64,000 nucleotides of DNA from Sulfurospirillum sp. 1612. Its GTDB lineage: Bacteria; Campylobacterota; Campylobacteria; Campylobacterales; Sulfurospirillaceae. The notes beneath the pieces are model-generated. The model saw nothing but the letters and a program-made list of their open reading frames with translations. It was not told the DNA's origin and did not search any database. How positions within the stretch are numbered: the first letter of the stretch is position 1; every line of letters begins with the position of its first letter. The DNA is taken from positions 434,001 to 498,000 of the forward strand of contig NZ_CP140614.1 in the NCBI RefSeq assembly GCF_036556685.1. The letters are read 5' to 3'. Positions 1 to 64,000 of this stretch are shown piece after piece. Both the position numbers and the translations under genes were made by a program.

Positions 1-1597
1 AGTAAGGCTCAAAGATTTTATCGATGGGCTCAACCGTGATGCCGCCGGCATTGTCTTCTACAAGGACAATATGTTTGTCTTCCTTTTGAAATGCTTTGAG
101 GATAATGTTCGCATCTTTAATGTCACGCTCTAATAGAATATCTTTGGCATTACTGATGATATTTAACAAAGCTTGCGAGAGTTCGTTGGGATAACAATAG
201 ACTTCAAAATCATCCGTGATATCAAGTATAAAGTTGATATTGTTATTTTTCAAAGAGGCGCTCATGAGATTGTTGACTTTGTTAATAATAGTAGAGATGC
301 GTACGGTCTCTTTTTTCTTCCCGGATGCAAAAAAGTTTCTAAAATCATCAATAGTCTTTGACATAAATACGATTTGTTCGTGCGCTTCTGTCACTTTGGT
401 GTGAAATTTTTCGACGCTTAGTTTCCCGCGCTCAAAATAGAGTTCCATATTGATAAGGATAGACGAGAGTTCTGTGAGCGGTTGTCGCCATTGATGGGCG
501 ATGTTGCCAATCATCTCACCCATGCTTGCGAGTTTACTTTGATGGGCTAAAATTCGCTCTTTTTCATTGGCTTCTCGCTCTTTGATGAGTTTGAGTTGAA
601 TCTCTTCTTCGATTTTGATTTGGAGATTTTTATTTAATGCTTCGAGCTCATTTTGGCTCCTTTTGAGCTTTTCATTGGATTCATCGAGCTCTTTTAAGAT
701 GATATCAAAGCCGTAATTGATGACCATGATGGTAATCAAGACTAAAATAATCATGACAATCAAGCTCTGCAATATCGCTTTGTGGAGTATCTTTTTCCAA
801 TGCATCACATCTTGCAAAAAGATAATTTTGAAGTTATTTTGTGGATTAATACCCTTGCCATTAACCGTAAAGGGGACAAAGATACCTTGGTTTGTGGTGA
901 TTTCTTGGGAGCCTTTTATCAGATTTTTATTGATGATATTGGCGGTAATATTATCATTTTCAAGCATAAAGACCAAAGGTTGGTGATGGGGTTTTTCATA
1001 CGAGATAAAGGCAAAAATATTGATGAGTTTTCGGATTTCTGATAAAAAGTATTTTGGCTCAATCACAAACACCACATAACCGACGATATGATTATTCTCA
1101 TCACGTGCTTCAGAAACCGTGTGATAATTAAAATGACCATTATGGTACCAAAAGCCATCATAAGGTTTTTGCATCTGTTTGGTATAAGGCAGGGTTTTCT
1201 CTGGGGCATCTCCAAAATAGGTTAGCAACCGACCATCATGATCATAAAAACAGAAGGATTTCAAATAGGGATTTTCTTTGTTGATGATATTCCATCTTGG
1301 GAGACTTAGCTCATGAAGCGCCTCTAAATCACGGGTTTCAAATGCTTTGATAATACCAAAAGAGTTGATATTGGCATAGCCTCTTGTAATATAAAACTTT
1401 TTGGTACGCGCAAGAGTCTCTTGGTAGACTTGTTTGACTCTTTGCAATTCGGCATTTTGATTGGTGTGTGCAAATTCTTTGATATCAAGATAACGGATAA
1501 AGAAAAAGATGGTTGATAAGATGAGGTATATTGCCAAGACCAAAATAATCGTTTTGGTTTTAACAGAGAGAAATTTTAGGTTATTATTGTATTTCAA
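1..1597 (-). CDS. Sensor histidine kinase (3' end beyond window)
   Basis: Membrane sensor kinase that should phosphorylate the response regulator encoded just upstream. About 532 codons are visible and the C-terminus lies outside the window. In order: TM1 about residues 10-32, an extracytoplasmic sensor region of about 230 residues, TM2 about 268-292, a coiled coil, an H-box HQWRQPL with the phospho-accepting His near residue 368, an N-box containing NIISNAKD, and a G1 motif DNAGGI. The reading breaks off after the DKIFEPY F-box. No ATG is available at the front. The frame is closed by a TAG upstream, so TTG at 1597-1595 is the likely start, overlapping the regulator gene by 14 nt and implying translational coupling. 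Kinases with HQWRQPL are common in Campylobacterota. The signal sensed cannot be told from the sequence. Confidence 0.9.
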   Translation of the reverse strand, partial: MKYNNNLKFLSVKTKTIILVLAIYLILSTIFFFIRYLDIKEFAHTNQNAELQRVKQVYQETLARTKKFYITRGYANINSFGIIKAFETRDLEALHELSLPRWNIINKENPYLKSFCFYDHDGRLLTYFGDAPEKTLPYTKQMQKPYDGFWYHNGHFNYHTVSEARDENNHIVGYVVFVIEPKYFLSEIRKLINIFAFISYEKPHHQPLVFMLENDNITANIINKNLIKGSQEITTNQGIFVPFTVNGKGINPQNNFKIIFLQDVMHWKKILHKAILQSLIVMIILVLITIMVINYGFDIILKELDESNEKLKRSQNELEALNKNLQIKIEEEIQLKLIKEREANEKERILAHQSKLASMGEMIGNIAHQWRQPLTELSSILINMELYFERGKLSVEKFHTKVTEAHEQIVFMSKTIDDFRNFFASGKKKETVRISTIINKVNNLMSASLKNNNINFILDITDDFEVYCYPNELSQALLNIISNAKDILLERDIKDANIILKAFQKEDKHIVLVEDNAGGITVEPIDKIFEPY

Positions 1598-2276
1598 GCA
1601 TGTATCCTATGCCATAAATGTTTTTGATGGAGTCTTTACCGATTTTTTTACGCAACTCTTTGACGATGGATTTGATTGCCTCTTTGCTGGGTTGTTCAAA
1701 TTCCCAAATATAATCATAAATATTTTCAAAAGAGACACTTTGATTGGCTCTTTTGATGAGGTATTCTAACAATCTGCTTTCGCTTTTGGAGAGTTTGATC
1801 TCTTTTTTTTCTATCATCACACTTTTGGTGCAAGGATTATAGACACAAAGGGGTGAGAGTTGGATGTTGAGGTTGTTATCGACCAGCTCTAATGCCGCTG
1901 CTTTTAAGGCATCGATGAGGGTATCTTTGTCATAGGGTTTGGTTAAATATTTGGTGATTTTCATCTCAACCGCACGCCATAGGTAGTCTTGTTCTGTGTG
2001 CGCTGAGAGGATGATGATGGGGATTTTGTTATTGGTTTTTCTGATTTTTTGTATCGCTTCTAATCCGTCCATATTGGGCATACAGATGTCAAATATCAAG
2101 ACATCATAACTGCTGAGTGTCATCTCATCTAAAGCCTCTTGTCCATCGCCGACGGCAACAACATTTTGAAAAAACAATTCAAGTATTTCTGTGACATTTT
2201 TACGGATGCCCTCTTCATCTTCTGCGTAGAGGACTTTTTTATCGGATAAAATATCTATAACATTACAATCGCCCAT
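1584..2276 (-). CDS. OmpR-type response regulator
   Basis: Two-domain DNA-binding response regulator of 230 aa. The N-terminal receiver domain (about 13-130) has the acidic pair E19-D20, phospho-acceptor D63 in the DICMPNMDG segment, and the conserved Lys in TKPYDKDTL. The C-terminal winged helix (about 140-230) has the OmpR-like recognition region ending in IYGIGYMLEIQ. The gene lies directly upstream of and overlaps the histidine kinase, so the two form an operon and probably a cognate pair. It is divergent from the DHH gene across a 135-nt spacer. The family is confident; target genes are unknown. Confidence 0.93.
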   Translation of the reverse strand: MGDCNVIDILSDKKVLYAEDEEGIRKNVTEILELFFQNVVAVGDGQEALDEMTLSSYDVLIFDICMPNMDGLEAIQKIRKTNNKIPIIILSAHTEQDYLWRAVEMKITKYLTKPYDKDTLIDALKAAALELVDNNLNIQLSPLCVYNPCTKSVMIEKKEIKLSKSESRLLEYLIKRANQSVSFENIYDYIWEFEQPSKEAIKSIVKELRKKIGKDSIKNIYGIGYMLEIQ

Positions 2277-2379
2277 GATGTTCCCTCAAATTATTTTAAA
2301 AAGTTATTATAGCATATTCATCATGATACATTTTATGCTTAGGACGTTATTTTTAAATAACTTTTTATGAAGAACAAAG

Positions 2380-2385
2380 TATAAT
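2380..2385 (+). promoter_or_regulatory. -10 element for the DHH gene
   Basis: A perfect TATAAT 27 nt before the ATG at 2412, followed by a TGGAG ribosome binding site at about 2402-2406. No clear -35 hexamer is visible, which is common in Campylobacterota. Confidence 0.5.
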
Positions 2386-2411
2386 AATAAGCTTTTAATG
2401 ATGGAGTTTAT

Positions 2412-3359
2412 ATGTATAAAACAGCTTGGGACACTTTGATGCGTGCAGAGCATATTGTATTGGTTTCACATGTAAATCCTGATGGCGATACGCTCGGCTG
2501 CGTATTGGCCTTGTATGATGTTTTGATGCGAGCCAACAAAAAAGTATCCCTCTACAATGCGACCACAGTCTTGCCTAAGATTTATGACTTTTTGCCACAT
2601 ATCAAAAAGGTCAAAGATCGTATGCCTGCACGGTTTGATGTTGTGGTGAGTTGCGATTGTGGCAGTTTTGATAGATTACGAATAGAGCGTGGTGATTATA
2701 CGCTGATTAATATCGACCATCACAAGACCAGTCAGCATTTTGGTGATATCAATATTGTCAATATAGACCAGCCTAGTGCGGGATTAGTTGTGTATGATTT
2801 CCTCATTAAAAACAGTGCCAAGATATCAAAAGATTGTGCGACGTGTCTTTATACTGCGGTGGCAGAAGATACGGGGTTTTTCACCTATGGTGCATTGGGG
2901 GCCTCCACCTTTGAGAGTGCCGCTAAATTGGTGCAGCGTGGTGCCAAACCGACGGAAATTGCACATGCTCTAAAAGGCAGACAATCTTTGGCAAAAATAC
3001 GCTTGCTAGCTTATATCCTCAATCATTTTGAGTTGTATCATGATGCTAGTATTGCTTTTATTTTGATAGACAAAGAGACATTATTACAAACAGGGGCTAG
3101 ACGGTATGATGCGAAAAATATCATCAATATCCTCAGAGACCTTGCCACGGTTAATGTCGCCGTGATGGTATTAGAAGAGAAGAGTGAAGGCTATAAAGTC
3201 TCTTTGAGAAGCAAAGAAGATATTGATATCTCAGCAATATCACGTTCCTTCGGTGGTGGAGGACATAAAAATTCAGCAGGATTTGAGATAAAAGATCAAG
3301 ATATCGCAACATTAAAAGCGAGACTATTACAAAGGATTATAGAAAATGATAAACAATAG
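2412..3359 (+). CDS. DHH-family phosphoesterase (NrnA-like)
   Basis: Probable bifunctional oligoribonuclease / 3'-phosphoadenosine 5'-phosphate phosphatase of the NrnA type, recycling nanoRNAs in the cytoplasm. At 315 aa it has the family's normal length. The N-terminal DHH domain carries SHVNPDGDTLG (residues 19-29, metal ligands H20, D24, D26) and the D102-H103-H104 triad. The C-terminal DHHA1 domain carries GGGGHKNSAGF from about residue 281. It overlaps the following M23 peptidase gene by 14 nt, so the two are cotranscribed. Family is certain; the exact substrate is inferred from the family. Confidence 0.92.
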   Translation: MYKTAWDTLMRAEHIVLVSHVNPDGDTLGCVLALYDVLMRANKKVSLYNATTVLPKIYDFLPHIKKVKDRMPARFDVVVSCDCGSFDRLRIERGDYTLINIDHHKTSQHFGDINIVNIDQPSAGLVVYDFLIKNSAKISKDCATCLYTAVAEDTGFFTYGALGASTFESAAKLVQRGAKPTEIAHALKGRQSLAKIRLLAYILNHFELYHDASIAFILIDKETLLQTGARRYDAKNIINILRDLATVNVAVMVLEEKSEGYKVSLRSKEDIDISAISRSFGGGGHKNSAGFEIKDQDIATLKARLLQRIIENDKQ

Positions 3360-4731
3360 AAGATTCCATCAAAGACGTGGCTCCACAGGTATTGTGATTG
3401 CTGTGATACTCATCGTTATCATAGCAGGACTTGGCTATTTATATAACGCTCCAATGTTTGAGCGCAATGCACCAAAGATTCACATCGCGAGCAAGATTGA
3501 TTGGAATTTACAAAAGCCTTTGCAATTAGGCGTGAGCGATGATAGCGGTATTAAATTTATCAGAGTGACATTAAGTGATGGTAAAAATAGTGTCTCAATA
3601 CTCAAAAAAGTATATACTAAAATTGAAAAAAATCAAAATTTAGAGATTACGTTTCCTCGTACTGGTTTTACTAGTACCAAGAAAAATTTTAGCTTGCAGA
3701 TTCAAGTGACAGACGCGAGCAAATGGAACTTCTTCTCTGGTAATAGTGCGGAGAAAACCGTATCTATTATCGTAGATCGAACCCGTCCAGAAGTTTATGT
3801 GATTGATAACTCGTATAAAATCACAAGAGGTGGTAGCGCATTGGTTGTATTCAAAGCGACAGATAACAATATCAAAGACCTCTATATCGTCACGAACTTT
3901 GGCAAGAAATTTTATCCGACACCTTTTTATAAAGAGGGATATTATATCTCACTATTAGCATGGCCGGTGCAAGAGAAAAATTTTAGTGCGACGATTGTAG
4001 CTACCGATTATGCAGGCAATAGTAGCAAAAGTAGGGTGCGATTATTTTTAAAAGATAAAAAATACAAACTCTCTCATATCACACTAAAAGATAATTTTTT
4101 AGATGGTAAAATCAGCAATCTTATCTCTAATATTATGCCCGAACTCAACAATGCCTCAAAAGTTGAAAAATTTAAGGCCATCAATGAGAAATTACGTGAA
4201 GTCAATGAAAAAAATATCGATAATGCAACCAACAAAACTGAAACGTCTAGGATTAGTAATTTTACATTAAAACCTTTTTATCCATTGAGAAATAGTGCGG
4301 CTGTGGCAAGTTTTGGAGATCATCGTTATTATAGTTATGGCGGTCAACAAATCAGCGAAGCCTATCACTTAGGAATCGACCTTGCCAGTGTACGATTTGC
4401 CAACATACGCTCAAAAAATCCAGGTACGGTTGTCTTCGCACAACCTAATGGAATCTATGGCAATAATTTAATCATATCCCATGGATTGGGACTGTACACA
4501 CTCTATGGGCACTGCTCTAGATTCTTGGTGCAAGTGGGTGATCACATCAAGCCAAACGAAATCATCGCCAAAACAGGATCGACAGGTTTAGCGCTAGGAG
4601 ATCACTTGCATTTTGGTGTTTTAGTGCAAGGCATTGAAGTCAGACCTGAGGAGTGGATGGATAAATCTTGGATGAAAACGAATATCTTTGCTATAATTTC
4701 AGTATCTAAAAAAATGATAGACAAAAATTAG
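3346..4731 (+). CDS. M23 peptidoglycan endopeptidase, membrane-anchored
   Basis: Predicted zinc endopeptidase cleaving peptide cross-links in periplasmic peptidoglycan. It is 461 aa: a short basic cytoplasmic N-terminus, one TM anchor (about 15-33), two beta-rich regions (about 45-240), a helical linker, and a C-terminal LytM/M23 domain. Metal and catalytic residues are visible as H341-x3-D345 in HLGIDLAS, H389 in LYGHC and H420/H422 in HLHFG. It sits two genes before thrB and directly before lpxC, as Cj0131 does in C. jejuni, so it is the orthologue by position. Its start lies inside the DHH gene. In Campylobacterota such enzymes often affect cell shape; that role here is inference. Confidence 0.92.
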   Translation: MINNRRFHQRRGSTGIVIAVILIVIIAGLGYLYNAPMFERNAPKIHIASKIDWNLQKPLQLGVSDDSGIKFIRVTLSDGKNSVSILKKVYTKIEKNQNLEITFPRTGFTSTKKNFSLQIQVTDASKWNFFSGNSAEKTVSIIVDRTRPEVYVIDNSYKITRGGSALVVFKATDNNIKDLYIVTNFGKKFYPTPFYKEGYYISLLAWPVQEKNFSATIVATDYAGNSSKSRVRLFLKDKKYKLSHITLKDNFLDGKISNLISNIMPELNNASKVEKFKAINEKLREVNEKNIDNATNKTETSRISNFTLKPFYPLRNSAAVASFGDHRYYSYGGQQISEAYHLGIDLASVRFANIRSKNPGTVVFAQPNGIYGNNLIISHGLGLYTLYGHCSRFLVQVGDHIKPNEIIAKTGSTGLALGDHLHFGVLVQGIEVRPEEWMDKSWMKTNIFAIISVSKKMIDKN

Positions 4732-4746
4732 TAAAAAATGTGTCCA

Positions 4747-4779
4747 AAAAATAGTATCATGTCATATGGTATTATTTTT
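4747..4779 (+). terminator. Intrinsic terminator after the M23 gene
   Basis: A 14-bp stem (4747-4760 with 4766-4779, two G-T wobbles) around a 5-nt loop. The 5' arm begins with five A and the 3' arm ends in five T, so it could work on both strands. It separates the DHH-M23 transcript from lpxC. Confidence 0.7.
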
Positions 4780-4848
4780 GCTTAAGATAAGACAAAACGA
4801 AAAGAAAGTTTAACGTATGAATGATTTACTTATGTATGTGGATGTTAT

Positions 4849-5733
4849 ATGAAACAAACAACCATAGCAAAAAGAGTTGAAAGTGTCGGTATCGGTCTGC
4901 ATAAAGGAGAACCGGTCACCATCGCATTAGAACCATTAGAATCTGATAGTGGGATTGTCTTTTATCGTAGTGATGTCGGATCAACGTTTAAAGCATCTCC
5001 TGAAAATGTCGTCAATACACAAATGGCGACGGTGATTGGTGATAGTAAAGATTCGATATCTACGATTGAACACTTACTTTCTGCTGTATATGCGTATGGA
5101 ATCGACAATCTTAGAATCGTCGTGAACAGTTCAGAAATCCCTGTGATGGACGGGAGTAGTGCGAGTTTTTGCATGCTCTTAGATGAAGCGGGGAAACGAA
5201 CATTAGAAGAAAATAAAAGATTACTTATCATTAAAAGAGAGATTGAAGTCACAGATGGGAAAAAATTTGCAAGAGTTAAACCTTCGCTCTCTCCCACATA
5301 CAGTTTTGCAATCGATTTTGATCATCCTATCATTGGACACCAAGCGTATCGATTTGAATACAGCAAAGAAAACTTTATCGAAGAGATTTCCCGTGCACGA
5401 ACGTTTGGATTTCTAAAAGATGTCCAATACCTTAGAAGTAAAGGTTTAGCACTCGGAGGCTCACTTGAAAATGCCGTTGTGTTGGATGATAATAAAATCT
5501 TAAATCCTGAAGGATTACGATATCGAGATGAATTCGTCAGACATAAAATACTCGATGCAATCGGTGATTTGGCACTACTTGGCGCCACTATTATCGGAGA
5601 TTATGAATCCTTTGCAGGGAGCCACAATCTCAACCATAAATTAACAAAAGAGATACTCAAAGACCCTGAGAATTATGAACTAAAAATCGTTTCAAAAGAG
5701 TTTGTTAAAGAGTACGAAAAGGTTTTTTCATAA
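4849..5733 (+). CDS. lpxC: UDP-3-O-acyl-N-acetylglucosamine deacetylase
   Basis: Zinc deacetylase for the committed step of lipid A synthesis, at the inner face of the cytoplasmic membrane. It has 294 aa, normal for the family. Zinc ligands are H75 (in TIEHLLSAVYAYG), H232 and D236 (HKILDAIGD). The general base is E74 and a further active-site His is H259 in AGSHN. The start ATG overlaps the stop of an 11-codon upstream frame. It begins a block (lpxC, tsaB-like, thrB, ylxR, infB, rbfA, rimP) kept in the same order in C. jejuni. Confidence 0.97.
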   Translation: MKQTTIAKRVESVGIGLHKGEPVTIALEPLESDSGIVFYRSDVGSTFKASPENVVNTQMATVIGDSKDSISTIEHLLSAVYAYGIDNLRIVVNSSEIPVMDGSSASFCMLLDEAGKRTLEENKRLLIIKREIEVTDGKKFARVKPSLSPTYSFAIDFDHPIIGHQAYRFEYSKENFIEEISRARTFGFLKDVQYLRSKGLALGGSLENAVVLDDNKILNPEGLRYRDEFVRHKILDAIGDLALLGATIIGDYESFAGSHNLNHKLTKEILKDPENYELKIVSKEFVKEYEKVFS

Positions 5734-5753
5734 AAAAAGTTGATATCTTAGTC

Positions 5754-6185
5754 GTGGCACTCTCTTCTCCATTTTTGGTGGGAGTCTATGAAAATAAAGT
5801 CTTAATAAAAACCTATAAAGAATCAGGTAGAACCAGTGAAATATTGCCACTTGTATTGGCTGAAATTTGTGATGAATTTGAGATAGAAAACATCTATTTT
5901 GCCAATGGCCCGGGCAGTTTTATGGCGATTAAAGTCACGTATGTTTTTTTGCAAACGATGAGTATCAGTCTGAATGTTGATATTTTTGCAGCAGATGGCT
6001 TTGAATTTAACCATAATGCCCCAATACGAGCACTAAAAAAAGTCTATTTTGTGAAGGAAGAGGGAGAGATTAAGATGCGTCGATTTGACGAAGAGATTGA
6101 AGACCAATTTGAATTACCCCAGCTCCTACAACACGATCGGTTCACAAAAAATTGTGATCCATTATATGTATTACCAGCAGTGTAA
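5754..6185 (+). CDS. Short TsaB-like protein
   Basis: Resembles the N-terminal half of TsaB, the scaffold partner of TsaD in making the t6A37 modification of tRNA. The family signature appears as ANGPGSFMAIKVTY (about residues 49-62, compare GPGSFTGLR). At 143 aa it is much shorter than the usual ~220-230 aa TsaB and lacks most of the second ASKHA lobe. It sits where Cj0133 sits in C. jejuni, so the short form is probably a feature of the lineage and not a recent truncation. The start is uncertain. GTG at 5754 is the first normal codon, but the frame is open upstream through residues reading KKVDILV, so a non-standard start further 5' is possible. Confidence 0.7.
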   Translation: MALSSPFLVGVYENKVLIKTYKESGRTSEILPLVLAEICDEFEIENIYFANGPGSFMAIKVTYVFLQTMSISLNVDIFAADGFEFNHNAPIRALKKVYFVKEEGEIKMRRFDEEIEDQFELPQLLQHDRFTKNCDPLYVLPAV

Positions 6186-6199
6186 AAGAGGAGAATGGC

Positions 6200-7093
6200 G
6201 TGAATTTAAAGATAAAAGTACCCGCAACCAGTGCCAATCTAGGACCAGGGTTTGATGCATTAGGTGTCGCTATAAATTTGCATAATGAGATTACCATTAA
6301 GAGTTCTAATTTTCATAGCGTTTCTATCAAAGGCGAGGGCGAACACAACACGAGATTGAAAAAAAACAATATTTTTATATCTATTTTTAATGACATTTAT
6401 CAAGAGTTGAGCGGAGAAAAAGGAACTTTTAGATTTGAATTTACCAATAAAATACCTTTTGCCCGGGGATTAGGAAGCAGTTCGGCTGTTATTGTTAGCG
6501 CCATTGCAAGTGCTTATGAGATGGCTAATATCAAAGTCAGTAAAAACAAAATTTTAAATCGAGCTCTTTTTTATGAACCCCATCCTGATAATATCGCACC
6601 GTGTGTATATGGTGGTTTTGTGAGTTCTGTGGTTGATAACAATAGCGTGCATTCGTTGCAAAAAACGCTACCTGAACATCTAAAGGCTGTGATGGTGATA
6701 CCCAACAAACCGATGTCAACCGTGCAATCTCGTAGTCAATTACCGAAAAAATTTGCGATGCAGCAGGTGGTTTATAATCTCTCACGTGCTTCTTTATTGA
6801 GTGCTGCATTTTTTAGTGAAAATTGGGAAATGTTGAAAATTGCATCAAAAGATTGCATCCATCAAGACCAACGAATGAAAAACATGCCAGAATTAAAACA
6901 AGTACAAAAAAGCGCACTCGAACAAGGTGCCCTGATGAGTACGCTCTCAGGTAGTGGCTCATCATTTTTTTCCATGTGTTACGAAACGGACGCTTTGGGA
7001 ATTAAAGAGAGATTAAATAGAGAATTCCAAGATTTTAGAGTCGAGATTTTTGACTTTGACAACATTGGCTATGTGATAGAAAAAAATGTTTAA
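6200..7093 (+). CDS. thrB: Homoserine kinase
   Basis: GHMP-family kinase phosphorylating homoserine to O-phosphohomoserine in threonine synthesis. It has 297 aa. The N-terminal region has PATSANLGPGFDALG (about 8-22) and the ATP loop is GLGSSSAV (about 90-97). The C-terminal GHMP motif is TLSGSGSSFF. The start is a GTG with a good upstream RBS (AGAGGAG-like, 6187-6193). Neighbours and spacing match Cj0134. Confidence 0.96.
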   Translation: MNLKIKVPATSANLGPGFDALGVAINLHNEITIKSSNFHSVSIKGEGEHNTRLKKNNIFISIFNDIYQELSGEKGTFRFEFTNKIPFARGLGSSSAVIVSAIASAYEMANIKVSKNKILNRALFYEPHPDNIAPCVYGGFVSSVVDNNSVHSLQKTLPEHLKAVMVIPNKPMSTVQSRSQLPKKFAMQQVVYNLSRASLLSAAFFSENWEMLKIASKDCIHQDQRMKNMPELKQVQKSALEQGALMSTLSGSGSSFFSMCYETDALGIKERLNREFQDFRVEIFDFDNIGYVIEKNV

Positions 7094-7104
7094 AAGCGGT
7101 AAAA

Positions 7105-7392
7105 GTGAAAAAACAGATAAATTCTGATACAATAAGCGAAATAAATGGTGCGACGCGTATGTGCATCGTATGCAGGGCAAGATTTCCCCAAAAAGGTTTA
7201 TACCGCTTTCAAGAAAATAATAAAAAGCTTGTAAATTTTCAAAAGACTGGGAGAAGTTTTTATGTGTGCGCCGCATGCATCACCAACAACAGAAACAAAC
7301 TGATGAAAATTCTAAATCATAAATTTAGAATCAAATACGACAATATAGAAGATTTTGGCAAAATACTGAAGGAGTTAGATACGAATGGGTAA
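7105..7392 (+). CDS. ylxR: YlxR-family RNA-binding protein (DUF448)
   Basis: Small basic protein of 95 aa with the family core [18 protein letters not shown] (about 14-31), including the two conserved cysteines. YlxR proteins sit in the nusA/infB translation operon and bind RNA; the structure is known but the role is poorly defined. The start is GTG. The gene overlaps infB by 8 nt, so their translation is probably coupled. Confidence 0.88.
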
Positions 7393-10111
7393 GATCCGTA
7401 TACATGAGATAGCAAAAGAGATGGGAATCAAAAGTAAAGACATAGTAGAAAAAGCGGTTGAAATGGGATTTGATGTAAAAGCTGCTTCCAGTGGTGTCAG
7501 CCCCGAAGAGGCAGAGAGTCTGATTAATTTTATTTTAACGGGTGAAAAAAGTAGTCCAAGCAGCAGTGCCGTGCAAGAGCACTCTAAAGCGCAAAAAGAC
7601 GTCGTTACTGAAGAGAAGGTTGTGGAGCCCAAACCAGAACCCAAACCTGATGTTGTCAAAGAGAAGCAACCAACCCCGCCACCAAAACAATCCGTAGATA
7701 AACCTCAAGAAGAGAAACCTCAAGTGAAAAAAGAAGAGGTCAAAGAAGAGATAAAAGAGGCAAAAGTAGAAGCATCAAAAGCGCTTAAAACGCATGCTGA
7801 AGAAGCCAAACCTGCTGAGAAAAAAGTGGAAACTCCAAAAGTAGAAGAACCTCCTGTAAAGGAAAAACCTTCTTTATCTGCAAATGTCAGAAAAAGAAGA
7901 GGTTTGGTCATCGTCAAAAAGAATCGAAGACATCAAGCCGCAGAAGCTGAGAAGAAAAATGCCTTTGATGATGCTGATGTAAAATCTGCATTAAAATCGC
8001 CATTTGGAACATCTAAAAAAACAAATCCTATCGAATCGGTATTTGGTACTAGCCAAGAGAGTTCAAAGAAAAAGAAAAAAGCTAAAAAAACTCCTTCTCA
8101 AAAAAGCAGTCATAATCAAAAAGTGAATTTAGAATTAAATATGCAGATGAAAGACGTCTCATTAGAAATAGAAGAAGAAATGGTCGTCTTGCCAGATTTT
8201 ACCGTGAAACAAGAAGTCAAAGAAGTCTATAAGAAAAAGATTGATCCATCTCAAATGAAGAGCACAAAAAAATCTACTTTCTTAAATCATGGTATTCAAA
8301 GACAAACCAAAAAGAGACGCCGCCGCCGTCCGGAAGAGAAAACATTAGAAGTGATTAATTCAATAGAAATTCCTGAAGATATTCGTGTATATGAATTTGC
8401 AGAAAAAATTAATAAATCTATCGGAGAAGTGATTAAAGAGCTTTTCACCTTAGGTGTTATGGTAACAAAAAATGACTTTTTGGATAAAGATGCCATTGAA
8501 ATATTAGCAGATTCATTTGATCTTTCCGTCACAACGGTTGATGAACAAGAAGAATTTGATTATGTGAAACAATATACACAAAGTAGTGAAGAAAAATTGG
8601 TTGAGCGAACCCCTGTCGTCACGATTATGGGTCATGTTGATCATGGTAAAACCTCACTTCTTGATTATATTAGAAGTTCAAAAGTTGCCAGTGGAGAAGC
8701 CGGTGGTATCACCCAACACGTGGGCGCTTATATGGTTGAGAAAAATGGCAAAAACATCACTTTTATAGATACTCCAGGTCATGAAGCATTTACACAAATG
8801 CGTTCACGTGGTGCTGAAGTGACGGATGTCGTTATTATCGTTGTTGCCGCAGATGATGGTGTGATGCCACAAACAAAAGAGGCGATTGATCACTCAAAAG
8901 CCGCCAATGTGCCTATTATCATCGCCGTCAATAAAATGGATAAAGAAAATGCAAATCCAGACTTAGTGAAGTCTCAATTAGCTGAACTTGATATCACACC
9001 AGTAGATTGGGGTGGAAGCTATGAATTTGTGGGTATTAGTGCCAAAACAGGTATGGGAATTGATGAACTTCTTGAAGTGATATTGATTCAATCAGAAGTG
9101 TTAGAGTTGAAAGCAGACCCTTCAAAAGAAGCGAAAGCTGCGGTGATTGAAAGCTCCGTAGAAAAAGGAAAAGGAACCGTTTCTACCGTTGTTATCCAAG
9201 ATGGAACACTTCATGTTGGAGATACTGTCGTAGCTGGCGTGGCTCACGGTAAGGTTAAAGCCCTTTTAGATGATGAAGGCAATGCTGTAAAATCAGCAAA
9301 ACCAGGCGAGCCGGTTGTCGTACTTGGACTCAGTTCTGTGCCAGAAGCAGGAGAGACGCTTGTGAGCGTAGAGAGCGATAAAATTGCAAGAGAATATGCT
9401 AAAAAACGTGCCGAATATTTGAGACAAAAAGAGCTTTCTAAATCGACAAAAGTAACCATCGATGAATTGAGTGCGATGATTGCTGAGGGTGCTTTGAAAA
9501 CATTACCAGTTATTATTAAAGCAGATACGGGTGGTTCTCTTGAGGCTATCAAAGGCTCATTGGCAAAAATTAAAACCAGTGAAACCAAAATCGATGTCAT
9601 CAGTTCTGGAATCGGTGGTATTACAGAGAGTGATGTTGGCTTAGCAGGCGCCAGTGAAAATTGTATTATTTTAGGCTTTAACGTAAGACCGACAGGAAGC
9701 GTGAAAGAACGTGCTAAAAATAGTGGTGTAGAAATTAAAACATACAATATTATTTATGATTTGATTGATGATGTTAAAAACCTCGTCATTGGTATGTTAG
9801 CACCGGTTATCAGAGAAGAACATATCGGACAAGCAGAAGTTAGAGAAGTCTTCAATGTGCCAAAAATTGGTGCCATTGCCGGTTGTATTGTAACAGATGG
9901 CTCTATTAATAGAGGCGTGAAAGTTCGCTTGATTCGTGAAGGTGTTATCGTGTATGAAGGGACGGTATCATCATTGAAACGTTTCAAAGATGATGTTAAA
10001 GAAGTCGGAAAAGGGTACGAATGTGGTATCGGAATCGATGGCTTTAATGATATCAAAGTCGGTGATTATATGGAAAGCTTTAAAGAAGTCGAAGAGAGAG
10101 CAACCCTTTAG
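7385..10111 (+). CDS. infB: Translation initiation factor IF-2
   Basis: GTPase that places fMet-tRNA on the 30S subunit. It is 908 aa. An N-terminal IF2N module (1-55) is followed by a long low-complexity stretch rich in K, E, P and V (about 60-190), a second IF2N module (about 335-385), and the G domain with G1 GHVDHGKT at 416-423, DTPGHE and NKMD. Domains II-IV complete the C-terminus. It overlaps ylxR and is followed by an intercistronic hairpin before rbfA. The charged linker is the least conserved part of the family, so its length is not remarkable. Confidence 0.98.
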
Positions 10112-10119
10112 TACGGGAA

Positions 10120-10148
10120 ATTGAACCAAGGATGATACTTGGTTCAAT
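10120..10148 (+). terminator. Hairpin between infB and rbfA
   Basis: A perfect 10-bp stem (10121-10130 with 10138-10147) with a 7-nt loop, extendable by one A-T pair. It is followed by only a weak T-rich run, so it may act as a partial terminator or an mRNA-end stabiliser and not as a full stop, because rbfA and rimP continue in the same direction. Confidence 0.55.
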
Positions 10149-10205
10149 AAAGTTTAATGAGAAGCATTTAGTCATGAGCGTATTCGTGGCTAAAGGAGAC
10201 AGAGC

Positions 10206-10565
10206 ATGAATGATAAAAGTATTAAATTACAAAGAACCCAAAGTGTATTAAAAGAGTTGTTGCCTGAAGCGTTGGCCACATTGAGTGATGAAATGTTGAG
10301 TAATCTCTGTGTGATTGATGTCGTATGTAGCCGAGGAAAATATGATGCAGAAGTCTATTTGGATGAAATGGCATTTGATAGTGACGAGAAAGCTTATATA
10401 TTAAAACACCTCAAAAAAATCAATCGACATTTGCAAAATTATTGCATGCAAGCAGAAGGCTGGTTTCGTTGTCCAAATTTTCATTTTAAATTTGATGAAA
10501 GTCTAAAAAAACAAAATGAGATGGATAAATTATTTGAAAAAATAGAGAAAGAGTTACATGGTTGA
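10206..10565 (+). CDS. rbfA: 30S ribosome-binding factor
   Basis: KH-type small-subunit maturation factor of 119 aa, acting on the 5' end of 16S rRNA. Identification rests on length, weak but recognisable RbfA pattern (an N-terminal helix with RTQSVLKELLPEAL and a central beta-alpha core) and the infB-rbfA-rimP order, identical to Cj0136-Cj0138. A strong RBS (AAGGAGA) precedes the ATG. It overlaps rimP by 8 nt. Confidence 0.88.
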   Translation: MNDKSIKLQRTQSVLKELLPEALATLSDEMLSNLCVIDVVCSRGKYDAEVYLDEMAFDSDEKAYILKHLKKINRHLQNYCMQAEGWFRCPNFHFKFDESLKKQNEMDKLFEKIEKELHG

Positions 10566-10986
10566 TATTGAAACAATAAAAAATATACTCAAAGACAATG
10601 AGGTAGAGCTGTATGATACCGAGGTGGCTGATGAAGGGGGTGCTAAAATCTTCAGGATTTACATCACATCAAAATCGGGTGTCACCTTAGATATGTGTGG
10701 AAAAATTTCCTCAATTCTCTCTCCTATCTTAGACTTGAATCCTCCGATTAATGGGCCTTATACGCTGGAGGTAAGCTCCCCTGGTATTGAGAGACGCTTA
10801 CGAAAAGCAGAGCATTTTAAAGGAAGTATTGGAGAGACGGTCAAAATCAAATGTCATGATGCCGAAAAGATTATAGGGGTTTTAAAATCTTTTGATGGTA
10901 AAACTTTAGAAATTGCACAAGATGATAAAATTATCCCTATTAATATGGCGGATATCGACAAGGCTAGAACGTACTATAAATGGTAA
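10558..10986 (+). CDS. rimP: Ribosome maturation factor
   Basis: 142-aa factor needed for 30S assembly. It has the N-terminal alpha/beta domain with the ending YTLEVSSPGIERRLRK (family hallmark EVSSPG-x-R-L) and a C-terminal SH3-like barrel. It overlaps rbfA upstream and ribD downstream (the ATGGTAA junction), so all three genes are tightly coupled. Confidence 0.94.
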   Translation: MVDIETIKNILKDNEVELYDTEVADEGGAKIFRIYITSKSGVTLDMCGKISSILSPILDLNPPINGPYTLEVSSPGIERRLRKAEHFKGSIGETVKIKCHDAEKIIGVLKSFDGKTLEIAQDDKIIPINMADIDKARTYYKW

Positions 10987-11987
10987 CTCCTATCGATATT
11001 TCTTTGATGCAACAAGCCGTTGATGAGGCTTGGAAATATCAAATTCTTACATATCCAAATCCTGCAGTTGGTGCTTTGATTGTTGATGAAAACGGTGCGG
11101 TGATAGCCTTAGGTGCCCATCATCAAGCAGGGCTACCTCACGCAGAAGTTGAAGCCATCAAAAATGCTTATTTTACTATGACCCATGATGCGAATATTCT
11201 TGGCATAAAGCAATCAGATGCTATCCATCACTACCTTTTAGACCACCGTCATGATATCTTTAAAAAGTGCACCATTTATGTAACATTAGAGCCTTGTCAT
11301 CATCATGGCAAGACGCCCCCATGTTCTCGTCTTATCAAGGGTTTAGGCTTTAAACGTGTCGTCATTGGACAAATGGATTCCAATGATGAAGCACACGGTG
11401 GTGCGGCGTATTTAAAAGCACAAGGGATTGGTGTTGATGTCTTAGAGTCTTCTCATGCGTGTGAGATGCTGAGCTTTCCTTTTAGAAAATGGCAGCAAGG
11501 TAACTTTGTATTTTTTAAATTGGCTATGAGTGCCAATGGTGTGATTGATGGGGGTATTATCACCGATGCGACCTCGCGGATGTTGGTCCACCAATATCGC
11601 ACGCAGATTGATTTGCTAGTTATTGGCGGTAATACGGTACGCATGGATAGACCCATATTAGATTCGAGATTAAATCATGGACGAGCCCCAGATGTCATGA
11701 TTTATTCGAAAAAAAAAGATTTTGATCCCACAATTCCCCTTTTTCAAGTACAAAATCGTCGCGTTTTTATCGAAGATCATTTAGAACGTATCAAAGAATA
11801 TAAATGTGTCATGATAGAAGGAGGAGCTGGTATGTTAGATGCCAGTCGAGAGTTCGTAGATTTGTATGCTATCTTTAGGTCACCAAACTTCAAGCGAGGG
11901 CATCACATTGATTTGGATTTAAAATTACAAGAGCTCAACTCAATAAAACTCGAGCATGACCGATTGTCATGGTATCAAAAAATCTAA
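10980..11987 (+). CDS. ribD: Riboflavin biosynthesis deaminase/reductase
   Basis: Bifunctional enzyme converting the pyrimidine product of GTP cyclohydrolase II to the ribitylamino form. The N-terminal cytidine-deaminase-like domain (1-150) has zinc ligands in PHAEVEAI and PCHHHGKTPPCSRLI. The C-terminal HTP reductase domain (about 160-335) is recognisable by VIGGNTVRMDRP. At 335 aa it is slightly short for the family, with the loss spread through the reductase part. It shares the ATG region with the rimP stop. Its stop overlaps the convergent DUF309 gene by 4 nt. Confidence 0.93.
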   Translation: MVTPIDISLMQQAVDEAWKYQILTYPNPAVGALIVDENGAVIALGAHHQAGLPHAEVEAIKNAYFTMTHDANILGIKQSDAIHHYLLDHRHDIFKKCTIYVTLEPCHHHGKTPPCSRLIKGLGFKRVVIGQMDSNDEAHGGAAYLKAQGIGVDVLESSHACEMLSFPFRKWQQGNFVFFKLAMSANGVIDGGIITDATSRMLVHQYRTQIDLLVIGGNTVRMDRPILDSRLNHGRAPDVMIYSKKKDFDPTIPLFQVQNRRVFIEDHLERIKEYKCVMIEGGAGMLDASREFVDLYAIFRSPNFKRGHHIDLDLKLQELNSIKLEHDRLSWYQKI

Positions 11988-12301
11988 ATCATATATTTTT
12001 GATATTTGTCATCTAACATTTTCTCAGCAATTTTATAGTTCGCAGTATCCACACAAGGAACGCTTTGAATGAGTGGGCGATATTTCTCAAAAGTACTCCA
12101 CACGGTTTTCGCACCGGTCTCTTTTCCCATGATTTTAAGTGCCAATGCTGTTGAGCCATTGATGAGACCTTTCAAGATTTTACTTTCATCCAAAGTCTCT
12201 GGATTTTTCTTGAGTTCACGCCAACGATCTTCGAGTACTTCGTGCCCTTCAACAAAATCTTCCTCACAAATTGCTTCTAAAAATTTTTCAATATCTTTCA
12301 A
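11984..12301 (-). CDS. DUF309 family protein
   Basis: 105-aa helical protein with the DUF309 signature FVEGHEVLEDRWRELKK (about 17-33; usual form is EAHEVWE-x-x-W) and a second helix pair GLINGSTALAL. The His and Glu residues of the signature are kept, suggesting a metal or ligand site, but the family has no assigned reaction. It is convergent with ribD, and divergent from ubiE across 86 nt. Confidence 0.8.
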   Translation of the reverse strand: MKDIEKFLEAICEEDFVEGHEVLEDRWRELKKNPETLDESKILKGLINGSTALALKIMGKETGAKTVWSTFEKYRPLIQSVPCVDTANYKIAEKMLDDKYQKYMI

Positions 12302-12328
12302 AATTTCCCCTAATTTAAATTTGTAGGG

Positions 12329-12334
12329 TATAAT
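12329..12334 (+). promoter_or_regulatory. -10 element for ubiE
   Basis: Perfect TATAAT in the 86-nt divergent spacer, 53 nt before the TTG start of ubiE; no -35 hexamer is recognisable. Confidence 0.4.
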
Positions 12335-12387
12335 AGCAGAAAATTTTTAATTTAGTATGTTTTACTAGATAATGACAAGGGACTGTT

Positions 12388-13104
12388 TTGACACCAACGA
12401 ATAAACAAGAAAAAATAGTAAAGATGTTTGACGATATTGCGCCGACTTACGACAAAGCGAACCGCGTATTGAGCATGGGAATTGATATCCAATGGAGAAA
12501 AAAAGCATGCGATGAGACTTTTGCACGCTATAATAGACCGATTGATCTTATCGTAGATGTGGCTTGTGGTACGGGTGATATGATGGGATATTGGAAAAAA
12601 CGTGCAGAACATGCGGGTATTGATGTCGTGAAAATCCTTGGTGTTGATCCTTCAAAGGGTATGACGCAAGTGGGCAAAGAGAAGTTTCCGGATTTTGAAT
12701 TTGTAATTAGCGAAGCCACACAAATTCCTCTCGAAAATGAAACAGCAGATATTTTAAGCATCAGTTATGGCATCCGCAATGTTGTCAAGAGAGAAGCCGC
12801 TTTTGCTGAGTTTGCACGTGTTGTTAAACCGGGTGGTTATGTCGTGATTTTAGAATTTACCAAAGATGACAAAAAAGGCCCACTTTTTGCACTCAAAGAT
12901 TTTTATCTTAATAAAGTATTACCGAAAATTGGTGCCTTTATCTCTAAAAATAAAGAAGCGTATGAATATCTTCCAAATTCCATCGAAGGATTCTTAACCT
13001 CTGGCATGTTACAAAAAGAGCTAGACCAAGCGGGATTTGATACCGAATTTGCCAAAAGCTTTTCTATGGATATCTCGACTTTGGTCATAGCAAAAAAACG
13101 ATGA
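12388..13104 (+). CDS. ubiE: Demethylmenaquinone methyltransferase (UbiE/MenG)
   Basis: SAM-dependent C-methyltransferase making the last step to menaquinone at the membrane. It is 238 aa with motif I VDVACGTGDM (about 51-60), the UbiE box MFDDIAPTYDKANRVLS near the N-terminus, and SYGIRNV in the post-II region. Menaquinone in this group is made through futalosine, and an aminofutalosine deaminase gene lies about 4 kb away, so the product should be menaquinone (the ubiquinone role does not apply). The start is TTG with an ACAAGGGA RBS. The last codons overlap xseA. Confidence 0.95.
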   Translation: MTPTNKQEKIVKMFDDIAPTYDKANRVLSMGIDIQWRKKACDETFARYNRPIDLIVDVACGTGDMMGYWKKRAEHAGIDVVKILGVDPSKGMTQVGKEKFPDFEFVISEATQIPLENETADILSISYGIRNVVKREAAFAEFARVVKPGGYVVILEFTKDDKKGPLFALKDFYLNKVLPKIGAFISKNKEAYEYLPNSIEGFLTSGMLQKELDQAGFDTEFAKSFSMDISTLVIAKKR

Positions 13105-14369
13105 GTGAACTCTTGAGTCAAACCCAAAGTGTCAGCAGTCTCAACACGCAGATTAAATCTTTGCTTGAGAGTACTTTTATTCATGTTTGTGTTGAGGGAG
13201 AAGTCTCACGATTTACTTATCACAGCTCAGGGCACCTATATTTTTCGATAAAAGATGACAAATCCACCCTCTCTTGCGTGATGTTCAAAGGTAATAATTC
13301 CAAGATGAAATTTCGTCTGGAAGAGGGGATGAATGTTATCATTCATGGTTCAATCTCCGTGTTTGTACCAAGAGGGAGTTATCAGCTCAATTGTGTGGCC
13401 ATTGAGCCATCTGGCAGTGGTGCTCTGGCCAAAGCCTATGAGCAACTCAAAGAAAAATTGAAACATCGGGGTTATTTTGATCCTAAAAACAAAAAAATAA
13501 TCCCCAAAAATATCAAAACTATGGCACTGGTGACATCAGGAACGGGCGCAGCACTTCAAGATATGTTGCGCGTCGCTCAAAAACGGTGGCCTTTGGTCAA
13601 GATTAAGATTTTAGATACTATCGTACAAGGAGATAGTAGCGCGGTTCATATTGCTAAAAATATCGCTTATGCCGATACCCTTGGGGTTGATGTGATTGTT
13701 GTATCCCGAGGGGGTGGGAGTATTGAGGATTTGTGGGGTTTCAATGAAGAAATTGTTGCAGATGCTATTTTTAGAGCGCATACGCCTATCGTATCAGCGG
13801 TAGGACATGAGATTGATTTTGTGATTAGTGATTTTGTTGCTGATCTTAGAGCGCCGACGCCATCGGCTGCTATGGAGATGATTTTGCCGGATAAAGTGGA
13901 AATCCTGCTGGGTTTGGATGGATTAAGTGACCGTATTCAGAGCCTTTTTGGGCGAATCATCCATCAAAAAAATCAAGAATTGCTGAATCTCAAGCATGAA
14001 TTTAAACGCTACTCTTTTGAACAGAAAATTGATATGATGAGTCGTGAGGTTAAAATATTAAAGGAGCAGTTTATTGCTAAACTGACCCAAGTACTCGAAA
14101 CCAAGCAACGCCAAAAAATAGTTCTAGCAGAAAATCTCTCTTTTACGCATCATCAAAATCTCATCAAATGGGAGCAAATGCTTCGCAATCTGAAAGAAGC
14201 TTTTAGTGCCAAAGACCCAACATTGGGATTAAATGAAACGTTTGCACAAGTCATCCGCGCTGGAAAAACGATACGAGCGGAGGAATTACAACGGGATGAT
14301 ATTTTTGAGTTACAAACCCAACATGTCATCATCGAATCTAAAGTAATGTCCAAAAAAAAGATTGACTAA
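13101..14369 (+). CDS. xseA: Exodeoxyribonuclease VII large subunit
   Basis: Catalytic subunit of the single-strand exonuclease ExoVII. It is 422 aa: an N-terminal OB fold (about 8-105) and the XseA catalytic domain with VSRGGGSIEDLWGFNEE and VGHEIDFVISDFVADLRAPTP split over about 205-260, followed by a long coiled coil (about 265-350). The start overlaps ubiE by 4 nt. No xseB was found next to it; it must lie elsewhere. Confidence 0.96.
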   Translation: MSELLSQTQSVSSLNTQIKSLLESTFIHVCVEGEVSRFTYHSSGHLYFSIKDDKSTLSCVMFKGNNSKMKFRLEEGMNVIIHGSISVFVPRGSYQLNCVAIEPSGSGALAKAYEQLKEKLKHRGYFDPKNKKIIPKNIKTMALVTSGTGAALQDMLRVAQKRWPLVKIKILDTIVQGDSSAVHIAKNIAYADTLGVDVIVVSRGGGSIEDLWGFNEEIVADAIFRAHTPIVSAVGHEIDFVISDFVADLRAPTPSAAMEMILPDKVEILLGLDGLSDRIQSLFGRIIHQKNQELLNLKHEFKRYSFEQKIDMMSREVKILKEQFIAKLTQVLETKQRQKIVLAENLSFTHHQNLIKWEQMLRNLKEAFSAKDPTLGLNETFAQVIRAGKTIRAEELQRDDIFELQTQHVIIESKVMSKKKID

Positions 14370-14399
14370 CGGAGCGTCTTATAGACAGACGCACCGTTA
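14367..14399. terminator. Convergent hairpin between xseA and biotin carboxylase
   Basis: Two 6-bp helices (14367-14372 with 14394-14399, and 14374-14379 with 14387-14392) separated by an A-A mismatch, with a 7-nt loop. The xseA stop codon is the first three bases of the 5' arm. There is no T run, so its terminator function is inferred from position between convergent genes. Confidence 0.55.
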
Positions 14400-14407
14400 T
14401 CATGATG

Positions 14408-15853
14408 TTATTGGTGTACGGTTAGATTATTTTTCTTGATGCTTTCAATCATTTTGGCGATGCGGTCCATCTTGAGTGTTTCTTGTTCCATATCATCAAT
14501 CGCATCGAGGCTGAAATGTGGTAATTTCTTGTCAAGATATCCCGTATCAAAAGTACCATTGATAAAATCTTCATCTCGCACAATTTGTCTGTGTAGTGGA
14601 ATATTGTTGGCCACACCTCTGACGATAAATCCATCAAGAGCACGGCGTGCTTTGTTGACAGCACCCTGCCAATCCAAATTCCAAATGACCAATTTAGTAA
14701 TCATAGAATCATAATGTGGTGGTATGGTATAGCCTTTGTACGCAATCGAATCTAACCGTACTCCTGGTCCACCAGAGGAGAGGTGTTCGGTGATTTTCCC
14801 TGGTGAAGGAGCAAATCCTTTTTTAGGGTCTTCAGCATTAATACGAAACTCAATCGCATAACCGCGGAAGGTAATCTCTTCTTGTAAATATCGTAATTTA
14901 TCACCGCCTGCGATTTGAATCATTCTTTGAACAATATCGATACCACTGATGGCTTCAGTGATGGGATGTTCGACTTGGACGCGCGTATTCATTTCGATAA
15001 AATAAAAGTCATTATTTTTATCAACAAGATATTCAATCGTCCCAACATTTTCATATCCAAGGCGAAACATTGCCTTTTGTGATGCCCGATAAATTTCTTT
15101 TCGTGTTTGATTATCGAGTCTTGGAGAAGGCGCTACTTCGATGACTTTTTGATGCTTTCTTTGTATGGAGCAATCACGCTCTCCAAGATGGACAACATTT
15201 CCAAATCGATCGGCAATAATTTGCACTTCGATATGCCGTGGATTATCCAGAAATTTTTCTACAAATGCCGCACCATTGCCAAAGAATTTTTTGGCCTCAT
15301 TGGTAGCTGCTTCGTAAAGTTTTTTAAAATCTTTTGCTTCATAAACGACGCGCATGCCACGTCCACCACCACCATAAGCGGCTTTGATGATAACAGGAAA
15401 ACCGATTTCTTTGGCGATTTGAACCGCTTTATCCACATCATCGATAGGCTCATCAGTACCAGGAAGTACCGGAATTCCAACACGTCGCATCGCTTGTTTG
15501 GACGCAATCTTATCACCAAAGAGTGCAATATGTTCAGATTTCGGTCCAATAAATATGATGCCGTTCTTTTCACAATATTCTGCAAATTCAGGACTTTCTG
15601 ACAAAAATCCATATCCTGGATGGATGGCATCACAGTCGGCTTTTTTTGCCAAAGAGACAATCTTTTCATAGTCTAAATATGCCTTGATGGGATCTCCTAA
15701 GATAGGATAACACTCATCTGCTTTTTTTAGCCATACACCGTGGATGTCAACCTCTGAGAAAACTGAAACACTTTTGATATTTAACTCTTTGCATGCTCTG
15801 ATGATACGCAATGCAATTTCGCCTCGATTGGCGATTAATATCTTTTTAATCAC
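14408..15853 (-). CDS. Biotin carboxylase (PycA or AccC type)
   Basis: ATP-grasp biotin carboxylase that carboxylates biotin on a carrier protein. It is 481 aa with the N-terminal ILIANRGEIALRIIRACKE, the glycine-rich loop AAYGGGGRGMRVV, and the metal/active site FIEMNTRVQVEHPITE. It is 30-odd residues longer than typical acetyl-CoA carboxylase AccC (~445-450 aa), with a charged C-terminal tail after residue ~450. This size fits the stand-alone A subunit of two-subunit pyruvate carboxylase (PycA), which C. jejuni has in addition to AccC. No accB, accA/D or pycB gene is adjacent. The biotin carboxylase function is sure; the parent complex is an inference. Confidence 0.93.
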   Translation of the reverse strand: MIKKILIANRGEIALRIIRACKELNIKSVSVFSEVDIHGVWLKKADECYPILGDPIKAYLDYEKIVSLAKKADCDAIHPGYGFLSESPEFAEYCEKNGIIFIGPKSEHIALFGDKIASKQAMRRVGIPVLPGTDEPIDDVDKAVQIAKEIGFPVIIKAAYGGGGRGMRVVYEAKDFKKLYEAATNEAKKFFGNGAAFVEKFLDNPRHIEVQIIADRFGNVVHLGERDCSIQRKHQKVIEVAPSPRLDNQTRKEIYRASQKAMFRLGYENVGTIEYLVDKNNDFYFIEMNTRVQVEHPITEAISGIDIVQRMIQIAGGDKLRYLQEEITFRGYAIEFRINAEDPKKGFAPSPGKITEHLSSGGPGVRLDSIAYKGYTIPPHYDSMITKLVIWNLDWQGAVNKARRALDGFIVRGVANNIPLHRQIVRDEDFINGTFDTGYLDKKLPHFSLDAIDDMEQETLKMDRIAKMIESIKKNNLTVHQ

Positions 15854-16017
15854 GATAAAAGTCCTTTTTTAATAGTGTAAAAATAGCAATATAGCTTTTT
15901 ATAATTATAGGTAAATGCGGTTGAAAAAAATATAAAATTCTTAATAAAAACTAAATATGTGATATTAAAGTATCATTTTTCAAAAACATATAAGCACATC
16001 AAGTATTTTCAAAGATT

Positions 16018-16881
16018 TTATCTCAATTGTCCTGCTAAATTTTCAAGATGCATTAATGAAAAAAAGCTATTGGCTTTGAGCTCTTTTAAAAATTTTTCCA
16101 TATCATATTGTGGCTTTTTCCAAATAGGATGGGAAACTTTTGCCAAAGCAATCAACTCTTGTTGGGCTTGGTACAAAGAGCCAACTTCATCAATAAGTCC
16201 TTGATTTTTTGCTTTTTGTGCTAGAAAAACTTTTGCATCAGCATAATCGGTTGATTTTTTGATGTTTAATTTTCTCGCCTTTGACACATCGCGAACAAAC
16301 ATCGCATAAGCATCATCCACCAATGTCTTCATCGCAGCTTTTTCTTTTGGTGTCCATTTTCGTGTTATCGTACCCATTTGTTTGTAAGCGCCCGCGGTGA
16401 CAACCTGCTCTTTGACTCCGAGTTTATGAGCTAACTCTTCGATATTAGGGGCTTGAAACAATACGCCAATAGAGCCGATAAAGGCGCCGGGATTGGCGAT
16501 GATTTTATTAGCCCAGATTGAAGCATAATAGCTCCCACTGGTCATATTCCCACTGGCATAAGCGATGACGGGTTTATGAGATGCTAGTCTCTTAATCGCC
16601 AAGGAGAGCTCCACAGAAGGGGCGAGTGCACCACCGGGAGAGTCTACTTTGAGTAAAACACCTTTGATGGCAGGATTATGGGTAGCTTGAGAAATCTCAT
16701 CCATGATTTTATCAATATTCCCAATTTCTCCCTCTATTTTGATCACGCTGAGGTTAGGTTTTTGCAAATTGTCACTACCAAAAGGAGCGAAAAGGACCAC
16801 CAGCAATAATAAAAAAATAAAGGCTTTAAAATGGTTTTGAATGTAATCTAAAATCCTCCCTAAAAATCGAAAAAATATCAT
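16018..16881 (-). CDS. sppA: Signal peptide peptidase SppA (S49)
   Basis: Membrane-bound serine protease that degrades signal peptides left after export. It is 287 aa with a TM helix (about 17-35) and one S49 domain, as in the short SppA forms. The nucleophile Ser lies in MTSGSYYAS and the catalytic Lys is probably in GAYKQMG. It overlaps the deaminase gene by 4 nt. C. jejuni has the same pair (Cj0067, Cj0068), so cotranscription is conserved. Confidence 0.92.
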   Translation of the reverse strand: MIFFRFLGRILDYIQNHFKAFIFLLLLVVLFAPFGSDNLQKPNLSVIKIEGEIGNIDKIMDEISQATHNPAIKGVLLKVDSPGGALAPSVELSLAIKRLASHKPVIAYASGNMTSGSYYASIWANKIIANPGAFIGSIGVLFQAPNIEELAHKLGVKEQVVTAGAYKQMGTITRKWTPKEKAAMKTLVDDAYAMFVRDVSKARKLNIKKSTDYADAKVFLAQKAKNQGLIDEVGSLYQAQQELIALAKVSHPIWKKPQYDMEKFLKELKANSFFSLMHLENLAGQLR

Positions 16882-18125
16882 AATATTTCCTTTCCGTTGA
16901 TAAAGGCTTTATCGACTACTTTAGTATGTAGGATGATTTGCGTACACAAATCTTCTAGGGATTGTAGTTTTGAAGGGAGATGCAAAGCAATAATATCAGC
17001 ATCTTTTTTCTCTTTGAGTGCACCATTATTCAATCCAAGGGCACTGGCCGCTTGAGTGGTACTCATCTTTAAAAGCAAGCGTGATAATAATCTCAAATCA
17101 CCCTGATAATGGAGCATCAAAGCCGCGCGCATCTCATCCCAAAGGCTTAAAGAGAGATTTGAACTCAAACCATCAGTCCCTAAAGTGAGCATCTTTTTGT
17201 CTATATTTTCGATTTCAAGCCGTCCGGAATTCAAAAGACGGTTTGACACCGGACAGTGGGTGATACATCCTCCCATCTTTTGGATTTTTTCTATTTCATC
17301 ATGATGGGCTTTGGTGCAATGGGTAAAGAGTGTATGGGTATCTTGAAAAAGATCTAAATATTCAAGAGCGTTCACAAACGGTCTGGCATTGGGCGCAAAG
17401 GCGTTGAAAAAGTTCATAAAATCTCCCGTACCACTATCGAGCCAATCCCGCTCAGCCGTACTCTCCATAAAATGTGTCGAGACAGGATAATTTTCTTTTC
17501 GTGCGATATCTAGAGCATTTTTAGCTAAAATTGGGTGGGTTGAATAGGGTGAATGAATCGAGATAGCAGGGATAAATGTATCGCTTCTGGAATCTTCACT
17601 GTGGTGCAGTTTTGATTGAAAGTCTTGAAACAAAACATCCACACTATCGGGGCGTGAGCCCAAGAGTTCGGTAAAATAGACGACTTTTTGAGGGGTTTTG
17701 ACACACACATCAAAATCATCTCCAAAACTGCTAATTTCCCCTAAAGTCGTCGTGCCAGAATGCAGCATTTTTTGCAATTGTTCTTCCATGCATCCTGCCC
17801 CTCCCGCATCTAAAATAGCATCGCGATTTTTAATGACACTATTGAGCCATGGAATAAAATCACCATAGGTCAATGATGTGGTATTGGCACTAAATTCAAG
17901 ATGAACGTGTGTATTAATGAGTCCAGGAAGTAAGACAGAATTTTTCCCCGCCCAAATGACAGGGGTATCTTTGTATTTATTTAGGATGGTCTGGCTTTTG
18001 CCTATCTCGATGATGGTGTCATCAAAACAGATGGCACCATCTGTGATAATCTCAAAATCATCGTTGCATGTTAGTATATAATCTGCTTGTAATATCTTCA
18101 AATCAAAACCCTTATAATTTTTCAA
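16878..18125 (-). CDS. Aminofutalosine deaminase-type amidohydrolase
   Basis: Amidohydrolase-superfamily TIM barrel of 415 aa. Metal-binding residues are in NTHVHLEFSA (about 68-77), STHFMES, FTHCTKAHH and LGTDGLSSN. The orthologue by sequence pattern and neighbourhood is Cj0067, which belongs to the group shown to deaminate 6-amino-6-deoxyfutalosine in menaquinone synthesis. The gene precedes sppA in the same operon. The amidohydrolase fold is certain; the substrate is assigned by orthology, and an adenosine or S-adenosylhomocysteine deaminase would be the alternative. Confidence 0.85.
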   Translation of the reverse strand: MKNYKGFDLKILQADYILTCNDDFEIITDGAICFDDTIIEIGKSQTILNKYKDTPVIWAGKNSVLLPGLINTHVHLEFSANTTSLTYGDFIPWLNSVIKNRDAILDAGGAGCMEEQLQKMLHSGTTTLGEISSFGDDFDVCVKTPQKVVYFTELLGSRPDSVDVLFQDFQSKLHHSEDSRSDTFIPAISIHSPYSTHPILAKNALDIARKENYPVSTHFMESTAERDWLDSGTGDFMNFFNAFAPNARPFVNALEYLDLFQDTHTLFTHCTKAHHDEIEKIQKMGGCITHCPVSNRLLNSGRLEIENIDKKMLTLGTDGLSSNLSLSLWDEMRAALMLHYQGDLRLLSRLLLKMSTTQAASALGLNNGALKEKKDADIIALHLPSKLQSLEDLCTQIILHTKVVDKAFINGKEIL

Positions 18126-18193
18126 AATTGTAGCATAAATGAGAAAAAGAGGCGTATAATTTTGGGATTATATTTTCATATAACCCCAATAAT

Positions 18194-18769
18194 TTATAGT
18201 GTTATTTTTGTTCCGAGAACTTTTAAAAATTGTGCAATCCATGCAGGATGTGCTGGCCACGCCGGTGCAGTGACGAGGTTGCCATCTGTGAAGGCATCTG
18301 TCACTTCGATGTCTTGATACGTCCCACCAGCTTCTCGTACTTCTGGAGCGCAAGCAGGGTAGGCAGAGCAAGCTTTGTTTTTGAGAACATTGGCCGCTGC
18401 GAGTATTTGCGCACCATGACACACCGCCGCGATGGGTTTGTTGGTGTCTGCAAAATGTTTGACGAATTCTATCACTGTTGTGTTCAGTCTCAGATATTCT
18501 GGCGCGCGTCCGCCGGGGATAACCAGAGCATCAAAACTTTTGACATCGATGTCACTAAACGTGCCATTGAGTGTAAAATTGTGGCCGGGTTTTTCACTAT
18601 AAGTTTGATCTCCTTCAAAGTCGTGAATCGCGGTTCTGATTGAATCGCCTGCCTTTTTTTCAGGACATACCGCAATCACCTCATGGCCGACGGCAGCTAG
18701 GGCTTGAAAGGGTACCATGACTTCATAATCTTCTACAAAATCGCCTACGATAAATAAAATTTTACTCAT
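18194..18769 (-). CDS. DJ-1/PfpI family protein
   Basis: 191-aa class-I glutamine-amidotransferase-like protein with the nucleophile elbow [13 protein letters not shown] (Cys at about 105) and the acidic N-terminal [12 protein letters not shown]. Members are stress-linked deglycases, hydratases or proteases; which applies is unclear. The start at 18769 is chosen because AAGGAGT lies at 18774-18780, 4 nt before that ATG. A longer frame up to 18823 has no RBS. The gene is divergent from aroQ. Confidence 0.85.
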
Positions 18770-18851
18770 ATTGACTCCTTGTGAAATTGAGATAGGAGAA
18801 GTATAACGCATCTTAATAAACAAACACTTAATAATTTTTTTTACTTGCGAT

Positions 18852-18860
18852 TGGTATAAT
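18852..18860 (+). promoter_or_regulatory. Extended -10 promoter for aroQ operon
   Basis: TGG directly followed by TATAAT, 30 nt before the GTG start, with AAAGGAAG as RBS at about 18879-18886. The extended -10 may compensate for the lack of a clear -35. Confidence 0.5.
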
Positions 18861-18889
18861 AAAGAAATTTTTTAAACAAAGGAAGAAAT

Positions 18890-19366
18890 GTGAAAATTGT
18901 CGTAATACAAGGACCAAATTTAAATATGCTCGGACATAGAGAGCAAAACATCTACGGGCCAATGAAATTAGAAGAAATCCATGCTCAAATGGAAGCAGTT
19001 GCAAAACAAAACGGTGCAGAAATCGAATTTTTTCAATCAAATTTAGAAGGTGAATTGGTCGATAAAATCCAAGAATGTTTGGGTGATGCTGATGGTATTA
19101 TCATCAATCCTGCGGCATATTCTCATACTTCTATTGCCATCAGAGATGCGATTAATGCGGTCTCTTTACCTGCTATTGAAGTACATATCAGTAATATCTT
19201 TAGAAGAGAAGAGTTTCGTGCACACTCTATGACAGCTCCAGCAAGTACGGGTGTTATTTCAGGATTTGGACCTTTTGGTTATCACTTGGCGATGATTTCA
19301 TTGTTGCAAATGTTAGGTGAAATGGAAGCCGCTCAAAAAATGCAAGAAGAACAAGCCAAAGCATAA
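18890..19366 (+). CDS. aroQ: 3-dehydroquinate dehydratase, type II
   Basis: Dodecameric shikimate-pathway dehydratase. It is 158 aa with [11 protein letters not shown] near the N-terminus (family GPNLNxLGxRE), NPAAYSHTS, and [14 protein letters not shown] (about 101-114). The start is GTG with a strong RBS. The stop TAA overlaps the next ATG by one base. It heads the run aroQ-pepQ-folK-flhF-flhG-orf-fliA-fliM-fliY seen in the same order in C. jejuni. Confidence 0.97.
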
Positions 19367-20394
19367 TGAATTACATACTAAAAGATGAAAATGCCGTCTA
19401 TTATGAGTGCGGCTTTTCATGTGATAATGAAATATTTTTAAAATTAGAGGATGCGGCATATTTCTTGACCGATGCCAGATATATCACAGAAGCCAAAGAA
19501 TACATCAAAAATGCGGAAGTGGTAGAGATGGACCGCAGAGATCCGATGAAGGTCGCGCGTACTTTGCTGCGGAAATCCAAAATTGCAACATTGATCTATA
19601 ATCCTTATGAATGGTCGGTGGGTGAGTTTGAGAGATTGAGTTCAAAACTCAACATCAATTTTTCACAAAAGGTCAATTTTTCACAACAAAAAAGAATCAT
19701 CAAAAGCGATCATGAGCTTGATATTTTAAGAGTGGCAGCACGCAAAGGCGCTGATGCTTTTGATGCGTTTGCCGCGTTTGTACGAGAGCGAGGAATCGGA
19801 TTGAATGAGAAGCGACTTTTTAATGAAGCTGAGAATATCTTCAAAAATTATGGAGAATTAGAACTTAGTTTTTCTCCTATCGTCGCTTTGGGTGCCAATG
19901 CTGCAAAACCTCATGCTTTGCCGAGTGATGATGTATTGCGAGAATCTGAACTGCTCTTATTGGATGCGGGGGTTAAATATCAGCGATATTGTTCTGATCG
20001 AACCCGAACCGCAGAAGTGAGCCACAATATGGTCTTTGAAAAAAATATGAAATTCAAAGATGCTCTGAGACAAAAAGTTTATGATACGGTTTTAAAAGCA
20101 CACGATGCCTCCATCAAAAAAGCCAAAGCAGGCGTGCGGGCGAGTGAGATAGATAGGGCCGGACGTGAGGTGATTGAAAAAGCAGGTTTTGGTCAATATT
20201 TTATCCACTCAACCGGTCATGGTGTGGGCTTGGATATTCATGAATTGCCTGTGATTGGGGCAAGAAGTCAAGATATTATCGAAGAAAATATGGTCTTTAC
20301 TATTGAACCGGGCATTTATCTACCGGGCGAATTTGGTGTTCGTATCGAAGATACGGTGATTGCTAGAGAAACGGATGTTGAGATTATTAGTTGA
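19366..20394 (+). CDS. M24 Xaa-Pro aminopeptidase family protein
   Basis: Metallopeptidase of 342 aa predicted to remove N-terminal residues before proline. The C-terminal pita-bread domain has all five dinuclear metal ligands: Asp in LLLDAGVKY, Asp in CSDRTRTAEV, His in HSTGHGVGLDIHE, and Glu in TIEPGIYLPG and VRIEDTV. The N-terminal creatinase-like domain is shortened, as in other Campylobacterota. It sits between aroQ and folK with overlaps on both sides. Confidence 0.92.
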   Translation: MNYILKDENAVYYECGFSCDNEIFLKLEDAAYFLTDARYITEAKEYIKNAEVVEMDRRDPMKVARTLLRKSKIATLIYNPYEWSVGEFERLSSKLNINFSQKVNFSQQKRIIKSDHELDILRVAARKGADAFDAFAAFVRERGIGLNEKRLFNEAENIFKNYGELELSFSPIVALGANAAKPHALPSDDVLRESELLLLDAGVKYQRYCSDRTRTAEVSHNMVFEKNMKFKDALRQKVYDTVLKAHDASIKKAKAGVRASEIDRAGREVIEKAGFGQYFIHSTGHGVGLDIHELPVIGARSQDIIEENMVFTIEPGIYLPGEFGVRIEDTVIARETDVEIIS

Positions 20395-20885
20395 AAGAGA
20401 TTATTTTAAATCAAGATTTGACACTCTATTTTTCAAAGAATTTTCCTAAGCGATACAAAAAAAAGGCGTTCTTTAAACATCAGGTAGTCGTAGGAATCGG
20501 AGGTAATATTGGCAATGTGTTGGGGCGATTTGATGCCGTTTTTAGGTATTTTAAAAAGGACCGACGATTTCACATTGTTCAAACTTCTCCGATTTTGAAA
20601 AACCCACCATTTGGTTATCTGGAGCAAGCAGATTTTTTCAATGCGGTATTTGTGTTGCAAACCTCAATGGCACCGCGTGAGATGTTGAAGAATTTGTTAC
20701 ATATAGAACAATTACAAAAAAGAGAAAGAAGTTTCAAAAATGCACCAAGGAGTATGGATTTGGATATAATATTTTTTGATGACATTAGAATAAAAAGCGC
20801 AAAATTGACGATTCCCCATCCGAAGTGGAGCGAACGTATCAGCGTGATGATACCTCTAGGTTATGTAATAAAGGAACGCGTGTGA
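20391..20885 (+). CDS. folK: Hydroxymethyl-dihydropterin pyrophosphokinase
   Basis: Folate-pathway kinase of 164 aa. Visible family motifs are VGIGGNIGNVLGRF (about 36-49) and the magnesium-binding SMDLDIIFFDD (about 120-130). The TTG start overlaps the preceding stop. It has an N-terminal extension of about 30 residues before the usual GxGGN start, as in the C. jejuni protein by position. The gene ends inside the leader of flhF. Confidence 0.93.
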   Translation: MKEIILNQDLTLYFSKNFPKRYKKKAFFKHQVVVGIGGNIGNVLGRFDAVFRYFKKDRRFHIVQTSPILKNPPFGYLEQADFFNAVFVLQTSMAPREMLKNLLHIEQLQKRERSFKNAPRSMDLDIIFFDDIRIKSAKLTIPHPKWSERISVMIPLGYVIKERV

Positions 20886-22156
20886 AATTTCTAACTTTTA
20901 GTGCCGAAACCCCTGCACTAGCACTCAAACAAGCGCAAGCTGAATGTGGCGAAAATGCATTGGTTGTGAGTACCAAACAGATAAGAAAAAAAACCATCAA
21001 TTCTTCTTCACTGTATGAGGTCATTGTCGGCGTGGAAGAGACACAGCCTCCACAAAAAAACATGACAAAACCTTTGCATCATGAGACGCGTCCTGATGAT
21101 ATGCTTGTCAATATTTCAGAGGCCGCAAAGCAAATATCTCAGATTGCTAATGTCACCACCAATGCGATTGGTCAGAAACCATCAAGTGGTCATGAGAATA
21201 ATCAAAAAGCCAATGAAGAGATTACGACCATCAAAGATGAAATTACTAAATTGGCGGATAAGATAAAATTAATCCAAGAAATGTTTTGGGAAGAAAAGGC
21301 ACCCAACCGAAACCATTTGCAAATCCCCGCAGAATTTGCAGAAATTTATAAATTAGCAAAAAAAAGTGGCATGGGTGAGGATCATCTCGAAAATATCATG
21401 AACCTAACATTAGAGCATATGCCAGCCCGGATGCGTTCTAATAGTGAGACCATCAAACGTTATTTTCAAGTCTTATTGCGCAAACTCATTCCGGTGCGTG
21501 TTGAGACACCGATGAACCGAAAAATTAAAAAGGTCATGATGTTTGTTGGGCCTACAGGAGTGGGAAAAACAACGACCATTGCCAAATTAGCAGCTCGATA
21601 TTCGTATCTATTGGAAAAACGTAGTAAAGTAGGGATTATCACCTTAGATACGTACCGGATTGGAGCGGTGGAACAACTGTTTCAATATGCGAAAATGATG
21701 CGATTGCCAATCGAAGATGTGGTAGATCCTAATGATTTTAACGATGCACTCAATTCGCTCAGTCATTGTGATATTATCTTGATTGACACGGTGGGGAGTT
21801 CTCAGTATGATAAAGAAAAGCTCTCAAAACTCAATGAATTCATCCGAAAGAGTGATTTTCAAATTGATGTCAATCTTGTCTTATCTGCGGGGTATAAACT
21901 TGACGATTTAGAAGAGATTTACAAAAATTATGAATTTTTAGATATTGACACGTTAATCTTTACAAAATTTGATGAAACCAAAGTGTTTGGTACGATTTTT
22001 TCTTTAATTTATAATATTAATAAACCCGTGAGTTACTTTTCGACAGGACAAGAGGTGCCAGATGACCTTGAAACCGCATCGAGTGATTTTTTAGTCCAGT
22101 GCATATTGGAAGGCTTTAATGCCAAGAAGGAAAAAGATGATAAACAATCAAGCTAA
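20882..22156 (+). CDS. flhF: Flagellar biosynthesis GTPase
   Basis: SRP-type GTPase that sets the site of polar flagellar assembly and, in Campylobacterota, is needed for sigma54-class flagellar gene expression. It is 424 aa: an N-terminal B domain (1-115), an N domain (about 150-215), and a G domain with GPTGVGKTTTIAKLAARYS, DTYRIGAVEQL, DTVGSS and TKFDET. The GTG at 20882 is chosen because AAAGGAACG lies just upstream and it gives the usual FlhF opening MKFLTF; an in-frame ATG at 20825 lies deep inside folK. It overlaps flhG by 20 nt. Confidence 0.95.
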   Translation: MKFLTFSAETPALALKQAQAECGENALVVSTKQIRKKTINSSSLYEVIVGVEETQPPQKNMTKPLHHETRPDDMLVNISEAAKQISQIANVTTNAIGQKPSSGHENNQKANEEITTIKDEITKLADKIKLIQEMFWEEKAPNRNHLQIPAEFAEIYKLAKKSGMGEDHLENIMNLTLEHMPARMRSNSETIKRYFQVLLRKLIPVRVETPMNRKIKKVMMFVGPTGVGKTTTIAKLAARYSYLLEKRSKVGIITLDTYRIGAVEQLFQYAKMMRLPIEDVVDPNDFNDALNSLSHCDIILIDTVGSSQYDKEKLSKLNEFIRKSDFQIDVNLVLSAGYKLDDLEEIYKNYEFLDIDTLIFTKFDETKVFGTIFSLIYNINKPVSYFSTGQEVPDDLETASSDFLVQCILEGFNAKKEKDDKQSS

Positions 22157-23015
22157 TAAACTCAAAGCGATTGTTGGAGAACAGCGAGAAGCACAGCCCC
22201 GTGCGCATACAAAATACATCGCTATTACCAGTGGAAAAGGGGGCGTGGGAAAGAGTACTATTAGTGCCAATATTGCCAATATTCTGTCTCAAAATGGCTT
22301 TAAGGTCGCCTTGCTTGATGCGGATATCGGTTTGGCCAATCTTGATGTCATCTTGAATGTTCGTATTAATAAAAATATCCTACACGTCTTAAAAGGCGAG
22401 TGTGCCCTCAAGGATATTATCATTCCTGTGAATAAAAATCTTGTCTTAATCCCCGGGGAAAGTGGTGATGAAATTCTAAAATACAGTGATCAATTTATAT
22501 TTGAACGCTTTTTTGATGAGAGTTCCATGTTGGATGATTTAGATTTTATTATTATAGATACGGGTGCGGGCATTGGTGGGCATATTCAACTCTTTTTAGA
22601 AGCCGCTGATGAGGTGATTGTGGTCACGGTACCAGATCCCGCGGCGATTACGGATGCTTATGCGACTATCAAAGTGACCAGCAAAGTCAAATCTTCACTC
22701 TTTATGATTCTTAACATGGTGAAAAATGACAAAGAAGCATCATTAATTTTTGATAAAATAAAAAAAGTAGCACGACAAAATATCGGTGAGCAATTGGAAC
22801 TGAATTTAATCGGAAAACTCTCAGAAGACAAGTTGGTAGCTAAGAGTATCAAACAACGCACGTTGTTCACAAATGATGCGCCAAGTTCCCTAGCATCAAT
22901 GGATATGAAAAAGATTGTCAATCATCTTGTTTACAAGTTGGAACGAAAAGTGCTTAAAGATGGAGTAAATAGAAGTTTTGGTAGTTTTTTCAAAAGGCTA
23001 ATCGAACAATTTTAA
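22137..23015 (+). CDS. flhG: MinD/ParA-type ATPase FlhG (FleN)
   Basis: P-loop ATPase limiting flagellar number as the partner of FlhF. It is 292 aa with the deviant Walker A SGKGGVGKST (about 27-36), the Walker B-like LLDADIGLAN, and an amphipathic C-terminal end that may serve for membrane contact. The ATG at 22137 has AGAAGGAAAA in front; the ATG at 22119 has no RBS. The order flhF-flhG matches Cj0064-Cj0063. Confidence 0.95.
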   Translation: MINNQANKLKAIVGEQREAQPRAHTKYIAITSGKGGVGKSTISANIANILSQNGFKVALLDADIGLANLDVILNVRINKNILHVLKGECALKDIIIPVNKNLVLIPGESGDEILKYSDQFIFERFFDESSMLDDLDFIIIDTGAGIGGHIQLFLEAADEVIVVTVPDPAAITDAYATIKVTSKVKSSLFMILNMVKNDKEASLIFDKIKKVARQNIGEQLELNLIGKLSEDKLVAKSIKQRTLFTNDAPSSLASMDMKKIVNHLVYKLERKVLKDGVNRSFGSFFKRLIEQF

Positions 23016-23038
23016 AGACATCATGGAGCTGTAAGATA

Positions 23039-23410
23039 ATGCAAACAGAAAATTATATATATTTTTTCACCAGTTGTGGGTTTTTTATTGGACTGATGTT
23101 TTCATTGCTAAATTTTTCAGGACCTTGGGATATTTTACTGTATAGTGGCGCTATTACGCTATTTTTTTATCTTTTTATACATATTGTTGTCATCAATTTT
23201 ATGGATCTCTCCAAACTTAACAATCTGATGTTTAACAAAAAAGAACATGAAGAAATCAGTGAATATTTTATCAAAGAGTTAGATTTTAGAGAGAGCAAAT
23301 TGGATGCGATTTTGTCAGATATTGAGAAGATGAATCGAGCGTATAAAGTAGAAAAAGAGTATCATAATAGCGTGGAAAAAGATGGAGAAAGTCATAAACA
23401 AGCAGCATAA
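23039..23410 (+). CDS. Conserved membrane protein in flagellar operon
   Basis: 123 aa. Two predicted TM helices (about 7-25 and 32-54) are followed by a charged cytoplasmic tail (about 60-123) with a probable coiled coil. I recognise no domain. It lies between flhG and fliA, overlapping fliA by 29 nt, in the same place as Cj0062 in C. jejuni. Conserved position in a regulatory flagellar operon suggests a flagellar or polar role, but nothing in the sequence defines one. Confidence 0.8.
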   Translation: MQTENYIYFFTSCGFFIGLMFSLLNFSGPWDILLYSGAITLFFYLFIHIVVINFMDLSKLNNLMFNKKEHEEISEYFIKELDFRESKLDAILSDIEKMNRAYKVEKEYHNSVEKDGESHKQAA

Positions 23411-24095
23411 CCCCTATTTGAAAAATTTAAAAAAAGAGCAGGATGAACTCGTGCTCCAGTATTTGCCAGCACTCAGAGCGATGGCGTACCGCCTCAGAGA
23501 GCGTTTGCCTTCATCGATTGATGTGGATGATTTGATTTCGATTGGGACTGAAGAGATGATTAAATTATCCCAGCGCTATGATAAGCAAAAAAATGATTCT
23601 TTTTGGGGCTATGGCAAAAAAAGAGTTTATGGTTCAATGTTGGATTTCCTGCGTTCTTTAGACATCATGAGCAGAAGTGACCGAAGATTGGTTAAATTGA
23701 TTGACAAAGAGGTGAGTAAATATTTTAATGACCATCAAGAAGAACCGAGTGATGAATATCTCAGTGAGGTAATCGGTGAAGATATTACAAAGATTCAAGA
23801 TGCAAGAAATGGCTACAAAGTGATCTCAGTCATGCCGATGAATGAACAAATGACGATATTTTCAGGCGAAGAGATTAATGAAGTCGTAGAAAAAGAGCAG
23901 TTGTTAGATATAATAAAAAAGGTTTTGTTACAGTTTGAGGAACGAGAGCAGATGATTATTCAACTTTACTATTTTGAAGAGTTGAATCTAAAAGAGATTA
24001 GTGGGATTTTGGAGATTAGTGAATCAAGGATATCTCAAATACACAAAAAACTTTTGAGAAAAATCAGAAGTGAGTTAGGAAAAGATTATGGCTGA
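23382..24095 (+). CDS. fliA: RNA polymerase sigma28 for flagellar genes
   Basis: Alternative sigma factor for late flagellar genes. It is 237 aa with region 2 (RERLPSSIDVDDLISIGTEEM and following), region 3, and region 4 with EISGILEISESRISQIHKK as the helix-turn-helix. The start lies within the upstream membrane-protein gene and the end overlaps fliM, so control may be partly by translational coupling. Position equals Cj0061. Confidence 0.95.
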   Translation: MEKVINKQHNPYLKNLKKEQDELVLQYLPALRAMAYRLRERLPSSIDVDDLISIGTEEMIKLSQRYDKQKNDSFWGYGKKRVYGSMLDFLRSLDIMSRSDRRLVKLIDKEVSKYFNDHQEEPSDEYLSEVIGEDITKIQDARNGYKVISVMPMNEQMTIFSGEEINEVVEKEQLLDIIKKVLLQFEEREQMIIQLYYFEELNLKEISGILEISESRISQIHKKLLRKIRSELGKDYG

Positions 24096-25131
24096 TATAT
24101 TGAGTCAAGAAGAGATCGATGCGTTATTAGAAGTGGTTGATGGTGACAGCGAAGAGACTCCTGATAGTTATGAAGAGAGCCCTGAAGAGCGCCATATCAT
24201 CCTTTATGACTTCAAAAGACCCAATCGTGTTTCCAAAGAACAACTTCGTGCTGTCAAAGGTATCCATGACAAAATGGCACGCAATCTCGCTGCACAAGTT
24301 TCTTCTATCATGAGAAGCATTGTTGAGATACAATTGCATTCTGTTGACCAGATGACATACGGTGAATTTTTGATGTCATTGCCGATTCCAACGAGTTTCA
24401 ATGTCTTTTCTATCAAACCACTAGATGGAAGTTGTGCGATTGAAATCAATCCCTCCATCGCATTTCCTATGATTGATCGACTCCTTGGGGGTGTGGGTGA
24501 ATCCTTCGAAGTGACACGAGAATTGACAGATATTGAGTTGAATTTATTGGATGCGATTTTACGTATTGTGATGCAACGACTCAAAGAAGCATGGGCTCCG
24601 GTGACGGATATGTATCCATCGATTGAGGCCAAAGAATCTAGCCCCAATGTTGTACAGATTGTATCCCAAAATGAGATCGTGATCATGGTTGTGATGGAAA
24701 TTGTCATCGGTAATTCTAGCGGTATGATCAATATTTGCTATCCGGTGATTTATCTCGAACCTATCTTATCGCGCCTTGCAAATCGTGATATTATGCTCGG
24801 AGAGACAAGCTCTAAAAAAAGTAGAAATAAAGAATTAAATACCCTCATCGGACGAGCAGAGGTATTTACAGAAGCCATTTTAGGAAAAGCAGAATTAAGT
24901 GTGGGTGAGTTGTTGGACCTTGAAAAAGGGGATATCGTGATTTTAAATAGACCATCAGATGACCATGCCATCATCTCAATTGATAAAAAAGATCTCTTTT
25001 TAGGAGAGATAGGATTGCATCGATTTAGAAAATCAGTTAAAATAGAGGCGTTGATCAAAACCGATAAAGATGAGATTAAAAATGCGTTAGAGATTTTAGA
25101 GAATAAAAGAAGAGCTAAGGTCTCTTCCTAA
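24088..25131 (+). CDS. fliM: Flagellar motor switch protein FliM
   Basis: C-ring protein that binds phospho-CheY and sets rotation direction. It is 347 aa: the N-terminal CheY-binding segment ILSQEEIDALLEVV (4-17), the middle CheC-like domain (about 45-240) with LLGGVGE, and a C-terminal SpoA domain (about 255-340). It overlaps fliA by 8 nt. Confidence 0.96.
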   Translation: MADILSQEEIDALLEVVDGDSEETPDSYEESPEERHIILYDFKRPNRVSKEQLRAVKGIHDKMARNLAAQVSSIMRSIVEIQLHSVDQMTYGEFLMSLPIPTSFNVFSIKPLDGSCAIEINPSIAFPMIDRLLGGVGESFEVTRELTDIELNLLDAILRIVMQRLKEAWAPVTDMYPSIEAKESSPNVVQIVSQNEIVIMVVMEIVIGNSSGMINICYPVIYLEPILSRLANRDIMLGETSSKKSRNKELNTLIGRAEVFTEAILGKAELSVGELLDLEKGDIVILNRPSDDHAIISIDKKDLFLGEIGLHRFRKSVKIEALIKTDKDEIKNALEILENKRRAKVSS

Positions 25132-25143
25132 ATAGAGGATAAT

Positions 25144-26010
25144 ATGTCAGAATTTATTACATTATTGCAAAATCAGATTGTATCGACGATAGAAGGCTTG
25201 ACGGGTGTGGCGCCAAAAGCTGAGTTACATGGCAACATTGACATGGATAACAAAACAACGCTAACTTCACCCATCGCAATATCTCATGTAAAAGTTAGCG
25301 GAGCGGTAAATACGACTATGGCCGTAGCCATATCTGCAAATCTTGCCACAGCGATTGGGGACATGATGCTCGGCGGTGAAGGGGCAGAAAAAGAGGATAT
25401 GAATGAGGATGATCTTGATGCGACCAAAGAGATTGTTTCTAATATCCTAGGCTCACTCTCTACCGCACTCAAAGCACAAAAAGATATGCCAGATATTAGT
25501 TTTGCGGTGGAAGATATAGAATTTAAAGATTCCAGCTCTGTCGTCACTTTTGATGCGTATAGTCGGCTTTTGATTTTTAATGTCAATATAAAAAGCAGTA
25601 TGGATAATATCTCTTTTGCTCTTGATGATATGTTGTATTTGAAACTCACCGGCGAAGAGGCTCCAACGCAGATTAAAGAAACGGTTGCAAAAAAAGAGAT
25701 AGAAGAAGAACCCGTTGCTGAAGATACAAATGCGCTCAATAACGCAGAAATAAGAAATATCGAATTAATAAAAGATGTCTCTTTGCCAATACGTGTGCGG
25801 ATTGGTTATAAAAAAATGTTATTAAAAGATGTCTTATCTATGGATATTGGATCGGTAATTGAGTTAGATCAACTTGCCAATGACCCGTTAGAGATTTTAG
25901 TCGGAGATAAAGTGATTGCCATCGGAGAAGTTGTCATAGTAGATGGTAACTTTGGTATTCAAGTGGGTGAGATTGGTAGTAAGCGCGAGCGATTGGAAAA
26001 GCTAAGATAA
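25144..26010 (+). CDS. fliY: Flagellar motor switch protein FliY
   Basis: 288-aa switch component. A CheC/FliM-like N-terminal domain (about 1-165) is fused to a FliN-type SpoA domain (about 205-288) ending in VGEIGSKRERLEKLR. An acidic linker with EEEP separates them. It is the last gene of the operon and is followed by a strong hairpin. Campylobacterota also carry a separate FliN, so this should be an additional C-ring protein. Confidence 0.94.
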   Translation: MSEFITLLQNQIVSTIEGLTGVAPKAELHGNIDMDNKTTLTSPIAISHVKVSGAVNTTMAVAISANLATAIGDMMLGGEGAEKEDMNEDDLDATKEIVSNILGSLSTALKAQKDMPDISFAVEDIEFKDSSSVVTFDAYSRLLIFNVNIKSSMDNISFALDDMLYLKLTGEEAPTQIKETVAKKEIEEEPVAEDTNALNNAEIRNIELIKDVSLPIRVRIGYKKMLLKDVLSMDIGSVIELDQLANDPLEILVGDKVIAIGEVVIVDGNFGIQVGEIGSKRERLEKLR

Positions 26011-26036
26011 TCCATACTTTATCTTTAGCTTTGACG

Positions 26037-26068
26037 AAAAAACTCTAAAAATTTTGTTTAGAGTTTTT
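26037..26068. terminator. Intrinsic terminator after fliY
   Basis: Perfect 12-bp stem (26038-26049 with 26057-26068) with a 7-nt loop. The arms carry AAAAA and TTTTT tails, giving a standard U tract for the flagellar operon. Confidence 0.85.
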
Positions 26069-26120
26069 AAGTAAACAATGTGTAATATCACATATAAAAT
26101 TCACTACAAAAAGAAATAAA

Positions 26121-27140
26121 ATGTCAAAAATATTAGTAGCAATGAGCGGAGGTGTCGATTCTACCGTAACCGCGTATAAATTAAAAGAGGCCGGTCATGA
26201 TATACAAGGCGTGTATATGAGACTTCACAATGACGAAAAATCACATGAAGAAAATATCCGAAAAGTGAAAAAAGTATCTGAATTTTTAGGTATTCAGTAT
26301 CATGTTTTGGATATCCGCGACAGATTTAATGAATTTGTTTATATGCCTTTTGTAAAAAAATATGAACAGGGAATGACCCCCAATCCGTGCGCTTTGTGTA
26401 ACAGAAATATAAAATTCGGGGCTTTGATTGATTTTGCAAAAGAACTCGGTATGGATAAATTGGCGACAGGGCATTATGTGCAAGTTGTCGATGGATTTAT
26501 CAAAGAAGCCGTTGATAAGAGCAAAGACCAAAGCTATTTTCTTGCCAATGTCAAAAAAGAGAATCTTGATTTTGTCACCTTCCCTTTAGGTGAAATGTAC
26601 AAAGAAGATGTCAAAAAGTTTGCCAGTACGATTAGCGTACTAGAAGAGTTTGCCACACAAAAAGAGAGCAGTGAGATTTGTTTTGTCGATACTACCTACA
26701 TCGATGTTTTGAAAAAACATATTGATACTCAAAAACCCGGTCATGTTTTGAACACAAAGGGAGAAGTGGTCGGTGAACACAAAGGCTACATGCACTACAC
26801 CATAGGAAAACGTAAAGGTTTTAGTGTTAAGGGTGCGTTGAGTCCGCATTATGTCATTTCAACCAATCCAAAGACCAATGAAATTGTTGTGGGAGAAAAG
26901 CAAGATCTAGAGACGCAGTGTTTTGTTGCAGAAGATACGAATATGTTCATCACTGAAACAGAATTCGAGTGTTCGGTGAAAATACGCTATCGCAGCCCTA
27001 AAAGTCCTTGTCATGTTACCATTAGAGACAATAAAGCTGAAGTCTCACTCAAAGAGCCCCTTCAGGCACTAGCAGCAGGCCAAATGGCCGTATTTTACGA
27101 TGGAGCGCGTGTTATTGGGAGCGCTTGGATTGTGAAATAA
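26121..27140 (+). CDS. mnmA: tRNA-specific 2-thiouridylase
   Basis: ATP-dependent enzyme that thiolates U34 of tRNA Lys, Glu and Gln. It is 339 aa: the PP-loop SGGVDST at 9-15, the catalytic Cys in [12 protein letters not shown] (about 90-101), and the second Cys in SSEICFVDT (about 188). The C-terminal barrel ends in the expected QMAVFYDG and SAWIVK. It stands alone, downstream of the fliY terminator. Confidence 0.96.
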
Positions 27141-27148
27141 TTCAAAAG

Positions 27149-27231
27149 AAGCCCACTAAAATATCTCTGATTTAAAGACAATTGTAGAAAATTTTTGATA
27201 ATATTCTTTATCAAAGAATGAAAGTGGGCTT
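27149..27231 (+). promoter_or_regulatory. Structured leader before the chemoreceptor gene
   Basis: A 9-bp inverted repeat, AAGCCCACT (27149-27157) with AGTGGGCTT (27223-27231), encloses a second hairpin of 8 bp (27194-27201 with 27208-27215). The 3' outer arm ends 3 nt before the ATG and covers the place where a ribosome binding site should be. It could hide the RBS, or the 5' arm could simply belong to an mnmA terminator. Confidence 0.4.
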
Positions 27232-27234
27232 ATA

Positions 27235-29154
27235 ATGGATATAAAAAAACTTAAACTCTCAACGATGTTCTCGATTATGTTTGCAGGAGCTTTTATTCTA
27301 ATTTCTGCAATTTTTTACTATTATGGCTATGTCAAAGAGAAAGAGTCTCTCACTCAAAATTTAAAATCTCAAGGTACTTCAGTACTCAATTTTGCTGATG
27401 TTCTTCTAGAATCTCGAAACGAAAAATTCTTTGGTGGTACCTCCACAGAAGTACCACAAGTCATCCAAAATGAAGTGTTTGAAAAATTCACAAAATTATC
27501 CAAAGGGAAAGTATTTTTTAAAGAAGCTTCCAATAATCCGACCAATGAAAAAAATAAAGCAACGCCTTATGAGAGTAAAATCATAGAAATATTTAAAAAT
27601 AATCCACAACTCAAAGAGTATGAACAAAACATCAAACATCTCAATAAAGATTATTATCTTCTTGCCCGTCCGATTGTCGCAGAAAAAAGATGCCAAATGT
27701 GTCATCCGACATGGAATGCCGGTGAAGTCATTGCGATTGAAGATGTCAAAATCGATTTGAGTGATTTTGATGTGGATATCAAGGATAATCTCATCTTGAC
27801 CGTAGCAACCGGTTTGATTAATATCATCATTATTTTGTTATTAACCTACTTTTTATTCAAACGCTATGTTGCCAAACGGATTGCCAAGTTATTAGAGGTG
27901 ATTATGAGAGTCGAAAAGGGTAATTTTGTCATTGATGATATTCTCGAAGATGAACCCGTTGATAATGGCAAAAGTAAAAATGAAATTGACCAACTCTTTA
28001 AACATCTCAAAGATATGGTTAATACGCTCAAACCGGTCATTGAAAACGTTGTAGCTGAGAGTAAGCACATGGCTTTTAATGCTAGTTATGGCTATGTGAA
28101 AGTGGATCGTACGAATGAACATGTGAAAGATCAGCACGTGGCATTGCAAACGTCTCAAAAGAAACTCAAAGAGATATTTGAAGACAATGCACTCATGCAA
28201 AAGACGCTCACACATATGTTAGATAGTTCTCAAAATTCGAAAATCGTAGTACAAAACAGTCAAACAGAAGTATCCAAAAATCTCGAACAAGGTTTAGAAG
28301 CGGCTTCTTCCATGGAAGAGACGACCATGACCGTACAAGATCTCAAAACATTCTCAGATGAAATCTCTAAGATGATGGACATCATCTCTGATATCGCAGA
28401 TGAAACCAATCTGATTTCTTTAAATGCCGCCATAGAAGCAGCACGAGCGGGAGTACACGGTAGAAGTTTTGCGGTTGTTGCGGATAAGATTCGAGAACTA
28501 GCAGAAGTATCTCAAAAGAATGCCGATGATATTGGTGAAGTCTTGAAAAAAATCAATAAACAGATTGACAATGTTTCTCAAAGTGCCCAACGCTCTAAAG
28601 AGAGTGTCATCTCCTTGGCGGATAGCTCTAAAATTATCGATAAAAACTTTGAAGAGATACGCGATAGTTTTGATTTGATTTCAAAATACCTCAATGATTT
28701 TAATGTACAATTCACACAAGAGTCAAAAGTACTAGATGAGATGCATAAAGAACTCGAAAATGTAGATGAAACGAGCAATGTATTAGCCAAAAATGCAGAA
28801 GAGACAAAAGATATCATGAAAGACACCGCTGAGAAAAGTGCCTCTTTAAAAACATTGGCGGATGGATTTGAAATCGTTTTAGATAACCGACAAGCCAAAC
28901 GTACGGTTGTGACGCCACCAATGAAAGCACGTGATATCAAGTCACGCAGTCTTTATATCTTTGATATTTCACAAAGTGGTATTGCTTTTTATGATGTAGA
29001 CCCAAGTATTGTTAGAAATCAAGGTGATGTGATTACCATCTTGACAGATGATACTATAGCGGGTGTTTCAGAATTTAAGTGTAAGATTATCTATGTGAGT
29101 GAGGATACCATCAAAGATATTCATTTTTATGGAGCAGAACTTTTAAATGCCTAG
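27235..29154 (+). CDS. Chemoreceptor with c-type heme motif and C-terminal PilZ domain
   Basis: Methyl-accepting chemotaxis protein of 639 aa. In order: TM1 (about 12-33); a periplasmic domain (about 34-186) resembling the Tll0287-like/DUF3365 sensor family, with a c-heme motif CQMCH at residues 153-157; TM2 (about 187-208); a HAMP-like segment; a coiled-coil signalling hairpin whose tip contains [15 protein letters not shown]; and a C-terminal domain (about 552-639). The last domain starts RQAKR (552-556) and continues to DISQSG (577-582), which match the R-x3-R and D-x-S-x2-G c-di-GMP motifs of PilZ. No CheR-docking pentapeptide is seen. Likely job, by inference: sense redox state or a gas through heme and tune motility with c-di-GMP. 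Confidence 0.9.
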
Positions 29155-29903
29155 ACGCGCTCTTGTAAATGGCGGCGCTCTTTGGCTAATTTTTTGTTCA
29201 ATTTTTTGATCATTTTAGTACATTCGTATGAGGGGTGCAATCGCGCGTAGCGGTTGAGCCACTCAATTTGCGCACTAATGTCTTGTAGGTTTCCAAATGA
29301 TTCCTGCGCTTTTTTACAAGTCTTAATCTGAGATTCTAAGTCAATAATATCACAATTTTTAAAAAACTCAAGCGCATAACGTGAGATTTTAAATCGTATT
29401 CGTACAGCATGATAGGCGGCATCACTATCGGTTTCATATGAGAGATGCTGGTATGCTTTCATCGTTTTTTTAAAATATTTTTCTGTTTTTTTAATCATCG
29501 CAACATAAGATTTGATACCTGGTAGATTGTGCAAGGCATCGGATATTTTTAATAGGGTTGAGGTGATATCATCAATCACGGATTGATGCCATAGTTGACG
29601 GTATTGTTTGATGCGATATTGGCGTATTTCTTCTTTTAATTTTGGGAATTTTTCTTCATGGATTGTTGTGAGTAACACATCTAAGTCTCGTAATTCATTG
29701 GTCTGTTTCAAGACTCTTTTGAGCTCTGAAATAACATGTTTTTCTTCTGGCATAAAAAGTTTCAATAGAGACAAAACGCGTCGGGTATAGACTCTATATT
29801 TATGAAGATATTCTATATCTGCATGCACGTTGATGGCATTGGCACTTCGAATGGCATTGAGAAGATTGAAAATCAAATAATTGACAAATAATAGATTATA
29901 CAT
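29151..29903 (-). CDS. CHAD domain protein
   Basis: 250-aa alpha-helical protein. The conserved CHAD opening is visible as [19 protein letters not shown] (split at about residues 25-43), with further basic residues along the helices. CHAD proteins bind polyphosphate through conserved His, Lys and Arg residues. There is no attached CYTH triphosphatase domain and no ppk or ppx gene beside it. It converges on the chemoreceptor gene and their stop codons overlap by 4 nt, so antisense transcription across both ends is likely. Confidence 0.85.
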
Positions 29904-30041
29904 AGCAGTATTTTATCGTAAAAATAGTAGTGGCGTCCTTAAAGCAAATCAGAGTGCCTCTTATCAATAGATAGACACCATAGTGATGTATTATTTAGAT
30001 TTATATGCTAAAATCAGTAAAAACTTTATGAGGAGCATCAG

Positions 30042-30230
30042 ATGAAATGTAATGTCGGTGGCATGGATAAAATAGCGAGAATCGTAGTAGGTGCTGCTTT
30101 GGTCGTGTATGCTTATATGTGAGCACAACCTTTGGCCTATATTGGCATCATTCCTTTGGTGACTGGATTGGTGGGATTTTGTCCCTTGTATACGCTATTT
30201 CGGTTTAGTTCATGTTCTAAAAAAGAATGA
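30042..30230 (+). pseudogene. DUF2892 membrane protein interrupted by in-frame TGA
   Basis: Reads as the small DUF2892 inner-membrane protein (YgaP-tail type): MKCNVGGMDKIARIVVGAA, then IPLVTGLVGFCPLYTLF and SSCSKKE. Codon 27 is TGA (30120-30122), inside what should be the loop between the two membrane helices. Start, RBS (AGGAG at 30030-30034) and all downstream sense codons to the TGA at 30228 are intact. No selenocysteine-type hairpin is obvious after the TGA. The simplest reading is a recent TGG-to-TGA nonsense change, a sequencing error, or readthrough. Confidence 0.7.
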
Positions 30231-30242
30231 TATAGCACTCAA

Positions 30243-30273
30243 GCGGCTTTGATTTGAAGAGGGTAAAAGCCGC
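30243..30273. terminator. Convergent hairpin between the DUF2892 gene and hxlR-type gene
   Basis: Perfect 8-bp stem GCGGCTTT (30243-30250) with AAAGCCGC (30266-30273) around a 15-nt loop, 12 nt after the DUF2892 stop. No U tract, so the function is inferred from position. Confidence 0.45.
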
Positions 30274-30283
30274 ACGTTACGCA

Positions 30284-30637
30284 TTAAGATGTTGGTTTAG
30301 TGATTTCTCCACACTGTTCTGCGTACATTTTACCCCAGATGAACATATCATCCAAGATGGGTTTTAGTTTTTGTCCGATTGGGGTCAAAGAGTAGACGAC
30401 TTTGGGTGGGATTTGGGCAAAGACTTCTCTATGGATAATCTGCTTTTCTTCCAACTCTTTGAGTTTGATGGTCAAAGTTTTTTGTGTGATTTCACTAATA
30501 TCTTCGCTTAATTCTTTAAATCGCTTATCTTTTTCCAATAAATGCCATATAATCGATAGTTTCCACTTGTCATTAAAAATATCCAGTGTAATGGACACCG
30601 GGCATCCGTATTTTTTGTCGTTTATGCAATACATCAA
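30284..30637 (-). CDS. HxlR-family transcription regulator
   Basis: 117-aa winged-helix regulator. Typical HxlR features are CPVSITLDIFNDKWKLSII (about 12-30), RFKELSEDISEITQKTLTIKLKELE and VVYSLTPIGQKL. A Cys at position 12 before the first helix is the redox- or electrophile-sensing residue in several family members. It faces prs across a 191-nt spacer, which may hold its operator. The target is unknown. Confidence 0.9.
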   Translation of the reverse strand: MMYCINDKKYGCPVSITLDIFNDKWKLSIIWHLLEKDKRFKELSEDISEITQKTLTIKLKELEEKQIIHREVFAQIPPKVVYSLTPIGQKLKPILDDMFIWGKMYAEQCGEITKPTS

Positions 30638-30803
30638 TAGTCCTTTAGCTAATTATAGCATAATTTTTTTTAATGTGTATTACTTACATAAAATATAGTA
30701 AAAGATAATTAAGTAACCAGTTTTGCATTATCATGAGGAAAGATTTATCGATTGAGATTTGAAAAAATATCTTTTTAAGCCCTAATTCAGTAAAATAACA
30801 CTC

Positions 30804-30809
30804 TATAAT
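30804..30809 (+). promoter_or_regulatory. -10 element for prs
   Basis: Perfect TATAAT 19 nt before the ATG, followed by AAAGGAA (about 30814-30820) as RBS. T-rich DNA lies upstream instead of a -35. Confidence 0.45.
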
Positions 30810-30828
30810 TTTCAAAGGAAATAAAGAT

Positions 30829-31758
30829 ATGAGAGGGTATAAAGTCTTTGCAGGAACTGCAAATCCTGAATTTTCAAAAAAAGTTGCAAAATATTTAGCT
30901 TTACCGCTCTCGCCAGCTCAAATCAAACGATTTAGTGATGGTGAGATTAGTGTACAGATTAGTGAAAGCGTTCGTGGCAAAGATGTATTTATCATACAAT
31001 CCACCTGTGCTCCTGCTAATGTTAATTTGATGGAGTTATTAATCCTCACTGATGCATTGCGACGAAGTTCTGCCAATTCAATCACCGCAATTATGCCATA
31101 TTTTGGTTATGCGAGACAAGATAGAAAAGCAGCGCCAAGAGTGCCAATTACTGCCAAATTAGTTGCCAATATGATTCAAGCTGCGGGCATTGACAGAGTG
31201 GTAACCATCGACTTGCATGCTGGGCAAATCCAAGGATTTTTTGATATTCCTGTAGATAATCTCTACGGAACGATTGTTTTTCATGATTATGTCAAAAACA
31301 AAAATCTCAAAAATCCTATTGTTGCAAGTCCAGACATCGGTGGTGTGGCAAGAGCGCGAAGTTTTGCTAAAAAACTCGGCGTGGATATGGTGATTGTTGA
31401 CAAAAGAAGAGAGCGTGCTAATGAAGCAGAGATTATGAATATTATCGGTGATGTCGAGGGCAAAGATGTTATTTTGATTGATGATATGATTGATACGGCC
31501 GGTACGATTGTCAAAGGGGCTAAAGTGCTCAAAGCCAAAGGGGCAACCAGCGTGATGGCATGTTGTACGCATGCGGTACTCAGTGGCCCAGCTTATGAGC
31601 GTATTGAAAGTGGTGATTTAGATGAGTTAATCGTCTCCGATACGATTCCTCTAAAACAAGAATCAAGTAAGATTAAGGTACTCAGCGTTGCTCCAACATT
31701 CGCTGAAGTGATTCGACGTGTTTATCACAATGAAAGTGTTAATGGACTGTTTGTTTGA
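30829..31758 (+). CDS. prs: Ribose-phosphate pyrophosphokinase
   Basis: Makes PRPP from ribose 5-phosphate and ATP. It is 309 aa with the full set of family motifs: [10 protein letters not shown] near residue 34, [17 protein letters not shown], the [15 protein letters not shown] loop, and the PRPP-binding [15 protein letters not shown] (about 212-226). The stop overlaps the TTG start of lepA, so translation is coupled. Confidence 0.98.
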
Positions 31759-33554
31759 TTGATCAATCTCGAATTAGAAACTTTTCTATCATTGCCCATA
31801 TTGACCATGGCAAAAGCACGCTAGCTGATCGCCTGATCCAAGAGTGTGGGGCGGTAAGTGAGCGCGAGATGGGTGCTCAAATGATGGATACCATGGATAT
31901 AGAAAAAGAGCGTGGCATTACCATCAAGGCTCAAAGTGTGCGTTTGACCTATGTTAAAGACGGTATATCTTATATCCTCAACCTAATCGACACTCCCGGT
32001 CATGTGGATTTCTCTTATGAAGTATCAAGATCACTAGCCTCCAGTGATGGAGCGCTACTTGTTGTTGATGCGAGCCAAGGGGTAGAGGCTCAAACCATTG
32101 CCAATGTTTATATTGCATTGGAACACAATTTAGAAATCATTCCGGTACTCAATAAGATTGATTTACCCGCAGCTGACCCTGAGCGTGTCAAAGATGAGAT
32201 TGAGCATGTTATCGGACTTGATTGTGATGATGCCATCGAAGCGAGTGCGAAAAGTGGCATAGGGATTCGAGAACTTTTGGATAAAATCGTCGAAAAAATT
32301 CCTGCTCCACATGGTGATGAAGATGCGCCGACAAAAGCGATTATTTATGATAGTTGGTTTGATAATTATCTCGGAGCTCTTGCGCTGGTTCGGGTTTATG
32401 ATGGTGAAATCAAAAAAGGACAAGAGATTTTTGTGATGGGTACGGGCAAAAAACATGAAGTCCTCAATCTCATGTATCCTCATCCTCTAGCTTTGCAAAA
32501 AACAGCGGCGATCAAAACTGGCGAAGTTGGCATTGTTGTCTTAGGATTGAAAAATATCGGCGACGTGCGCGTGGGTGATACGATTACCGATAACAAAAAT
32601 AAAACAGCACAACCTATCAAAGGATTTGAAGAGATTAAATCATTTGTATTTGCGGGGATTTATCCTATCGAAACGGATAAGTTTGAGGATTTAAGGGATG
32701 CGCTTGATAAATTAAAACTCAATGATGCAAGTATCTCTTATGAGCCTGAAACCTCCGTGGCTCTTGGTTTTGGATTTCGTGTGGGATTTTTGGGATTGCT
32801 TCATATGGAAGTGGTCAAAGAGCGATTGGAGCGGGAATTTGGGCTTGATCTCATTGCTACAGCTCCGACAGTGACTTATAAAGTAACCAAAACCAGTGGT
32901 GAAGTCCTAGACATCCAAAATCCCAGCCAGTTACCTCCGGTTAATGAAATCGGAAGTATTTTAGAGCCCTACGTCAAAGCGACCATTTTGACACCAACGG
33001 AGTTTCTGGGGAATATTATCACACTTTTAAACAATAAGCGTGCCATACAAGAGAAGATGGATTATATCACGCAAGAGCGGGTACTTTTGGAGTATCTGAT
33101 TCCGATGAATGAAATTGTTATGGATTTTTATGATAAGCTCAAATCGGTGAGCAAAGGATATGCGAGTTTTGATTATGAACAAACCGATTACAAAGAGGGT
33201 GATTTGGTCAAACTTGATGTCCTAGTAGCAGGAGAAGTCGTGGACGCACTCTCTATTATCGTGCCACGACAAAATGCCACGACTAAAGGTCGAGAATTTG
33301 TTAAAGCGATGAAAGAGATTGTGCCAAGACAACTCTTTGAAGTGGCAATTCAAGCAAGTATTGGCAATAAAGTCATTGCAAGAGAAACAGTCAAATCAGT
33401 AGGTAAAAACGTCACGGCGAAATGTTATGGTGGTGATATCACGCGAAAACGAAAATTGCTTGAAAAACAAAAAGCAGGGAAAAAAAGGATGAAGTCCATC
33501 GGTCGGGTGCAACTTCCACAAGAGGCTTTCTTAACCGTCTTAAAATTAGATTAG
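31755..33554 (+). CDS. lepA: Elongation factor 4
   Basis: Translational GTPase linked to ribosome assembly and back-translocation. It is 599 aa. G1 is [14 protein letters not shown] (about 14-27), followed by DTPGHVDF and [16 protein letters not shown]-like domains and the LepA-specific C-terminal domain ending in [14 protein letters not shown] follow. The TTG start overlaps the prs stop. Confidence 0.98.
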
Positions 33555-33563
33555 AGTAGCACA

Positions 33564-34157
33564 ATGCGGTGTCTGCTCTGTCTAAATTTTAGCACTAAGA
33601 CAATCTGCTCACACTGTTTAAATACGCTGCTTACTCCCACACCCCACAAACGAGTACTAGAGAGTGGTCTTTGTGTGTACTCTTTTTACAAATACAGTGA
33701 ACTTTGCAAACTCTTACATACCAAGCATACGTATATCGGTGCTAAAATATTTGCTTATTTGAGTCATCATGCTATCTTGCCTTTTTTAAAAGAGGCAAAT
33801 TTGAGAGATGTTGTCTTGCTTCCTATTGATGACCATGTCAGAGGGGGTTATTCGCATACTGCGGTGATGGCTCATGAGCTAAAAACCGTACTCCCTACGA
33901 TATATGGATCCATAAGAGCACAAAATCCTATCCGCTATTCTGGACAAAAACTCAAAGTAAGACAAGCGCAGAAGAGAGATTTTAAAATCAAATGTAAAGC
34001 AGGAATTTCTGCCATTTTGATTGATGATGTGGTGACCACAGGGAATACATTGATGGAAGCACAAGCGACATGTCAAAAAAATGACATCATGATAGCCTTT
34101 GCTATCACCTTAGCGGATGCGCGTGAAGATACCCCATTAGGGTTTAAAAAGGGGTAA
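33564..34157 (+). CDS. ComF-family phosphoribosyltransferase-like protein
   Basis: 197 aa. The N-terminal four-cysteine zinc finger is CLLC (3-6) with CSHC (17-20). The C-terminal type-I PRTase fold carries the PRPP loop AILIDDVVTTGNTLMEA (about 149-165). ComF proteins act in DNA uptake or in purine-related phosphoribosyl transfer; the genuine reaction is unsettled. It lies 9 nt after lepA and is probably in the prs-lepA operon. Confidence 0.87.
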   Translation: MRCLLCLNFSTKTICSHCLNTLLTPTPHKRVLESGLCVYSFYKYSELCKLLHTKHTYIGAKIFAYLSHHAILPFLKEANLRDVVLLPIDDHVRGGYSHTAVMAHELKTVLPTIYGSIRAQNPIRYSGQKLKVRQAQKRDFKIKCKAGISAILIDDVVTTGNTLMEAQATCQKNDIMIAFAITLADAREDTPLGFKKG

Positions 34158-34178
34158 AGGAGAAGCGAGTTCTCCTTC
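34158..34178. terminator. Convergent hairpin between comF-like and hsp20 genes
   Basis: Perfect 8-bp stem AAGGAGAA (34158-34165) with TTCTCCTT (34171-34178), 5-nt loop, directly after the comF-like stop and 9 nt before the hsp20 stop. Confidence 0.6.
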
Positions 34179-34186
34179 ACATTGTA

Positions 34187-34633
34187 TTACTTGATTTCAA
34201 TTTTTTTGGTTTTATTATCGATGACATCAAGTTTTGGAATGACGACTTCTAAGACGCCATCTTGAGAGTTGGCATGAATATTTTCGACATCGACCTTTTC
34301 AGGAAGTGTGAAACTTCTTGCAAAGCTACCATAAGCACTTTCCATTTTATAGTAGTCTTTTTCTTTGACCTCATTTTTGACTTTTCGCTCTCCTGAGATT
34401 GTGAGGGTATTGTCTTTGACATTGACCTCAATCTCCTCTTTTTTAACCCCTGGCAAATCGACTTCTATATGATAAGCATTTTCCCCTTCGATGGTATTGA
34501 CTTTTGGTTTGAAATTGACGATATTGGAATCATCTAACTTTGAATCGAAGAAATTCATGAAATCATTAACCAAATCGTATTTGACCATGGTTGCTTCTGG
34601 ATTGGTAAATGGATTGTATTTTCTGATTAACAT
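34187..34633 (-). CDS. Hsp20 / alpha-crystallin small heat-shock protein
   Basis: ATP-independent holdase of 148 aa. The alpha-crystallin domain (about 45-140) has YHIEVDLPGVKKEEIEV and ENIHANSQDGVLEVVIPK, with the conserved A-x-x-x-N-G-V-L-like turn. The C-terminal TKKIEIK provides an I-x-I-like oligomerisation motif. RBS AAAGGAGA precedes the start. Confidence 0.94.
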   Translation of the reverse strand: MLIRKYNPFTNPEATMVKYDLVNDFMNFFDSKLDDSNIVNFKPKVNTIEGENAYHIEVDLPGVKKEEIEVNVKDNTLTISGERKVKNEVKEKDYYKMESAYGSFARSFTLPEKVDVENIHANSQDGVLEVVIPKLDVIDNKTKKIEIK

Positions 34634-34685
34634 TGTATCTCCTTTTTTTATTGGAATTTTATAACAAAATAAAAAAAAGAGTATG

Positions 34686-35378
34686 CTACTTAAGTTGCAA
34701 TTGGGTGATTTTTTTCAATAATTTTGTGAGATCTTTGATGGTGATGTTTTTGCGCTCTGCGCTGAGAATATTTTGACGTTCAAACGCTTTAAGGTGGCGC
34801 TCGATTACTTGTCTAACGGTGCCGATGAGATTGGCAATCTCTGTGTTGGAGAGATTATGCAGCAAATTGTGTTTGAAATTATTGTCGGGATTCATATTTT
34901 CAAGTAACAATTTTATGAGTCTTTGCGTGGTATCAAGGAGCGACAAATCACTAGCTAAGGATTCAGTATGACGCATTTGTGAGGCGATATATGGGAAAAA
35001 CTTTTTATTAAACTCTGGTTTTGTATCAATCCATTCACGTACTTTTTCGATAGGAAATTGCAATGCTTGTGTTGGCGTGAGGGCTTCATACATGAGCGGG
35101 TGTGATGTCTGATCAAGCAGTATGATAGTATCGAGCATATCACCGCGACGATAGATGAAAAACGTTTGCTCTCTTAGCGTGTCGAGATTGAGTTGATAGG
35201 CCTTGATTTTTCCATCAATAATCGAATAGAAATGTTGCATTAAATCATCCGCAAAATAAGGAATATCGCCTTTTTTAAAATGAACGATTTTAGCGCAGGC
35301 ATTAATCTCATTTTTAAAGGCATCGTCAAAACCTTGAAATAATTGAAGTTCTTTTTGCTTTGCCATCTGTTTTTCCAT
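34686..35378 (-). CDS. Crp/Fnr-family transcription regulator
   Basis: 230 aa (226 if the second Met at 35366 is used). An N-terminal cyclic-nucleotide-binding-like beta roll (about 10-120), a long dimer helix, and a C-terminal winged helix (about 160-215) with TEIANLIGTVRQVIERHLKAFE. Only one Cys occurs in the N-terminal sensor region, so it is not an FNR-type iron-sulfur protein. A TATAAT at 35389-35384 would place the transcript start at about 35377, favouring the inner ATG. The neighbouring Na/Pi gene may be a target; that is a guess. Confidence 0.88.
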   Translation of the reverse strand: MEKQMAKQKELQLFQGFDDAFKNEINACAKIVHFKKGDIPYFADDLMQHFYSIIDGKIKAYQLNLDTLREQTFFIYRRGDMLDTIILLDQTSHPLMYEALTPTQALQFPIEKVREWIDTKPEFNKKFFPYIASQMRHTESLASDLSLLDTTQRLIKLLLENMNPDNNFKHNLLHNLSNTEIANLIGTVRQVIERHLKAFERQNILSAERKNITIKDLTKLLKKITQLQLK

Positions 35379-35410
35379 AAAAAATTATAACATATTTATA
35401 CAAGTTCACG

Positions 35411-37045
35411 CTATGATATGAGGGATTTTAGAAGCGATTTTGAATAGTTTTTGGCTAGATAGAGGTCATTCACGACGATGGCAGTCATCTCTGATTTAAT
35501 ATTAAAATTTTTAGCGATTTTTTCTACCAAATCGATATTTTTTTTGTATGAATCTGAGGTCGCTTCATACATCTTTTGAATCTCTTCTATGGCACTATTG
35601 TCCCCGCTTCTTGCTTGATGAAATGCGTGCGTACTTTTGAGAATTTGGCTGCGCAAATTTTCATAAAAATTTTGTTCATCCATACTCGGGGCATTGTAAA
35701 GTTGCGCAAGATCCAAAAGCATGTCTTTGATTGATTTTGATGCTGCTGTGAGAAGAGCAATTTTGCGGGAGAGATGCTCTAAGATTTCTTGAGAATCTTT
35801 GTCTTGATTTTGGATACTAATGGTAGAAATATAACGATAAATTTCTCCTTCTAAGAGACGAATTTGTTCGTAAATTTTATGATAAGAGAGATGAATATTG
35901 TCTTGATATGATGATAAAATAGCCGTATCCATTGTATCATGAGACTCCAAAATCTTATGATTGGGTATGTTGATGGCATAGAGGGCAAAACGTTCAATTT
36001 TATCGCTGAGGTATTCAATCTCTTTTTGAAGCGCATCAATCGCCGTTTGTGTATCATGAGCGGGAGTTTGGTGGATATATTGGGTGACGGTATGGGGTGT
36101 TGTTTTGAAAAATTTTTGCAGCAATTTTGAAAATTTTGCGATTAACGGAAACCAAATGAGCACACCAATGACATTATACAAAGAGTGAAACAGTGCGATT
36201 TTGATGACACTCTCAGCAGTTGGCAGGAGATAATTGACAACAGCAATAAGCGGGAAGAGTAAGCACAATGCCATGAGGTCGGTTGTAATATTATAAATCA
36301 CATGTGCTGCAGCCGTTCTTTTTTTATTGGAAATACCGCCAAGAGACCCCAAAATGATGGTGATGGTCGTACCAATATCTGCACCGATGACAAAGGCACC
36401 TGCGGCATGAAATGTGATGAGATTGGCAAAGAGGGCACTTTGTATGATGGCAATGGATGCAGAGCTCGATTGGATTAAAGCGGTTAAAACAAGCCCAATC
36501 ACCGCGTACCAATAGGGATTTTCCAAAGTAATCGATGCAACGTCAAAATGCTTGGCAAAAATTCCCAAACTATCCTTCATCTCATTGAGACCTAAAAAAA
36601 TCAGACCGATACCAAAGAGCACACCACTATAATTTTTCCATTTGTTCTCATTGGATATCAACACCTTGCCAAGTCCTCCAAGCCCTATCATGATGTATAA
36701 AATCAGTGTGATGTTGGCTTTAAAACCGACAATGGCCATAATCCAAGCTGTTGCGGTGGTACCTAAATTGGCACCAATAATCACCGATACGGCACTTTGC
36801 AAGCTCATCATCTCTGCCCCGATGAGTGAGAGTACCATCAAAGAGACTAAGGAGGAACTTTGGAATATGGTCGTAGCAGATATTCCGATAAAGAGACTTG
36901 ACATATTGGTTTTGGTTGCCTTTTTCATCATTTTTCTAAATGACGTGCCAGCAGATTCTTTAATTTGAGCTTCGAGAAAATACATACCAAAGAGAAAAAG
37001 TCCAAGACCTGAAAATGCTTGCAACAGTATGCTGGTATAATGCAT
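35411..37045 (-). CDS. Na/Pi cotransporter family protein with PhoU-like tail
   Basis: 544 aa. Two inverted membrane repeats each hold the QSSS motif (IFQSSSLVSL in the first half, ALIQSSSASIA in the second) and a GANLGTT / GADIGTT partner motif. The C-terminal ~200 residues are helical and PhoU-like. The family takes up phosphate with sodium at the inner membrane. It is divergent from the EamA gene across 47 nt, so their promoters overlap. Confidence 0.92.
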   Translation of the reverse strand: MHYTSILLQAFSGLGLFLFGMYFLEAQIKESAGTSFRKMMKKATKTNMSSLFIGISATTIFQSSSLVSLMVLSLIGAEMMSLQSAVSVIIGANLGTTATAWIMAIVGFKANITLILYIMIGLGGLGKVLISNENKWKNYSGVLFGIGLIFLGLNEMKDSLGIFAKHFDVASITLENPYWYAVIGLVLTALIQSSSASIAIIQSALFANLITFHAAGAFVIGADIGTTITIILGSLGGISNKKRTAAAHVIYNITTDLMALCLLFPLIAVVNYLLPTAESVIKIALFHSLYNVIGVLIWFPLIAKFSKLLQKFFKTTPHTVTQYIHQTPAHDTQTAIDALQKEIEYLSDKIERFALYAINIPNHKILESHDTMDTAILSSYQDNIHLSYHKIYEQIRLLEGEIYRYISTISIQNQDKDSQEILEHLSRKIALLTAASKSIKDMLLDLAQLYNAPSMDEQNFYENLRSQILKSTHAFHQARSGDNSAIEEIQKMYEATSDSYKKNIDLVEKIAKNFNIKSEMTAIVVNDLYLAKNYSKSLLKSLIS

Positions 37046-37092
37046 CTTGTCCCCTTTTCTTTTTTTAATTATAGAACATAAATATATAGAAT

Positions 37093-38016
37093 ATGTTAAA
37101 ATGTCGCAAAAAAAGGAAATCCTCCATCAAACAGCATATCTTAAAGGGAAATATTTTTGGACTTATTGCTATTTTATTGTGGTCCACACTAGCAAGTTTT
37201 AGTGTTTTAGCCAAGCGAATTCCACCGCTTGAGCTCACTGCCATGGCTTTTTTTATCGCTTTTTTAATTGGTTTGATACTTTGGAAAAAAGAGAAAAAAG
37301 GGATTGTAATCCATCTCAAATTTCCGCTTCGCGTGTGGTTGATTGGCGTGGGGGGACTTTTTGGATACCATTTTTTCTACTTTTTAGCATTGCAACATGC
37401 TCCTGCGGCAGAGGCTAATTTGATTAATTATCTGTGGCCTCTTTTGATTGTGCTATTTAGCTCTTTTTTGCCCAATGAACACCTGCGTTGGTTTCATGTC
37501 ATCGGCGCACTTTTAGGCTTAAGCGGTGTCGTGATTTTGGTGAGCGGTGGCGTTGGATTTCATTTTCAAGCAGCCTATTTTCAAGGTTATCTATACGCAC
37601 TCTCTTGCGCGATGATTTGGGCGAGTTATTCAGTACTCTCTCGCTATTTTGCGCATGTTCCAACAAGTGCTGTGGGTGGATTTTGTGGTGTGACTGCGGT
37701 GTTGGCCTTGATATTTCATTTCATCTTTGAGACAACGGTTATTCCAAACATCACCGAGATACTGGCGGCTGTCATGTTAGGCTTAGGCCCTGTGGGTGGT
37801 GCGTTTTTTGTTTGGGATTATGGCTTGAAACATGGAGATATCAAACTCTTAGGCTCATCCGCTTATGCGATACCATTGTTATCAACACTATTGTTGCTCA
37901 TCTTTGGTCTCTCTTCTGTGAGTTATAGTTTGTGGATTGCGTGTGCTTTGATTATCTTAGGCTCACTCATCTCATCGCTAAATCATTTTAAAAAGAGAAA
38001 ATCAACACAATCATGA
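37093..38016 (+). CDS. EamA/DMT-family exporter
   Basis: 307 aa with ten predicted TM helices in two EamA repeats (the first opens GLIAILLWSTLASFSVLAK; conserved YLWPLLIVLFSS is in the first and IWASYSVLSR in the second). Substrates of this family are amino acids or other metabolites and cannot be assigned. The ATG at 37093 has no good RBS, while an AAAGGAAA sits at about 37112, so the true start may be slightly later. It converges on echF with a 6-nt overlap. Confidence 0.87.
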   Translation: MLKCRKKRKSSIKQHILKGNIFGLIAILLWSTLASFSVLAKRIPPLELTAMAFFIAFLIGLILWKKEKKGIVIHLKFPLRVWLIGVGGLFGYHFFYFLALQHAPAAEANLINYLWPLLIVLFSSFLPNEHLRWFHVIGALLGLSGVVILVSGGVGFHFQAAYFQGYLYALSCAMIWASYSVLSRYFAHVPTSAVGGFCGVTAVLALIFHFIFETTVIPNITEILAAVMLGLGPVGGAFFVWDYGLKHGDIKLLGSSAYAIPLLSTLLLLIFGLSSVSYSLWIACALIILGSLISSLNHFKKRKSTQS

Positions 38017-38421
38017 AGGCTTTTTCTTATTCTGCTTGTATTTGATACGATCTTCTTTGGCTTTTTCTTGAAGGCGCTTCCATGCATCACTTTGTTCTGA
38101 TTTTTCAAGCTCAATTCCCGGTTTTTCACTGCTTTGGGTAAGGGCAAGATCTATTTTGGGGCAATTTCGGGTGCATTCACCACAATAGATACACAAGTGA
38201 TGATTGTAGTGATAATGTTTCGTCCCATCTAAATCTTGTGTGAAGACAATCGCACTGGTAGGGCAGACCTTCTCACAGCGATCACAAAAAATACATTCTG
38301 CCTCAGTGTATTGTATCAGACCTCGGTAATGCGCACTCTTTGGGATTGGCACGCTAGGATAGGCATGCGTTAGTGGTTTTTTAAAGATATTTGAGAAGGA
38401 TTCAATCATCGATTTTATCAT
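38011..38421 (-). CDS. echF: Ech hydrogenase subunit EchF (2x 4Fe-4S)
   Basis: 136-aa polyferredoxin-like subunit passing electrons to the small subunit. Two 4Fe-4S clusters are shown by CIFCDRCEKVCP and CIYCGECTRNCP. The start at 38421 is preferred because TAGGAGAT lies just upstream; a longer frame to 38454 runs back into echE. It is the last gene of the operon, in the same place as EchF of Methanosarcina, and like NuoI in the complex I family. The C-terminal ~25 residues are highly charged and lie outside the cluster fold. Confidence 0.9.
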   Translation of the reverse strand: MIKSMIESFSNIFKKPLTHAYPSVPIPKSAHYRGLIQYTEAECIFCDRCEKVCPTSAIVFTQDLDGTKHYHYNHHLCIYCGECTRNCPKIDLALTQSSEKPGIELEKSEQSDAWKRLQEKAKEDRIKYKQNKKKPS

Positions 38422-38429
38422 GATATCTC

Positions 38430-39518
38430 CTATTTTGCCGTGCAGGACATACACGGATCAAAAGAGGCCAAAATCGCAGGGGCATCGGCATAATTGGCTC
38501 CTTTAAAAATCTTGATAAATGTCGGTACTTGCGAATAAGTCGGCGTTTTGATGCGCACCCGACGCAACATATTGCCACCATCGGCTCTGACATAATAAAA
38601 AATCTCGCCTCTAGGTGCCTCAAGTCGGATGAGGGCCTCTCCTTTGGGTTTGCCTTTTACTTTGAGTTGAATTTCCCCCTCTGGCAATCCTTGGATAATG
38701 TTTTGTACCATCTGAATCGAGTTTTTAATCTCATACAAACGCACCATATTTCTTGCATAAATATCACCACCCTCAAACAAGATGGTTTCATATCCTACTT
38801 CCTTATGGGGCATCACATTGCTTTCTAACCTCGTATCAATACGCGCGCCGGTGGCTCGAGCGAGTGGGCCCATGGCATTGTAAATATACGCATCCTCTTT
38901 GGAAAGTACGCCGATGCCTTTGAATTTTAAAGAGAGCGACCAATTGGTTTCAAATGCCTCAATCAAATCGTCAATCTTGTGATCTAAAATCTGAACTTCT
39001 TTGAGGATTTGTTTCTCAATGGCTTTATCGATATCACGATTGACTCCACCCACACTGATATAATCAAATTGTATGCGGTTGCCGCTGATGGCCTCTTGAA
39101 GTTGCATAATGGCTTCACGATCATTCATAATCTTCATAAACATCGCTTCAAATCCCGCATTTTCAACCGTGTGAGAGAGACAGAGCATGTGAGAGTGGAT
39201 GCGATCAAGCTCCAACATCAAGACGCGCAAATATTGAATCTTTTTGTTCAATTCAAGACCCAAAAGTTGCTCGATGGCATAGGTGTAAGCGAGCGAATGG
39301 GTGATGGCACACAGCCCACAAACACGAGCGACAACATAACCGACTTGTTTGTATTCAAATTTTTGGGTACAAGCCTTTTCGATGCCACGATGTACAAAAC
39401 CCACATCCCAATCAATACCGACAATCTTTTCATTTTCGGTGGTAAATTTAAAGCGCACCGGTTCTAAAAGAGAGATGTGTTGGGAACCGATGGGAATATT
39501 AATGCTTTTTTTAGGCAT
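38430..39518 (-). CDS. echE: Ech hydrogenase large subunit EchE (NiFe)
   Basis: Carries the NiFe site; a NuoD relative of 362 aa, close to the family's ~360. The L1 motif RVCGLC (about 65-70) and the L2 motif DPCMSC give the four Cys ligands. The protein stops three residues after L2 (TAK), so it has no C-terminal peptide to be removed by a maturation protease. The ATG at 39518 is chosen since AGAGGAG lies 6 nt before it; an ATG at 39524 sits directly against the RBS. It overlaps the end of echD. Confidence 0.92.
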   Translation of the reverse strand: MPKKSINIPIGSQHISLLEPVRFKFTTENEKIVGIDWDVGFVHRGIEKACTQKFEYKQVGYVVARVCGLCAITHSLAYTYAIEQLLGLELNKKIQYLRVLMLELDRIHSHMLCLSHTVENAGFEAMFMKIMNDREAIMQLQEAISGNRIQFDYISVGGVNRDIDKAIEKQILKEVQILDHKIDDLIEAFETNWSLSLKFKGIGVLSKEDAYIYNAMGPLARATGARIDTRLESNVMPHKEVGYETILFEGGDIYARNMVRLYEIKNSIQMVQNIIQGLPEGEIQLKVKGKPKGEALIRLEAPRGEIFYYVRADGGNMLRRVRIKTPTYSQVPTFIKIFKGANYADAPAILASFDPCMSCTAK

Positions 39519-39855
39519 TGTCATCTCCTCTTAGCGGGTATTTTTGGGAGCTCTCATCAAGATACAATCCCTTATCAATGCCTTGAATATCAATACCGAA
39601 AAGATCTACCACCTCACGCTCGCTCATGATGGCACTGGGGATTATATCCATGATTGAGGGCACTATCGTATCATAAGAGATGGTGGTGGTAAAGATTTGA
39701 TACTCACTATCGCTGAGGTATTTAGAGAAGATCCATTGGAGTTTGCAACGCCCTTTGATATCATCAGCATTCAGACAGACAAAATGCCAAATCTTTGGAT
39801 CATAAAAATCTTGAATCTCTTGTTTTAACTCTTCTAGTGCAATCTCTTTTATCAT
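39511..39855 (-). CDS. echD: Ech hydrogenase subunit EchD (NuoC-like)
   Basis: 114 aa, matching the short EchD (about 120 aa) rather than a full NuoC. The complex I 30-kDa motif is visible at the C-terminus: SEREVVDLFGIDI and then KYPLRGDD. It has no cofactor; it is expected to help dock the large and small subunits on the cytoplasmic face. It overlaps echC by 4 nt and echE by 8. Confidence 0.88.
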   Translation of the reverse strand: MIKEIALEELKQEIQDFYDPKIWHFVCLNADDIKGRCKLQWIFSKYLSDSEYQIFTTTISYDTIVPSIMDIIPSAIMSEREVVDLFGIDIQGIDKGLYLDESSQKYPLRGDDNA

Positions 39856-40307
39856 GTAAAGTCCTTTTTGACTTTTTCTTTTTCATTGGTTTTGGCCTCT
39901 AATATATCTATGGCTTTGATAATCCCATCGATAATGAGTTCCGGACTGGCGGCACATCCTGGGATATAAACATCAACAGGGATAAATGAATCGATACCAT
40001 TTTCGACATTATACATATCGCGAAAGACCCCTCCGGTACACGTACAACTCCCTAGCGCGACGACTACTTTAGGCTCAGGGATTTGTTTGTAAAGCTCAAT
40101 CAATCTCGCACGTGAGCGATAGGTGAGGGCTCCGGTGACTAAGAAAATATCGGCTTGTTTGGGGTTGCCGTTGTTTAAAATCCCAAAGCGCTCCAAATCA
40201 TACTTTGGAGCAAGCGCTGCGAGGATTTCAATATCACATCCATTACAACTGCCACAATTATAGTGTAAAATCCACGGAGATTTTTTCTTGTAGGTATCAA
40301 GATTCAT
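39852..40307 (-). CDS. echC: Ech hydrogenase small subunit EchC (NuoB-like)
   Basis: 151 aa. Binds the 4Fe-4S cluster next to the NiFe centre with Cys in CGSCNGC (18-24), GSCTCTGG and PGCAASP. As in other group 4 hydrogenases the protein lacks the two additional clusters and the Tat signal of uptake enzymes, so it faces the cytoplasm. It overlaps echB and echD by 4 nt each. Confidence 0.92.
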   Translation of the reverse strand: MNLDTYKKKSPWILHYNCGSCNGCDIEILAALAPKYDLERFGILNNGNPKQADIFLVTGALTYRSRARLIELYKQIPEPKVVVALGSCTCTGGVFRDMYNVENGIDSFIPVDVYIPGCAASPELIIDGIIKAIDILEAKTNEKEKVKKDFT

Positions 40308-41125
40308 AATAAACTCCCCATAATGCTTAAAATACTCAAGCCAAACCCATAACTATAAATAAGACGCACCATGTCACTGATTTTGATGCGTGCGGTGGCA
40401 TTATCGATGAGATTGACCAATAAAAAGGAGAAAAGCACCAAAAAAATCCCCATAAGATGATGACCTCCACAGAGAATATAGATAAAACTGTAGATGAAAA
40501 TCGTCTCTAAAAATTTTGCCATATAAATCATCTCATATAAGATACCTCCAAACTCAACATCAATGCCACCGACGAGTTCTTGATGGGCTTTGGGTGCATC
40601 AAAGGGAGATTGGCCTGTGATGGCAGGCGTGATGAGTAACAAAGCTAGATAACTCAACAAAAGCGGAAATACAGAGTGGGTGCTCTCTAAAATCTGAGAT
40701 ATTTCAAAACTGCCATAATAGAGATAAAAGGCGATGGCATTTAAAAACAAAATCGGCTCATACGCCACAATACTCAGTAGTTTTCTATTGGCGCCTAGAT
40801 TTGAAAATATCGACTTGACACTAAAACCTGCTAATATATAAAAGAGTGAAGCCATCAAGTGAAAGGAGATGATGTAGAGTAAATTGGCGCCAAAAAATAT
40901 CAAAAAAATCGTCAACCACAGGGTTAAAAAGTAAAACAATCCTAATACTCGATGGATGTTGTTGATAAAAAGCGCTCTTTTATTGATGAGCTTGAGCATA
41001 TCATAAAAAGGTTGCAAGAGTGGTGGCCCGATGCGCCGTTGCATTTTCGCCCTCAAGACGCGTTCAAAACCATAGATAAGACCACCCCAAAGCGGAGATA
41101 AGAGTGCTAGTATGAATGCTATCAT
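40304..41125 (-). CDS. echB: Ech hydrogenase membrane subunit EchB (NuoH-like)
   Basis: 273-aa integral membrane protein with about eight TM helices. NuoH-family signatures are KMQRRIGPPLLQPFYDMLK (about 27-45) and GQSPFDAPKAHQELVGG. The start at 41125 forms an ATGA overlap with the echA stop. It forms the proton-channel junction between the hydrogenase arm and the antiporter-like EchA. Confidence 0.92.
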   Translation of the reverse strand: MIAFILALLSPLWGGLIYGFERVLRAKMQRRIGPPLLQPFYDMLKLINKRALFINNIHRVLGLFYFLTLWLTIFLIFFGANLLYIISFHLMASLFYILAGFSVKSIFSNLGANRKLLSIVAYEPILFLNAIAFYLYYGSFEISQILESTHSVFPLLLSYLALLLITPAITGQSPFDAPKAHQELVGGIDVEFGGILYEMIYMAKFLETIFIYSFIYILCGGHHLMGIFLVLFSFLLVNLIDNATARIKISDMVRLIYSYGFGLSILSIMGSLL

Positions 41126-42867
41126 GATACACCTGCTACAATCAAAGCACTCAAAAACAAGAGACACATGATGAGAATGAGACGGGAGACACGAGTAAAA
41201 TCAAAATAAAAATTACCAAGCTCTTGGGGGTCTTTCTCCCCGCAATAATACTCATGTGCTGGGTCCATTTTTATTTTTGGTGATCGTTTCAATAACATAA
41301 AAAATCCTATCAAGGTGAGGGTTGCCAAGATGATATATAACAGCGTTTGTGGATTGGGCAGGGTCATCATGATAATACCAAAAGCCATAACGACAAAGAG
41401 AAATAAAGAGCCCGATAAGAAGCCTAGATGCATCTTAGACTGATGCTGCTGAGCTCTTTTTGATACTAAGATTAAGCTGGTGACTTTAAAATATAAAAGC
41501 ACCATCAAAGAAGAACCCATAACGATAAAGATAAGGACAAAAGCATACAAGATATTGAGGTGGATGAGTTCACTCAGATAGGCGATTGAGAAGATTTTTG
41601 CAAAAAACAGCCCAAAAGGCGGTAGACTCAAAGAGGCAAAAGCGATGAGAATCATCACTGCTAGTAACGGCGCTTTTGAGATAAGATTTTCAAAATCATT
41701 GATACTGCGAATTTGATACTCTTTTTCTAAAATACCCGCGCACATAAACAAAATCGCTTTGGAGAGAGCATGAAAGAAGATAAGATAGAGCACGATGGTC
41801 TCAGCATATGGGGTTCCAATCGCCGCGATACTCATCATCAACGCCAACATCGCAATGGTCGAGTAGGCTAATATCTCTTTGAAATTATCCTTATCCAAAG
41901 CTTTTAGCATCGAAGAAAAAAACACAAAAGCACCATAGAGTGATATCAAAATGGCAACAGATTGGCTAAAGGATGGGGCGAGTTTGAGAATCAAAAACGG
42001 GGCGATTTTTACCATAGTAGCAGCATGCAAGATGGCACTCACCGGAGTTGGCGCCACCATAGCTCCTACCAACCAGCGCTCAAAAGGCATCATCGCTCCT
42101 TTGACAAAAGCGGCAAATGCCAAAAATACCATCGCAATTTGCAAAGGATTGGGGTTTTTTAAAATGGCACTAAAATCAATCGGAAGTTGATAATATAACA
42201 ACATGCTAATTCCCATCAACAAGAAGACACCGCCGATTTGGTTGATCATAAGGGCATCCAGAGCATTCTGTATGGAGATGGCATCTTCGCGAAAGCGAAT
42301 CAAGAGATACGATGAGAGCGTCGTGAGCTCAAAAAAGAAGAAAAACAAGAGCAAATCATCAGCAAGGACGAGCATATTCATAATCGCAATAAAAATCCAG
42401 AGATAACTCAAAAAGAAATTTTTTTTCTTAGGCGAAGTGGTCTCGTATTGGATGTAGCGATAGGCATAGATGACAATTGTCGCACCGACAAGATTGATGA
42501 TGATGAGCATCAATGCGGCTAATTTATCCAACACTAAGACAGAGGTATGCGTCGCTAAGAGGTGTGCGTGAGCATAGAGATAAAAAACCAACTGTATTAC
42601 CGCAAAGGTGATGATTTTTTTGTGGTGATTGTGCCATCCGACATAAGCAAAATAGAGCAATAAAATGATATCTAATAGATAGATAAGAGGCTCAAACCCT
42701 GCGGTGATATTGAGATGAATCACCCGCTCTTGTGTCAAAAAAACCAAAGCGAGCGTACTGAGGAGTATCATAGACAAAAATGAACAAAAGTAGAGTACTT
42801 TTTTATAATCTAAAAGGGCAAGTATGAAGAGGATGAAGGGAAGAAAAACATATAATAATAAAATCAT
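41122..42867 (-). CDS. echA: Ech hydrogenase antiporter-like subunit EchA (NuoL/M-like)
   Basis: 581-aa membrane protein with about 15 TM helices. The Mrp/NuoL core has the conserved Glu in FFFELTTLSSYLLI, and Lys residues in AAFVKGAMMPFERWL and ALDKDNFKEILAYSTI. It should pump or conduct protons (or sodium) coupled to hydrogenase turnover. It follows the DUF4405 gene by 35 nt in the same direction. Order A-B-C-D-E-F equals the Methanosarcina ech operon. Confidence 0.92.
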   Translation of the reverse strand: MILLLYVFLPFILFILALLDYKKVLYFCSFLSMILLSTLALVFLTQERVIHLNITAGFEPLIYLLDIILLLYFAYVGWHNHHKKIITFAVIQLVFYLYAHAHLLATHTSVLVLDKLAALMLIIINLVGATIVIYAYRYIQYETTSPKKKNFFLSYLWIFIAIMNMLVLADDLLLFFFFFELTTLSSYLLIRFREDAISIQNALDALMINQIGGVFLLMGISMLLYYQLPIDFSAILKNPNPLQIAMVFLAFAAFVKGAMMPFERWLVGAMVAPTPVSAILHAATMVKIAPFLILKLAPSFSQSVAILISLYGAFVFFSSMLKALDKDNFKEILAYSTIAMLALMMSIAAIGTPYAETIVLYLIFFHALSKAILFMCAGILEKEYQIRSINDFENLISKAPLLAVMILIAFASLSLPPFGLFFAKIFSIAYLSELIHLNILYAFVLIFIVMGSSLMVLLYFKVTSLILVSKRAQQHQSKMHLGFLSGSLFLFVVMAFGIIMMTLPNPQTLLYIILATLTLIGFFMLLKRSPKIKMDPAHEYYCGEKDPQELGNFYFDFTRVSRLILIMCLLFLSALIVAGVS

Positions 42868-42902
42868 AATCTTCTATTGCCTCCTTCGTCTAAAAAACCT
42901 TT

Positions 42903-43712
42903 TTAGGGTGTGAGTATTTTGATTAATTCTATAGGTGTGATGCCTAACTCATTTGCGATGGGTTTGATTTTGCTATTTTTATCAGCTTGAATACCTTTGT
43001 CTTGTAAAATTTTAACAGCACGTTCTAAATCCAAATTTTTGGATTGGCAGACTTCACCCAAGCTCATTCTCCCCCAACCGCCACTTTTTTGACTTTTGGT
43101 GGTATTCGTTTGTGTTGATGCGGTGATGATTTGATAGAGTTTTACTGGAGCGAGGTGATGTTTCTCGGCCAAGGTGGCAAGAGGCTGGTTGGCTGAAATA
43201 TTAGTGATTCCATTGGCTTGCAAACGGGCTATTGCATTATTGAGGTCGATATTGGTTTTATCGCACAACTCTTTTAAGCTAAGTAATTCTGCATGAGGAA
43301 TCGGCGCTTCATTGTGTTTTGTTTCCCAGCTATTTTTGACACTCGCTTCAAAATCAGTGAAGGTTTTAAAGGGAGGTATTTGATAGAGCGTGCCGAAGAT
43401 AAAAAGGAGAGCAAAGCCAAAGGCCATGGCAAACTCTTTAGTAAGAATAGAAAAATTTCGTTCTTTATTTTGCAGATAGTGCATCAAAGGACGCCAGTTG
43501 AGATAAAGATGCAGTGCAATCCCTACGATAAAAAGCACCATAAAGGTGACGTGTAAATCGGTATATTGATCCTTGCTCAGACCAAAAAGCTCCCAATTGG
43601 TCCAATGCGCAACACGACCTTTTGGAGAAATAAAAAGAAAAATCCCAGTATAGGTCATAATAATAAACGAGAAGGTAATGGATAAAGATACGAACTTTCT
43701 AAAACTGCTCAT
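42903..43712 (-). CDS. DUF4405 membrane protein with tandem C-terminal repeat
   Basis: 269 aa. Three TM helices (about 7-29, 52-72, 94-113) with H54 and H68 in the second, a layout consistent with b-heme binding in the DUF4405 / cytochrome b561-like group. After a linker come two similar ~54-residue helical repeats (144-197 and 216-268), each with S-L-x-E-x-C, N-x-D-L, L-Q-x-x-G-I and a final P-x-x-L-x-x-I-L-T-like end. A strong AAAAGGAGG RBS precedes the ATG. It is the first gene of the ech operon, 35 nt before echA. A role as an electron-transfer or assembly partner of Ech is inferred from position only. Confidence 0.75.
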   Translation of the reverse strand: MSSFRKFVSLSITFSFIIMTYTGIFLFISPKGRVAHWTNWELFGLSKDQYTDLHVTFMVLFIVGIALHLYLNWRPLMHYLQNKERNFSILTKEFAMAFGFALLFIFGTLYQIPPFKTFTDFEASVKNSWETKHNEAPIPHAELLSLKELCDKTNIDLNNAIARLQANGITNISANQPLATLAEKHHLAPVKLYQIITASTQTNTTKSQKSGGWGRMSLGEVCQSKNLDLERAVKILQDKGIQADKNSKIKPIANELGITPIELIKILTP

Positions 43713-43780
43713 GATACCCTCCTTTTAAAAAGGTTATTATAATTATAACATTATCTTGATGAAAAAGCGTCTCTTCTCTT

Positions 43781-44392
43781 TTAAGATGCGGCAATCTTCT
43801 TAATAATGATTCGAATCACACTGGCTTCTCCATTGTGTGCGGGACCTTCTTGAAGAAAAATTCTCTCTTGAGAGAGTTTATAAATCTCACAAGGAAGTGC
43901 TGAAAAAATCTGATAAAGCGAATCCAAACGATAGAGTAAATCAACATTTTTAGGTCCACCACTTGTAAAATTAAGTTGTGATGTACTGAAAAATTCAGCG
44001 ATAAAATACCCTCCGACACGCAGGGCTGTGATGATTTTTTGGAACATCTCTTTTTGTTCGTTGGCATGAAGATGCATGTAGGTTGATGCGATGGCATCAT
44101 AAGTATCATGATCTTCCCATTGCGATATTAACAGGTGTTTTAGATGAATGTCAACATGGTGTTCTTTCGCTAATCGTTCAACTTTGTTCAATCCCACATC
44201 AGAGGCATCTAGCGCGGTGACATCAAACCCTTGCTGTGCTAAAAACAGTGCGTTTCTTCCTTCTCCTTCGCCAAGGCAAAGAATTTTTGAGTTTTTTGGG
44301 ATGATTGGGTAATTTGTCTTGATAAAATTATTGGCTTCTAAGCCGTATAAAAAGGTTTCGGAGTTAAATTTTCTATTCCACATTTCGCGCAT
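43781..44392 (-). CDS. Class I SAM-dependent methyltransferase
   Basis: 203 aa, TehB/UbiE-like fold. Motif I is ILCLGEGEGRNALFLAQQG (about 38-56), followed by VTALDAS and the middle YDAIASTYMHL. The substrate is unknown. The opening MWNRKF is typical of TehB-like proteins linked to tellurite or thiopurine methylation, but that is only a resemblance. Confidence 0.85.
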   Translation of the reverse strand: MREMWNRKFNSETFLYGLEANNFIKTNYPIIPKNSKILCLGEGEGRNALFLAQQGFDVTALDASDVGLNKVERLAKEHHVDIHLKHLLISQWEDHDTYDAIASTYMHLHANEQKEMFQKIITALRVGGYFIAEFFSTSQLNFTSGGPKNVDLLYRLDSLYQIFSALPCEIYKLSQERIFLQEGPAHNGEASVIRIIIKKIAAS

Positions 44393-44459
44393 TTGTTTCT
44401 CTTTTCTTATGAATTTTTATTATTTTACCCAATGTTAATTAATATTGAAATAAATAATG

Positions 44460-44465
44460 TATAAT
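44460..44465 (+). promoter_or_regulatory. -10 element for the HugZ-like gene
   Basis: Perfect TATAAT 31 nt before the ATG; AAGGA lies at 44479-44483. It probably drives the HugZ-like, DUF423 and perhaps ferritin-like genes. Confidence 0.4.
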
Positions 44466-44495
44466 GGGCCAAACATTCAAGGACGGTCATAAAAA

Positions 44496-44969
44496 ATGCA
44501 AGATGATGAAATCATAAAAGCCTTTGAAACCTTTGATGAAGACAAAGACAGTTTGGTTATTTCAAGTAGCAGTTTGGATAATATTCCTTTAACGAATTAT
44601 TCCCCCTTTGTTAAGAAGGAGGGCGCTTATTATATCTGTGTGAGTTCTAATTTGCCCCATTATAAGAATATGATTGAAACAAAACGTGCTCATGTTATGA
44701 TTATAGAAGATGAAAAAGATGCAGAGCATATTTATGCAAGAAAACGTCTCTATTTTGGTGTTTCTTGTGAGCTTGAACCCGATCAGGAGAGTATTTTCAA
44801 ACTTTTTGATGCACGCTATGGTACCGCGCTCTCTTTTATGCGAAATATGAAAGATTTCAAAGTTATCAAGCTCATACCCCATGAGAAAAGCTTGGTATTA
44901 GGATTTGGAGCAGCGTATCGGATGAATCTCAAGGGAGAATTAGAATATAAAAAAATCAAACATCAATAA
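44496..44969 (+). CDS. HugZ-like split-barrel protein
   Basis: 157-aa flavin-reductase/PNPOx-type split barrel. The pattern resembles the heme-iron utilisation protein HugZ: YSPFVKKEGAYYICVSSN near residue 28, and LVLGFGAAYRMN near the C-terminus (HugZ has the G-F-G-x-A-Y motif). It lacks the longer HugZ C-terminal tail with the heme His, so heme oxygenase activity is uncertain. It lies 11 nt before the DUF423 gene. Confidence 0.75.
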   Translation: MQDDEIIKAFETFDEDKDSLVISSSSLDNIPLTNYSPFVKKEGAYYICVSSNLPHYKNMIETKRAHVMIIEDEKDAEHIYARKRLYFGVSCELEPDQESIFKLFDARYGTALSFMRNMKDFKVIKLIPHEKSLVLGFGAAYRMNLKGELEYKKIKHQ

Positions 44970-44980
44970 GGCGGTATGGT

Positions 44981-45373
44981 ATGAATGAACTCTCAAGGAA
45001 ATTTGTATTTTATGGTGCGCTTTTTATGGCGCTAGCTGTAGCAATTGGCGCATTTGGCGCACATGGTCTCAAGCAGAGTCTCACCAAAGAGATGGCCGTG
45101 GTTTATCATACTGGAGTGACGTATCAATTTTATCATGCTCTTGGCCTCTTTGCTGTTGCTTTTGTGGCACATTTTAATCCGTGTAAAAAAGTAGCATGGG
45201 CAGGGTATTTGATGATTTTCGGTATGGTTTTATTTTCGTGTAGTCTTTATGCCCTCAGCATCACCCATATCATGTGGTTGGGCGCTATTACGCCTATTGG
45301 AGGCACGGGTTTTATTGTCGCGTGGATTTTGTTGGCATGGGGTGTAAAAGAAAAATCTTTTGCTAAAAAATAG
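44981..45373 (+). CDS. DUF423 family membrane protein
   Basis: 130-aa small inner-membrane protein with four TM helices. The family opening is GAFGAHGLK (about 23-31), and TPIGGTGFIVAW lies near the end. Function unknown. It follows the HugZ-like gene closely in the same direction. Confidence 0.9.
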   Translation: MNELSRKFVFYGALFMALAVAIGAFGAHGLKQSLTKEMAVVYHTGVTYQFYHALGLFAVAFVAHFNPCKKVAWAGYLMIFGMVLFSCSLYALSITHIMWLGAITPIGGTGFIVAWILLAWGVKEKSFAKK

Positions 45374-45379
45374 TCACTG

Positions 45380-45401
45380 AACATAGACGCATGGCTATGT
45401 T
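45380..45401 (+). terminator. Weak hairpin after the DUF423 gene
   Basis: A 7-bp stem (45380-45386 with 45395-45401) with an 8-nt loop and a short T run. A possible attenuator before the ferritin-like gene. Confidence 0.35.
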
Positions 45402-45438
45402 TTGTGGTAGTATTTATCATAAATTATAAGGAGTCAGT

Positions 45439-45930
45439 ATGAATGCATATGAATATGCGATGGAAATGGAAAAAGAAGGAGAGAGTTTTTATAGAGAGTT
45501 GGCCAATAAATCAACCGATATTGGAATTAAAAATATCTTTTTAAATTTAGCCAATGAAGAAGTCAAGCATTATGAACTCTTTAAACGATTGGCCCAAGAA
45601 GAGGGTGATGCTAGTGTTCCTAAAATGAATGTCATGAAAGATGCCAAAGCCATTTTTGCTGAGATGAAAGCATCCGGTCGCGATTTGGACTTTGGTCATG
45701 ATCAGGTTGTATTGTATCAAAAAGCGCTAGAATCAGAGAAAAAAGCTTATGATTTATATGTGAAAAAAGCAGATGAAGTCACAGATGCCAAACATAAAGA
45801 AATCTTTTTACGCATTGCAGCAGAAGAGAAAAAACACTTGGAGCTTTTAGAAAACCTTGTTGATTTTGTCGATAGTCCAATGAACTGGCTAGAGAGTGCT
45901 GAATTTTACAATATGGGTGAAGCCAGATAG
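45439..45930 (+). CDS. Ferritin-like (rubrerythrin-type) diiron protein
   Basis: 163-aa four-helix bundle. Diiron ligands are in EKEGESFYRELA and NEEVKHYELF in the first half and SEKKAYDLY and AAEEKKHLELL in the second, so both E-x-x-H pairs are present. The rubredoxin domain of classical rubrerythrin is missing. It probably detoxifies peroxide or stores iron in the cytoplasm. A good AAGGAG lies 5 nt before the start. Two genes away lies the HugZ-like gene. Confidence 0.88.
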   Translation: MNAYEYAMEMEKEGESFYRELANKSTDIGIKNIFLNLANEEVKHYELFKRLAQEEGDASVPKMNVMKDAKAIFAEMKASGRDLDFGHDQVVLYQKALESEKKAYDLYVKKADEVTDAKHKEIFLRIAAEEKKHLELLENLVDFVDSPMNWLESAEFYNMGEAR

Positions 45931-45933
45931 TTT

Positions 45934-46953
45934 TTAGATTTTGCCAAATATGATATCAAATTTGGCAAAAATTCTATAATTTGGTTTGAAATCATGAGCC
46001 TTGCTAAAATTGACTCCGGGACTCAACTCATAAAAAAACCATTTTCGCCATATATTTCTTCTATAGGTAATTTGTGTGAGATAATTGTTGATTCCGGAGA
46101 AAATCTGTGTCTCTCCTGTCGCGTCATTGACTGTCGCGACATATTTTGTATTGCCGTAAAACCCTTGCGTGATTTGTAAGCCTTCTTTATCATTGGGGGT
46201 CCAAAACAGATGCAAGAGGGCATCATAATCCATACCCTCTCCTTTGGTACTACTCCCCCGCTGTACTTCGATGCGAAAGAGCATCTTGCGGTGTGCCATA
46301 TTTTTATCAAAATAAACAATCGTATGCTCTTTAAACTCATCTTTGGTGGAGTATTCAAAACTTTGAACCGGTTCGATTTTCCAATCATCAATCATCTTTT
46401 TATAAGAAAAACGTGCACGAGTAAAAGGGTAAAACCCTCGTGTTCCAAGAGAGTATTTTGAGGCGACACTTTTATTAATACCCTCAAAGAAACTCAATCC
46501 TATCTCTGTTTTGCCTTCTGTATTATCTGCTTTTTCTGTTAGTGTGTCAATTTGGTCACTGTTGAGGTTGTTGATAAAGAGTTTAAATTTTTGATTAGAG
46601 CGATTGAGTGCCAAACTCGCGCTGATTGTTTCACCAAAGTCATTGGCATCTTTTGAATTGTATTGCCCATGAGTACTGAGTTTAATGAAAGATTTTCGTG
46701 TTTCATTGAGAAACTTCTCACTCTGAAAAAGGGCATCAGCTTTTCCCGGGTCATGCACGGCTTGATTTTTGGGTTGATATAAAAATGTATCGATTTTATT
46801 GGCGATGAAATCATCAATGGCTATGGCCATACTCTCGGTTTGATTTGACAAAATACTATGGGCTTGGTCGATATAGTTATGGTTTTGAACGGTAGTATTA
46901 TTATCTTGTGCAAAAGATAGGGAACATAAGAAAAGTAATATAATCTTTTGCAT
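45934..46953 (-). CDS. Exported protein of unknown function, possible outer-membrane barrel
   Basis: 339 aa with a signal peptide (MQKIILLFLCSLSFA, cleavage near residue 15). A helical N-terminal part (about 20-95) is followed by alternating polar/hydrophobic stretches and aromatic residues, as in beta-barrel proteins. I recognise no domain. It lies 4 nt from, and converges on, the ferritin-like gene. Other hypothetical proteins of this kind occur in the group, but the family and role are not known to me. Confidence 0.6.
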   Translation of the reverse strand: MQKIILLFLCSLSFAQDNNTTVQNHNYIDQAHSILSNQTESMAIAIDDFIANKIDTFLYQPKNQAVHDPGKADALFQSEKFLNETRKSFIKLSTHGQYNSKDANDFGETISASLALNRSNQKFKLFINNLNSDQIDTLTEKADNTEGKTEIGLSFFEGINKSVASKYSLGTRGFYPFTRARFSYKKMIDDWKIEPVQSFEYSTKDEFKEHTIVYFDKNMAHRKMLFRIEVQRGSSTKGEGMDYDALLHLFWTPNDKEGLQITQGFYGNTKYVATVNDATGETQIFSGINNYLTQITYRRNIWRKWFFYELSPGVNFSKAHDFKPNYRIFAKFDIIFGKI

Positions 46954-46982
46954 CCTATCTCCTATGATATGAAATTACAAAT

Positions 46983-47381
46983 CTATAACATCTGTTTGTA
47001 GAGAGTATTTAAATCTCCTAATACCCAAATATCAGATATCTTGTCATCTTTAATCGTAAAAAAAGAAGCACCATTATATGTAATCCTTCTTTGTGTCGGT
47101 TCAAAATCAAATAATTTACCCAGATGAGTACCATGATAGATAGCCCGTGCGGCGATTTTATTTTTTTCTGATAACATCAACTCCACCCCATGATAGAGAT
47201 CCGGTAGTGCTACTAAAATCATGTCAAAATAGGCTTCAAACTCTTTTTTCCCCCGACACGTGACATCAAGCGTCCCTCGAAAAACAATATCATCGTGCAT
47301 CAATGTGTCGATATAGGATTTGTCCTTGGCATTCCATAAATTCTCATAATAAGATTCTACAATTAACTTATTGGTATTCAT
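46983..47381 (-). CDS. SnoaL-like (NTF2-fold) protein
   Basis: 132-aa cone-shaped fold resembling ester cyclase / SnoaL polyketide cyclase proteins: YYENLWNAKDKSYIDTLMHDD near the N-terminus and a C-terminal ITYNGASFFTIKDDKISDIWVLGD. The start at 47381 is chosen because it opens with the usual NTF2 helix; a longer frame to 47459 adds basic residues unlike the family. It is probably a small-molecule binding or isomerase protein; the substrate is unknown. Confidence 0.7.
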   Translation of the reverse strand: MNTNKLIVESYYENLWNAKDKSYIDTLMHDDIVFRGTLDVTCRGKKEFEAYFDMILVALPDLYHGVELMLSEKNKIAARAIYHGTHLGKLFDFEPTQRRITYNGASFFTIKDDKISDIWVLGDLNTLYKQML

Positions 47382-47549
47382 CTCTTCGTCTACTCTTTTA
47401 AAATAAATTTTTATTCTTGTGACATTATACACCAATTTATCATTTTTGAGAAAAATCAAGGGCTCTATCTCTTATAAAAGGAACCGCGATTTTATTAATG
47501 AAATGTAATATATTATTGATGTTTTATAAATTTTGTTTATATAAAATAA

Positions 47550-47702
47550 TCATACAAATCACAAAGCTCCCTCAAAGGTTATAGCGCGGCAGTGGAACAC
47601 GCTCATGATACTATGATTATGAATACCCAAGCGAAACATCTGAGTGATACTCAAATCCATGCAGTCGTGACAAATATCAAAAGTTTACATCAAAAAATGT
47701 AA
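47550..47702 (+). pseudogene. Remnant of a cytochrome c C-terminal end
   Basis: An open stretch of 50 codons without a start codon, preceded by a stop (47547-47549). Its reading ends LKGYSAAVEHAHDTMIMNT, QAKHLSDTQIHAVVTNIKSL, which is close to the C-terminal helix of small class I cytochromes c: a distal Met in the M-x-x-Q area, then L-S-D-x-x-I-x-A-V-x-x-Y-I-x-x-L (here with N in place of Y). The CxxCH part is gone, and a hairpin follows directly. A decayed gene is the best reading; resemblance by chance is possible. Confidence 0.45.
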
Positions 47703-47704
47703 AC
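47683..47704 (+). terminator. Hairpin at the end of the cytochrome remnant
   Basis: Perfect 8-bp stem GTTTACAT (47683-47690) with ATGTAAAC (47697-47704), loop CAAAAA, then CTTTT. The remnant's stop codon is within the 3' arm, as expected for a terminator that once served that gene. Confidence 0.55.
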
Positions 47705-47903
47705 CTTTTAGCGGGATAAAAAAGATGGAATAATACTCTATTTATCTCGCACTTTACCCCTGGTTTTCCCCTGTTCTACACTATATTGGCATTGTTGATT
47801 GACGATAAAAGACTCTTTTTTTCTGAAGCTGTATTCAGAAAATATCAGTAGAGTTTTTGTATGAATCAATATAATGTCAAAGTTTTAAATTTAAGGAGGG
47901 AAC

Positions 47904-49085
47904 ATGAAGTTAGGGAAATTAAGTCTAGCGGCAATCTTGGTAGGAGGACTCATGACGAGTTCCTTTGCGGCAGACACACTAGCGGGGGCATTCAAAGAGG
48001 GAAAAGTCAAAGGAACACTGAAGAGTTGGTATTTTGATAGAGACAATGGCACAACAAGCGCTTCTATTGTCAATATCGGTATGACACTCAATTATGTAAC
48101 GGGAAGTTTTCATGGCTTTAGCATGGGTGTGACGGCACAATCAAGTGCTTCTCCTTTTGCTGATGATGCGGCGAAAACTCTTTTTAAAGGCGATGAATAC
48201 GGCTCAGGTGCAGTTTTCTCTGAAGCCTATTTGAAGTATGCAATGGGTAAAACCAATATCAAAGTCGGACGTCAATTTATCCAAACACCATTGGTCGGTG
48301 GTAGTGGTTCACGTTTCATAAAACAATCTTTTGAAGGGGCATTGGTAGTCAATAGCGATCTTCCTGATACTCTCTTAGCAGCAGGAGTGGTGACAAAATA
48401 TCAACGCAGAACGGATTTTTCAGGAAACGTCGGGACTTTTGATAATGTAGGCGATGATGAAAATGCTTATACTCTTTTGGCCATTAACAAATCAATCCCG
48501 GGCGTAAAACTCACCGCTCAATATGCAACGTTGAAAAAGTTTGCAGATCTTTATTATGGTGAAGTAGCTTATGCCGGAAAAACCGATACGTTTGCTTATG
48601 GTATTGCTGCCAATTATGAGCGTAAAGACCCAGATAGTAGTGCAAAAGCGGGTACTCTTTATGGTGCGAAATTAAGTCTTGGATATGATGCATTGAAATG
48701 TTTCGTAGCTTATAGTCGTGTTACTGATGATAATGATGTCAAAGGAAATAACGGCGGTGTTGGTCTAGGTGGTGCAACTCAAGCAGCATACGCCAGAGGA
48801 TACCAAGCAAAAACAGGTACGTATGATCGCGATAACAAAGCGTACTCTGTCGATGTTAATTATAACTTCAAACAATATGGTTTGATGCTAGGAGCACGTT
48901 ATACAAGCGTGGATACAAATCCTCTTTATAGCGGTGGCAAAGATAAGATTACGTTGACAGATGTTTATAGTAAATACAAATTTACAGGAGCCCTTAAAGG
49001 TCTGTATGCGGATCTTTCATATCAAGGCTATGGTGCAGATTTAGACGGACATGAAATTTGGTTTAAAGCCAACTACAAGTTCTAA
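47904..49085 (+). CDS. OprD-family outer membrane porin
   Basis: 393 aa. The signal peptide is residues 1-22 (cleavage after SSFA). The mature part is made of alternating beta strands and ends in the Phe needed for barrel assembly (YKF). The start of the mature part (LAGAFKEGKVKGTLKSWYFD) is the usual OprD-like opening in this phylum. It is probably a channel for small anions or amino acids; substrate unknown. A very good RBS (AAGGAGGG) precedes the ATG, and a strong terminator follows. Confidence 0.88.
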   Translation: MKLGKLSLAAILVGGLMTSSFAADTLAGAFKEGKVKGTLKSWYFDRDNGTTSASIVNIGMTLNYVTGSFHGFSMGVTAQSSASPFADDAAKTLFKGDEYGSGAVFSEAYLKYAMGKTNIKVGRQFIQTPLVGGSGSRFIKQSFEGALVVNSDLPDTLLAAGVVTKYQRRTDFSGNVGTFDNVGDDENAYTLLAINKSIPGVKLTAQYATLKKFADLYYGEVAYAGKTDTFAYGIAANYERKDPDSSAKAGTLYGAKLSLGYDALKCFVAYSRVTDDNDVKGNNGGVGLGGATQAAYARGYQAKTGTYDRDNKAYSVDVNYNFKQYGLMLGARYTSVDTNPLYSGGKDKITLTDVYSKYKFTGALKGLYADLSYQGYGADLDGHEIWFKANYKF

Positions 49086-49102
49086 TCTTTAAATTCACAT
49101 CA

Positions 49103-49134
49103 TGAGACTCAAAAGTGATGGCTTTTGAGTCTCA
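49103..49134. terminator. Intrinsic terminator after the porin gene
   Basis: Perfect 13-bp stem TGAGACTCAAAAG (49103-49115) with its complement (49122-49134), 6-nt loop. A short A run follows instead of T, but its strength and position between the porin stop and gyrA support terminator function. Confidence 0.75.
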
Positions 49135-49225
49135 AATCCCCTATATCCCCACATTCTACTCACTTTTATCTGATATAAATGAAACTTTAAGTAAAATAGT
49201 ACAAATTTAATTTTGAGGTTAGTGT

Positions 49226-51718
49226 ATGAAAAGTATTTTTGACAAGAACCAAGATATTCAAGAAGTAAATATAGAAGATTCTATAAAGACCAGCTATCTT
49301 GATTATTCTATGAGTGTTATTATCGGTCGCGCGCTTCCTGATGCTAGAGATGGACTCAAACCGGTACATAGAAGAATTTTGTATGCCATGAACGATCTTT
49401 CTATCTCTTCTCGTAGCCCCTACAAAAAATCTGCACGTATTGTCGGTGATGTAATTGGTAAGTATCACCCTCATGGAGATACGGCGGTTTATGATGCCCT
49501 TGTACGGATGGCGCAACCTTTCTCTATGAGAATACCATCTGTGGATGGACAAGGAAACTTTGGCTCGATTGATGGTGATAATGCTGCGGCCATGCGTTAT
49601 ACAGAAGCTAGGATGACACCACTGTCTGAAGAGTTATTGAAAGACTTGGATAAGGATACGGTTGATTTTGTAGCAAACTATGATGATAGTATGGTAGAAC
49701 CCGATGTTCTCCCAAGTCGTGTGCCAAATCTTCTGTTAAATGGATCTAGCGGGATTGCCGTTGGTATGGCTACCAACATTCCTCCGCATTGTTTGGATGA
49801 ATTAATCGATGCTTTATTGTTGTTGATTGATAAGCCAGAAGCAGAACTCGAAGAAATCATGCAATTTATCAAAGGCCCTGATTTTCCAACACGAGGAATC
49901 ATCTTTGGTAAAAAAGGTATTTTAGATGCATATAGAACCGGTCGCGGTCGTATCAAAATCCGAGCAAAAGTACATATTGAGAAAAAGGGAAATAAGGACA
50001 TCATCATTATTGATGAATTGCCATATCAAACCAATAAATCGCGATTGATTGAGCAAATTGTCGGATTGGTCAAAGACAAACAAGTCGAAGGCATTAGTGA
50101 AATCAGGGATGAAAGTGATCGTGATGGTATTCGCGTGGTGATTGAACTCAAAAAAGATGCGATGAATGAAATCGTACTCAACAATCTCTATAAATCTACT
50201 AATCTCGAAGTGACATTTGGCGTTATTTTACTTGCGATAGAAAACAAAGAACCTAAAGTTTTTACACTCATAGAGCTCTTACAACTTTTCTTGAAGCACC
50301 GAAAAACCGTCATTATTAGACGTACCATCTTTGAATTAGAAAAAGCCAAAGCCCGTGCGCATATCTTAGAAGGTCTTAAAATTGCACTTGATGATATTGA
50401 TGCGGTGATTAAGCTCATCAAAGCCAGTGCCGATGCAAAAGAAGCCCGAGAAGGGTTGGTTTCCCAATTTGGACTCAGTGAGATTCAAGCCAATGCTATC
50501 TTGGATATGAAATTACAACGTTTGACAGGTTTAGAGCGTGAAAAAATCGAAAACGAATTAGCAGATTTGATGGCTGAAATCGAGCGATTGAGCGCGATAT
50601 TGAAAAGTGAGACGTTATTGAATGATTTAATCAAGCAAGAATTGCAAGAGATTAAAGATAAATTCAAATCTCCAAGAATCACAGAAATCGAAGATGATTA
50701 TGATGATATCGATATCGAAGATTTGATTTCAAATGAACCTATGGTCGTGACGATTACACACCGTGGTTATATCAAACGAGTTCCACTTAAATCTTACGAA
50801 AAACAAAACCGTGGTGGCAAAGGTAAAACAGCGATTACGACGTATGATGATGACTTTATCGAGAGTTTCTTCGTCTCCAATACTCATGATACCTTGATGT
50901 TTGTGACTGATCGGGGTCAACTCTACTGGTTGAAAGTTTACAAAATTCCAGAAGGAAGCCGAACGGCCAAAGGTAAAGCTGTGGTCAATCTCATCCAGTT
51001 GCAACCGGATGAAAAAATTATGGAAATCATTCCGACTACGGACTTTAGCGAAGAGAAATCTTTAGCATTTTTTACAAAAAATGGTGTTGTAAAACGTACT
51101 AATTTGGCTGAGTTCAAAAATATCAGATCCGTGGGTGTCAGAGCGATTACCTTAGATGAAAATGATGAACTCGTCACAGCAAAAATCGCAACCAAAGATG
51201 CCAAAAACCTCTTTATCGTGACTAAAAAAGGCATGTGTATCCGATTTGATATTAATGATACAAGAGAGTTAGGAAGAACAGCACGTGGTGTGACAGGAAT
51301 TCGCTTTAAAGAAAGCGAAGATGAAGTCGTAGGTGCGGTCACAATTTACAATGAACAAGAAGAGCTTTTGACGGTCAGTGAAAAAGGTATCGGCAAACGT
51401 ACCACAGCAGAAGAGTATCGCCTCCAAAAACGTGGGGGTAAAGGTGTGATTGCCATGAAACTTACTGCTAAAACTCAAGATTTAGTCGGTGTTGTTATTG
51501 TCGATGAAAACAAAGATTTGATGGCGCTTGGAAGCAGTGGCAAGATGATTCGCGTGGATATGCAAACGATTCGAAAAGCCGGTCGAAATACCAGTGGTGT
51601 GAAAGTCGTCAGCGTATCGGGTGATGATATTGTAGCGAGCATTGCACGATGTCCAAAAGAAGAGCCTGAAGAGTTAGATGTCTTAATGGAAAGTGAGTTT
51701 TCAAATAACGAAAGTTAA
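49226..51718 (+). CDS. gyrA: DNA gyrase subunit A
   Basis: Breakage-reunion subunit, 830 aa. N-terminal winged helix and tower with the catalytic Tyr in [11 protein letters not shown] (about 125). The quinolone-resistance region reads [16 protein letters not shown] with Thr kept (the C. jejuni Thr86 position), i.e. the susceptible type at that site. The C-terminal beta-pinwheel has the GyrA box as QKRGGKG. It heads the gyrA-flgP-flgQ-flgR-asd order seen in C. jejuni. Confidence 0.98.
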
Positions 51719-51762
51719 ATTGGAATGGGAGTTGCTTAGTATCATAAAATTATAGAAAAGGT

Positions 51763-52281
51763 GTGTTCATGAATAAATTTGTTTTTTTGATTTCTTGTAG
51801 TCTTGGTGCCTTGATTTTTTTCTCTGGCTGTAACGGTATTGGTATGCAACCAGAAGCCAAAAAACCTGAAGTTGTCCAGAAGGTTATCGTGCAAAAGGCA
51901 AGTAAAAAAGATATTGAGAAGATCATCAAGGATGAAAAACTGGCATTTTATAACAATATTCCTGACAAGGAATTTTCAGTTTATGGTGAGGGTATTGCTC
52001 CTATGAACACGGTATCTCCAGCACAAGCAGTTGCTTTAGCAAAAAGAGCCGCAGTTGCAGATGCGTACCGCCAATTGGGTGAGAAACTTTATGGTGTTCA
52101 AGTAAACTCCAAAGAGACAATCAAAGATGCGTCTTTGAGAGATTCTCGGATTGAAACACGTGTGAATGGTCTGATTAAAAATGCGACCATTACTGAAACA
52201 TCTTATAAAGATGGCTTGTATACCGTGAGAATGGTATTGAAAATGAGCGGGAAAAGGTGGAAAGAAATCTTTTCTTACTAG
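51763..52281 (+). CDS. flgP: FlgP lipoprotein (LPP20 family)
   Basis: 172-aa lipoprotein with a lipobox ending FFSGC (Cys about 23). The LPP20 core is AVALAKRAAVADAYRQLGEKLYG (split about residues 84-106). In C. jejuni FlgP forms the basal disk around the flagellar motor and is needed for motility, and it sits after gyrA as here (Cj1026). It overlaps flgQ by 25 nt. Confidence 0.9.
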   Translation: MFMNKFVFLISCSLGALIFFSGCNGIGMQPEAKKPEVVQKVIVQKASKKDIEKIIKDEKLAFYNNIPDKEFSVYGEGIAPMNTVSPAQAVALAKRAAVADAYRQLGEKLYGVQVNSKETIKDASLRDSRIETRVNGLIKNATITETSYKDGLYTVRMVLKMSGKRWKEIFSY

Positions 52282-52652
52282 TTGTATTGATAGCTCAATG
52301 CTTCGGGGGTGATACTTTTTGGTTTTCATATAAAAGTGTCACCTCCAATCAAATTCTAGTGGAAGAAGAAAAAAATATCTCTCCTTTAGTGGTGCCTTAC
52401 AACGGAAAGATCTCTAGAAAATGTCACGTACCCATTCATACACATATCGGTGAAACAAATCTCCAAAAACTCAACAAAAATTTTGACAACATTCTCCCAT
52501 GCTTTTACCAATCTGATACTATTGTCACATCTCGAAGTGTCATTTCAAAAAACAAAAGCTACGATATTGTCGAGGTTGTGATTGCTCCGATTCGGTTCAT
52601 AGTAGATTTTAAAGATGATTTTGCTAATATATCCATTCTTAAGAAAGAATAA
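52257..52652 (+). CDS. flgQ: FlgQ-like motility protein
   Basis: 131 aa with an N-terminal hydrophobic segment (LFLLVVLIAQCFG) that looks like a signal peptide, and two Cys in the mature part. Few recognisable motifs. Assigned by place between flgP and flgR (as Cj1025), size, and secretion signal; in C. jejuni FlgQ stabilises FlgP. The GTG start overlaps flgP in another frame. Confidence 0.78.
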   Translation: MERNLFLLVVLIAQCFGGDTFWFSYKSVTSNQILVEEEKNISPLVVPYNGKISRKCHVPIHTHIGETNLQKLNKNFDNILPCFYQSDTIVTSRSVISKNKSYDIVEVVIAPIRFIVDFKDDFANISILKKE

Positions 52653-52669
52653 AATAAAAAAAGCGTGGA

Positions 52670-53980
52670 ATGAGTATGAAAATCGTTATAGTCGAAGACG
52701 ATATAAACATGAGAAAATCATTAGAATTTGCCCTTAGTGAATATCAAGATTTTGTTATTACATGCTATAAAAATGCCAATGATGCACTCAAAAAGATAGA
52801 ACCTGATACTGATTTAGTGATTACGGATATCAATATGCCGGGCATGGATGGTATTGAATTTGTGAAACGATTGGAAAACCGATTTGATATTATTGTGATT
52901 ACTGGCAATGCAACCCTCAATCGAGCGATAGATTCGATACGATTGGGAGTCAAAGATTTTTTAACCAAACCATTTGAAATCGATACGCTTGTCAATGCTA
53001 TTAACCGCAATGTGAAACTTAGAAGCAAAGTATCAAAAAAAACAAAAACAAAAACAGTAGAGAATAGATATTTTTTAGGAACATCAAAAGCACTAGAAAC
53101 CTCACTCGCTTTGGCAAAAAAAGCAGCTAAAACTGATGCAACGATTTTGTTATTAGGCGAAAGCGGTGTGGGAAAAGAGCTGTTTGCCAACTACGTTCAT
53201 GATAATTCAAAACGTGCGGGAAATGCTTTTGTTGCGATTAATATGGCGGCCATTCCTGATAATCTTTTGGAAAGTGAATTATTTGGTTATGAAAAAGGTG
53301 CCTTTACAGATGCCACGAGTGCGAAACAAGGGTATTTTGAATTGGCGCATAAAGGGACTCTTTTTTTAGATGAGATTGCTGAGATGTCCATCGCCTTGCA
53401 AAGCAAAATTTTACGGGTGTTGCAAGAACGTGTGATTTATCGTGTGGGAGGCGTGAAACCTATTCCTATTGATGTTCGTGTGATCTCCGCTACAAATGCC
53501 AATATCACTGAGAACATACGAAATGGAAAGTTTCGTGAGGATCTCTATTTTAGGCTCAATACGATTCCGATAAAAATCGCTCCTTTGAGAGAGCGAAAAG
53601 AAGAGATTTTGACCATTGCGCAAAAAGTATTGTTGGAAGTAAAAGAGAAATATGAGCTCGGAGAAAAACATTTTTCAAAAGAGGCAGAAGAGTCTCTACT
53701 CTCTTATGCCTGGCATGGCAATATTAGAGAGTTGATTTCTGTAGTAGAGCGGGCGGCGATATTGAGTGATGATGTGAGTATCAGTGCAAATGACCTGTTT
53801 TTGGAGAGTAGAAGTGAAAAGAAAAATATAAAAAATATGGAAATAGATTTGATAAAAGAGGTGCTTCAAAGTGTCGATCATGATATTACAGAAGCGAGTA
53901 AGATATTGGTCATGAGTAAAAAAAGCTTAATGGATAAAATAAATAAATACAATATTGGGGTGAATAATGAGAAAATATAA
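52670..53980 (+). CDS. flgR: Sigma54-dependent flagellar response regulator FlgR
   Basis: NtrC-family activator of middle flagellar genes, partner of the FlgS kinase. It is 436 aa: receiver (phospho-acceptor D53), AAA+ domain with Walker A GESGVGKE (163-170), the sigma54 loop as GAFTDA (210-215, where GAFTGA is the rule) and LFLDEIAEM as Walker B, then a short Fis-like HTH (about 390-430). The order flgP-flgQ-flgR-asd matches C. jejuni. The start could be either of the first two Met. It overlaps asd by 14 nt. Confidence 0.93.
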   Translation: MSMKIVIVEDDINMRKSLEFALSEYQDFVITCYKNANDALKKIEPDTDLVITDINMPGMDGIEFVKRLENRFDIIVITGNATLNRAIDSIRLGVKDFLTKPFEIDTLVNAINRNVKLRSKVSKKTKTKTVENRYFLGTSKALETSLALAKKAAKTDATILLLGESGVGKELFANYVHDNSKRAGNAFVAINMAAIPDNLLESELFGYEKGAFTDATSAKQGYFELAHKGTLFLDEIAEMSIALQSKILRVLQERVIYRVGGVKPIPIDVRVISATNANITENIRNGKFREDLYFRLNTIPIKIAPLRERKEEILTIAQKVLLEVKEKYELGEKHFSKEAEESLLSYAWHGNIRELISVVERAAILSDDVSISANDLFLESRSEKKNIKNMEIDLIKEVLQSVDHDITEASKILVMSKKSLMDKINKYNIGVNNEKI

Positions 53981-54992
53981 TGTCGCAATCGCAGGCGCCA
54001 CAGGGGCAGTCGGCGAAGAGTTATGCAGAGTTTTGAAAGATTTAGATTTTCCGGTTGGAGAATTATTTCCATTAGCGAGTGCTAAAAGTGTTGGTATGGA
54101 AGTAGAATTCAAAAACAAAAACTATAAAGTATTAGAACTCACACAGAGTGTTTTTGCAGAAAAAGAAATCGATATTGCATTCTTTAGCGCGGGGGGAAGT
54201 GTATCTGCACATTTTGTACCATTTGCAGCAGAAGCCGGTGCGGTGGTCATCGACAATACCAGTCATTTTCGAATGGATGAAGACGTACCTTTGGTGGTAC
54301 CTGAATGCAATCCTGATGATATTGGTGCATGGAAAAATAAAGGGATTATCGCCAATCCAAATTGTTCCACAATCCAAATGGTACAAGTTTTAAAACCACT
54401 CGATGATGTTTTTGATATCAAACGGGTGGATGTGAGTACCTATCAAGCCGTCAGTGGCGCAGGCAAAGAGGGTATGGAAGAGTTAGTTAAGCAAATGCAA
54501 GACTTTTTTGCATTTCGACTCAGTGAGAGCAAACACGAGAAATTTCAGCATCAAATTGCACTCAATGTCATACCACATATTGATGTTTTTATGGATAATG
54601 ATTATACAAAAGAAGAGATGAAAATGGTCAATGAGACCCAAAAAATTCTGAATAAGAACATTGAAGTGAGTGCGACATGTGTGCGTGTCCCTGTCCTCAG
54701 AAGTCATTGTGAAGCGATTAGTATTCATTTTAATAATTCCGTTGATGCAGCAAAAGCACGCGAAGTACTAAGAGCTGCTCCGAGTATCGTGATTGTGGAT
54801 GACCCAAGTAAAAATGAATATCCGATGCCTGTCATCTCAACCGATACCGATGAGACGTATGTGGGACGAATCCGCAAAGACCTTTATCGTGACAATGTTT
54901 TGCATCTATGGTGCAGTGCTGATCAAATCCGAGTGGGTGCAGCGACTAATGCTGTGAGAATTGCTAAAAAATGGATTGAATTAGAAGGTTAA
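53967..54992 (+). CDS. asd: Aspartate-semialdehyde dehydrogenase
   Basis: NADP-dependent enzyme at the branch to lysine/DAP, threonine and methionine. It is 341 aa with the Rossmann motif VAIAGATGAVGEELCRVL (about 5-22), the catalytic Cys in IANPNCSTIQM (about 132), and active-site His in RVPVLRSHCEA. It directly precedes the YqhA-like gene. Confidence 0.97.
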   Translation: MRKYNVAIAGATGAVGEELCRVLKDLDFPVGELFPLASAKSVGMEVEFKNKNYKVLELTQSVFAEKEIDIAFFSAGGSVSAHFVPFAAEAGAVVIDNTSHFRMDEDVPLVVPECNPDDIGAWKNKGIIANPNCSTIQMVQVLKPLDDVFDIKRVDVSTYQAVSGAGKEGMEELVKQMQDFFAFRLSESKHEKFQHQIALNVIPHIDVFMDNDYTKEEMKMVNETQKILNKNIEVSATCVRVPVLRSHCEAISIHFNNSVDAAKAREVLRAAPSIVIVDDPSKNEYPMPVISTDTDETYVGRIRKDLYRDNVLHLWCSADQIRVGAATNAVRIAKKWIELEG

Positions 54993-55496
54993 ATGATAGA
55001 AAAAATATTTGAATCAGGACTCTGGTCGACACGTTTTATTACGATATTTGCTGTGATATTTGGAGTGATTGGCTCTATTATCTTATTTATTGTAGCCAGT
55101 GTCGATATTTTTCATGTGAGCGTGTTGGCCTATCAATATTTTATATTAGGAACCGAGGTCAAAGAGTTTCATGTCGTCGTCGTGAGTGAGATCATCGGAG
55201 CGGTTGATTTGTATCTCATTGGAGTGGTACTTTTGATTTTTGGTTTCGGTATTTATGAGCTTTTTATCTCAAATATTGATGCGGCACGAGAAAAAGGTCG
55301 TATCTTGAGTATTACGAGTCTAGATCAATTAAAAGACAAGATAGCCAAAGTTATTGTGATGGTTTTAGTAGTAAATTTCTTTCAAAGAATTTTACACACG
55401 ACCTATAATGGACCGCAAGAGATGTTATATTTTGCTGGGTCCATTATGGGTATTTCGATAGGATTGTATTTTTTGGGAAAGGTTGGAAAACATTAA
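54993..55496 (+). CDS. YqhA/UPF0114 family membrane protein
   Basis: 167 aa, four predicted TM helices (about 12-35, 57-83, 110-130, 140-160). Similar in plan to YqhA-like proteins and in the Cj1022 position after asd. Function unknown. It begins one base after the asd stop and ends one base before hemE. Confidence 0.85.
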   Translation: MIEKIFESGLWSTRFITIFAVIFGVIGSIILFIVASVDIFHVSVLAYQYFILGTEVKEFHVVVVSEIIGAVDLYLIGVVLLIFGFGIYELFISNIDAAREKGRILSITSLDQLKDKIAKVIVMVLVVNFFQRILHTTYNGPQEMLYFAGSIMGISIGLYFLGKVGKH

Positions 55497-56525
55497 ATGA
55501 GTAAGATATTTGTAGATGCATGTTTGGGAAAAAAGACGCCTTATACTCCGGTATGGATGATGCGACAAGCGGGTCGGTATTTGCCTGAGTATATGGAAGT
55601 GAGATCACAAGCGGGTGATTTTCTCTCTTTATGCAAAGATTATGAAAAAGCATGCGAAGTCTCCTTGCAACCGGTCGATATTTTAGGTGTTGATGCGGCG
55701 ATTATGTTCAGTGATATTTTGGTCGTTCCTCTTGAGATGGGGATGGATCTGAAATTTGTCAAAGGAGAGGGACCGGTTTTTTCTGATCCGATACAAAGCA
55801 TGGCAGATGTCGAAAAACTCGATATTAATAAAGCAGCTGAAAATTTGCAATATGTGTATGATACCATTAAAGCAATCCGTGGTAAGTTAGCTGCTGATGT
55901 CGCATTGATTGGCTTTTGTGGGGCACCTTGGACGCTTGCGACGTATATGATTGAAGGGCATGGCACCAAGACGTATGCGAAAGTGAAAAAAATCATCTAT
56001 TCGAATCCAGAATTGATGCATGCGCTTTTGAAAAAAACAACAGAAGCCCTAAAACTCTATCTAGAAAATCAAATCAAAAGTGGCGCTGATGTTATCATGA
56101 TATTTGATTCTTGGGCGGCGGCTTTGGAAGAGAGTGCTTATTTTGAGTTTAGTTGGAATTATATCAAAGAGATTACGCACTTTTTAAAATCAAAATATCC
56201 CCAAACTCCACTGATTGTTTTTCCTAAGGGAATCAGTGGCTATTTGGATAAAATTGATGGTGATTTTGATGTTTTTGGCGTGGATTGGTCGACACCAATG
56301 GAACTGGCCAAAGAAAAACTTGGAGATAAATATGTGCTCCAAGGCAATATGGAGCCGACACGATTGTATGATAAAAAAGCGATTGATGAGGGCATCGAGA
56401 AGATCACTGCAGTGATGAAAAATGAACGTCATATCTTCAACTTAGGCCATGGTATCTTGCCAGATGTCCCTGTGGAAAACGCGCAATATTTCATCAAAAG
56501 CGTTCAAGAAAAGACAAAGTTCTAA
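55497..56525 (+). CDS. hemE: Uroporphyrinogen decarboxylase
   Basis: Heme-pathway enzyme making coproporphyrinogen III. It is 342 aa, with the N-terminal [13 protein letters not shown] (about 21-33), an active-site Asp in [15 protein letters not shown], and [13 protein letters not shown]. It is directly followed by a radical SAM gene as in C. jejuni. Confidence 0.97.
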
Positions 56526-56531
56526 ACCATC

Positions 56532-57446
56532 ATGGAAAAGATTATATTTGGTCCGGTCACTTCAAGAAGATTCGGACAATCTTTAGGGATCGACCTCTCT
56601 CCCGCACTCAAACAGTGCAATTTTGACTGTGTCTATTGTGAATTACAAGGGGCCAAACCTGTTGATGCGATGCGTGAAGTTGTCGCGGTAGATGACATCA
56701 TTAGCGCGCTCAAAGAGGCCCTTGTCAAATTTCCTGATGTGGATGTCATCACGCTCACGGCCAATGGCGAACCGACACTATATCCGCATCTTGATATTTT
56801 GATTGACAAAATCAATGCACTCAAAGCAAATCACAAACTGCTTATCCTCACTAATGGAGCTACGATTGTAGAACCGCGCGTACGTAAGATGTTAGCAAAG
56901 CTAGATATTGTAAAACTCTCTTTAGATTGTGTCACCCCAAAATGTTTCAAAAGGATAGATCGCCCTTATCATGATATTAAAATTGAAGCGATAATCGAGG
57001 CCATGCGAGAATTTCGACGAGAATACAAGGGATTGTTGATTATTGAAGTGCTGGTGGTTAAAGGGATTAATGACAAAGAAGAAGAGTTTGAAAATATTTC
57101 GCGCGTCCTCAATGAAATCAACCCCGATCGCGTGGATGTTGGTTCGATAGACAGACCTCCTGCTTATAAGGTGGAGGGTGTTGATAGTGCGCGTTTACGA
57201 GAATTGGCACATAAAATCGAAAATCTAAATGTGAGCATTGCGTATCGCAAAGATTATACAGGAGAGATGAGAGATTTTACGCAAGATGAAATTTTGAATT
57301 TACTCTCCAAAAGACCGCAGAGTGCCGATGATGTTCTCTCTACATTTAGTCAAAAAAGTCAGAATATATTAAAAAATCTTGTGAAAGATGAAGTCGTCAA
57401 AATCGAAACGATTGCAAAAACGACATTTTATCGATATAAGATGTGA
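56532..57446 (+). CDS. Radical SAM protein
   Basis: 304 aa. The cluster-binding C-x3-C-x2-C motif is CNFDCVYC (about residues 29-36), with a partial TIM barrel (GEPTLYPHL, LTNGATI) and a C-terminal winged-helix-like part (about 245-304). The opening FGPVTSRRFGQSLGIDLSP is typical of the conserved radical SAM proteins next to hemE (Cj1244). Reaction unknown. Confidence 0.87.
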   Translation: MEKIIFGPVTSRRFGQSLGIDLSPALKQCNFDCVYCELQGAKPVDAMREVVAVDDIISALKEALVKFPDVDVITLTANGEPTLYPHLDILIDKINALKANHKLLILTNGATIVEPRVRKMLAKLDIVKLSLDCVTPKCFKRIDRPYHDIKIEAIIEAMREFRREYKGLLIIEVLVVKGINDKEEEFENISRVLNEINPDRVDVGSIDRPPAYKVEGVDSARLRELAHKIENLNVSIAYRKDYTGEMRDFTQDEILNLLSKRPQSADDVLSTFSQKSQNILKNLVKDEVVKIETIAKTTFYRYKM

Positions 57447-57465
57447 GCCACTGGCTCACATCTTA
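57437..57465. terminator. Convergent intrinsic terminator
   Basis: Perfect 13-bp stem (57437-57449 with 57453-57465) with a 3-nt loop. The stop codon of the radical SAM gene is in the 5' arm. It serves that gene and the convergent TRAP permease gene. Confidence 0.8.
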
Positions 57466-57481
57466 GTATGAAGCGCATGCT

Positions 57482-59653
57482 CTAAGCAAGCGCTGGAGTT
57501 TTTTTGAGTTTTGCTTTTTGTATCATGTAAACGGCTGCATAAATAGCAATACCGGCAAGATAACTCACATATTCATTTGGAAAATCTAGATGCTTTATCA
57601 TCAGCTGTGGTTGCATTGTAAATGGAATAACAGAGATAAGCATCAACCTCTCAATAGTACTCACTTTGGTGAGAAACCATCCTTGTGTTGCTGACGTAAA
57701 GGCAAACATTCCCGCAAGTGCTGCTAAGAATATTGCCCCGATTTCCAGTGGATTGGAAATCCAAACCCATTTTGAAGGGTCATTTGGATCGGTTGGATCC
57801 ACCGAGCTAATCATCAAAAGTTTGTTGTTGAAAAAGAACATAAAAGGCAATAATCCTGTCCTAATATCATAGAAAAATCCTTGAAGACCCGCTTTGATTG
57901 GATCGGCCTTAGCGATACCGGCTGCGGCGTATGCCGCCAAACCCACAGGAGGCGTATCATCGGCTAAAATACCAAAATAGAACACAAACATATGCGCCGC
58001 TAACATTGGGATAACATAGCCATTAGAAGCCGCCAGCTGCATGATAACAGGGGCGGTCAATGAAGCCATGACGATATAGTTTGCGGTTGTTGGAAGTCCC
58101 ATACCGAGTATCAATGAGGTAATAGCAGTAAAGAGCAATACCAAAATAATATAACCATGAGAGAGTTGGTCGATAACATCGGCTAAAATGAGTCCAATAC
58201 CCGTGAGCGTAACAGAGCCAACAATCACACCAGCCACACCTGTAGCTACAGCGATTGGCACCATTCCTTTGGCACCATTAATCATACCATGACCGATATC
58301 GGAGAACCCTTCGATAAGAATTCCCATAGTCAGCTTTTCTTTATCAATAATCGCTTTGATTGGTTTTTGGACTATCATGATAAGCATCATAAATAAGATG
58401 GCATTAAAAGCAGCACTTTGTGCTGAGTGTCTGAGGATAATCAATGTGTACATCAAGAAGAAAATTGGAATGATATAATGAATCCCTTTGATGAAAATCG
58501 GCCAAGCACGTCCGAGTTTTGATGGATCTTCACCTTTGATTCCTTGTTTTTTTGCTTCTAAGTGTACGATATAAAAGAGTGAAAAGTAACAGACAAATGC
58601 TGGTAAAAATGCAGCAAAAACGACCTCGGTATAATTGAGTCCTAAAAATTCAGCGATAATAAATGCAGCCGCCCCCATGATCGGTGGCATCAACTGACCA
58701 TTGACCGAAGCGGAAACCTCAACTGCCGCAGCTTTTGCAGGTGGAAATCCCAATCGTTTCATGAGTGGAATCGTAAAGGTTCCAACGGTAACAGTATTGG
58801 CGATAGAAGATCCTGAAATCATACCCATTAAGCCTGATGCGGCAACTGATGCTTTAGCCGGACCACCATCATAACGTCCCAGCAATGTATAGGCAAGTTT
58901 GATAAAATATTCACCTGCACCCGCGCGATCAAGTAGCGAGCCAAATAAGACGAATAAAAAGACATACGACGCACTAACGCCCAGTGGTACACCATAGATT
59001 CCCTCTGTGGTAAGTACCATTTGTCCCATCAATTTACTAACACTAGCACCCTTGTGTGCAATCAAATCTGGCATATAAGGACCAAAATAATCATAAAGTA
59101 AAAATATACAAGCAATCAAAGGCAATGGTAAGCCCATAACCCGTCTTGCTGCTTCTAAAACAATCAATACCACAATGACACCGGCAACAACATCACTGGT
59201 CGTCCATGCACCTGAACGCATCGCTAGTGCAGTATATTCATACCATTTATAAAGTACAACGCTCACACCAACAATAGCAAATAAAAGATCATACCACGTG
59301 ATGGTATTCCTAAGATTGGCTCTTTTGACGATTGGGTACATTGTAAATGCCAATGCCACAGCAAATGCCAAGTGAAATGATCTCAAATATACACTGTTGA
59401 TAGGTGAGATAACGACATAAAGTTGGAATAATGACCAACAAAACGCGACGACTGTGACCAGCCAATAAGGTGATGTTCCTTTTTTGAAAACTCTTTGCCC
59501 TTCGAGTTCACTGATCAACTTCTCTTCTGCTGTCATGTGATCTTCTGATGCAATAGTACTGCTGTCGAGCTCTGATAGTGTTTCTAATTCTTCTTTGTTA
59601 CCTTTTTGAATATCTTTAAGATATTCGGTTTCATTATCAGTTTGCTTTTTCAA
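57482..59653 (-). CDS. TRAP transporter permease, fused 4TM/12TM type
   Basis: 723 aa, about 16-18 TM helices. Fuses the small DctQ-like and large DctM-like subunits in one chain, the form used with TAXI binding proteins. DctM-type motifs include GLMGMISGSSIANTVTVGTFTIPLM and PPIMGAAAFI (split about residues 270-320). It has an acidic cytoplasmic N-terminus of about 55 residues. It lies downstream of the TAXI gene, separated by a 112-nt spacer with two hairpins. It takes up an organic anion; substrate unassigned. Confidence 0.95.
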   Translation of the reverse strand: MKKQTDNETEYLKDIQKGNKEELETLSELDSSTIASEDHMTAEEKLISELEGQRVFKKGTSPYWLVTVVAFCWSLFQLYVVISPINSVYLRSFHLAFAVALAFTMYPIVKRANLRNTITWYDLLFAIVGVSVVLYKWYEYTALAMRSGAWTTSDVVAGVIVVLIVLEAARRVMGLPLPLIACIFLLYDYFGPYMPDLIAHKGASVSKLMGQMVLTTEGIYGVPLGVSASYVFLFVLFGSLLDRAGAGEYFIKLAYTLLGRYDGGPAKASVAASGLMGMISGSSIANTVTVGTFTIPLMKRLGFPPAKAAAVEVSASVNGQLMPPIMGAAAFIIAEFLGLNYTEVVFAAFLPAFVCYFSLFYIVHLEAKKQGIKGEDPSKLGRAWPIFIKGIHYIIPIFFLMYTLIILRHSAQSAAFNAILFMMLIMIVQKPIKAIIDKEKLTMGILIEGFSDIGHGMINGAKGMVPIAVATGVAGVIVGSVTLTGIGLILADVIDQLSHGYIILVLLFTAITSLILGMGLPTTANYIVMASLTAPVIMQLAASNGYVIPMLAAHMFVFYFGILADDTPPVGLAAYAAAGIAKADPIKAGLQGFFYDIRTGLLPFMFFFNNKLLMISSVDPTDPNDPSKWVWISNPLEIGAIFLAALAGMFAFTSATQGWFLTKVSTIERLMLISVIPFTMQPQLMIKHLDFPNEYVSYLAGIAIYAAVYMIQKAKLKKTPALA

Positions 59654-59678
59654 GTTTGCCCCTCTTTAATAGTCTTGA

Positions 59679-59721
59679 GAAGATCTCTAAAATATATGAT
59701 CTTTGTATTTTAGAGATCTTC
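59679..59721 (-). terminator. Strong hairpin between TAXI gene and permease gene
   Basis: Perfect 16-bp stem (59679-59694 with 59706-59721) with an 11-nt loop. Read on the minus strand it follows the TAXI coding region and precedes the permease gene. It looks like an attenuator or 3'-end stabiliser that would keep the binding protein in excess. Confidence 0.65.
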
Positions 59722-59726
59722 TAGAT

Positions 59727-59750
59727 GGTTCAGACCCGAAGGTCTAAACC
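59727..59750 (-). terminator. Second hairpin between TAXI gene and permease gene
   Basis: 10-bp stem with one C-A mismatch, arms 59727-59736 and 59741-59750, tetraloop CGAA. It stands 16 nt after the TAXI stop and precedes the larger hairpin. Confidence 0.55.
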
Positions 59751-59765
59751 AAGTGAAAATATAAA

Positions 59766-60713
59766 TTACAGTAGACCTGCTTCTTTAAATGCTTTGATAG
59801 CACCTGGATGTTGTGGAATACTCAAACCATCAAGTAAGCTTTTTTTAGTAATTGTTTTATATGCTGGGTGTAGTTTTTTGAAAGCTTCAAAGTTATCTAA
59901 AATTGTTTTAACAACAGTATAGACGACTTTTTCGCTGATTTTTGAACTCGTACAAAGAACTGCTTTAACACCAATACTTGGTACATCATGAGTGACACCT
60001 TTGTAGAATGTACCAGAGATTAAGCCTTTAGCATAATATGGATATTTTTTTACTAATGCATCAACTGGTTTACCTTGAATTGGGATTATATCAATGTCAA
60101 CAGAGTTTGCTGCATCTTTGATATTTGCGGTAGGATGACCAAAAACTGCAAAATAACCATCGATATGGTCGTCTTTTAGCATGGTAGGACCTTCGCTAGA
60201 AGAAAGTTCGTCTACTTTACCAAGCTCAGATTTTTTGATGCCAAATGCTTTAAGAACGATTTCTGTAGTCATTCTAGTACCAGAACCTGGAACGTCGATA
60301 TTGATTCTTTTGCCCTTAATATCTTGTAATGTTTTGATACCAGATCTTTTAGCAACAACAAAAGCAAGTAGTTCAGGATAGATAGCTATAGTACTTCTCA
60401 AGTCTTTGATAGCTCTACCTTTAAATTTGCCTTCGCCATGATAAGCTTGATATGCAGTATCACTTTGAGAGATACCAAAATCAAGTTCACCTGATGCTAT
60501 AGTATTAACATTATATACTGACCCACCTGTTGATTCAACAGAACATCGGATACCTGTTTTTGCTTTTTGCTTATTAACCATTCTACAGATAGCTCCACCT
60601 GTTGGATAATAAGTACCCGTAACACCACCTGTTCCTATAGTGATGAAGTGTGCTGCAAATGCAGGAAGACTTAGTGCACCCGCAAGTGCAATAGTAGCAA
60701 GTTTTTTGTTCAT
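59766..60713 (-). CDS. TAXI-family TRAP substrate-binding protein
   Basis: Periplasmic binding protein, 315 aa, signal peptide at about 1-20 (LAGALSLPAFA). TAXI features are TIGTGGVTGTYYPTGGAICRM right after the signal, ESTGGSVYNVN, and DFGISQSDTAYQAY. It pairs with the fused permease gene downstream. Substrates of this family include glutamate and other dicarboxylates or aromatic acids; this one is not assignable from sequence. Confidence 0.95.
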   Translation of the reverse strand: MNKKLATIALAGALSLPAFAAHFITIGTGGVTGTYYPTGGAICRMVNKQKAKTGIRCSVESTGGSVYNVNTIASGELDFGISQSDTAYQAYHGEGKFKGRAIKDLRSTIAIYPELLAFVVAKRSGIKTLQDIKGKRINIDVPGSGTRMTTEIVLKAFGIKKSELGKVDELSSSEGPTMLKDDHIDGYFAVFGHPTANIKDAANSVDIDIIPIQGKPVDALVKKYPYYAKGLISGTFYKGVTHDVPSIGVKAVLCTSSKISEKVVYTVVKTILDNFEAFKKLHPAYKTITKKSLLDGLSIPQHPGAIKAFKEAGLL

Positions 60714-60755
60714 ACAATCTCCTTTTGTTTTTTAACCCCATAATAGGTTAATTGC

Positions 60756-60767
60756 GCTAATATTAGC
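60756..60767. promoter_or_regulatory. 12-bp palindrome upstream of the TAXI gene
   Basis: A perfect GCTAATATTAGC, 43-54 nt before the TAXI start. Size and place suit an operator for a dimeric regulator, but AT-rich palindromes also arise by chance. Confidence 0.3.
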
Positions 60768-60882
60768 AGTTGTTGGCTTGATTTTTCTTAAAAAAAATTA
60801 TGAGTTCGGAAAATATTAATATTAATTTAATTATATGTAAATATTGAGTAAATAAGTGCTTTACAATAATTTTATTAAAGTC

Positions 60883-60911
60883 TTGACATTAAAGACTTTT
60901 TTTACTATAAT
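60883..60911 (+). promoter_or_regulatory. Consensus sigma70 promoter of tRNA-Asn
   Basis: TTGACA (60883-60888), 17-nt spacer, TATAAT (60906-60911): both hexamers perfect and at ideal distance. The tRNA begins 23 nt after the -10 element. Confidence 0.85.
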
Positions 60912-60933
60912 TTCGACCTCATTAAAAATATGT

Positions 60934-61008
60934 TCCGGATTAGCTCAGCGGTAGAGTAGGTGACTGTTAATCACTTGGTCACTGGTTCGAATCCAGTATC
61001 CGGAGCCA
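60934..61008 (+). tRNA. tRNA-Asn (GTT)
   Basis: 75-nt cloverleaf. Acceptor TCCGGAT (60934-60940) pairs with ATCCGGA (60998-61004), followed by discriminator G and an encoded CCA (61006-61008). Anticodon loop CTGTTAA gives GTT at 60966-60968. The T-loop TTCGAAT and D-arm with GG are intact. It stands alone, with its own promoter and terminator. Confidence 0.97.
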
Positions 61009-61048
61009 TTTCATTTTAACCCCCTAAAATACGATATTTCAGAGACCT

Positions 61049-61081
61049 AAAAAGCTTCGGTAGCTAATGGGTAGCTTTTTT
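61049..61081 (+). terminator. Terminator of tRNA-Asn
   Basis: AAAAAGCT (61049-61056) pairs with AGCTTTTT (61073-61080) around a 16-nt loop that can form an inner stem with a TCGG turn; the T run continues to 61081. Confidence 0.7.
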
Positions 61082-61167
61082 ATAAAATATAAAAAGATAC
61101 TAAGTTCAGCAGTATAGACGTTGCGTGGGAGTTTAGATTGTTGATAATCTTCTCTTTTTTATTTTTC

Positions 61168-62265
61168 TTATATCTTATTTTCCAGCAATCCTTCGAAAAT
61201 TTTAGTAGATAGATTGATGCGTTGGACAAAGCTACTTTTTAGAGCGCGTTCGTGTGGGGTGTGGTCTCCATCTCCAAAGGGGCCAAAGCCATCGAGCACC
61301 GCTACACCGCGAGATGCTACGGTATTGGCATCACTGATACCGCCTCTTTTTTCTGTTGGTATTGTTTCTCCTGTGTACGTTTCTATACTTTTTAAAAAAT
61401 TTATTTGCGCAGTATTTTCTTCCATAACATCTTGTAAGATTCCTCCACTTAGGATGGACTTTGTGCCTTTGATATATGATGTATTGACGATTTGATCGAT
61501 GCCTTTAAGGAGTCTATCTCTCTCTTGTGCACAAGTATATCTCACTTCAAAAGTCAATTTTGCAAAAGGAGATATGGTATTGGCCCCGATGCCACCCTCG
61601 ATTTTGCCGACATTGACCGTCGTGCCTGCCTCTAAATTGGTTAATTTTATGAGTTCTTGTATTTTATAGGAGGCTTCCAAATTGGCATCAATACCCAGGG
61701 CATAATGATTTCCCGCATGCGCTGCTTTACCTTTGATGTCGATATAAAAGAATCCATTGCCTTTTCTGGCGACCACGACTTCTAGGTTTTCTCCTGCTGA
61801 TTCATAAACCATACAATAATCATAATCGGTGGCGATTTGCGAAGTGACCCATCTTGAGTCATCACTTCCTCCTTCTTCATCACTAACAAGCAACAAATCA
61901 ATATTTTCAATTTTTCCATAGTGGCGATAAATATTTCTTAGCGCCTCTATTGCGACCATATTCCCACCCTTCATATCACAAACTCCGGGACCATATACCC
62001 AGTCTTTATCCTCTTTAAAATCGCAAAATGTTCCTGGTGGAAAAACCGTATCCATATGTCCTATCAGCAATAGTTTTCGCCCAGCTCTTTTAGAAGATTG
62101 AAATAATAAATGATTTCCTATCGCTTCGCGTTCAAAGACTTTGCAAGTGAAGTCTAATGGGAACATTTTCGTTTTATAAAGTGCTCCATTTTGATCGGTT
62201 CCGTTTTTATTCTTTGTGTATGAATTGATCATGATGAGTTCTTTTAATTCATCAAAATCTCTCAT
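61168..62265 (-). CDS. M20 metallopeptidase (carboxypeptidase G2-like)
   Basis: 365 aa. Dinuclear zinc ligands can be placed in GHMDTV (His), GPGVCDMKGG (bridging Asp), SDEEGGS (Glu pair) and the late GDGDHTPHE (His). Inserted dimerisation domain about 160-275. Family members remove C-terminal Glu or act on dipeptides and amidated amino acids; the true substrate is unknown. Nothing in the neighbourhood points to one. Confidence 0.92.
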   Translation of the reverse strand: MRDFDELKELIMINSYTKNKNGTDQNGALYKTKMFPLDFTCKVFEREAIGNHLLFQSSKRAGRKLLLIGHMDTVFPPGTFCDFKEDKDWVYGPGVCDMKGGNMVAIEALRNIYRHYGKIENIDLLLVSDEEGGSDDSRWVTSQIATDYDYCMVYESAGENLEVVVARKGNGFFYIDIKGKAAHAGNHYALGIDANLEASYKIQELIKLTNLEAGTTVNVGKIEGGIGANTISPFAKLTFEVRYTCAQERDRLLKGIDQIVNTSYIKGTKSILSGGILQDVMEENTAQINFLKSIETYTGETIPTEKRGGISDANTVASRGVAVLDGFGPFGDGDHTPHERALKSSFVQRINLSTKIFEGLLENKI

Positions 62266-62327
62266 CGAGTTGCCTTGAAATTTTTGGAATGATGAAAATG
62301 CGCGAAGATTCTATTGGTTGCACGGAT

Positions 62328-62678
62328 TTATTTTCCAAACCATTCTTCTAATTTATTTTTTGCTTTCTCTTTGGCCTCATCTGTGATGTACATGGCCACT
62401 GTTGCGATGGCGGCGGTGAGGACGCCTAAATCATCAGTGAATCCCACGATAGGGGTGACATCAGGTATCGCATCGATGGGTGATATAAAGTATCCAAGCG
62501 CTCCGATGATGACTGTTTTTGCCCATGTGGGAGTATTGGGATTTTGCATTGTATAATAAAGCTCCAAGGCTTTACCAATCACTTCAGCTCCTGCCATTTT
62601 GGCAAAGTTTTTGATTTTTTCCCAAAAGCTGTTTTCTGAGTAATCCTCTGAAAACCCTATCTTTTTATTTTCTTCCAT
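62328..62678 (-). CDS. YkvA family (DUF1232) protein
   Basis: 116 aa. The DUF1232 core is TWAKTVIIGALGYFISPIDA followed by IPDVTPIVGFTDDLGVL (about 54-90), a hydrophobic hairpin with the conserved P-I-D-A-I-P-D motif. Small membrane-associated protein, function unknown. 16 nt after the phosphoesterase gene in the same direction. Confidence 0.9.
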   Translation of the reverse strand: MEENKKIGFSEDYSENSFWEKIKNFAKMAGAEVIGKALELYYTMQNPNTPTWAKTVIIGALGYFISPIDAIPDVTPIVGFTDDLGVLTAAIATVAMYITDEAKEKAKNKLEEWFGK

Positions 62679-62694
62679 TTGATCTCCTATCGTT

Positions 62695-63330
62695 TTATAA
62701 AGCTAGCAATTTAAAATCATTGCGCTCCAAACAAGCACTCTTGCAAAATGGCTCTTTGGCTCCATGCGAATGCGTGTGTCCGTGGATATTTAGCTCACAA
62801 TTTGCCCGCACGAAAATCTTCTCTAATATTTGTGTGATACCATAGTATTTGATGTCATAGGGATTATTGTCAAAGACCGGGAAGTGCGAAAACATCACAC
62901 GTTTTCCATTGAGATCCATGACCCAACATGCGAGGAGTTTATGGTGGAGTGCTTTTTGAGAAAAAGTATTGTTGAGCTCTTTTAATATCGCCTCTCCCTC
63001 AGGAATATCCAATCTCATAGAATCAATCACATCCCAGCCGAGCTCTTTATAGTACCGAAGATGTTTGCTTCTATCATGATTGCCTACGACCAGACTGATT
63101 TGACCTTTGAGATTTTGGGTTCTCTTAAAACCTTCTTTGAAGCTGACATCTCCCAGATGTAAGACATGATCTTCTTCTTTTACCGTCGCATTCCAAGTAT
63201 CAATAATCATCGCATCAAAATCTTCATAACCACATGCTCGCATTTTTTCGGCTCGTGAGGGCTCAAAGGTGAGAATATTGCTATGTTCAAAGTGCGTATC
63301 TGCTATGATAAATTTGGGACTGTTTGTCAT
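62695..63330 (-). CDS. Metallophosphoesterase
   Basis: 211 aa, calcineurin-like. Metal ligands in DTHFEHSN (about 11-18), LGDVSF, VGNHDRSK, MFSHFP and HGHTHSHG, the full set of five family blocks. Similar proteins hydrolyse phosphodiesters, but a substrate cannot be named. It lies 34 nt after the cytidylate-kinase-like gene and is probably cotranscribed with it and the YkvA gene. Confidence 0.9.
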   Translation of the reverse strand: MTNSPKFIIADTHFEHSNILTFEPSRAEKMRACGYEDFDAMIIDTWNATVKEEDHVLHLGDVSFKEGFKRTQNLKGQISLVVGNHDRSKHLRYYKELGWDVIDSMRLDIPEGEAILKELNNTFSQKALHHKLLACWVMDLNGKRVMFSHFPVFDNNPYDIKYYGITQILEKIFVRANCELNIHGHTHSHGAKEPFCKSACLERNDFKLLAL

Positions 63331-63364
63331 GATATAAAACTTTATAAAATATTTTTATTCACAA

Positions 63365-64000
63365 TTATACAGTTTTTTTGTGTTCCCCTTCATGATCTAG
63401 CTTGGATTCCAAACTTTTTTGTATCATGATACTGGCATTTTTTAGCCCAACGCTGGATGTATTGATGCAAAGATCATAGACATTGATATCAGGAAATGCC
63501 CGTCCGGTAATCGTCTCTAAATAGATATTTCTATCTAAATCATCTTTTTCGACAATCTTGGTAGCTTCTGTTATGGAGACATGACGCATTTGGGAAATTC
63601 TCTGGATGCGATCTTCTTTTGGGGCATACAAAAAGACCTTCAAACAGCGCTTGTGGTGTCGCAAGATGTGATAGCTACCTCGTCCTAAAAAGATAGCAGA
63701 ACTTTGCGCTGCAATTTGTGCGATAAATTTAGACTCAAGCTCAAAGAGTTCTCGATCAGTAGGGAGATATCCCGCACGGATTTCAGTAGTTGGGTCATCG
63801 AGCAGTTGTAAATTTTTAAATGCTTCCCAAAAAGAGGTCACCCTCTCGTCTCGGTGTTCGATATCCTTTTCTGAAATATTGAAAAAATCTGCTACTTTTT
63901 TTAATAAGGTGCGATCTACAAAAGGAATCGCAAGTTTTTGAGAGAGTTGTTTCCCGATATAGCTACCGCCACTTCCAAGTTGATGGCTGATGGTGATGAC
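63365..64000 (-). CDS. Cytidylate kinase-like protein (5' end beyond window)
   Basis: P-loop protein of the Cytidylate_kin2 type. The visible 211 codons begin VITISHQLGSGGSYIGKQL, holding the nucleotide-binding G-S-G-G-S-Y-I-G-K loop, then FVDRTLLKK, and SAIFLGRGSYHIL with the later RISQMR arginines. The true start lies a few codons upstream, outside the window. A GTG at 63841 is inside the domain and is not the start. Substrate unknown; true CMP kinase (cmk) is a different, shorter family. Confidence 0.88.
   Translation of the reverse strand, partial: VITISHQLGSGGSYIGKQLSQKLAIPFVDRTLLKKVADFFNISEKDIEHRDERVTSFWEAFKNLQLLDDPTTEIRAGYLPTDRELFELESKFIAQIAAQSSAIFLGRGSYHILRHHKRCLKVFLYAPKEDRIQRISQMRHVSITEATKIVEKDDLDRNIYLETITGRAFPDINVYDLCINTSSVGLKNASIMIQKSLESKLDHEGEHKKTV

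Follow-up and report, generated by a model that had tools for sequence, protein, structure and literature searches.

A Campylobacterales chemoreceptor family with a periplasmic heme-c motif and a C-terminal PilZ domain

Chemoreceptors that end in a PilZ domain are known from Azospirillum brasilense, where both Aer (AZOBR_p280026; PMC6406031) and Tlp1 (as summarised in PMC13401364) carry one. Like the receptor described here, Aer joins a redox-type sensor to the PilZ tail, but it senses through a cytoplasmic PAS domain whose presumed cofactor is FAD. PilZ-lacking Aer mutants are altered in aerotaxis, and the domain is needed for normal aerotaxis (PMC6406031). Tlp1 differs in having no typical oxygen-sensing domain (PMC13401364), and neither protein has been described with a periplasmic heme-c Cache domain. 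In Cbp1 of Azorhizobium caulinodans, an MCP (methyl-accepting chemotaxis protein) module is likewise followed by PilZ with the same RxxxR and DxSxxG motifs, and the protein binds c-di-GMP with a KD of about 15 uM, abolished by R320A; unlike our receptor, it is soluble and is reported with neither a transmembrane region nor a sensor domain (PMC6454048).

The sensor half has its own precedents. GSU0582 and GSU0935 of Geobacter sulfurreducens and DcrA of Desulfovibrio vulgaris are chemoreceptors with periplasmic heme-c sensors, but no PilZ is mentioned for them (0 occurrences in PMC8396549); the two Geobacter proteins have been placed in the sCache_heme family (PMC12889525). More generally, a 2026 preprint (PMC12889525) shows DUF3365/Tll0287 to be a Cache domain that carries heme c, with Campylobacterota among the groups in which it is enriched. 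A HAMP-linked sCache_heme protein of P. azotoformans shares with our receptor the domain family, the two transmembrane helices and the lack of an axial Cys, and has a HAMP domain where our receptor gives a sub-threshold HAMP match, but is described without an MCP domain, and PilZ goes unmentioned in that source (PMC12889525). These reports bear out two background statements of an original prediction made from the sequence of this locus, namely that Tll0287-like/DUF3365 domains can bind c-heme and that some receptors, such as Tlp1, carry PilZ (Aer and Cbp1 being further cases).

Because Aer already combines FAD-PAS with PilZ, the meeting of redox taxis and c-di-GMP is not new as a concept; only the heme-c/PilZ pairing is. 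The original prediction knew of no described receptor with both parts, and we likewise found none with MCP, PilZ and DUF3365 in the literature searched, although most subscription journals lay outside that search and absence from it is no proof of novelty. Searches for a C-terminal PilZ with heme, or for PilZ in Epsilonproteobacteria/Campylobacterota, returned nothing on this receptor. With each half individually known in chemoreceptors, what appears to be new is that sensor and tail are paired, that an order has conserved the pairing, and that single parts have been lost in the pattern described below.

The window analysed is a stretch of 64,000 nucleotides from Sulfurospirillum sp. 1612 (NZ_CP140614.1, positions 434,001 to 498,000). 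Within it, a 639-aa open reading frame encodes a chemoreceptor that spans the membrane and has its Tll0287/sCache_heme domain in the periplasm, arranged as follows (window coordinates).

27235..29154, + strand: whole chemoreceptor gene, from the ORF list and translation (639 aa, ATG start); member of a 29-protein orthologous family
27256..27324, + strand: transmembrane helix 1, about residues 8-30, by hydropathy
27331..27795, + strand: periplasmic Tll0287-like/sCache_heme sensor domain, residues 33-187 (PF11845 E 8.8e-14; model pLDDT 91; top PDB match 5b82)
27415..27432, + strand: RNEKFF motif at residues 61-66, which probably forms part of the distal heme pocket (R61, N62, K64, F65 and F66 invariant in 24/24 heme-bearing members with data)
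27691..27705, + strand: CQMCH, predicted heme-c attachment motif, residues 153-157 (CxxCH in 25/29 family members)
27790..27858, + strand: transmembrane helix 2, about residues 186-208, by hydropathy
27856..28029, + strand: HAMP-like linker, residues 208-265 (sub-threshold: PF00672 E 7e-4, 20.3 bits against 25)
28297..28770, + strand: MCP signalling hairpin, residues 355-512 (PF00015 E 1.1e-31)
Within the MCP hairpin, about residues 376-425: kinase-contact tip (mean identity 79% across the family)
28867..29151, + strand: PilZ domain at the C terminus, residues 545-639 (Pfam PilZ matched by 9/14 orthologous tails, the best at 8.3e-6; model matches VCA0042, Z 10.7)
28888..28902, + strand: RQAKR, predicted RxxxR c-di-GMP-binding motif, residues 552-556 (RxxxR in 27/27)
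28963..28980, + strand: DISQSG, predicted second c-di-GMP-binding motif, residues 577-582 (D and G in 27/27, S in 26/27)

Alignment column mapping places CQMCH, RQAKR and DISQSG exactly where the original prediction had put them, and the two transmembrane helices that it drew around CQMCH are clear by hydropathy (peak windows starting at residues 8 and 186). The MCP hairpin that it named is equally evident. Against Pfam, the full-length protein exceeds the cut-offs for the Tll0287-like domain (52.6 bits against 24.1) and the MCP signalling domain (110.4 against 34.6), matches HAMP weakly, and returns no PilZ, so annotation at Pfam thresholds would give a heme-type MCP and overlook the tail. 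On the reverse strand, the ORF list holds only frames of up to 120 aa within the gene.

Sequence profiles of the sensor and of the tail against the PDB gave no meaningful relatives, which made fold comparison necessary; profile matches to Hsp83, FapR and bitiscetin were set aside as chance. A model of the periplasmic domain built from 14 orthologues matches best, within the PDB, Tll0287, itself a heme protein (5b82; 135 residues aligned, Z 14.6, rmsd 2.8), followed by other Cache and chemoreceptor sensors at Z 10.9 and lower. Together with the PF11845 match, this upholds the original assignment of the domain as Tll0287-like. The sensor is the most conserved part of the protein outside the MCP tip, with a mean identity of 61%.

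Loss of CxxCH among orthologues, which the original prediction had named as a finding that would count against it, is confined to four members forming a single clade. Every heme-bearing orthologue with data keeps R61, N62, K64, F65 and F66, and likewise, alongside the CxxCH residues, P146, P158 and W160. The CxxCH-less clade also lacks RNEKFF and P146, and this co-loss suggests that RNEKFF serves the heme, although the whole region is shorter there and a loss shared by one clade counts as a single observation. The host genome contains a ResB-type frame of 1057 aa (cytochrome c maturation). From the motif and its conservation, we infer that the sensor domain carries a covalent heme c.

The tail alone scores below the Pfam cut-off for PilZ (PF07238; E 0.018, 15.8 bits against 22.5). 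When orthologous tails are scanned singly, 9 of 14 match Pfam PilZ (E <= 1), the best at 8.3e-6. The tail model has pLDDT below 50 over its first 17 residues and good confidence from about model residue 21; its top 22 PDB rows are all PilZ-type chains, led by VCA0042 (Z 10.7 and 10.6), with PA0012, MotI/DgrA, YcgR, Alg44 and BcsA among the further matches. Fold and orthologue matches thus agree with the original reading of the tail as PilZ. In the model, RxxxR immediately precedes strand 1 and DxSxxG occupies the turn that joins strands 2 and 3, the same strand positions at which these motifs are known in PilZ domains. Both RxxxR and D-x-[SN]-x-x-G are present in 27 of 27 PilZ-bearing orthologues, retained even though the tails share only about 37% mean identity. 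Shuffled versions of the tail hold both motifs in order in 0.2% of trials. Neither these motifs nor the conserved CxxCH are chance occurrences. The tail is accordingly presented here as a putative c-di-GMP-binding domain. Weaker matches to the PilZ tail (E 1e-6 to 1e-3) were discarded as relatives, those read being different proteins, neither MCPs nor family members.

The orthologues form a discrete family (n = 29), assembled by searching relatives, the class, and the order with the PilZ tail. Members score at least 584 bits with the family HMM, and the next protein scores 173. All 29 members found lie in Campylobacterales, the source's own order, the searches beyond it being a single-protein scan of genome contigs, which found no relatives, and an alignment-based scan that was seeded on the MCP tip and so returned a flood of generic MCPs. 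LepA of the host is 86-89% identical to that of genomes in its own family, 80% to that in a Hydrogenimonas-labelled record and 73% to that in a record labelled Campylobacterales, in keeping with a place in this order. In one even draw across the order, the PilZ tail is strong in 21 of 249 genomes; the family is therefore patchy, yet spread across several taxonomic families. Receptor-bearing genomes include single-contig assemblies.

PilZ is present in 27 members, CxxCH in 25 and both in 23. The two PilZ-less orthologues (L020 and L148) end where PilZ would start, and one genome (G064) has both forms, a full receptor (L016) and the PilZ-less paralogue L148. In the four CxxCH-less orthologues (L021, L170, L171 and L172), the periplasmic domain is shortened while PilZ and both its motifs are kept; this clade may have switched to a heme-free ligand. 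Neither part is thus indispensable to the receptor. On a tree, three label changes are needed: the PilZ-less pair falls in one supported group, and the four heme-less members form one group nested in a heme-bearing clade. The tree was quick and has long outgroup branches, leaving its root less sure than these groupings. Its simplest reading would be one old fusion of both parts followed by two losses, of PilZ in one clade and of the heme motif in another. These natural single-domain losses provide ready comparison receptors.

The original prediction's reading, redox or gas sensed outside and c-di-GMP inside, holds in its domain make-up, fold, motif conservation and family history. We consider it probable that the protein is a heme-based redox or NO taxis receptor tuned by c-di-GMP, and hence one with two inputs. 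Outside the cell membrane, the single Cache domain would carry heme c on C153 and C156, with H157 as proximal ligand. The distal side, with neither the Cys ligand of Tll0287 nor the Met ligand of GSU0935, would probably be lined by the invariant RNEKFF; being open or weakly ligated, it could respond to redox state or to a diatomic gas, for which NO is the best-precedented candidate. A change at the heme would reach the MCP hairpin by way of the second transmembrane helix and the HAMP-like linker, and alter CheA activity. Inside, PilZ at the C-terminal end of the hairpin would bind c-di-GMP through RxxxR and DxSxxG and shift the gain or bias of the receptor, in a direction that the model leaves free, such that a high-c-di-GMP cell gives a different answer to the same heme signal. 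The host genome has 29 GGDEF-domain places and six MCP-domain places, and the two-input reading gains support from these GGDEF domains because they could supply the messenger, and from the finding by Pfam of only one other PilZ protein beside them. Counting against it are the sub-threshold PilZ score of this protein, the orthologues that do without one part or the other, the lack of a conserved neighbourhood with c-di-GMP genes and, for NO, the cytochrome cd1 results given below. If it is correct, the chemotaxis kinase is informed by one molecule of redox or gas conditions outside and of c-di-GMP within the cell, which would offer a tractable case for the coordination of taxis and the sessile switch in Campylobacterales.

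The likely ligands bear on what the heme senses. The family alignment shows no conserved Cys in the periplasmic domain beyond CxxCH and no conserved Met, which leaves neither Cys/His ligation, as in Tll0287 (PMC12889525), nor Met/His ligation, as in GSU0935 (PMC8396549), available. In a by-eye, ungapped comparison, which is a lead and not a test, the Met-bearing stretch of GSU0935 aligns at R61/N62. The receptor has two traits of the Cluster 2 (NO-sensing) sCache_heme proteins, fusion to a signalling module (here MCP) and lack of an axial Cys. The HAMP-linked protein, which has no axial Cys either, holds NO tightly (its off-rate is slow) but gives no stable complex with O2 (PMC12889525), a precedent that by analogy favours NO. 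Overlapping with our preferred account is the alternative that the domain senses redox state only, the role proposed for GSU0582, GSU0935 and DcrA, and that NO is not its signal in the cell. This has a substantial chance of being right, though short of even. GSU0582 and GSU0935 bind NO and CO but have been interpreted as sensors of redox state, and their heme spin and ligation are thought to switch with redox potential, at -156 and -251 mV (PMC8396549); the invariant K64 might act as a redox-linked distal ligand. A PF02239 search of the host genome gave no hit to cytochrome cd1 at E <= 1e-40, leaving an NO source of its own by that route not evident. Against a purely redox role, the distal Cys and Met ligands linked to redox-type behaviour are absent, and the signalling-type relative without axial Cys acts as an NO sensor (PMC12889525). 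A link to denitrification, tested through PF02239, was not seen: strong cd1-type matches occur in 4 of 21 receptor genomes and 29 of 228 others (p = 0.50). On balance, we place redox and NO about level as the signal.

The tail could instead serve as a c-di-GMP-controlled tether for localisation or array assembly, moving the receptor into or out of the chemoreceptor array and leaving the heme domain as the sole true input. PilZ does follow directly on the C-terminal end of the hairpin, its sequences are more divergent than those of the sensor (37% against 61% mean identity), and two orthologues do without it. We nevertheless regard a tether as improbable, since every one of the 27 PilZ-bearing members retains both c-di-GMP motifs and PilZ-less Azospirillum Aer mutants are altered in aerotaxis itself (PMC6406031). 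Still harder to sustain is the view that one part is a degenerate relic, either a PilZ that has ceased to bind c-di-GMP or a heme site that stays empty: the receptor's PilZ score is sub-threshold and each part has been lost once in the family, but the motifs are invariant wherever the domain is retained, the sensor is so well conserved, and RNEKFF disappeared together with the heme motif, as expected had the site been in use.

Upstream of the receptor lies mnmA (26121-27140), with genes that by sequence resemble fliA, fliM and fliY also on that side; downstream, the opposite strand encodes a CHAD protein and an HxlR regulator, and beyond them come putative prs- and lepA-like genes. Around the orthologues we found no conserved operon and no conserved neighbourhood linking the receptor to c-di-GMP genes; their neighbourhoods differ, and the receptor therefore appears to be a stand-alone gene. 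GGDEF/EAL-type genes occur a few genes away in five orthologue loci (L130, L143, L145, L146 and L147; four genomes of family f17 and one of f6), a proximity that may be chance and is given no weight because such genes are so common. Matches to sigma-70-like promoters near the gene are within chance.

A Pfam PilZ search found one other PilZ protein in the host genome, a 376-aa ORF (L152:745-1872, + strand) whose PilZ domain (REFVR, DLSQNG) is C-terminal and whose N-terminal part matches nothing in Pfam; as the same search missed the receptor itself, other divergent PilZ domains could be missed too. Two further membrane proteins carry Tll0287-like domains. One is clear, with CLKCH as its CxxCH (L149:331-2112, - strand, genome C1 about 1562302), and the other lies below the Pfam cut-off, with CLLCH (L151:322-2007, - strand, genome C1 about 1193887). 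Both continue into HD-GYP-type HD domains and weak GGDEF, and are predicted to be heme-c sensors on c-di-GMP phosphodiesterase-like proteins. This sensor class thus probably feeds c-di-GMP breakdown as well as the receptor. More speculatively, and on our estimate rather unlikely, the class might form a loop, setting c-di-GMP through the two HD-GYP proteins and steering swimming through the c-di-GMP-reading receptor, so that redox or NO and the sessile decision would meet in one sensor class, with RNEKFF as a new distal heme pocket.

Finally, two MCP genes of the host genome (L003 and L005, each at 1439-2421) share 983 bp at 99.3% identity in the signalling half, while the remainder is unalignable; the shared half may reflect recent gene conversion or shuffling of output modules.
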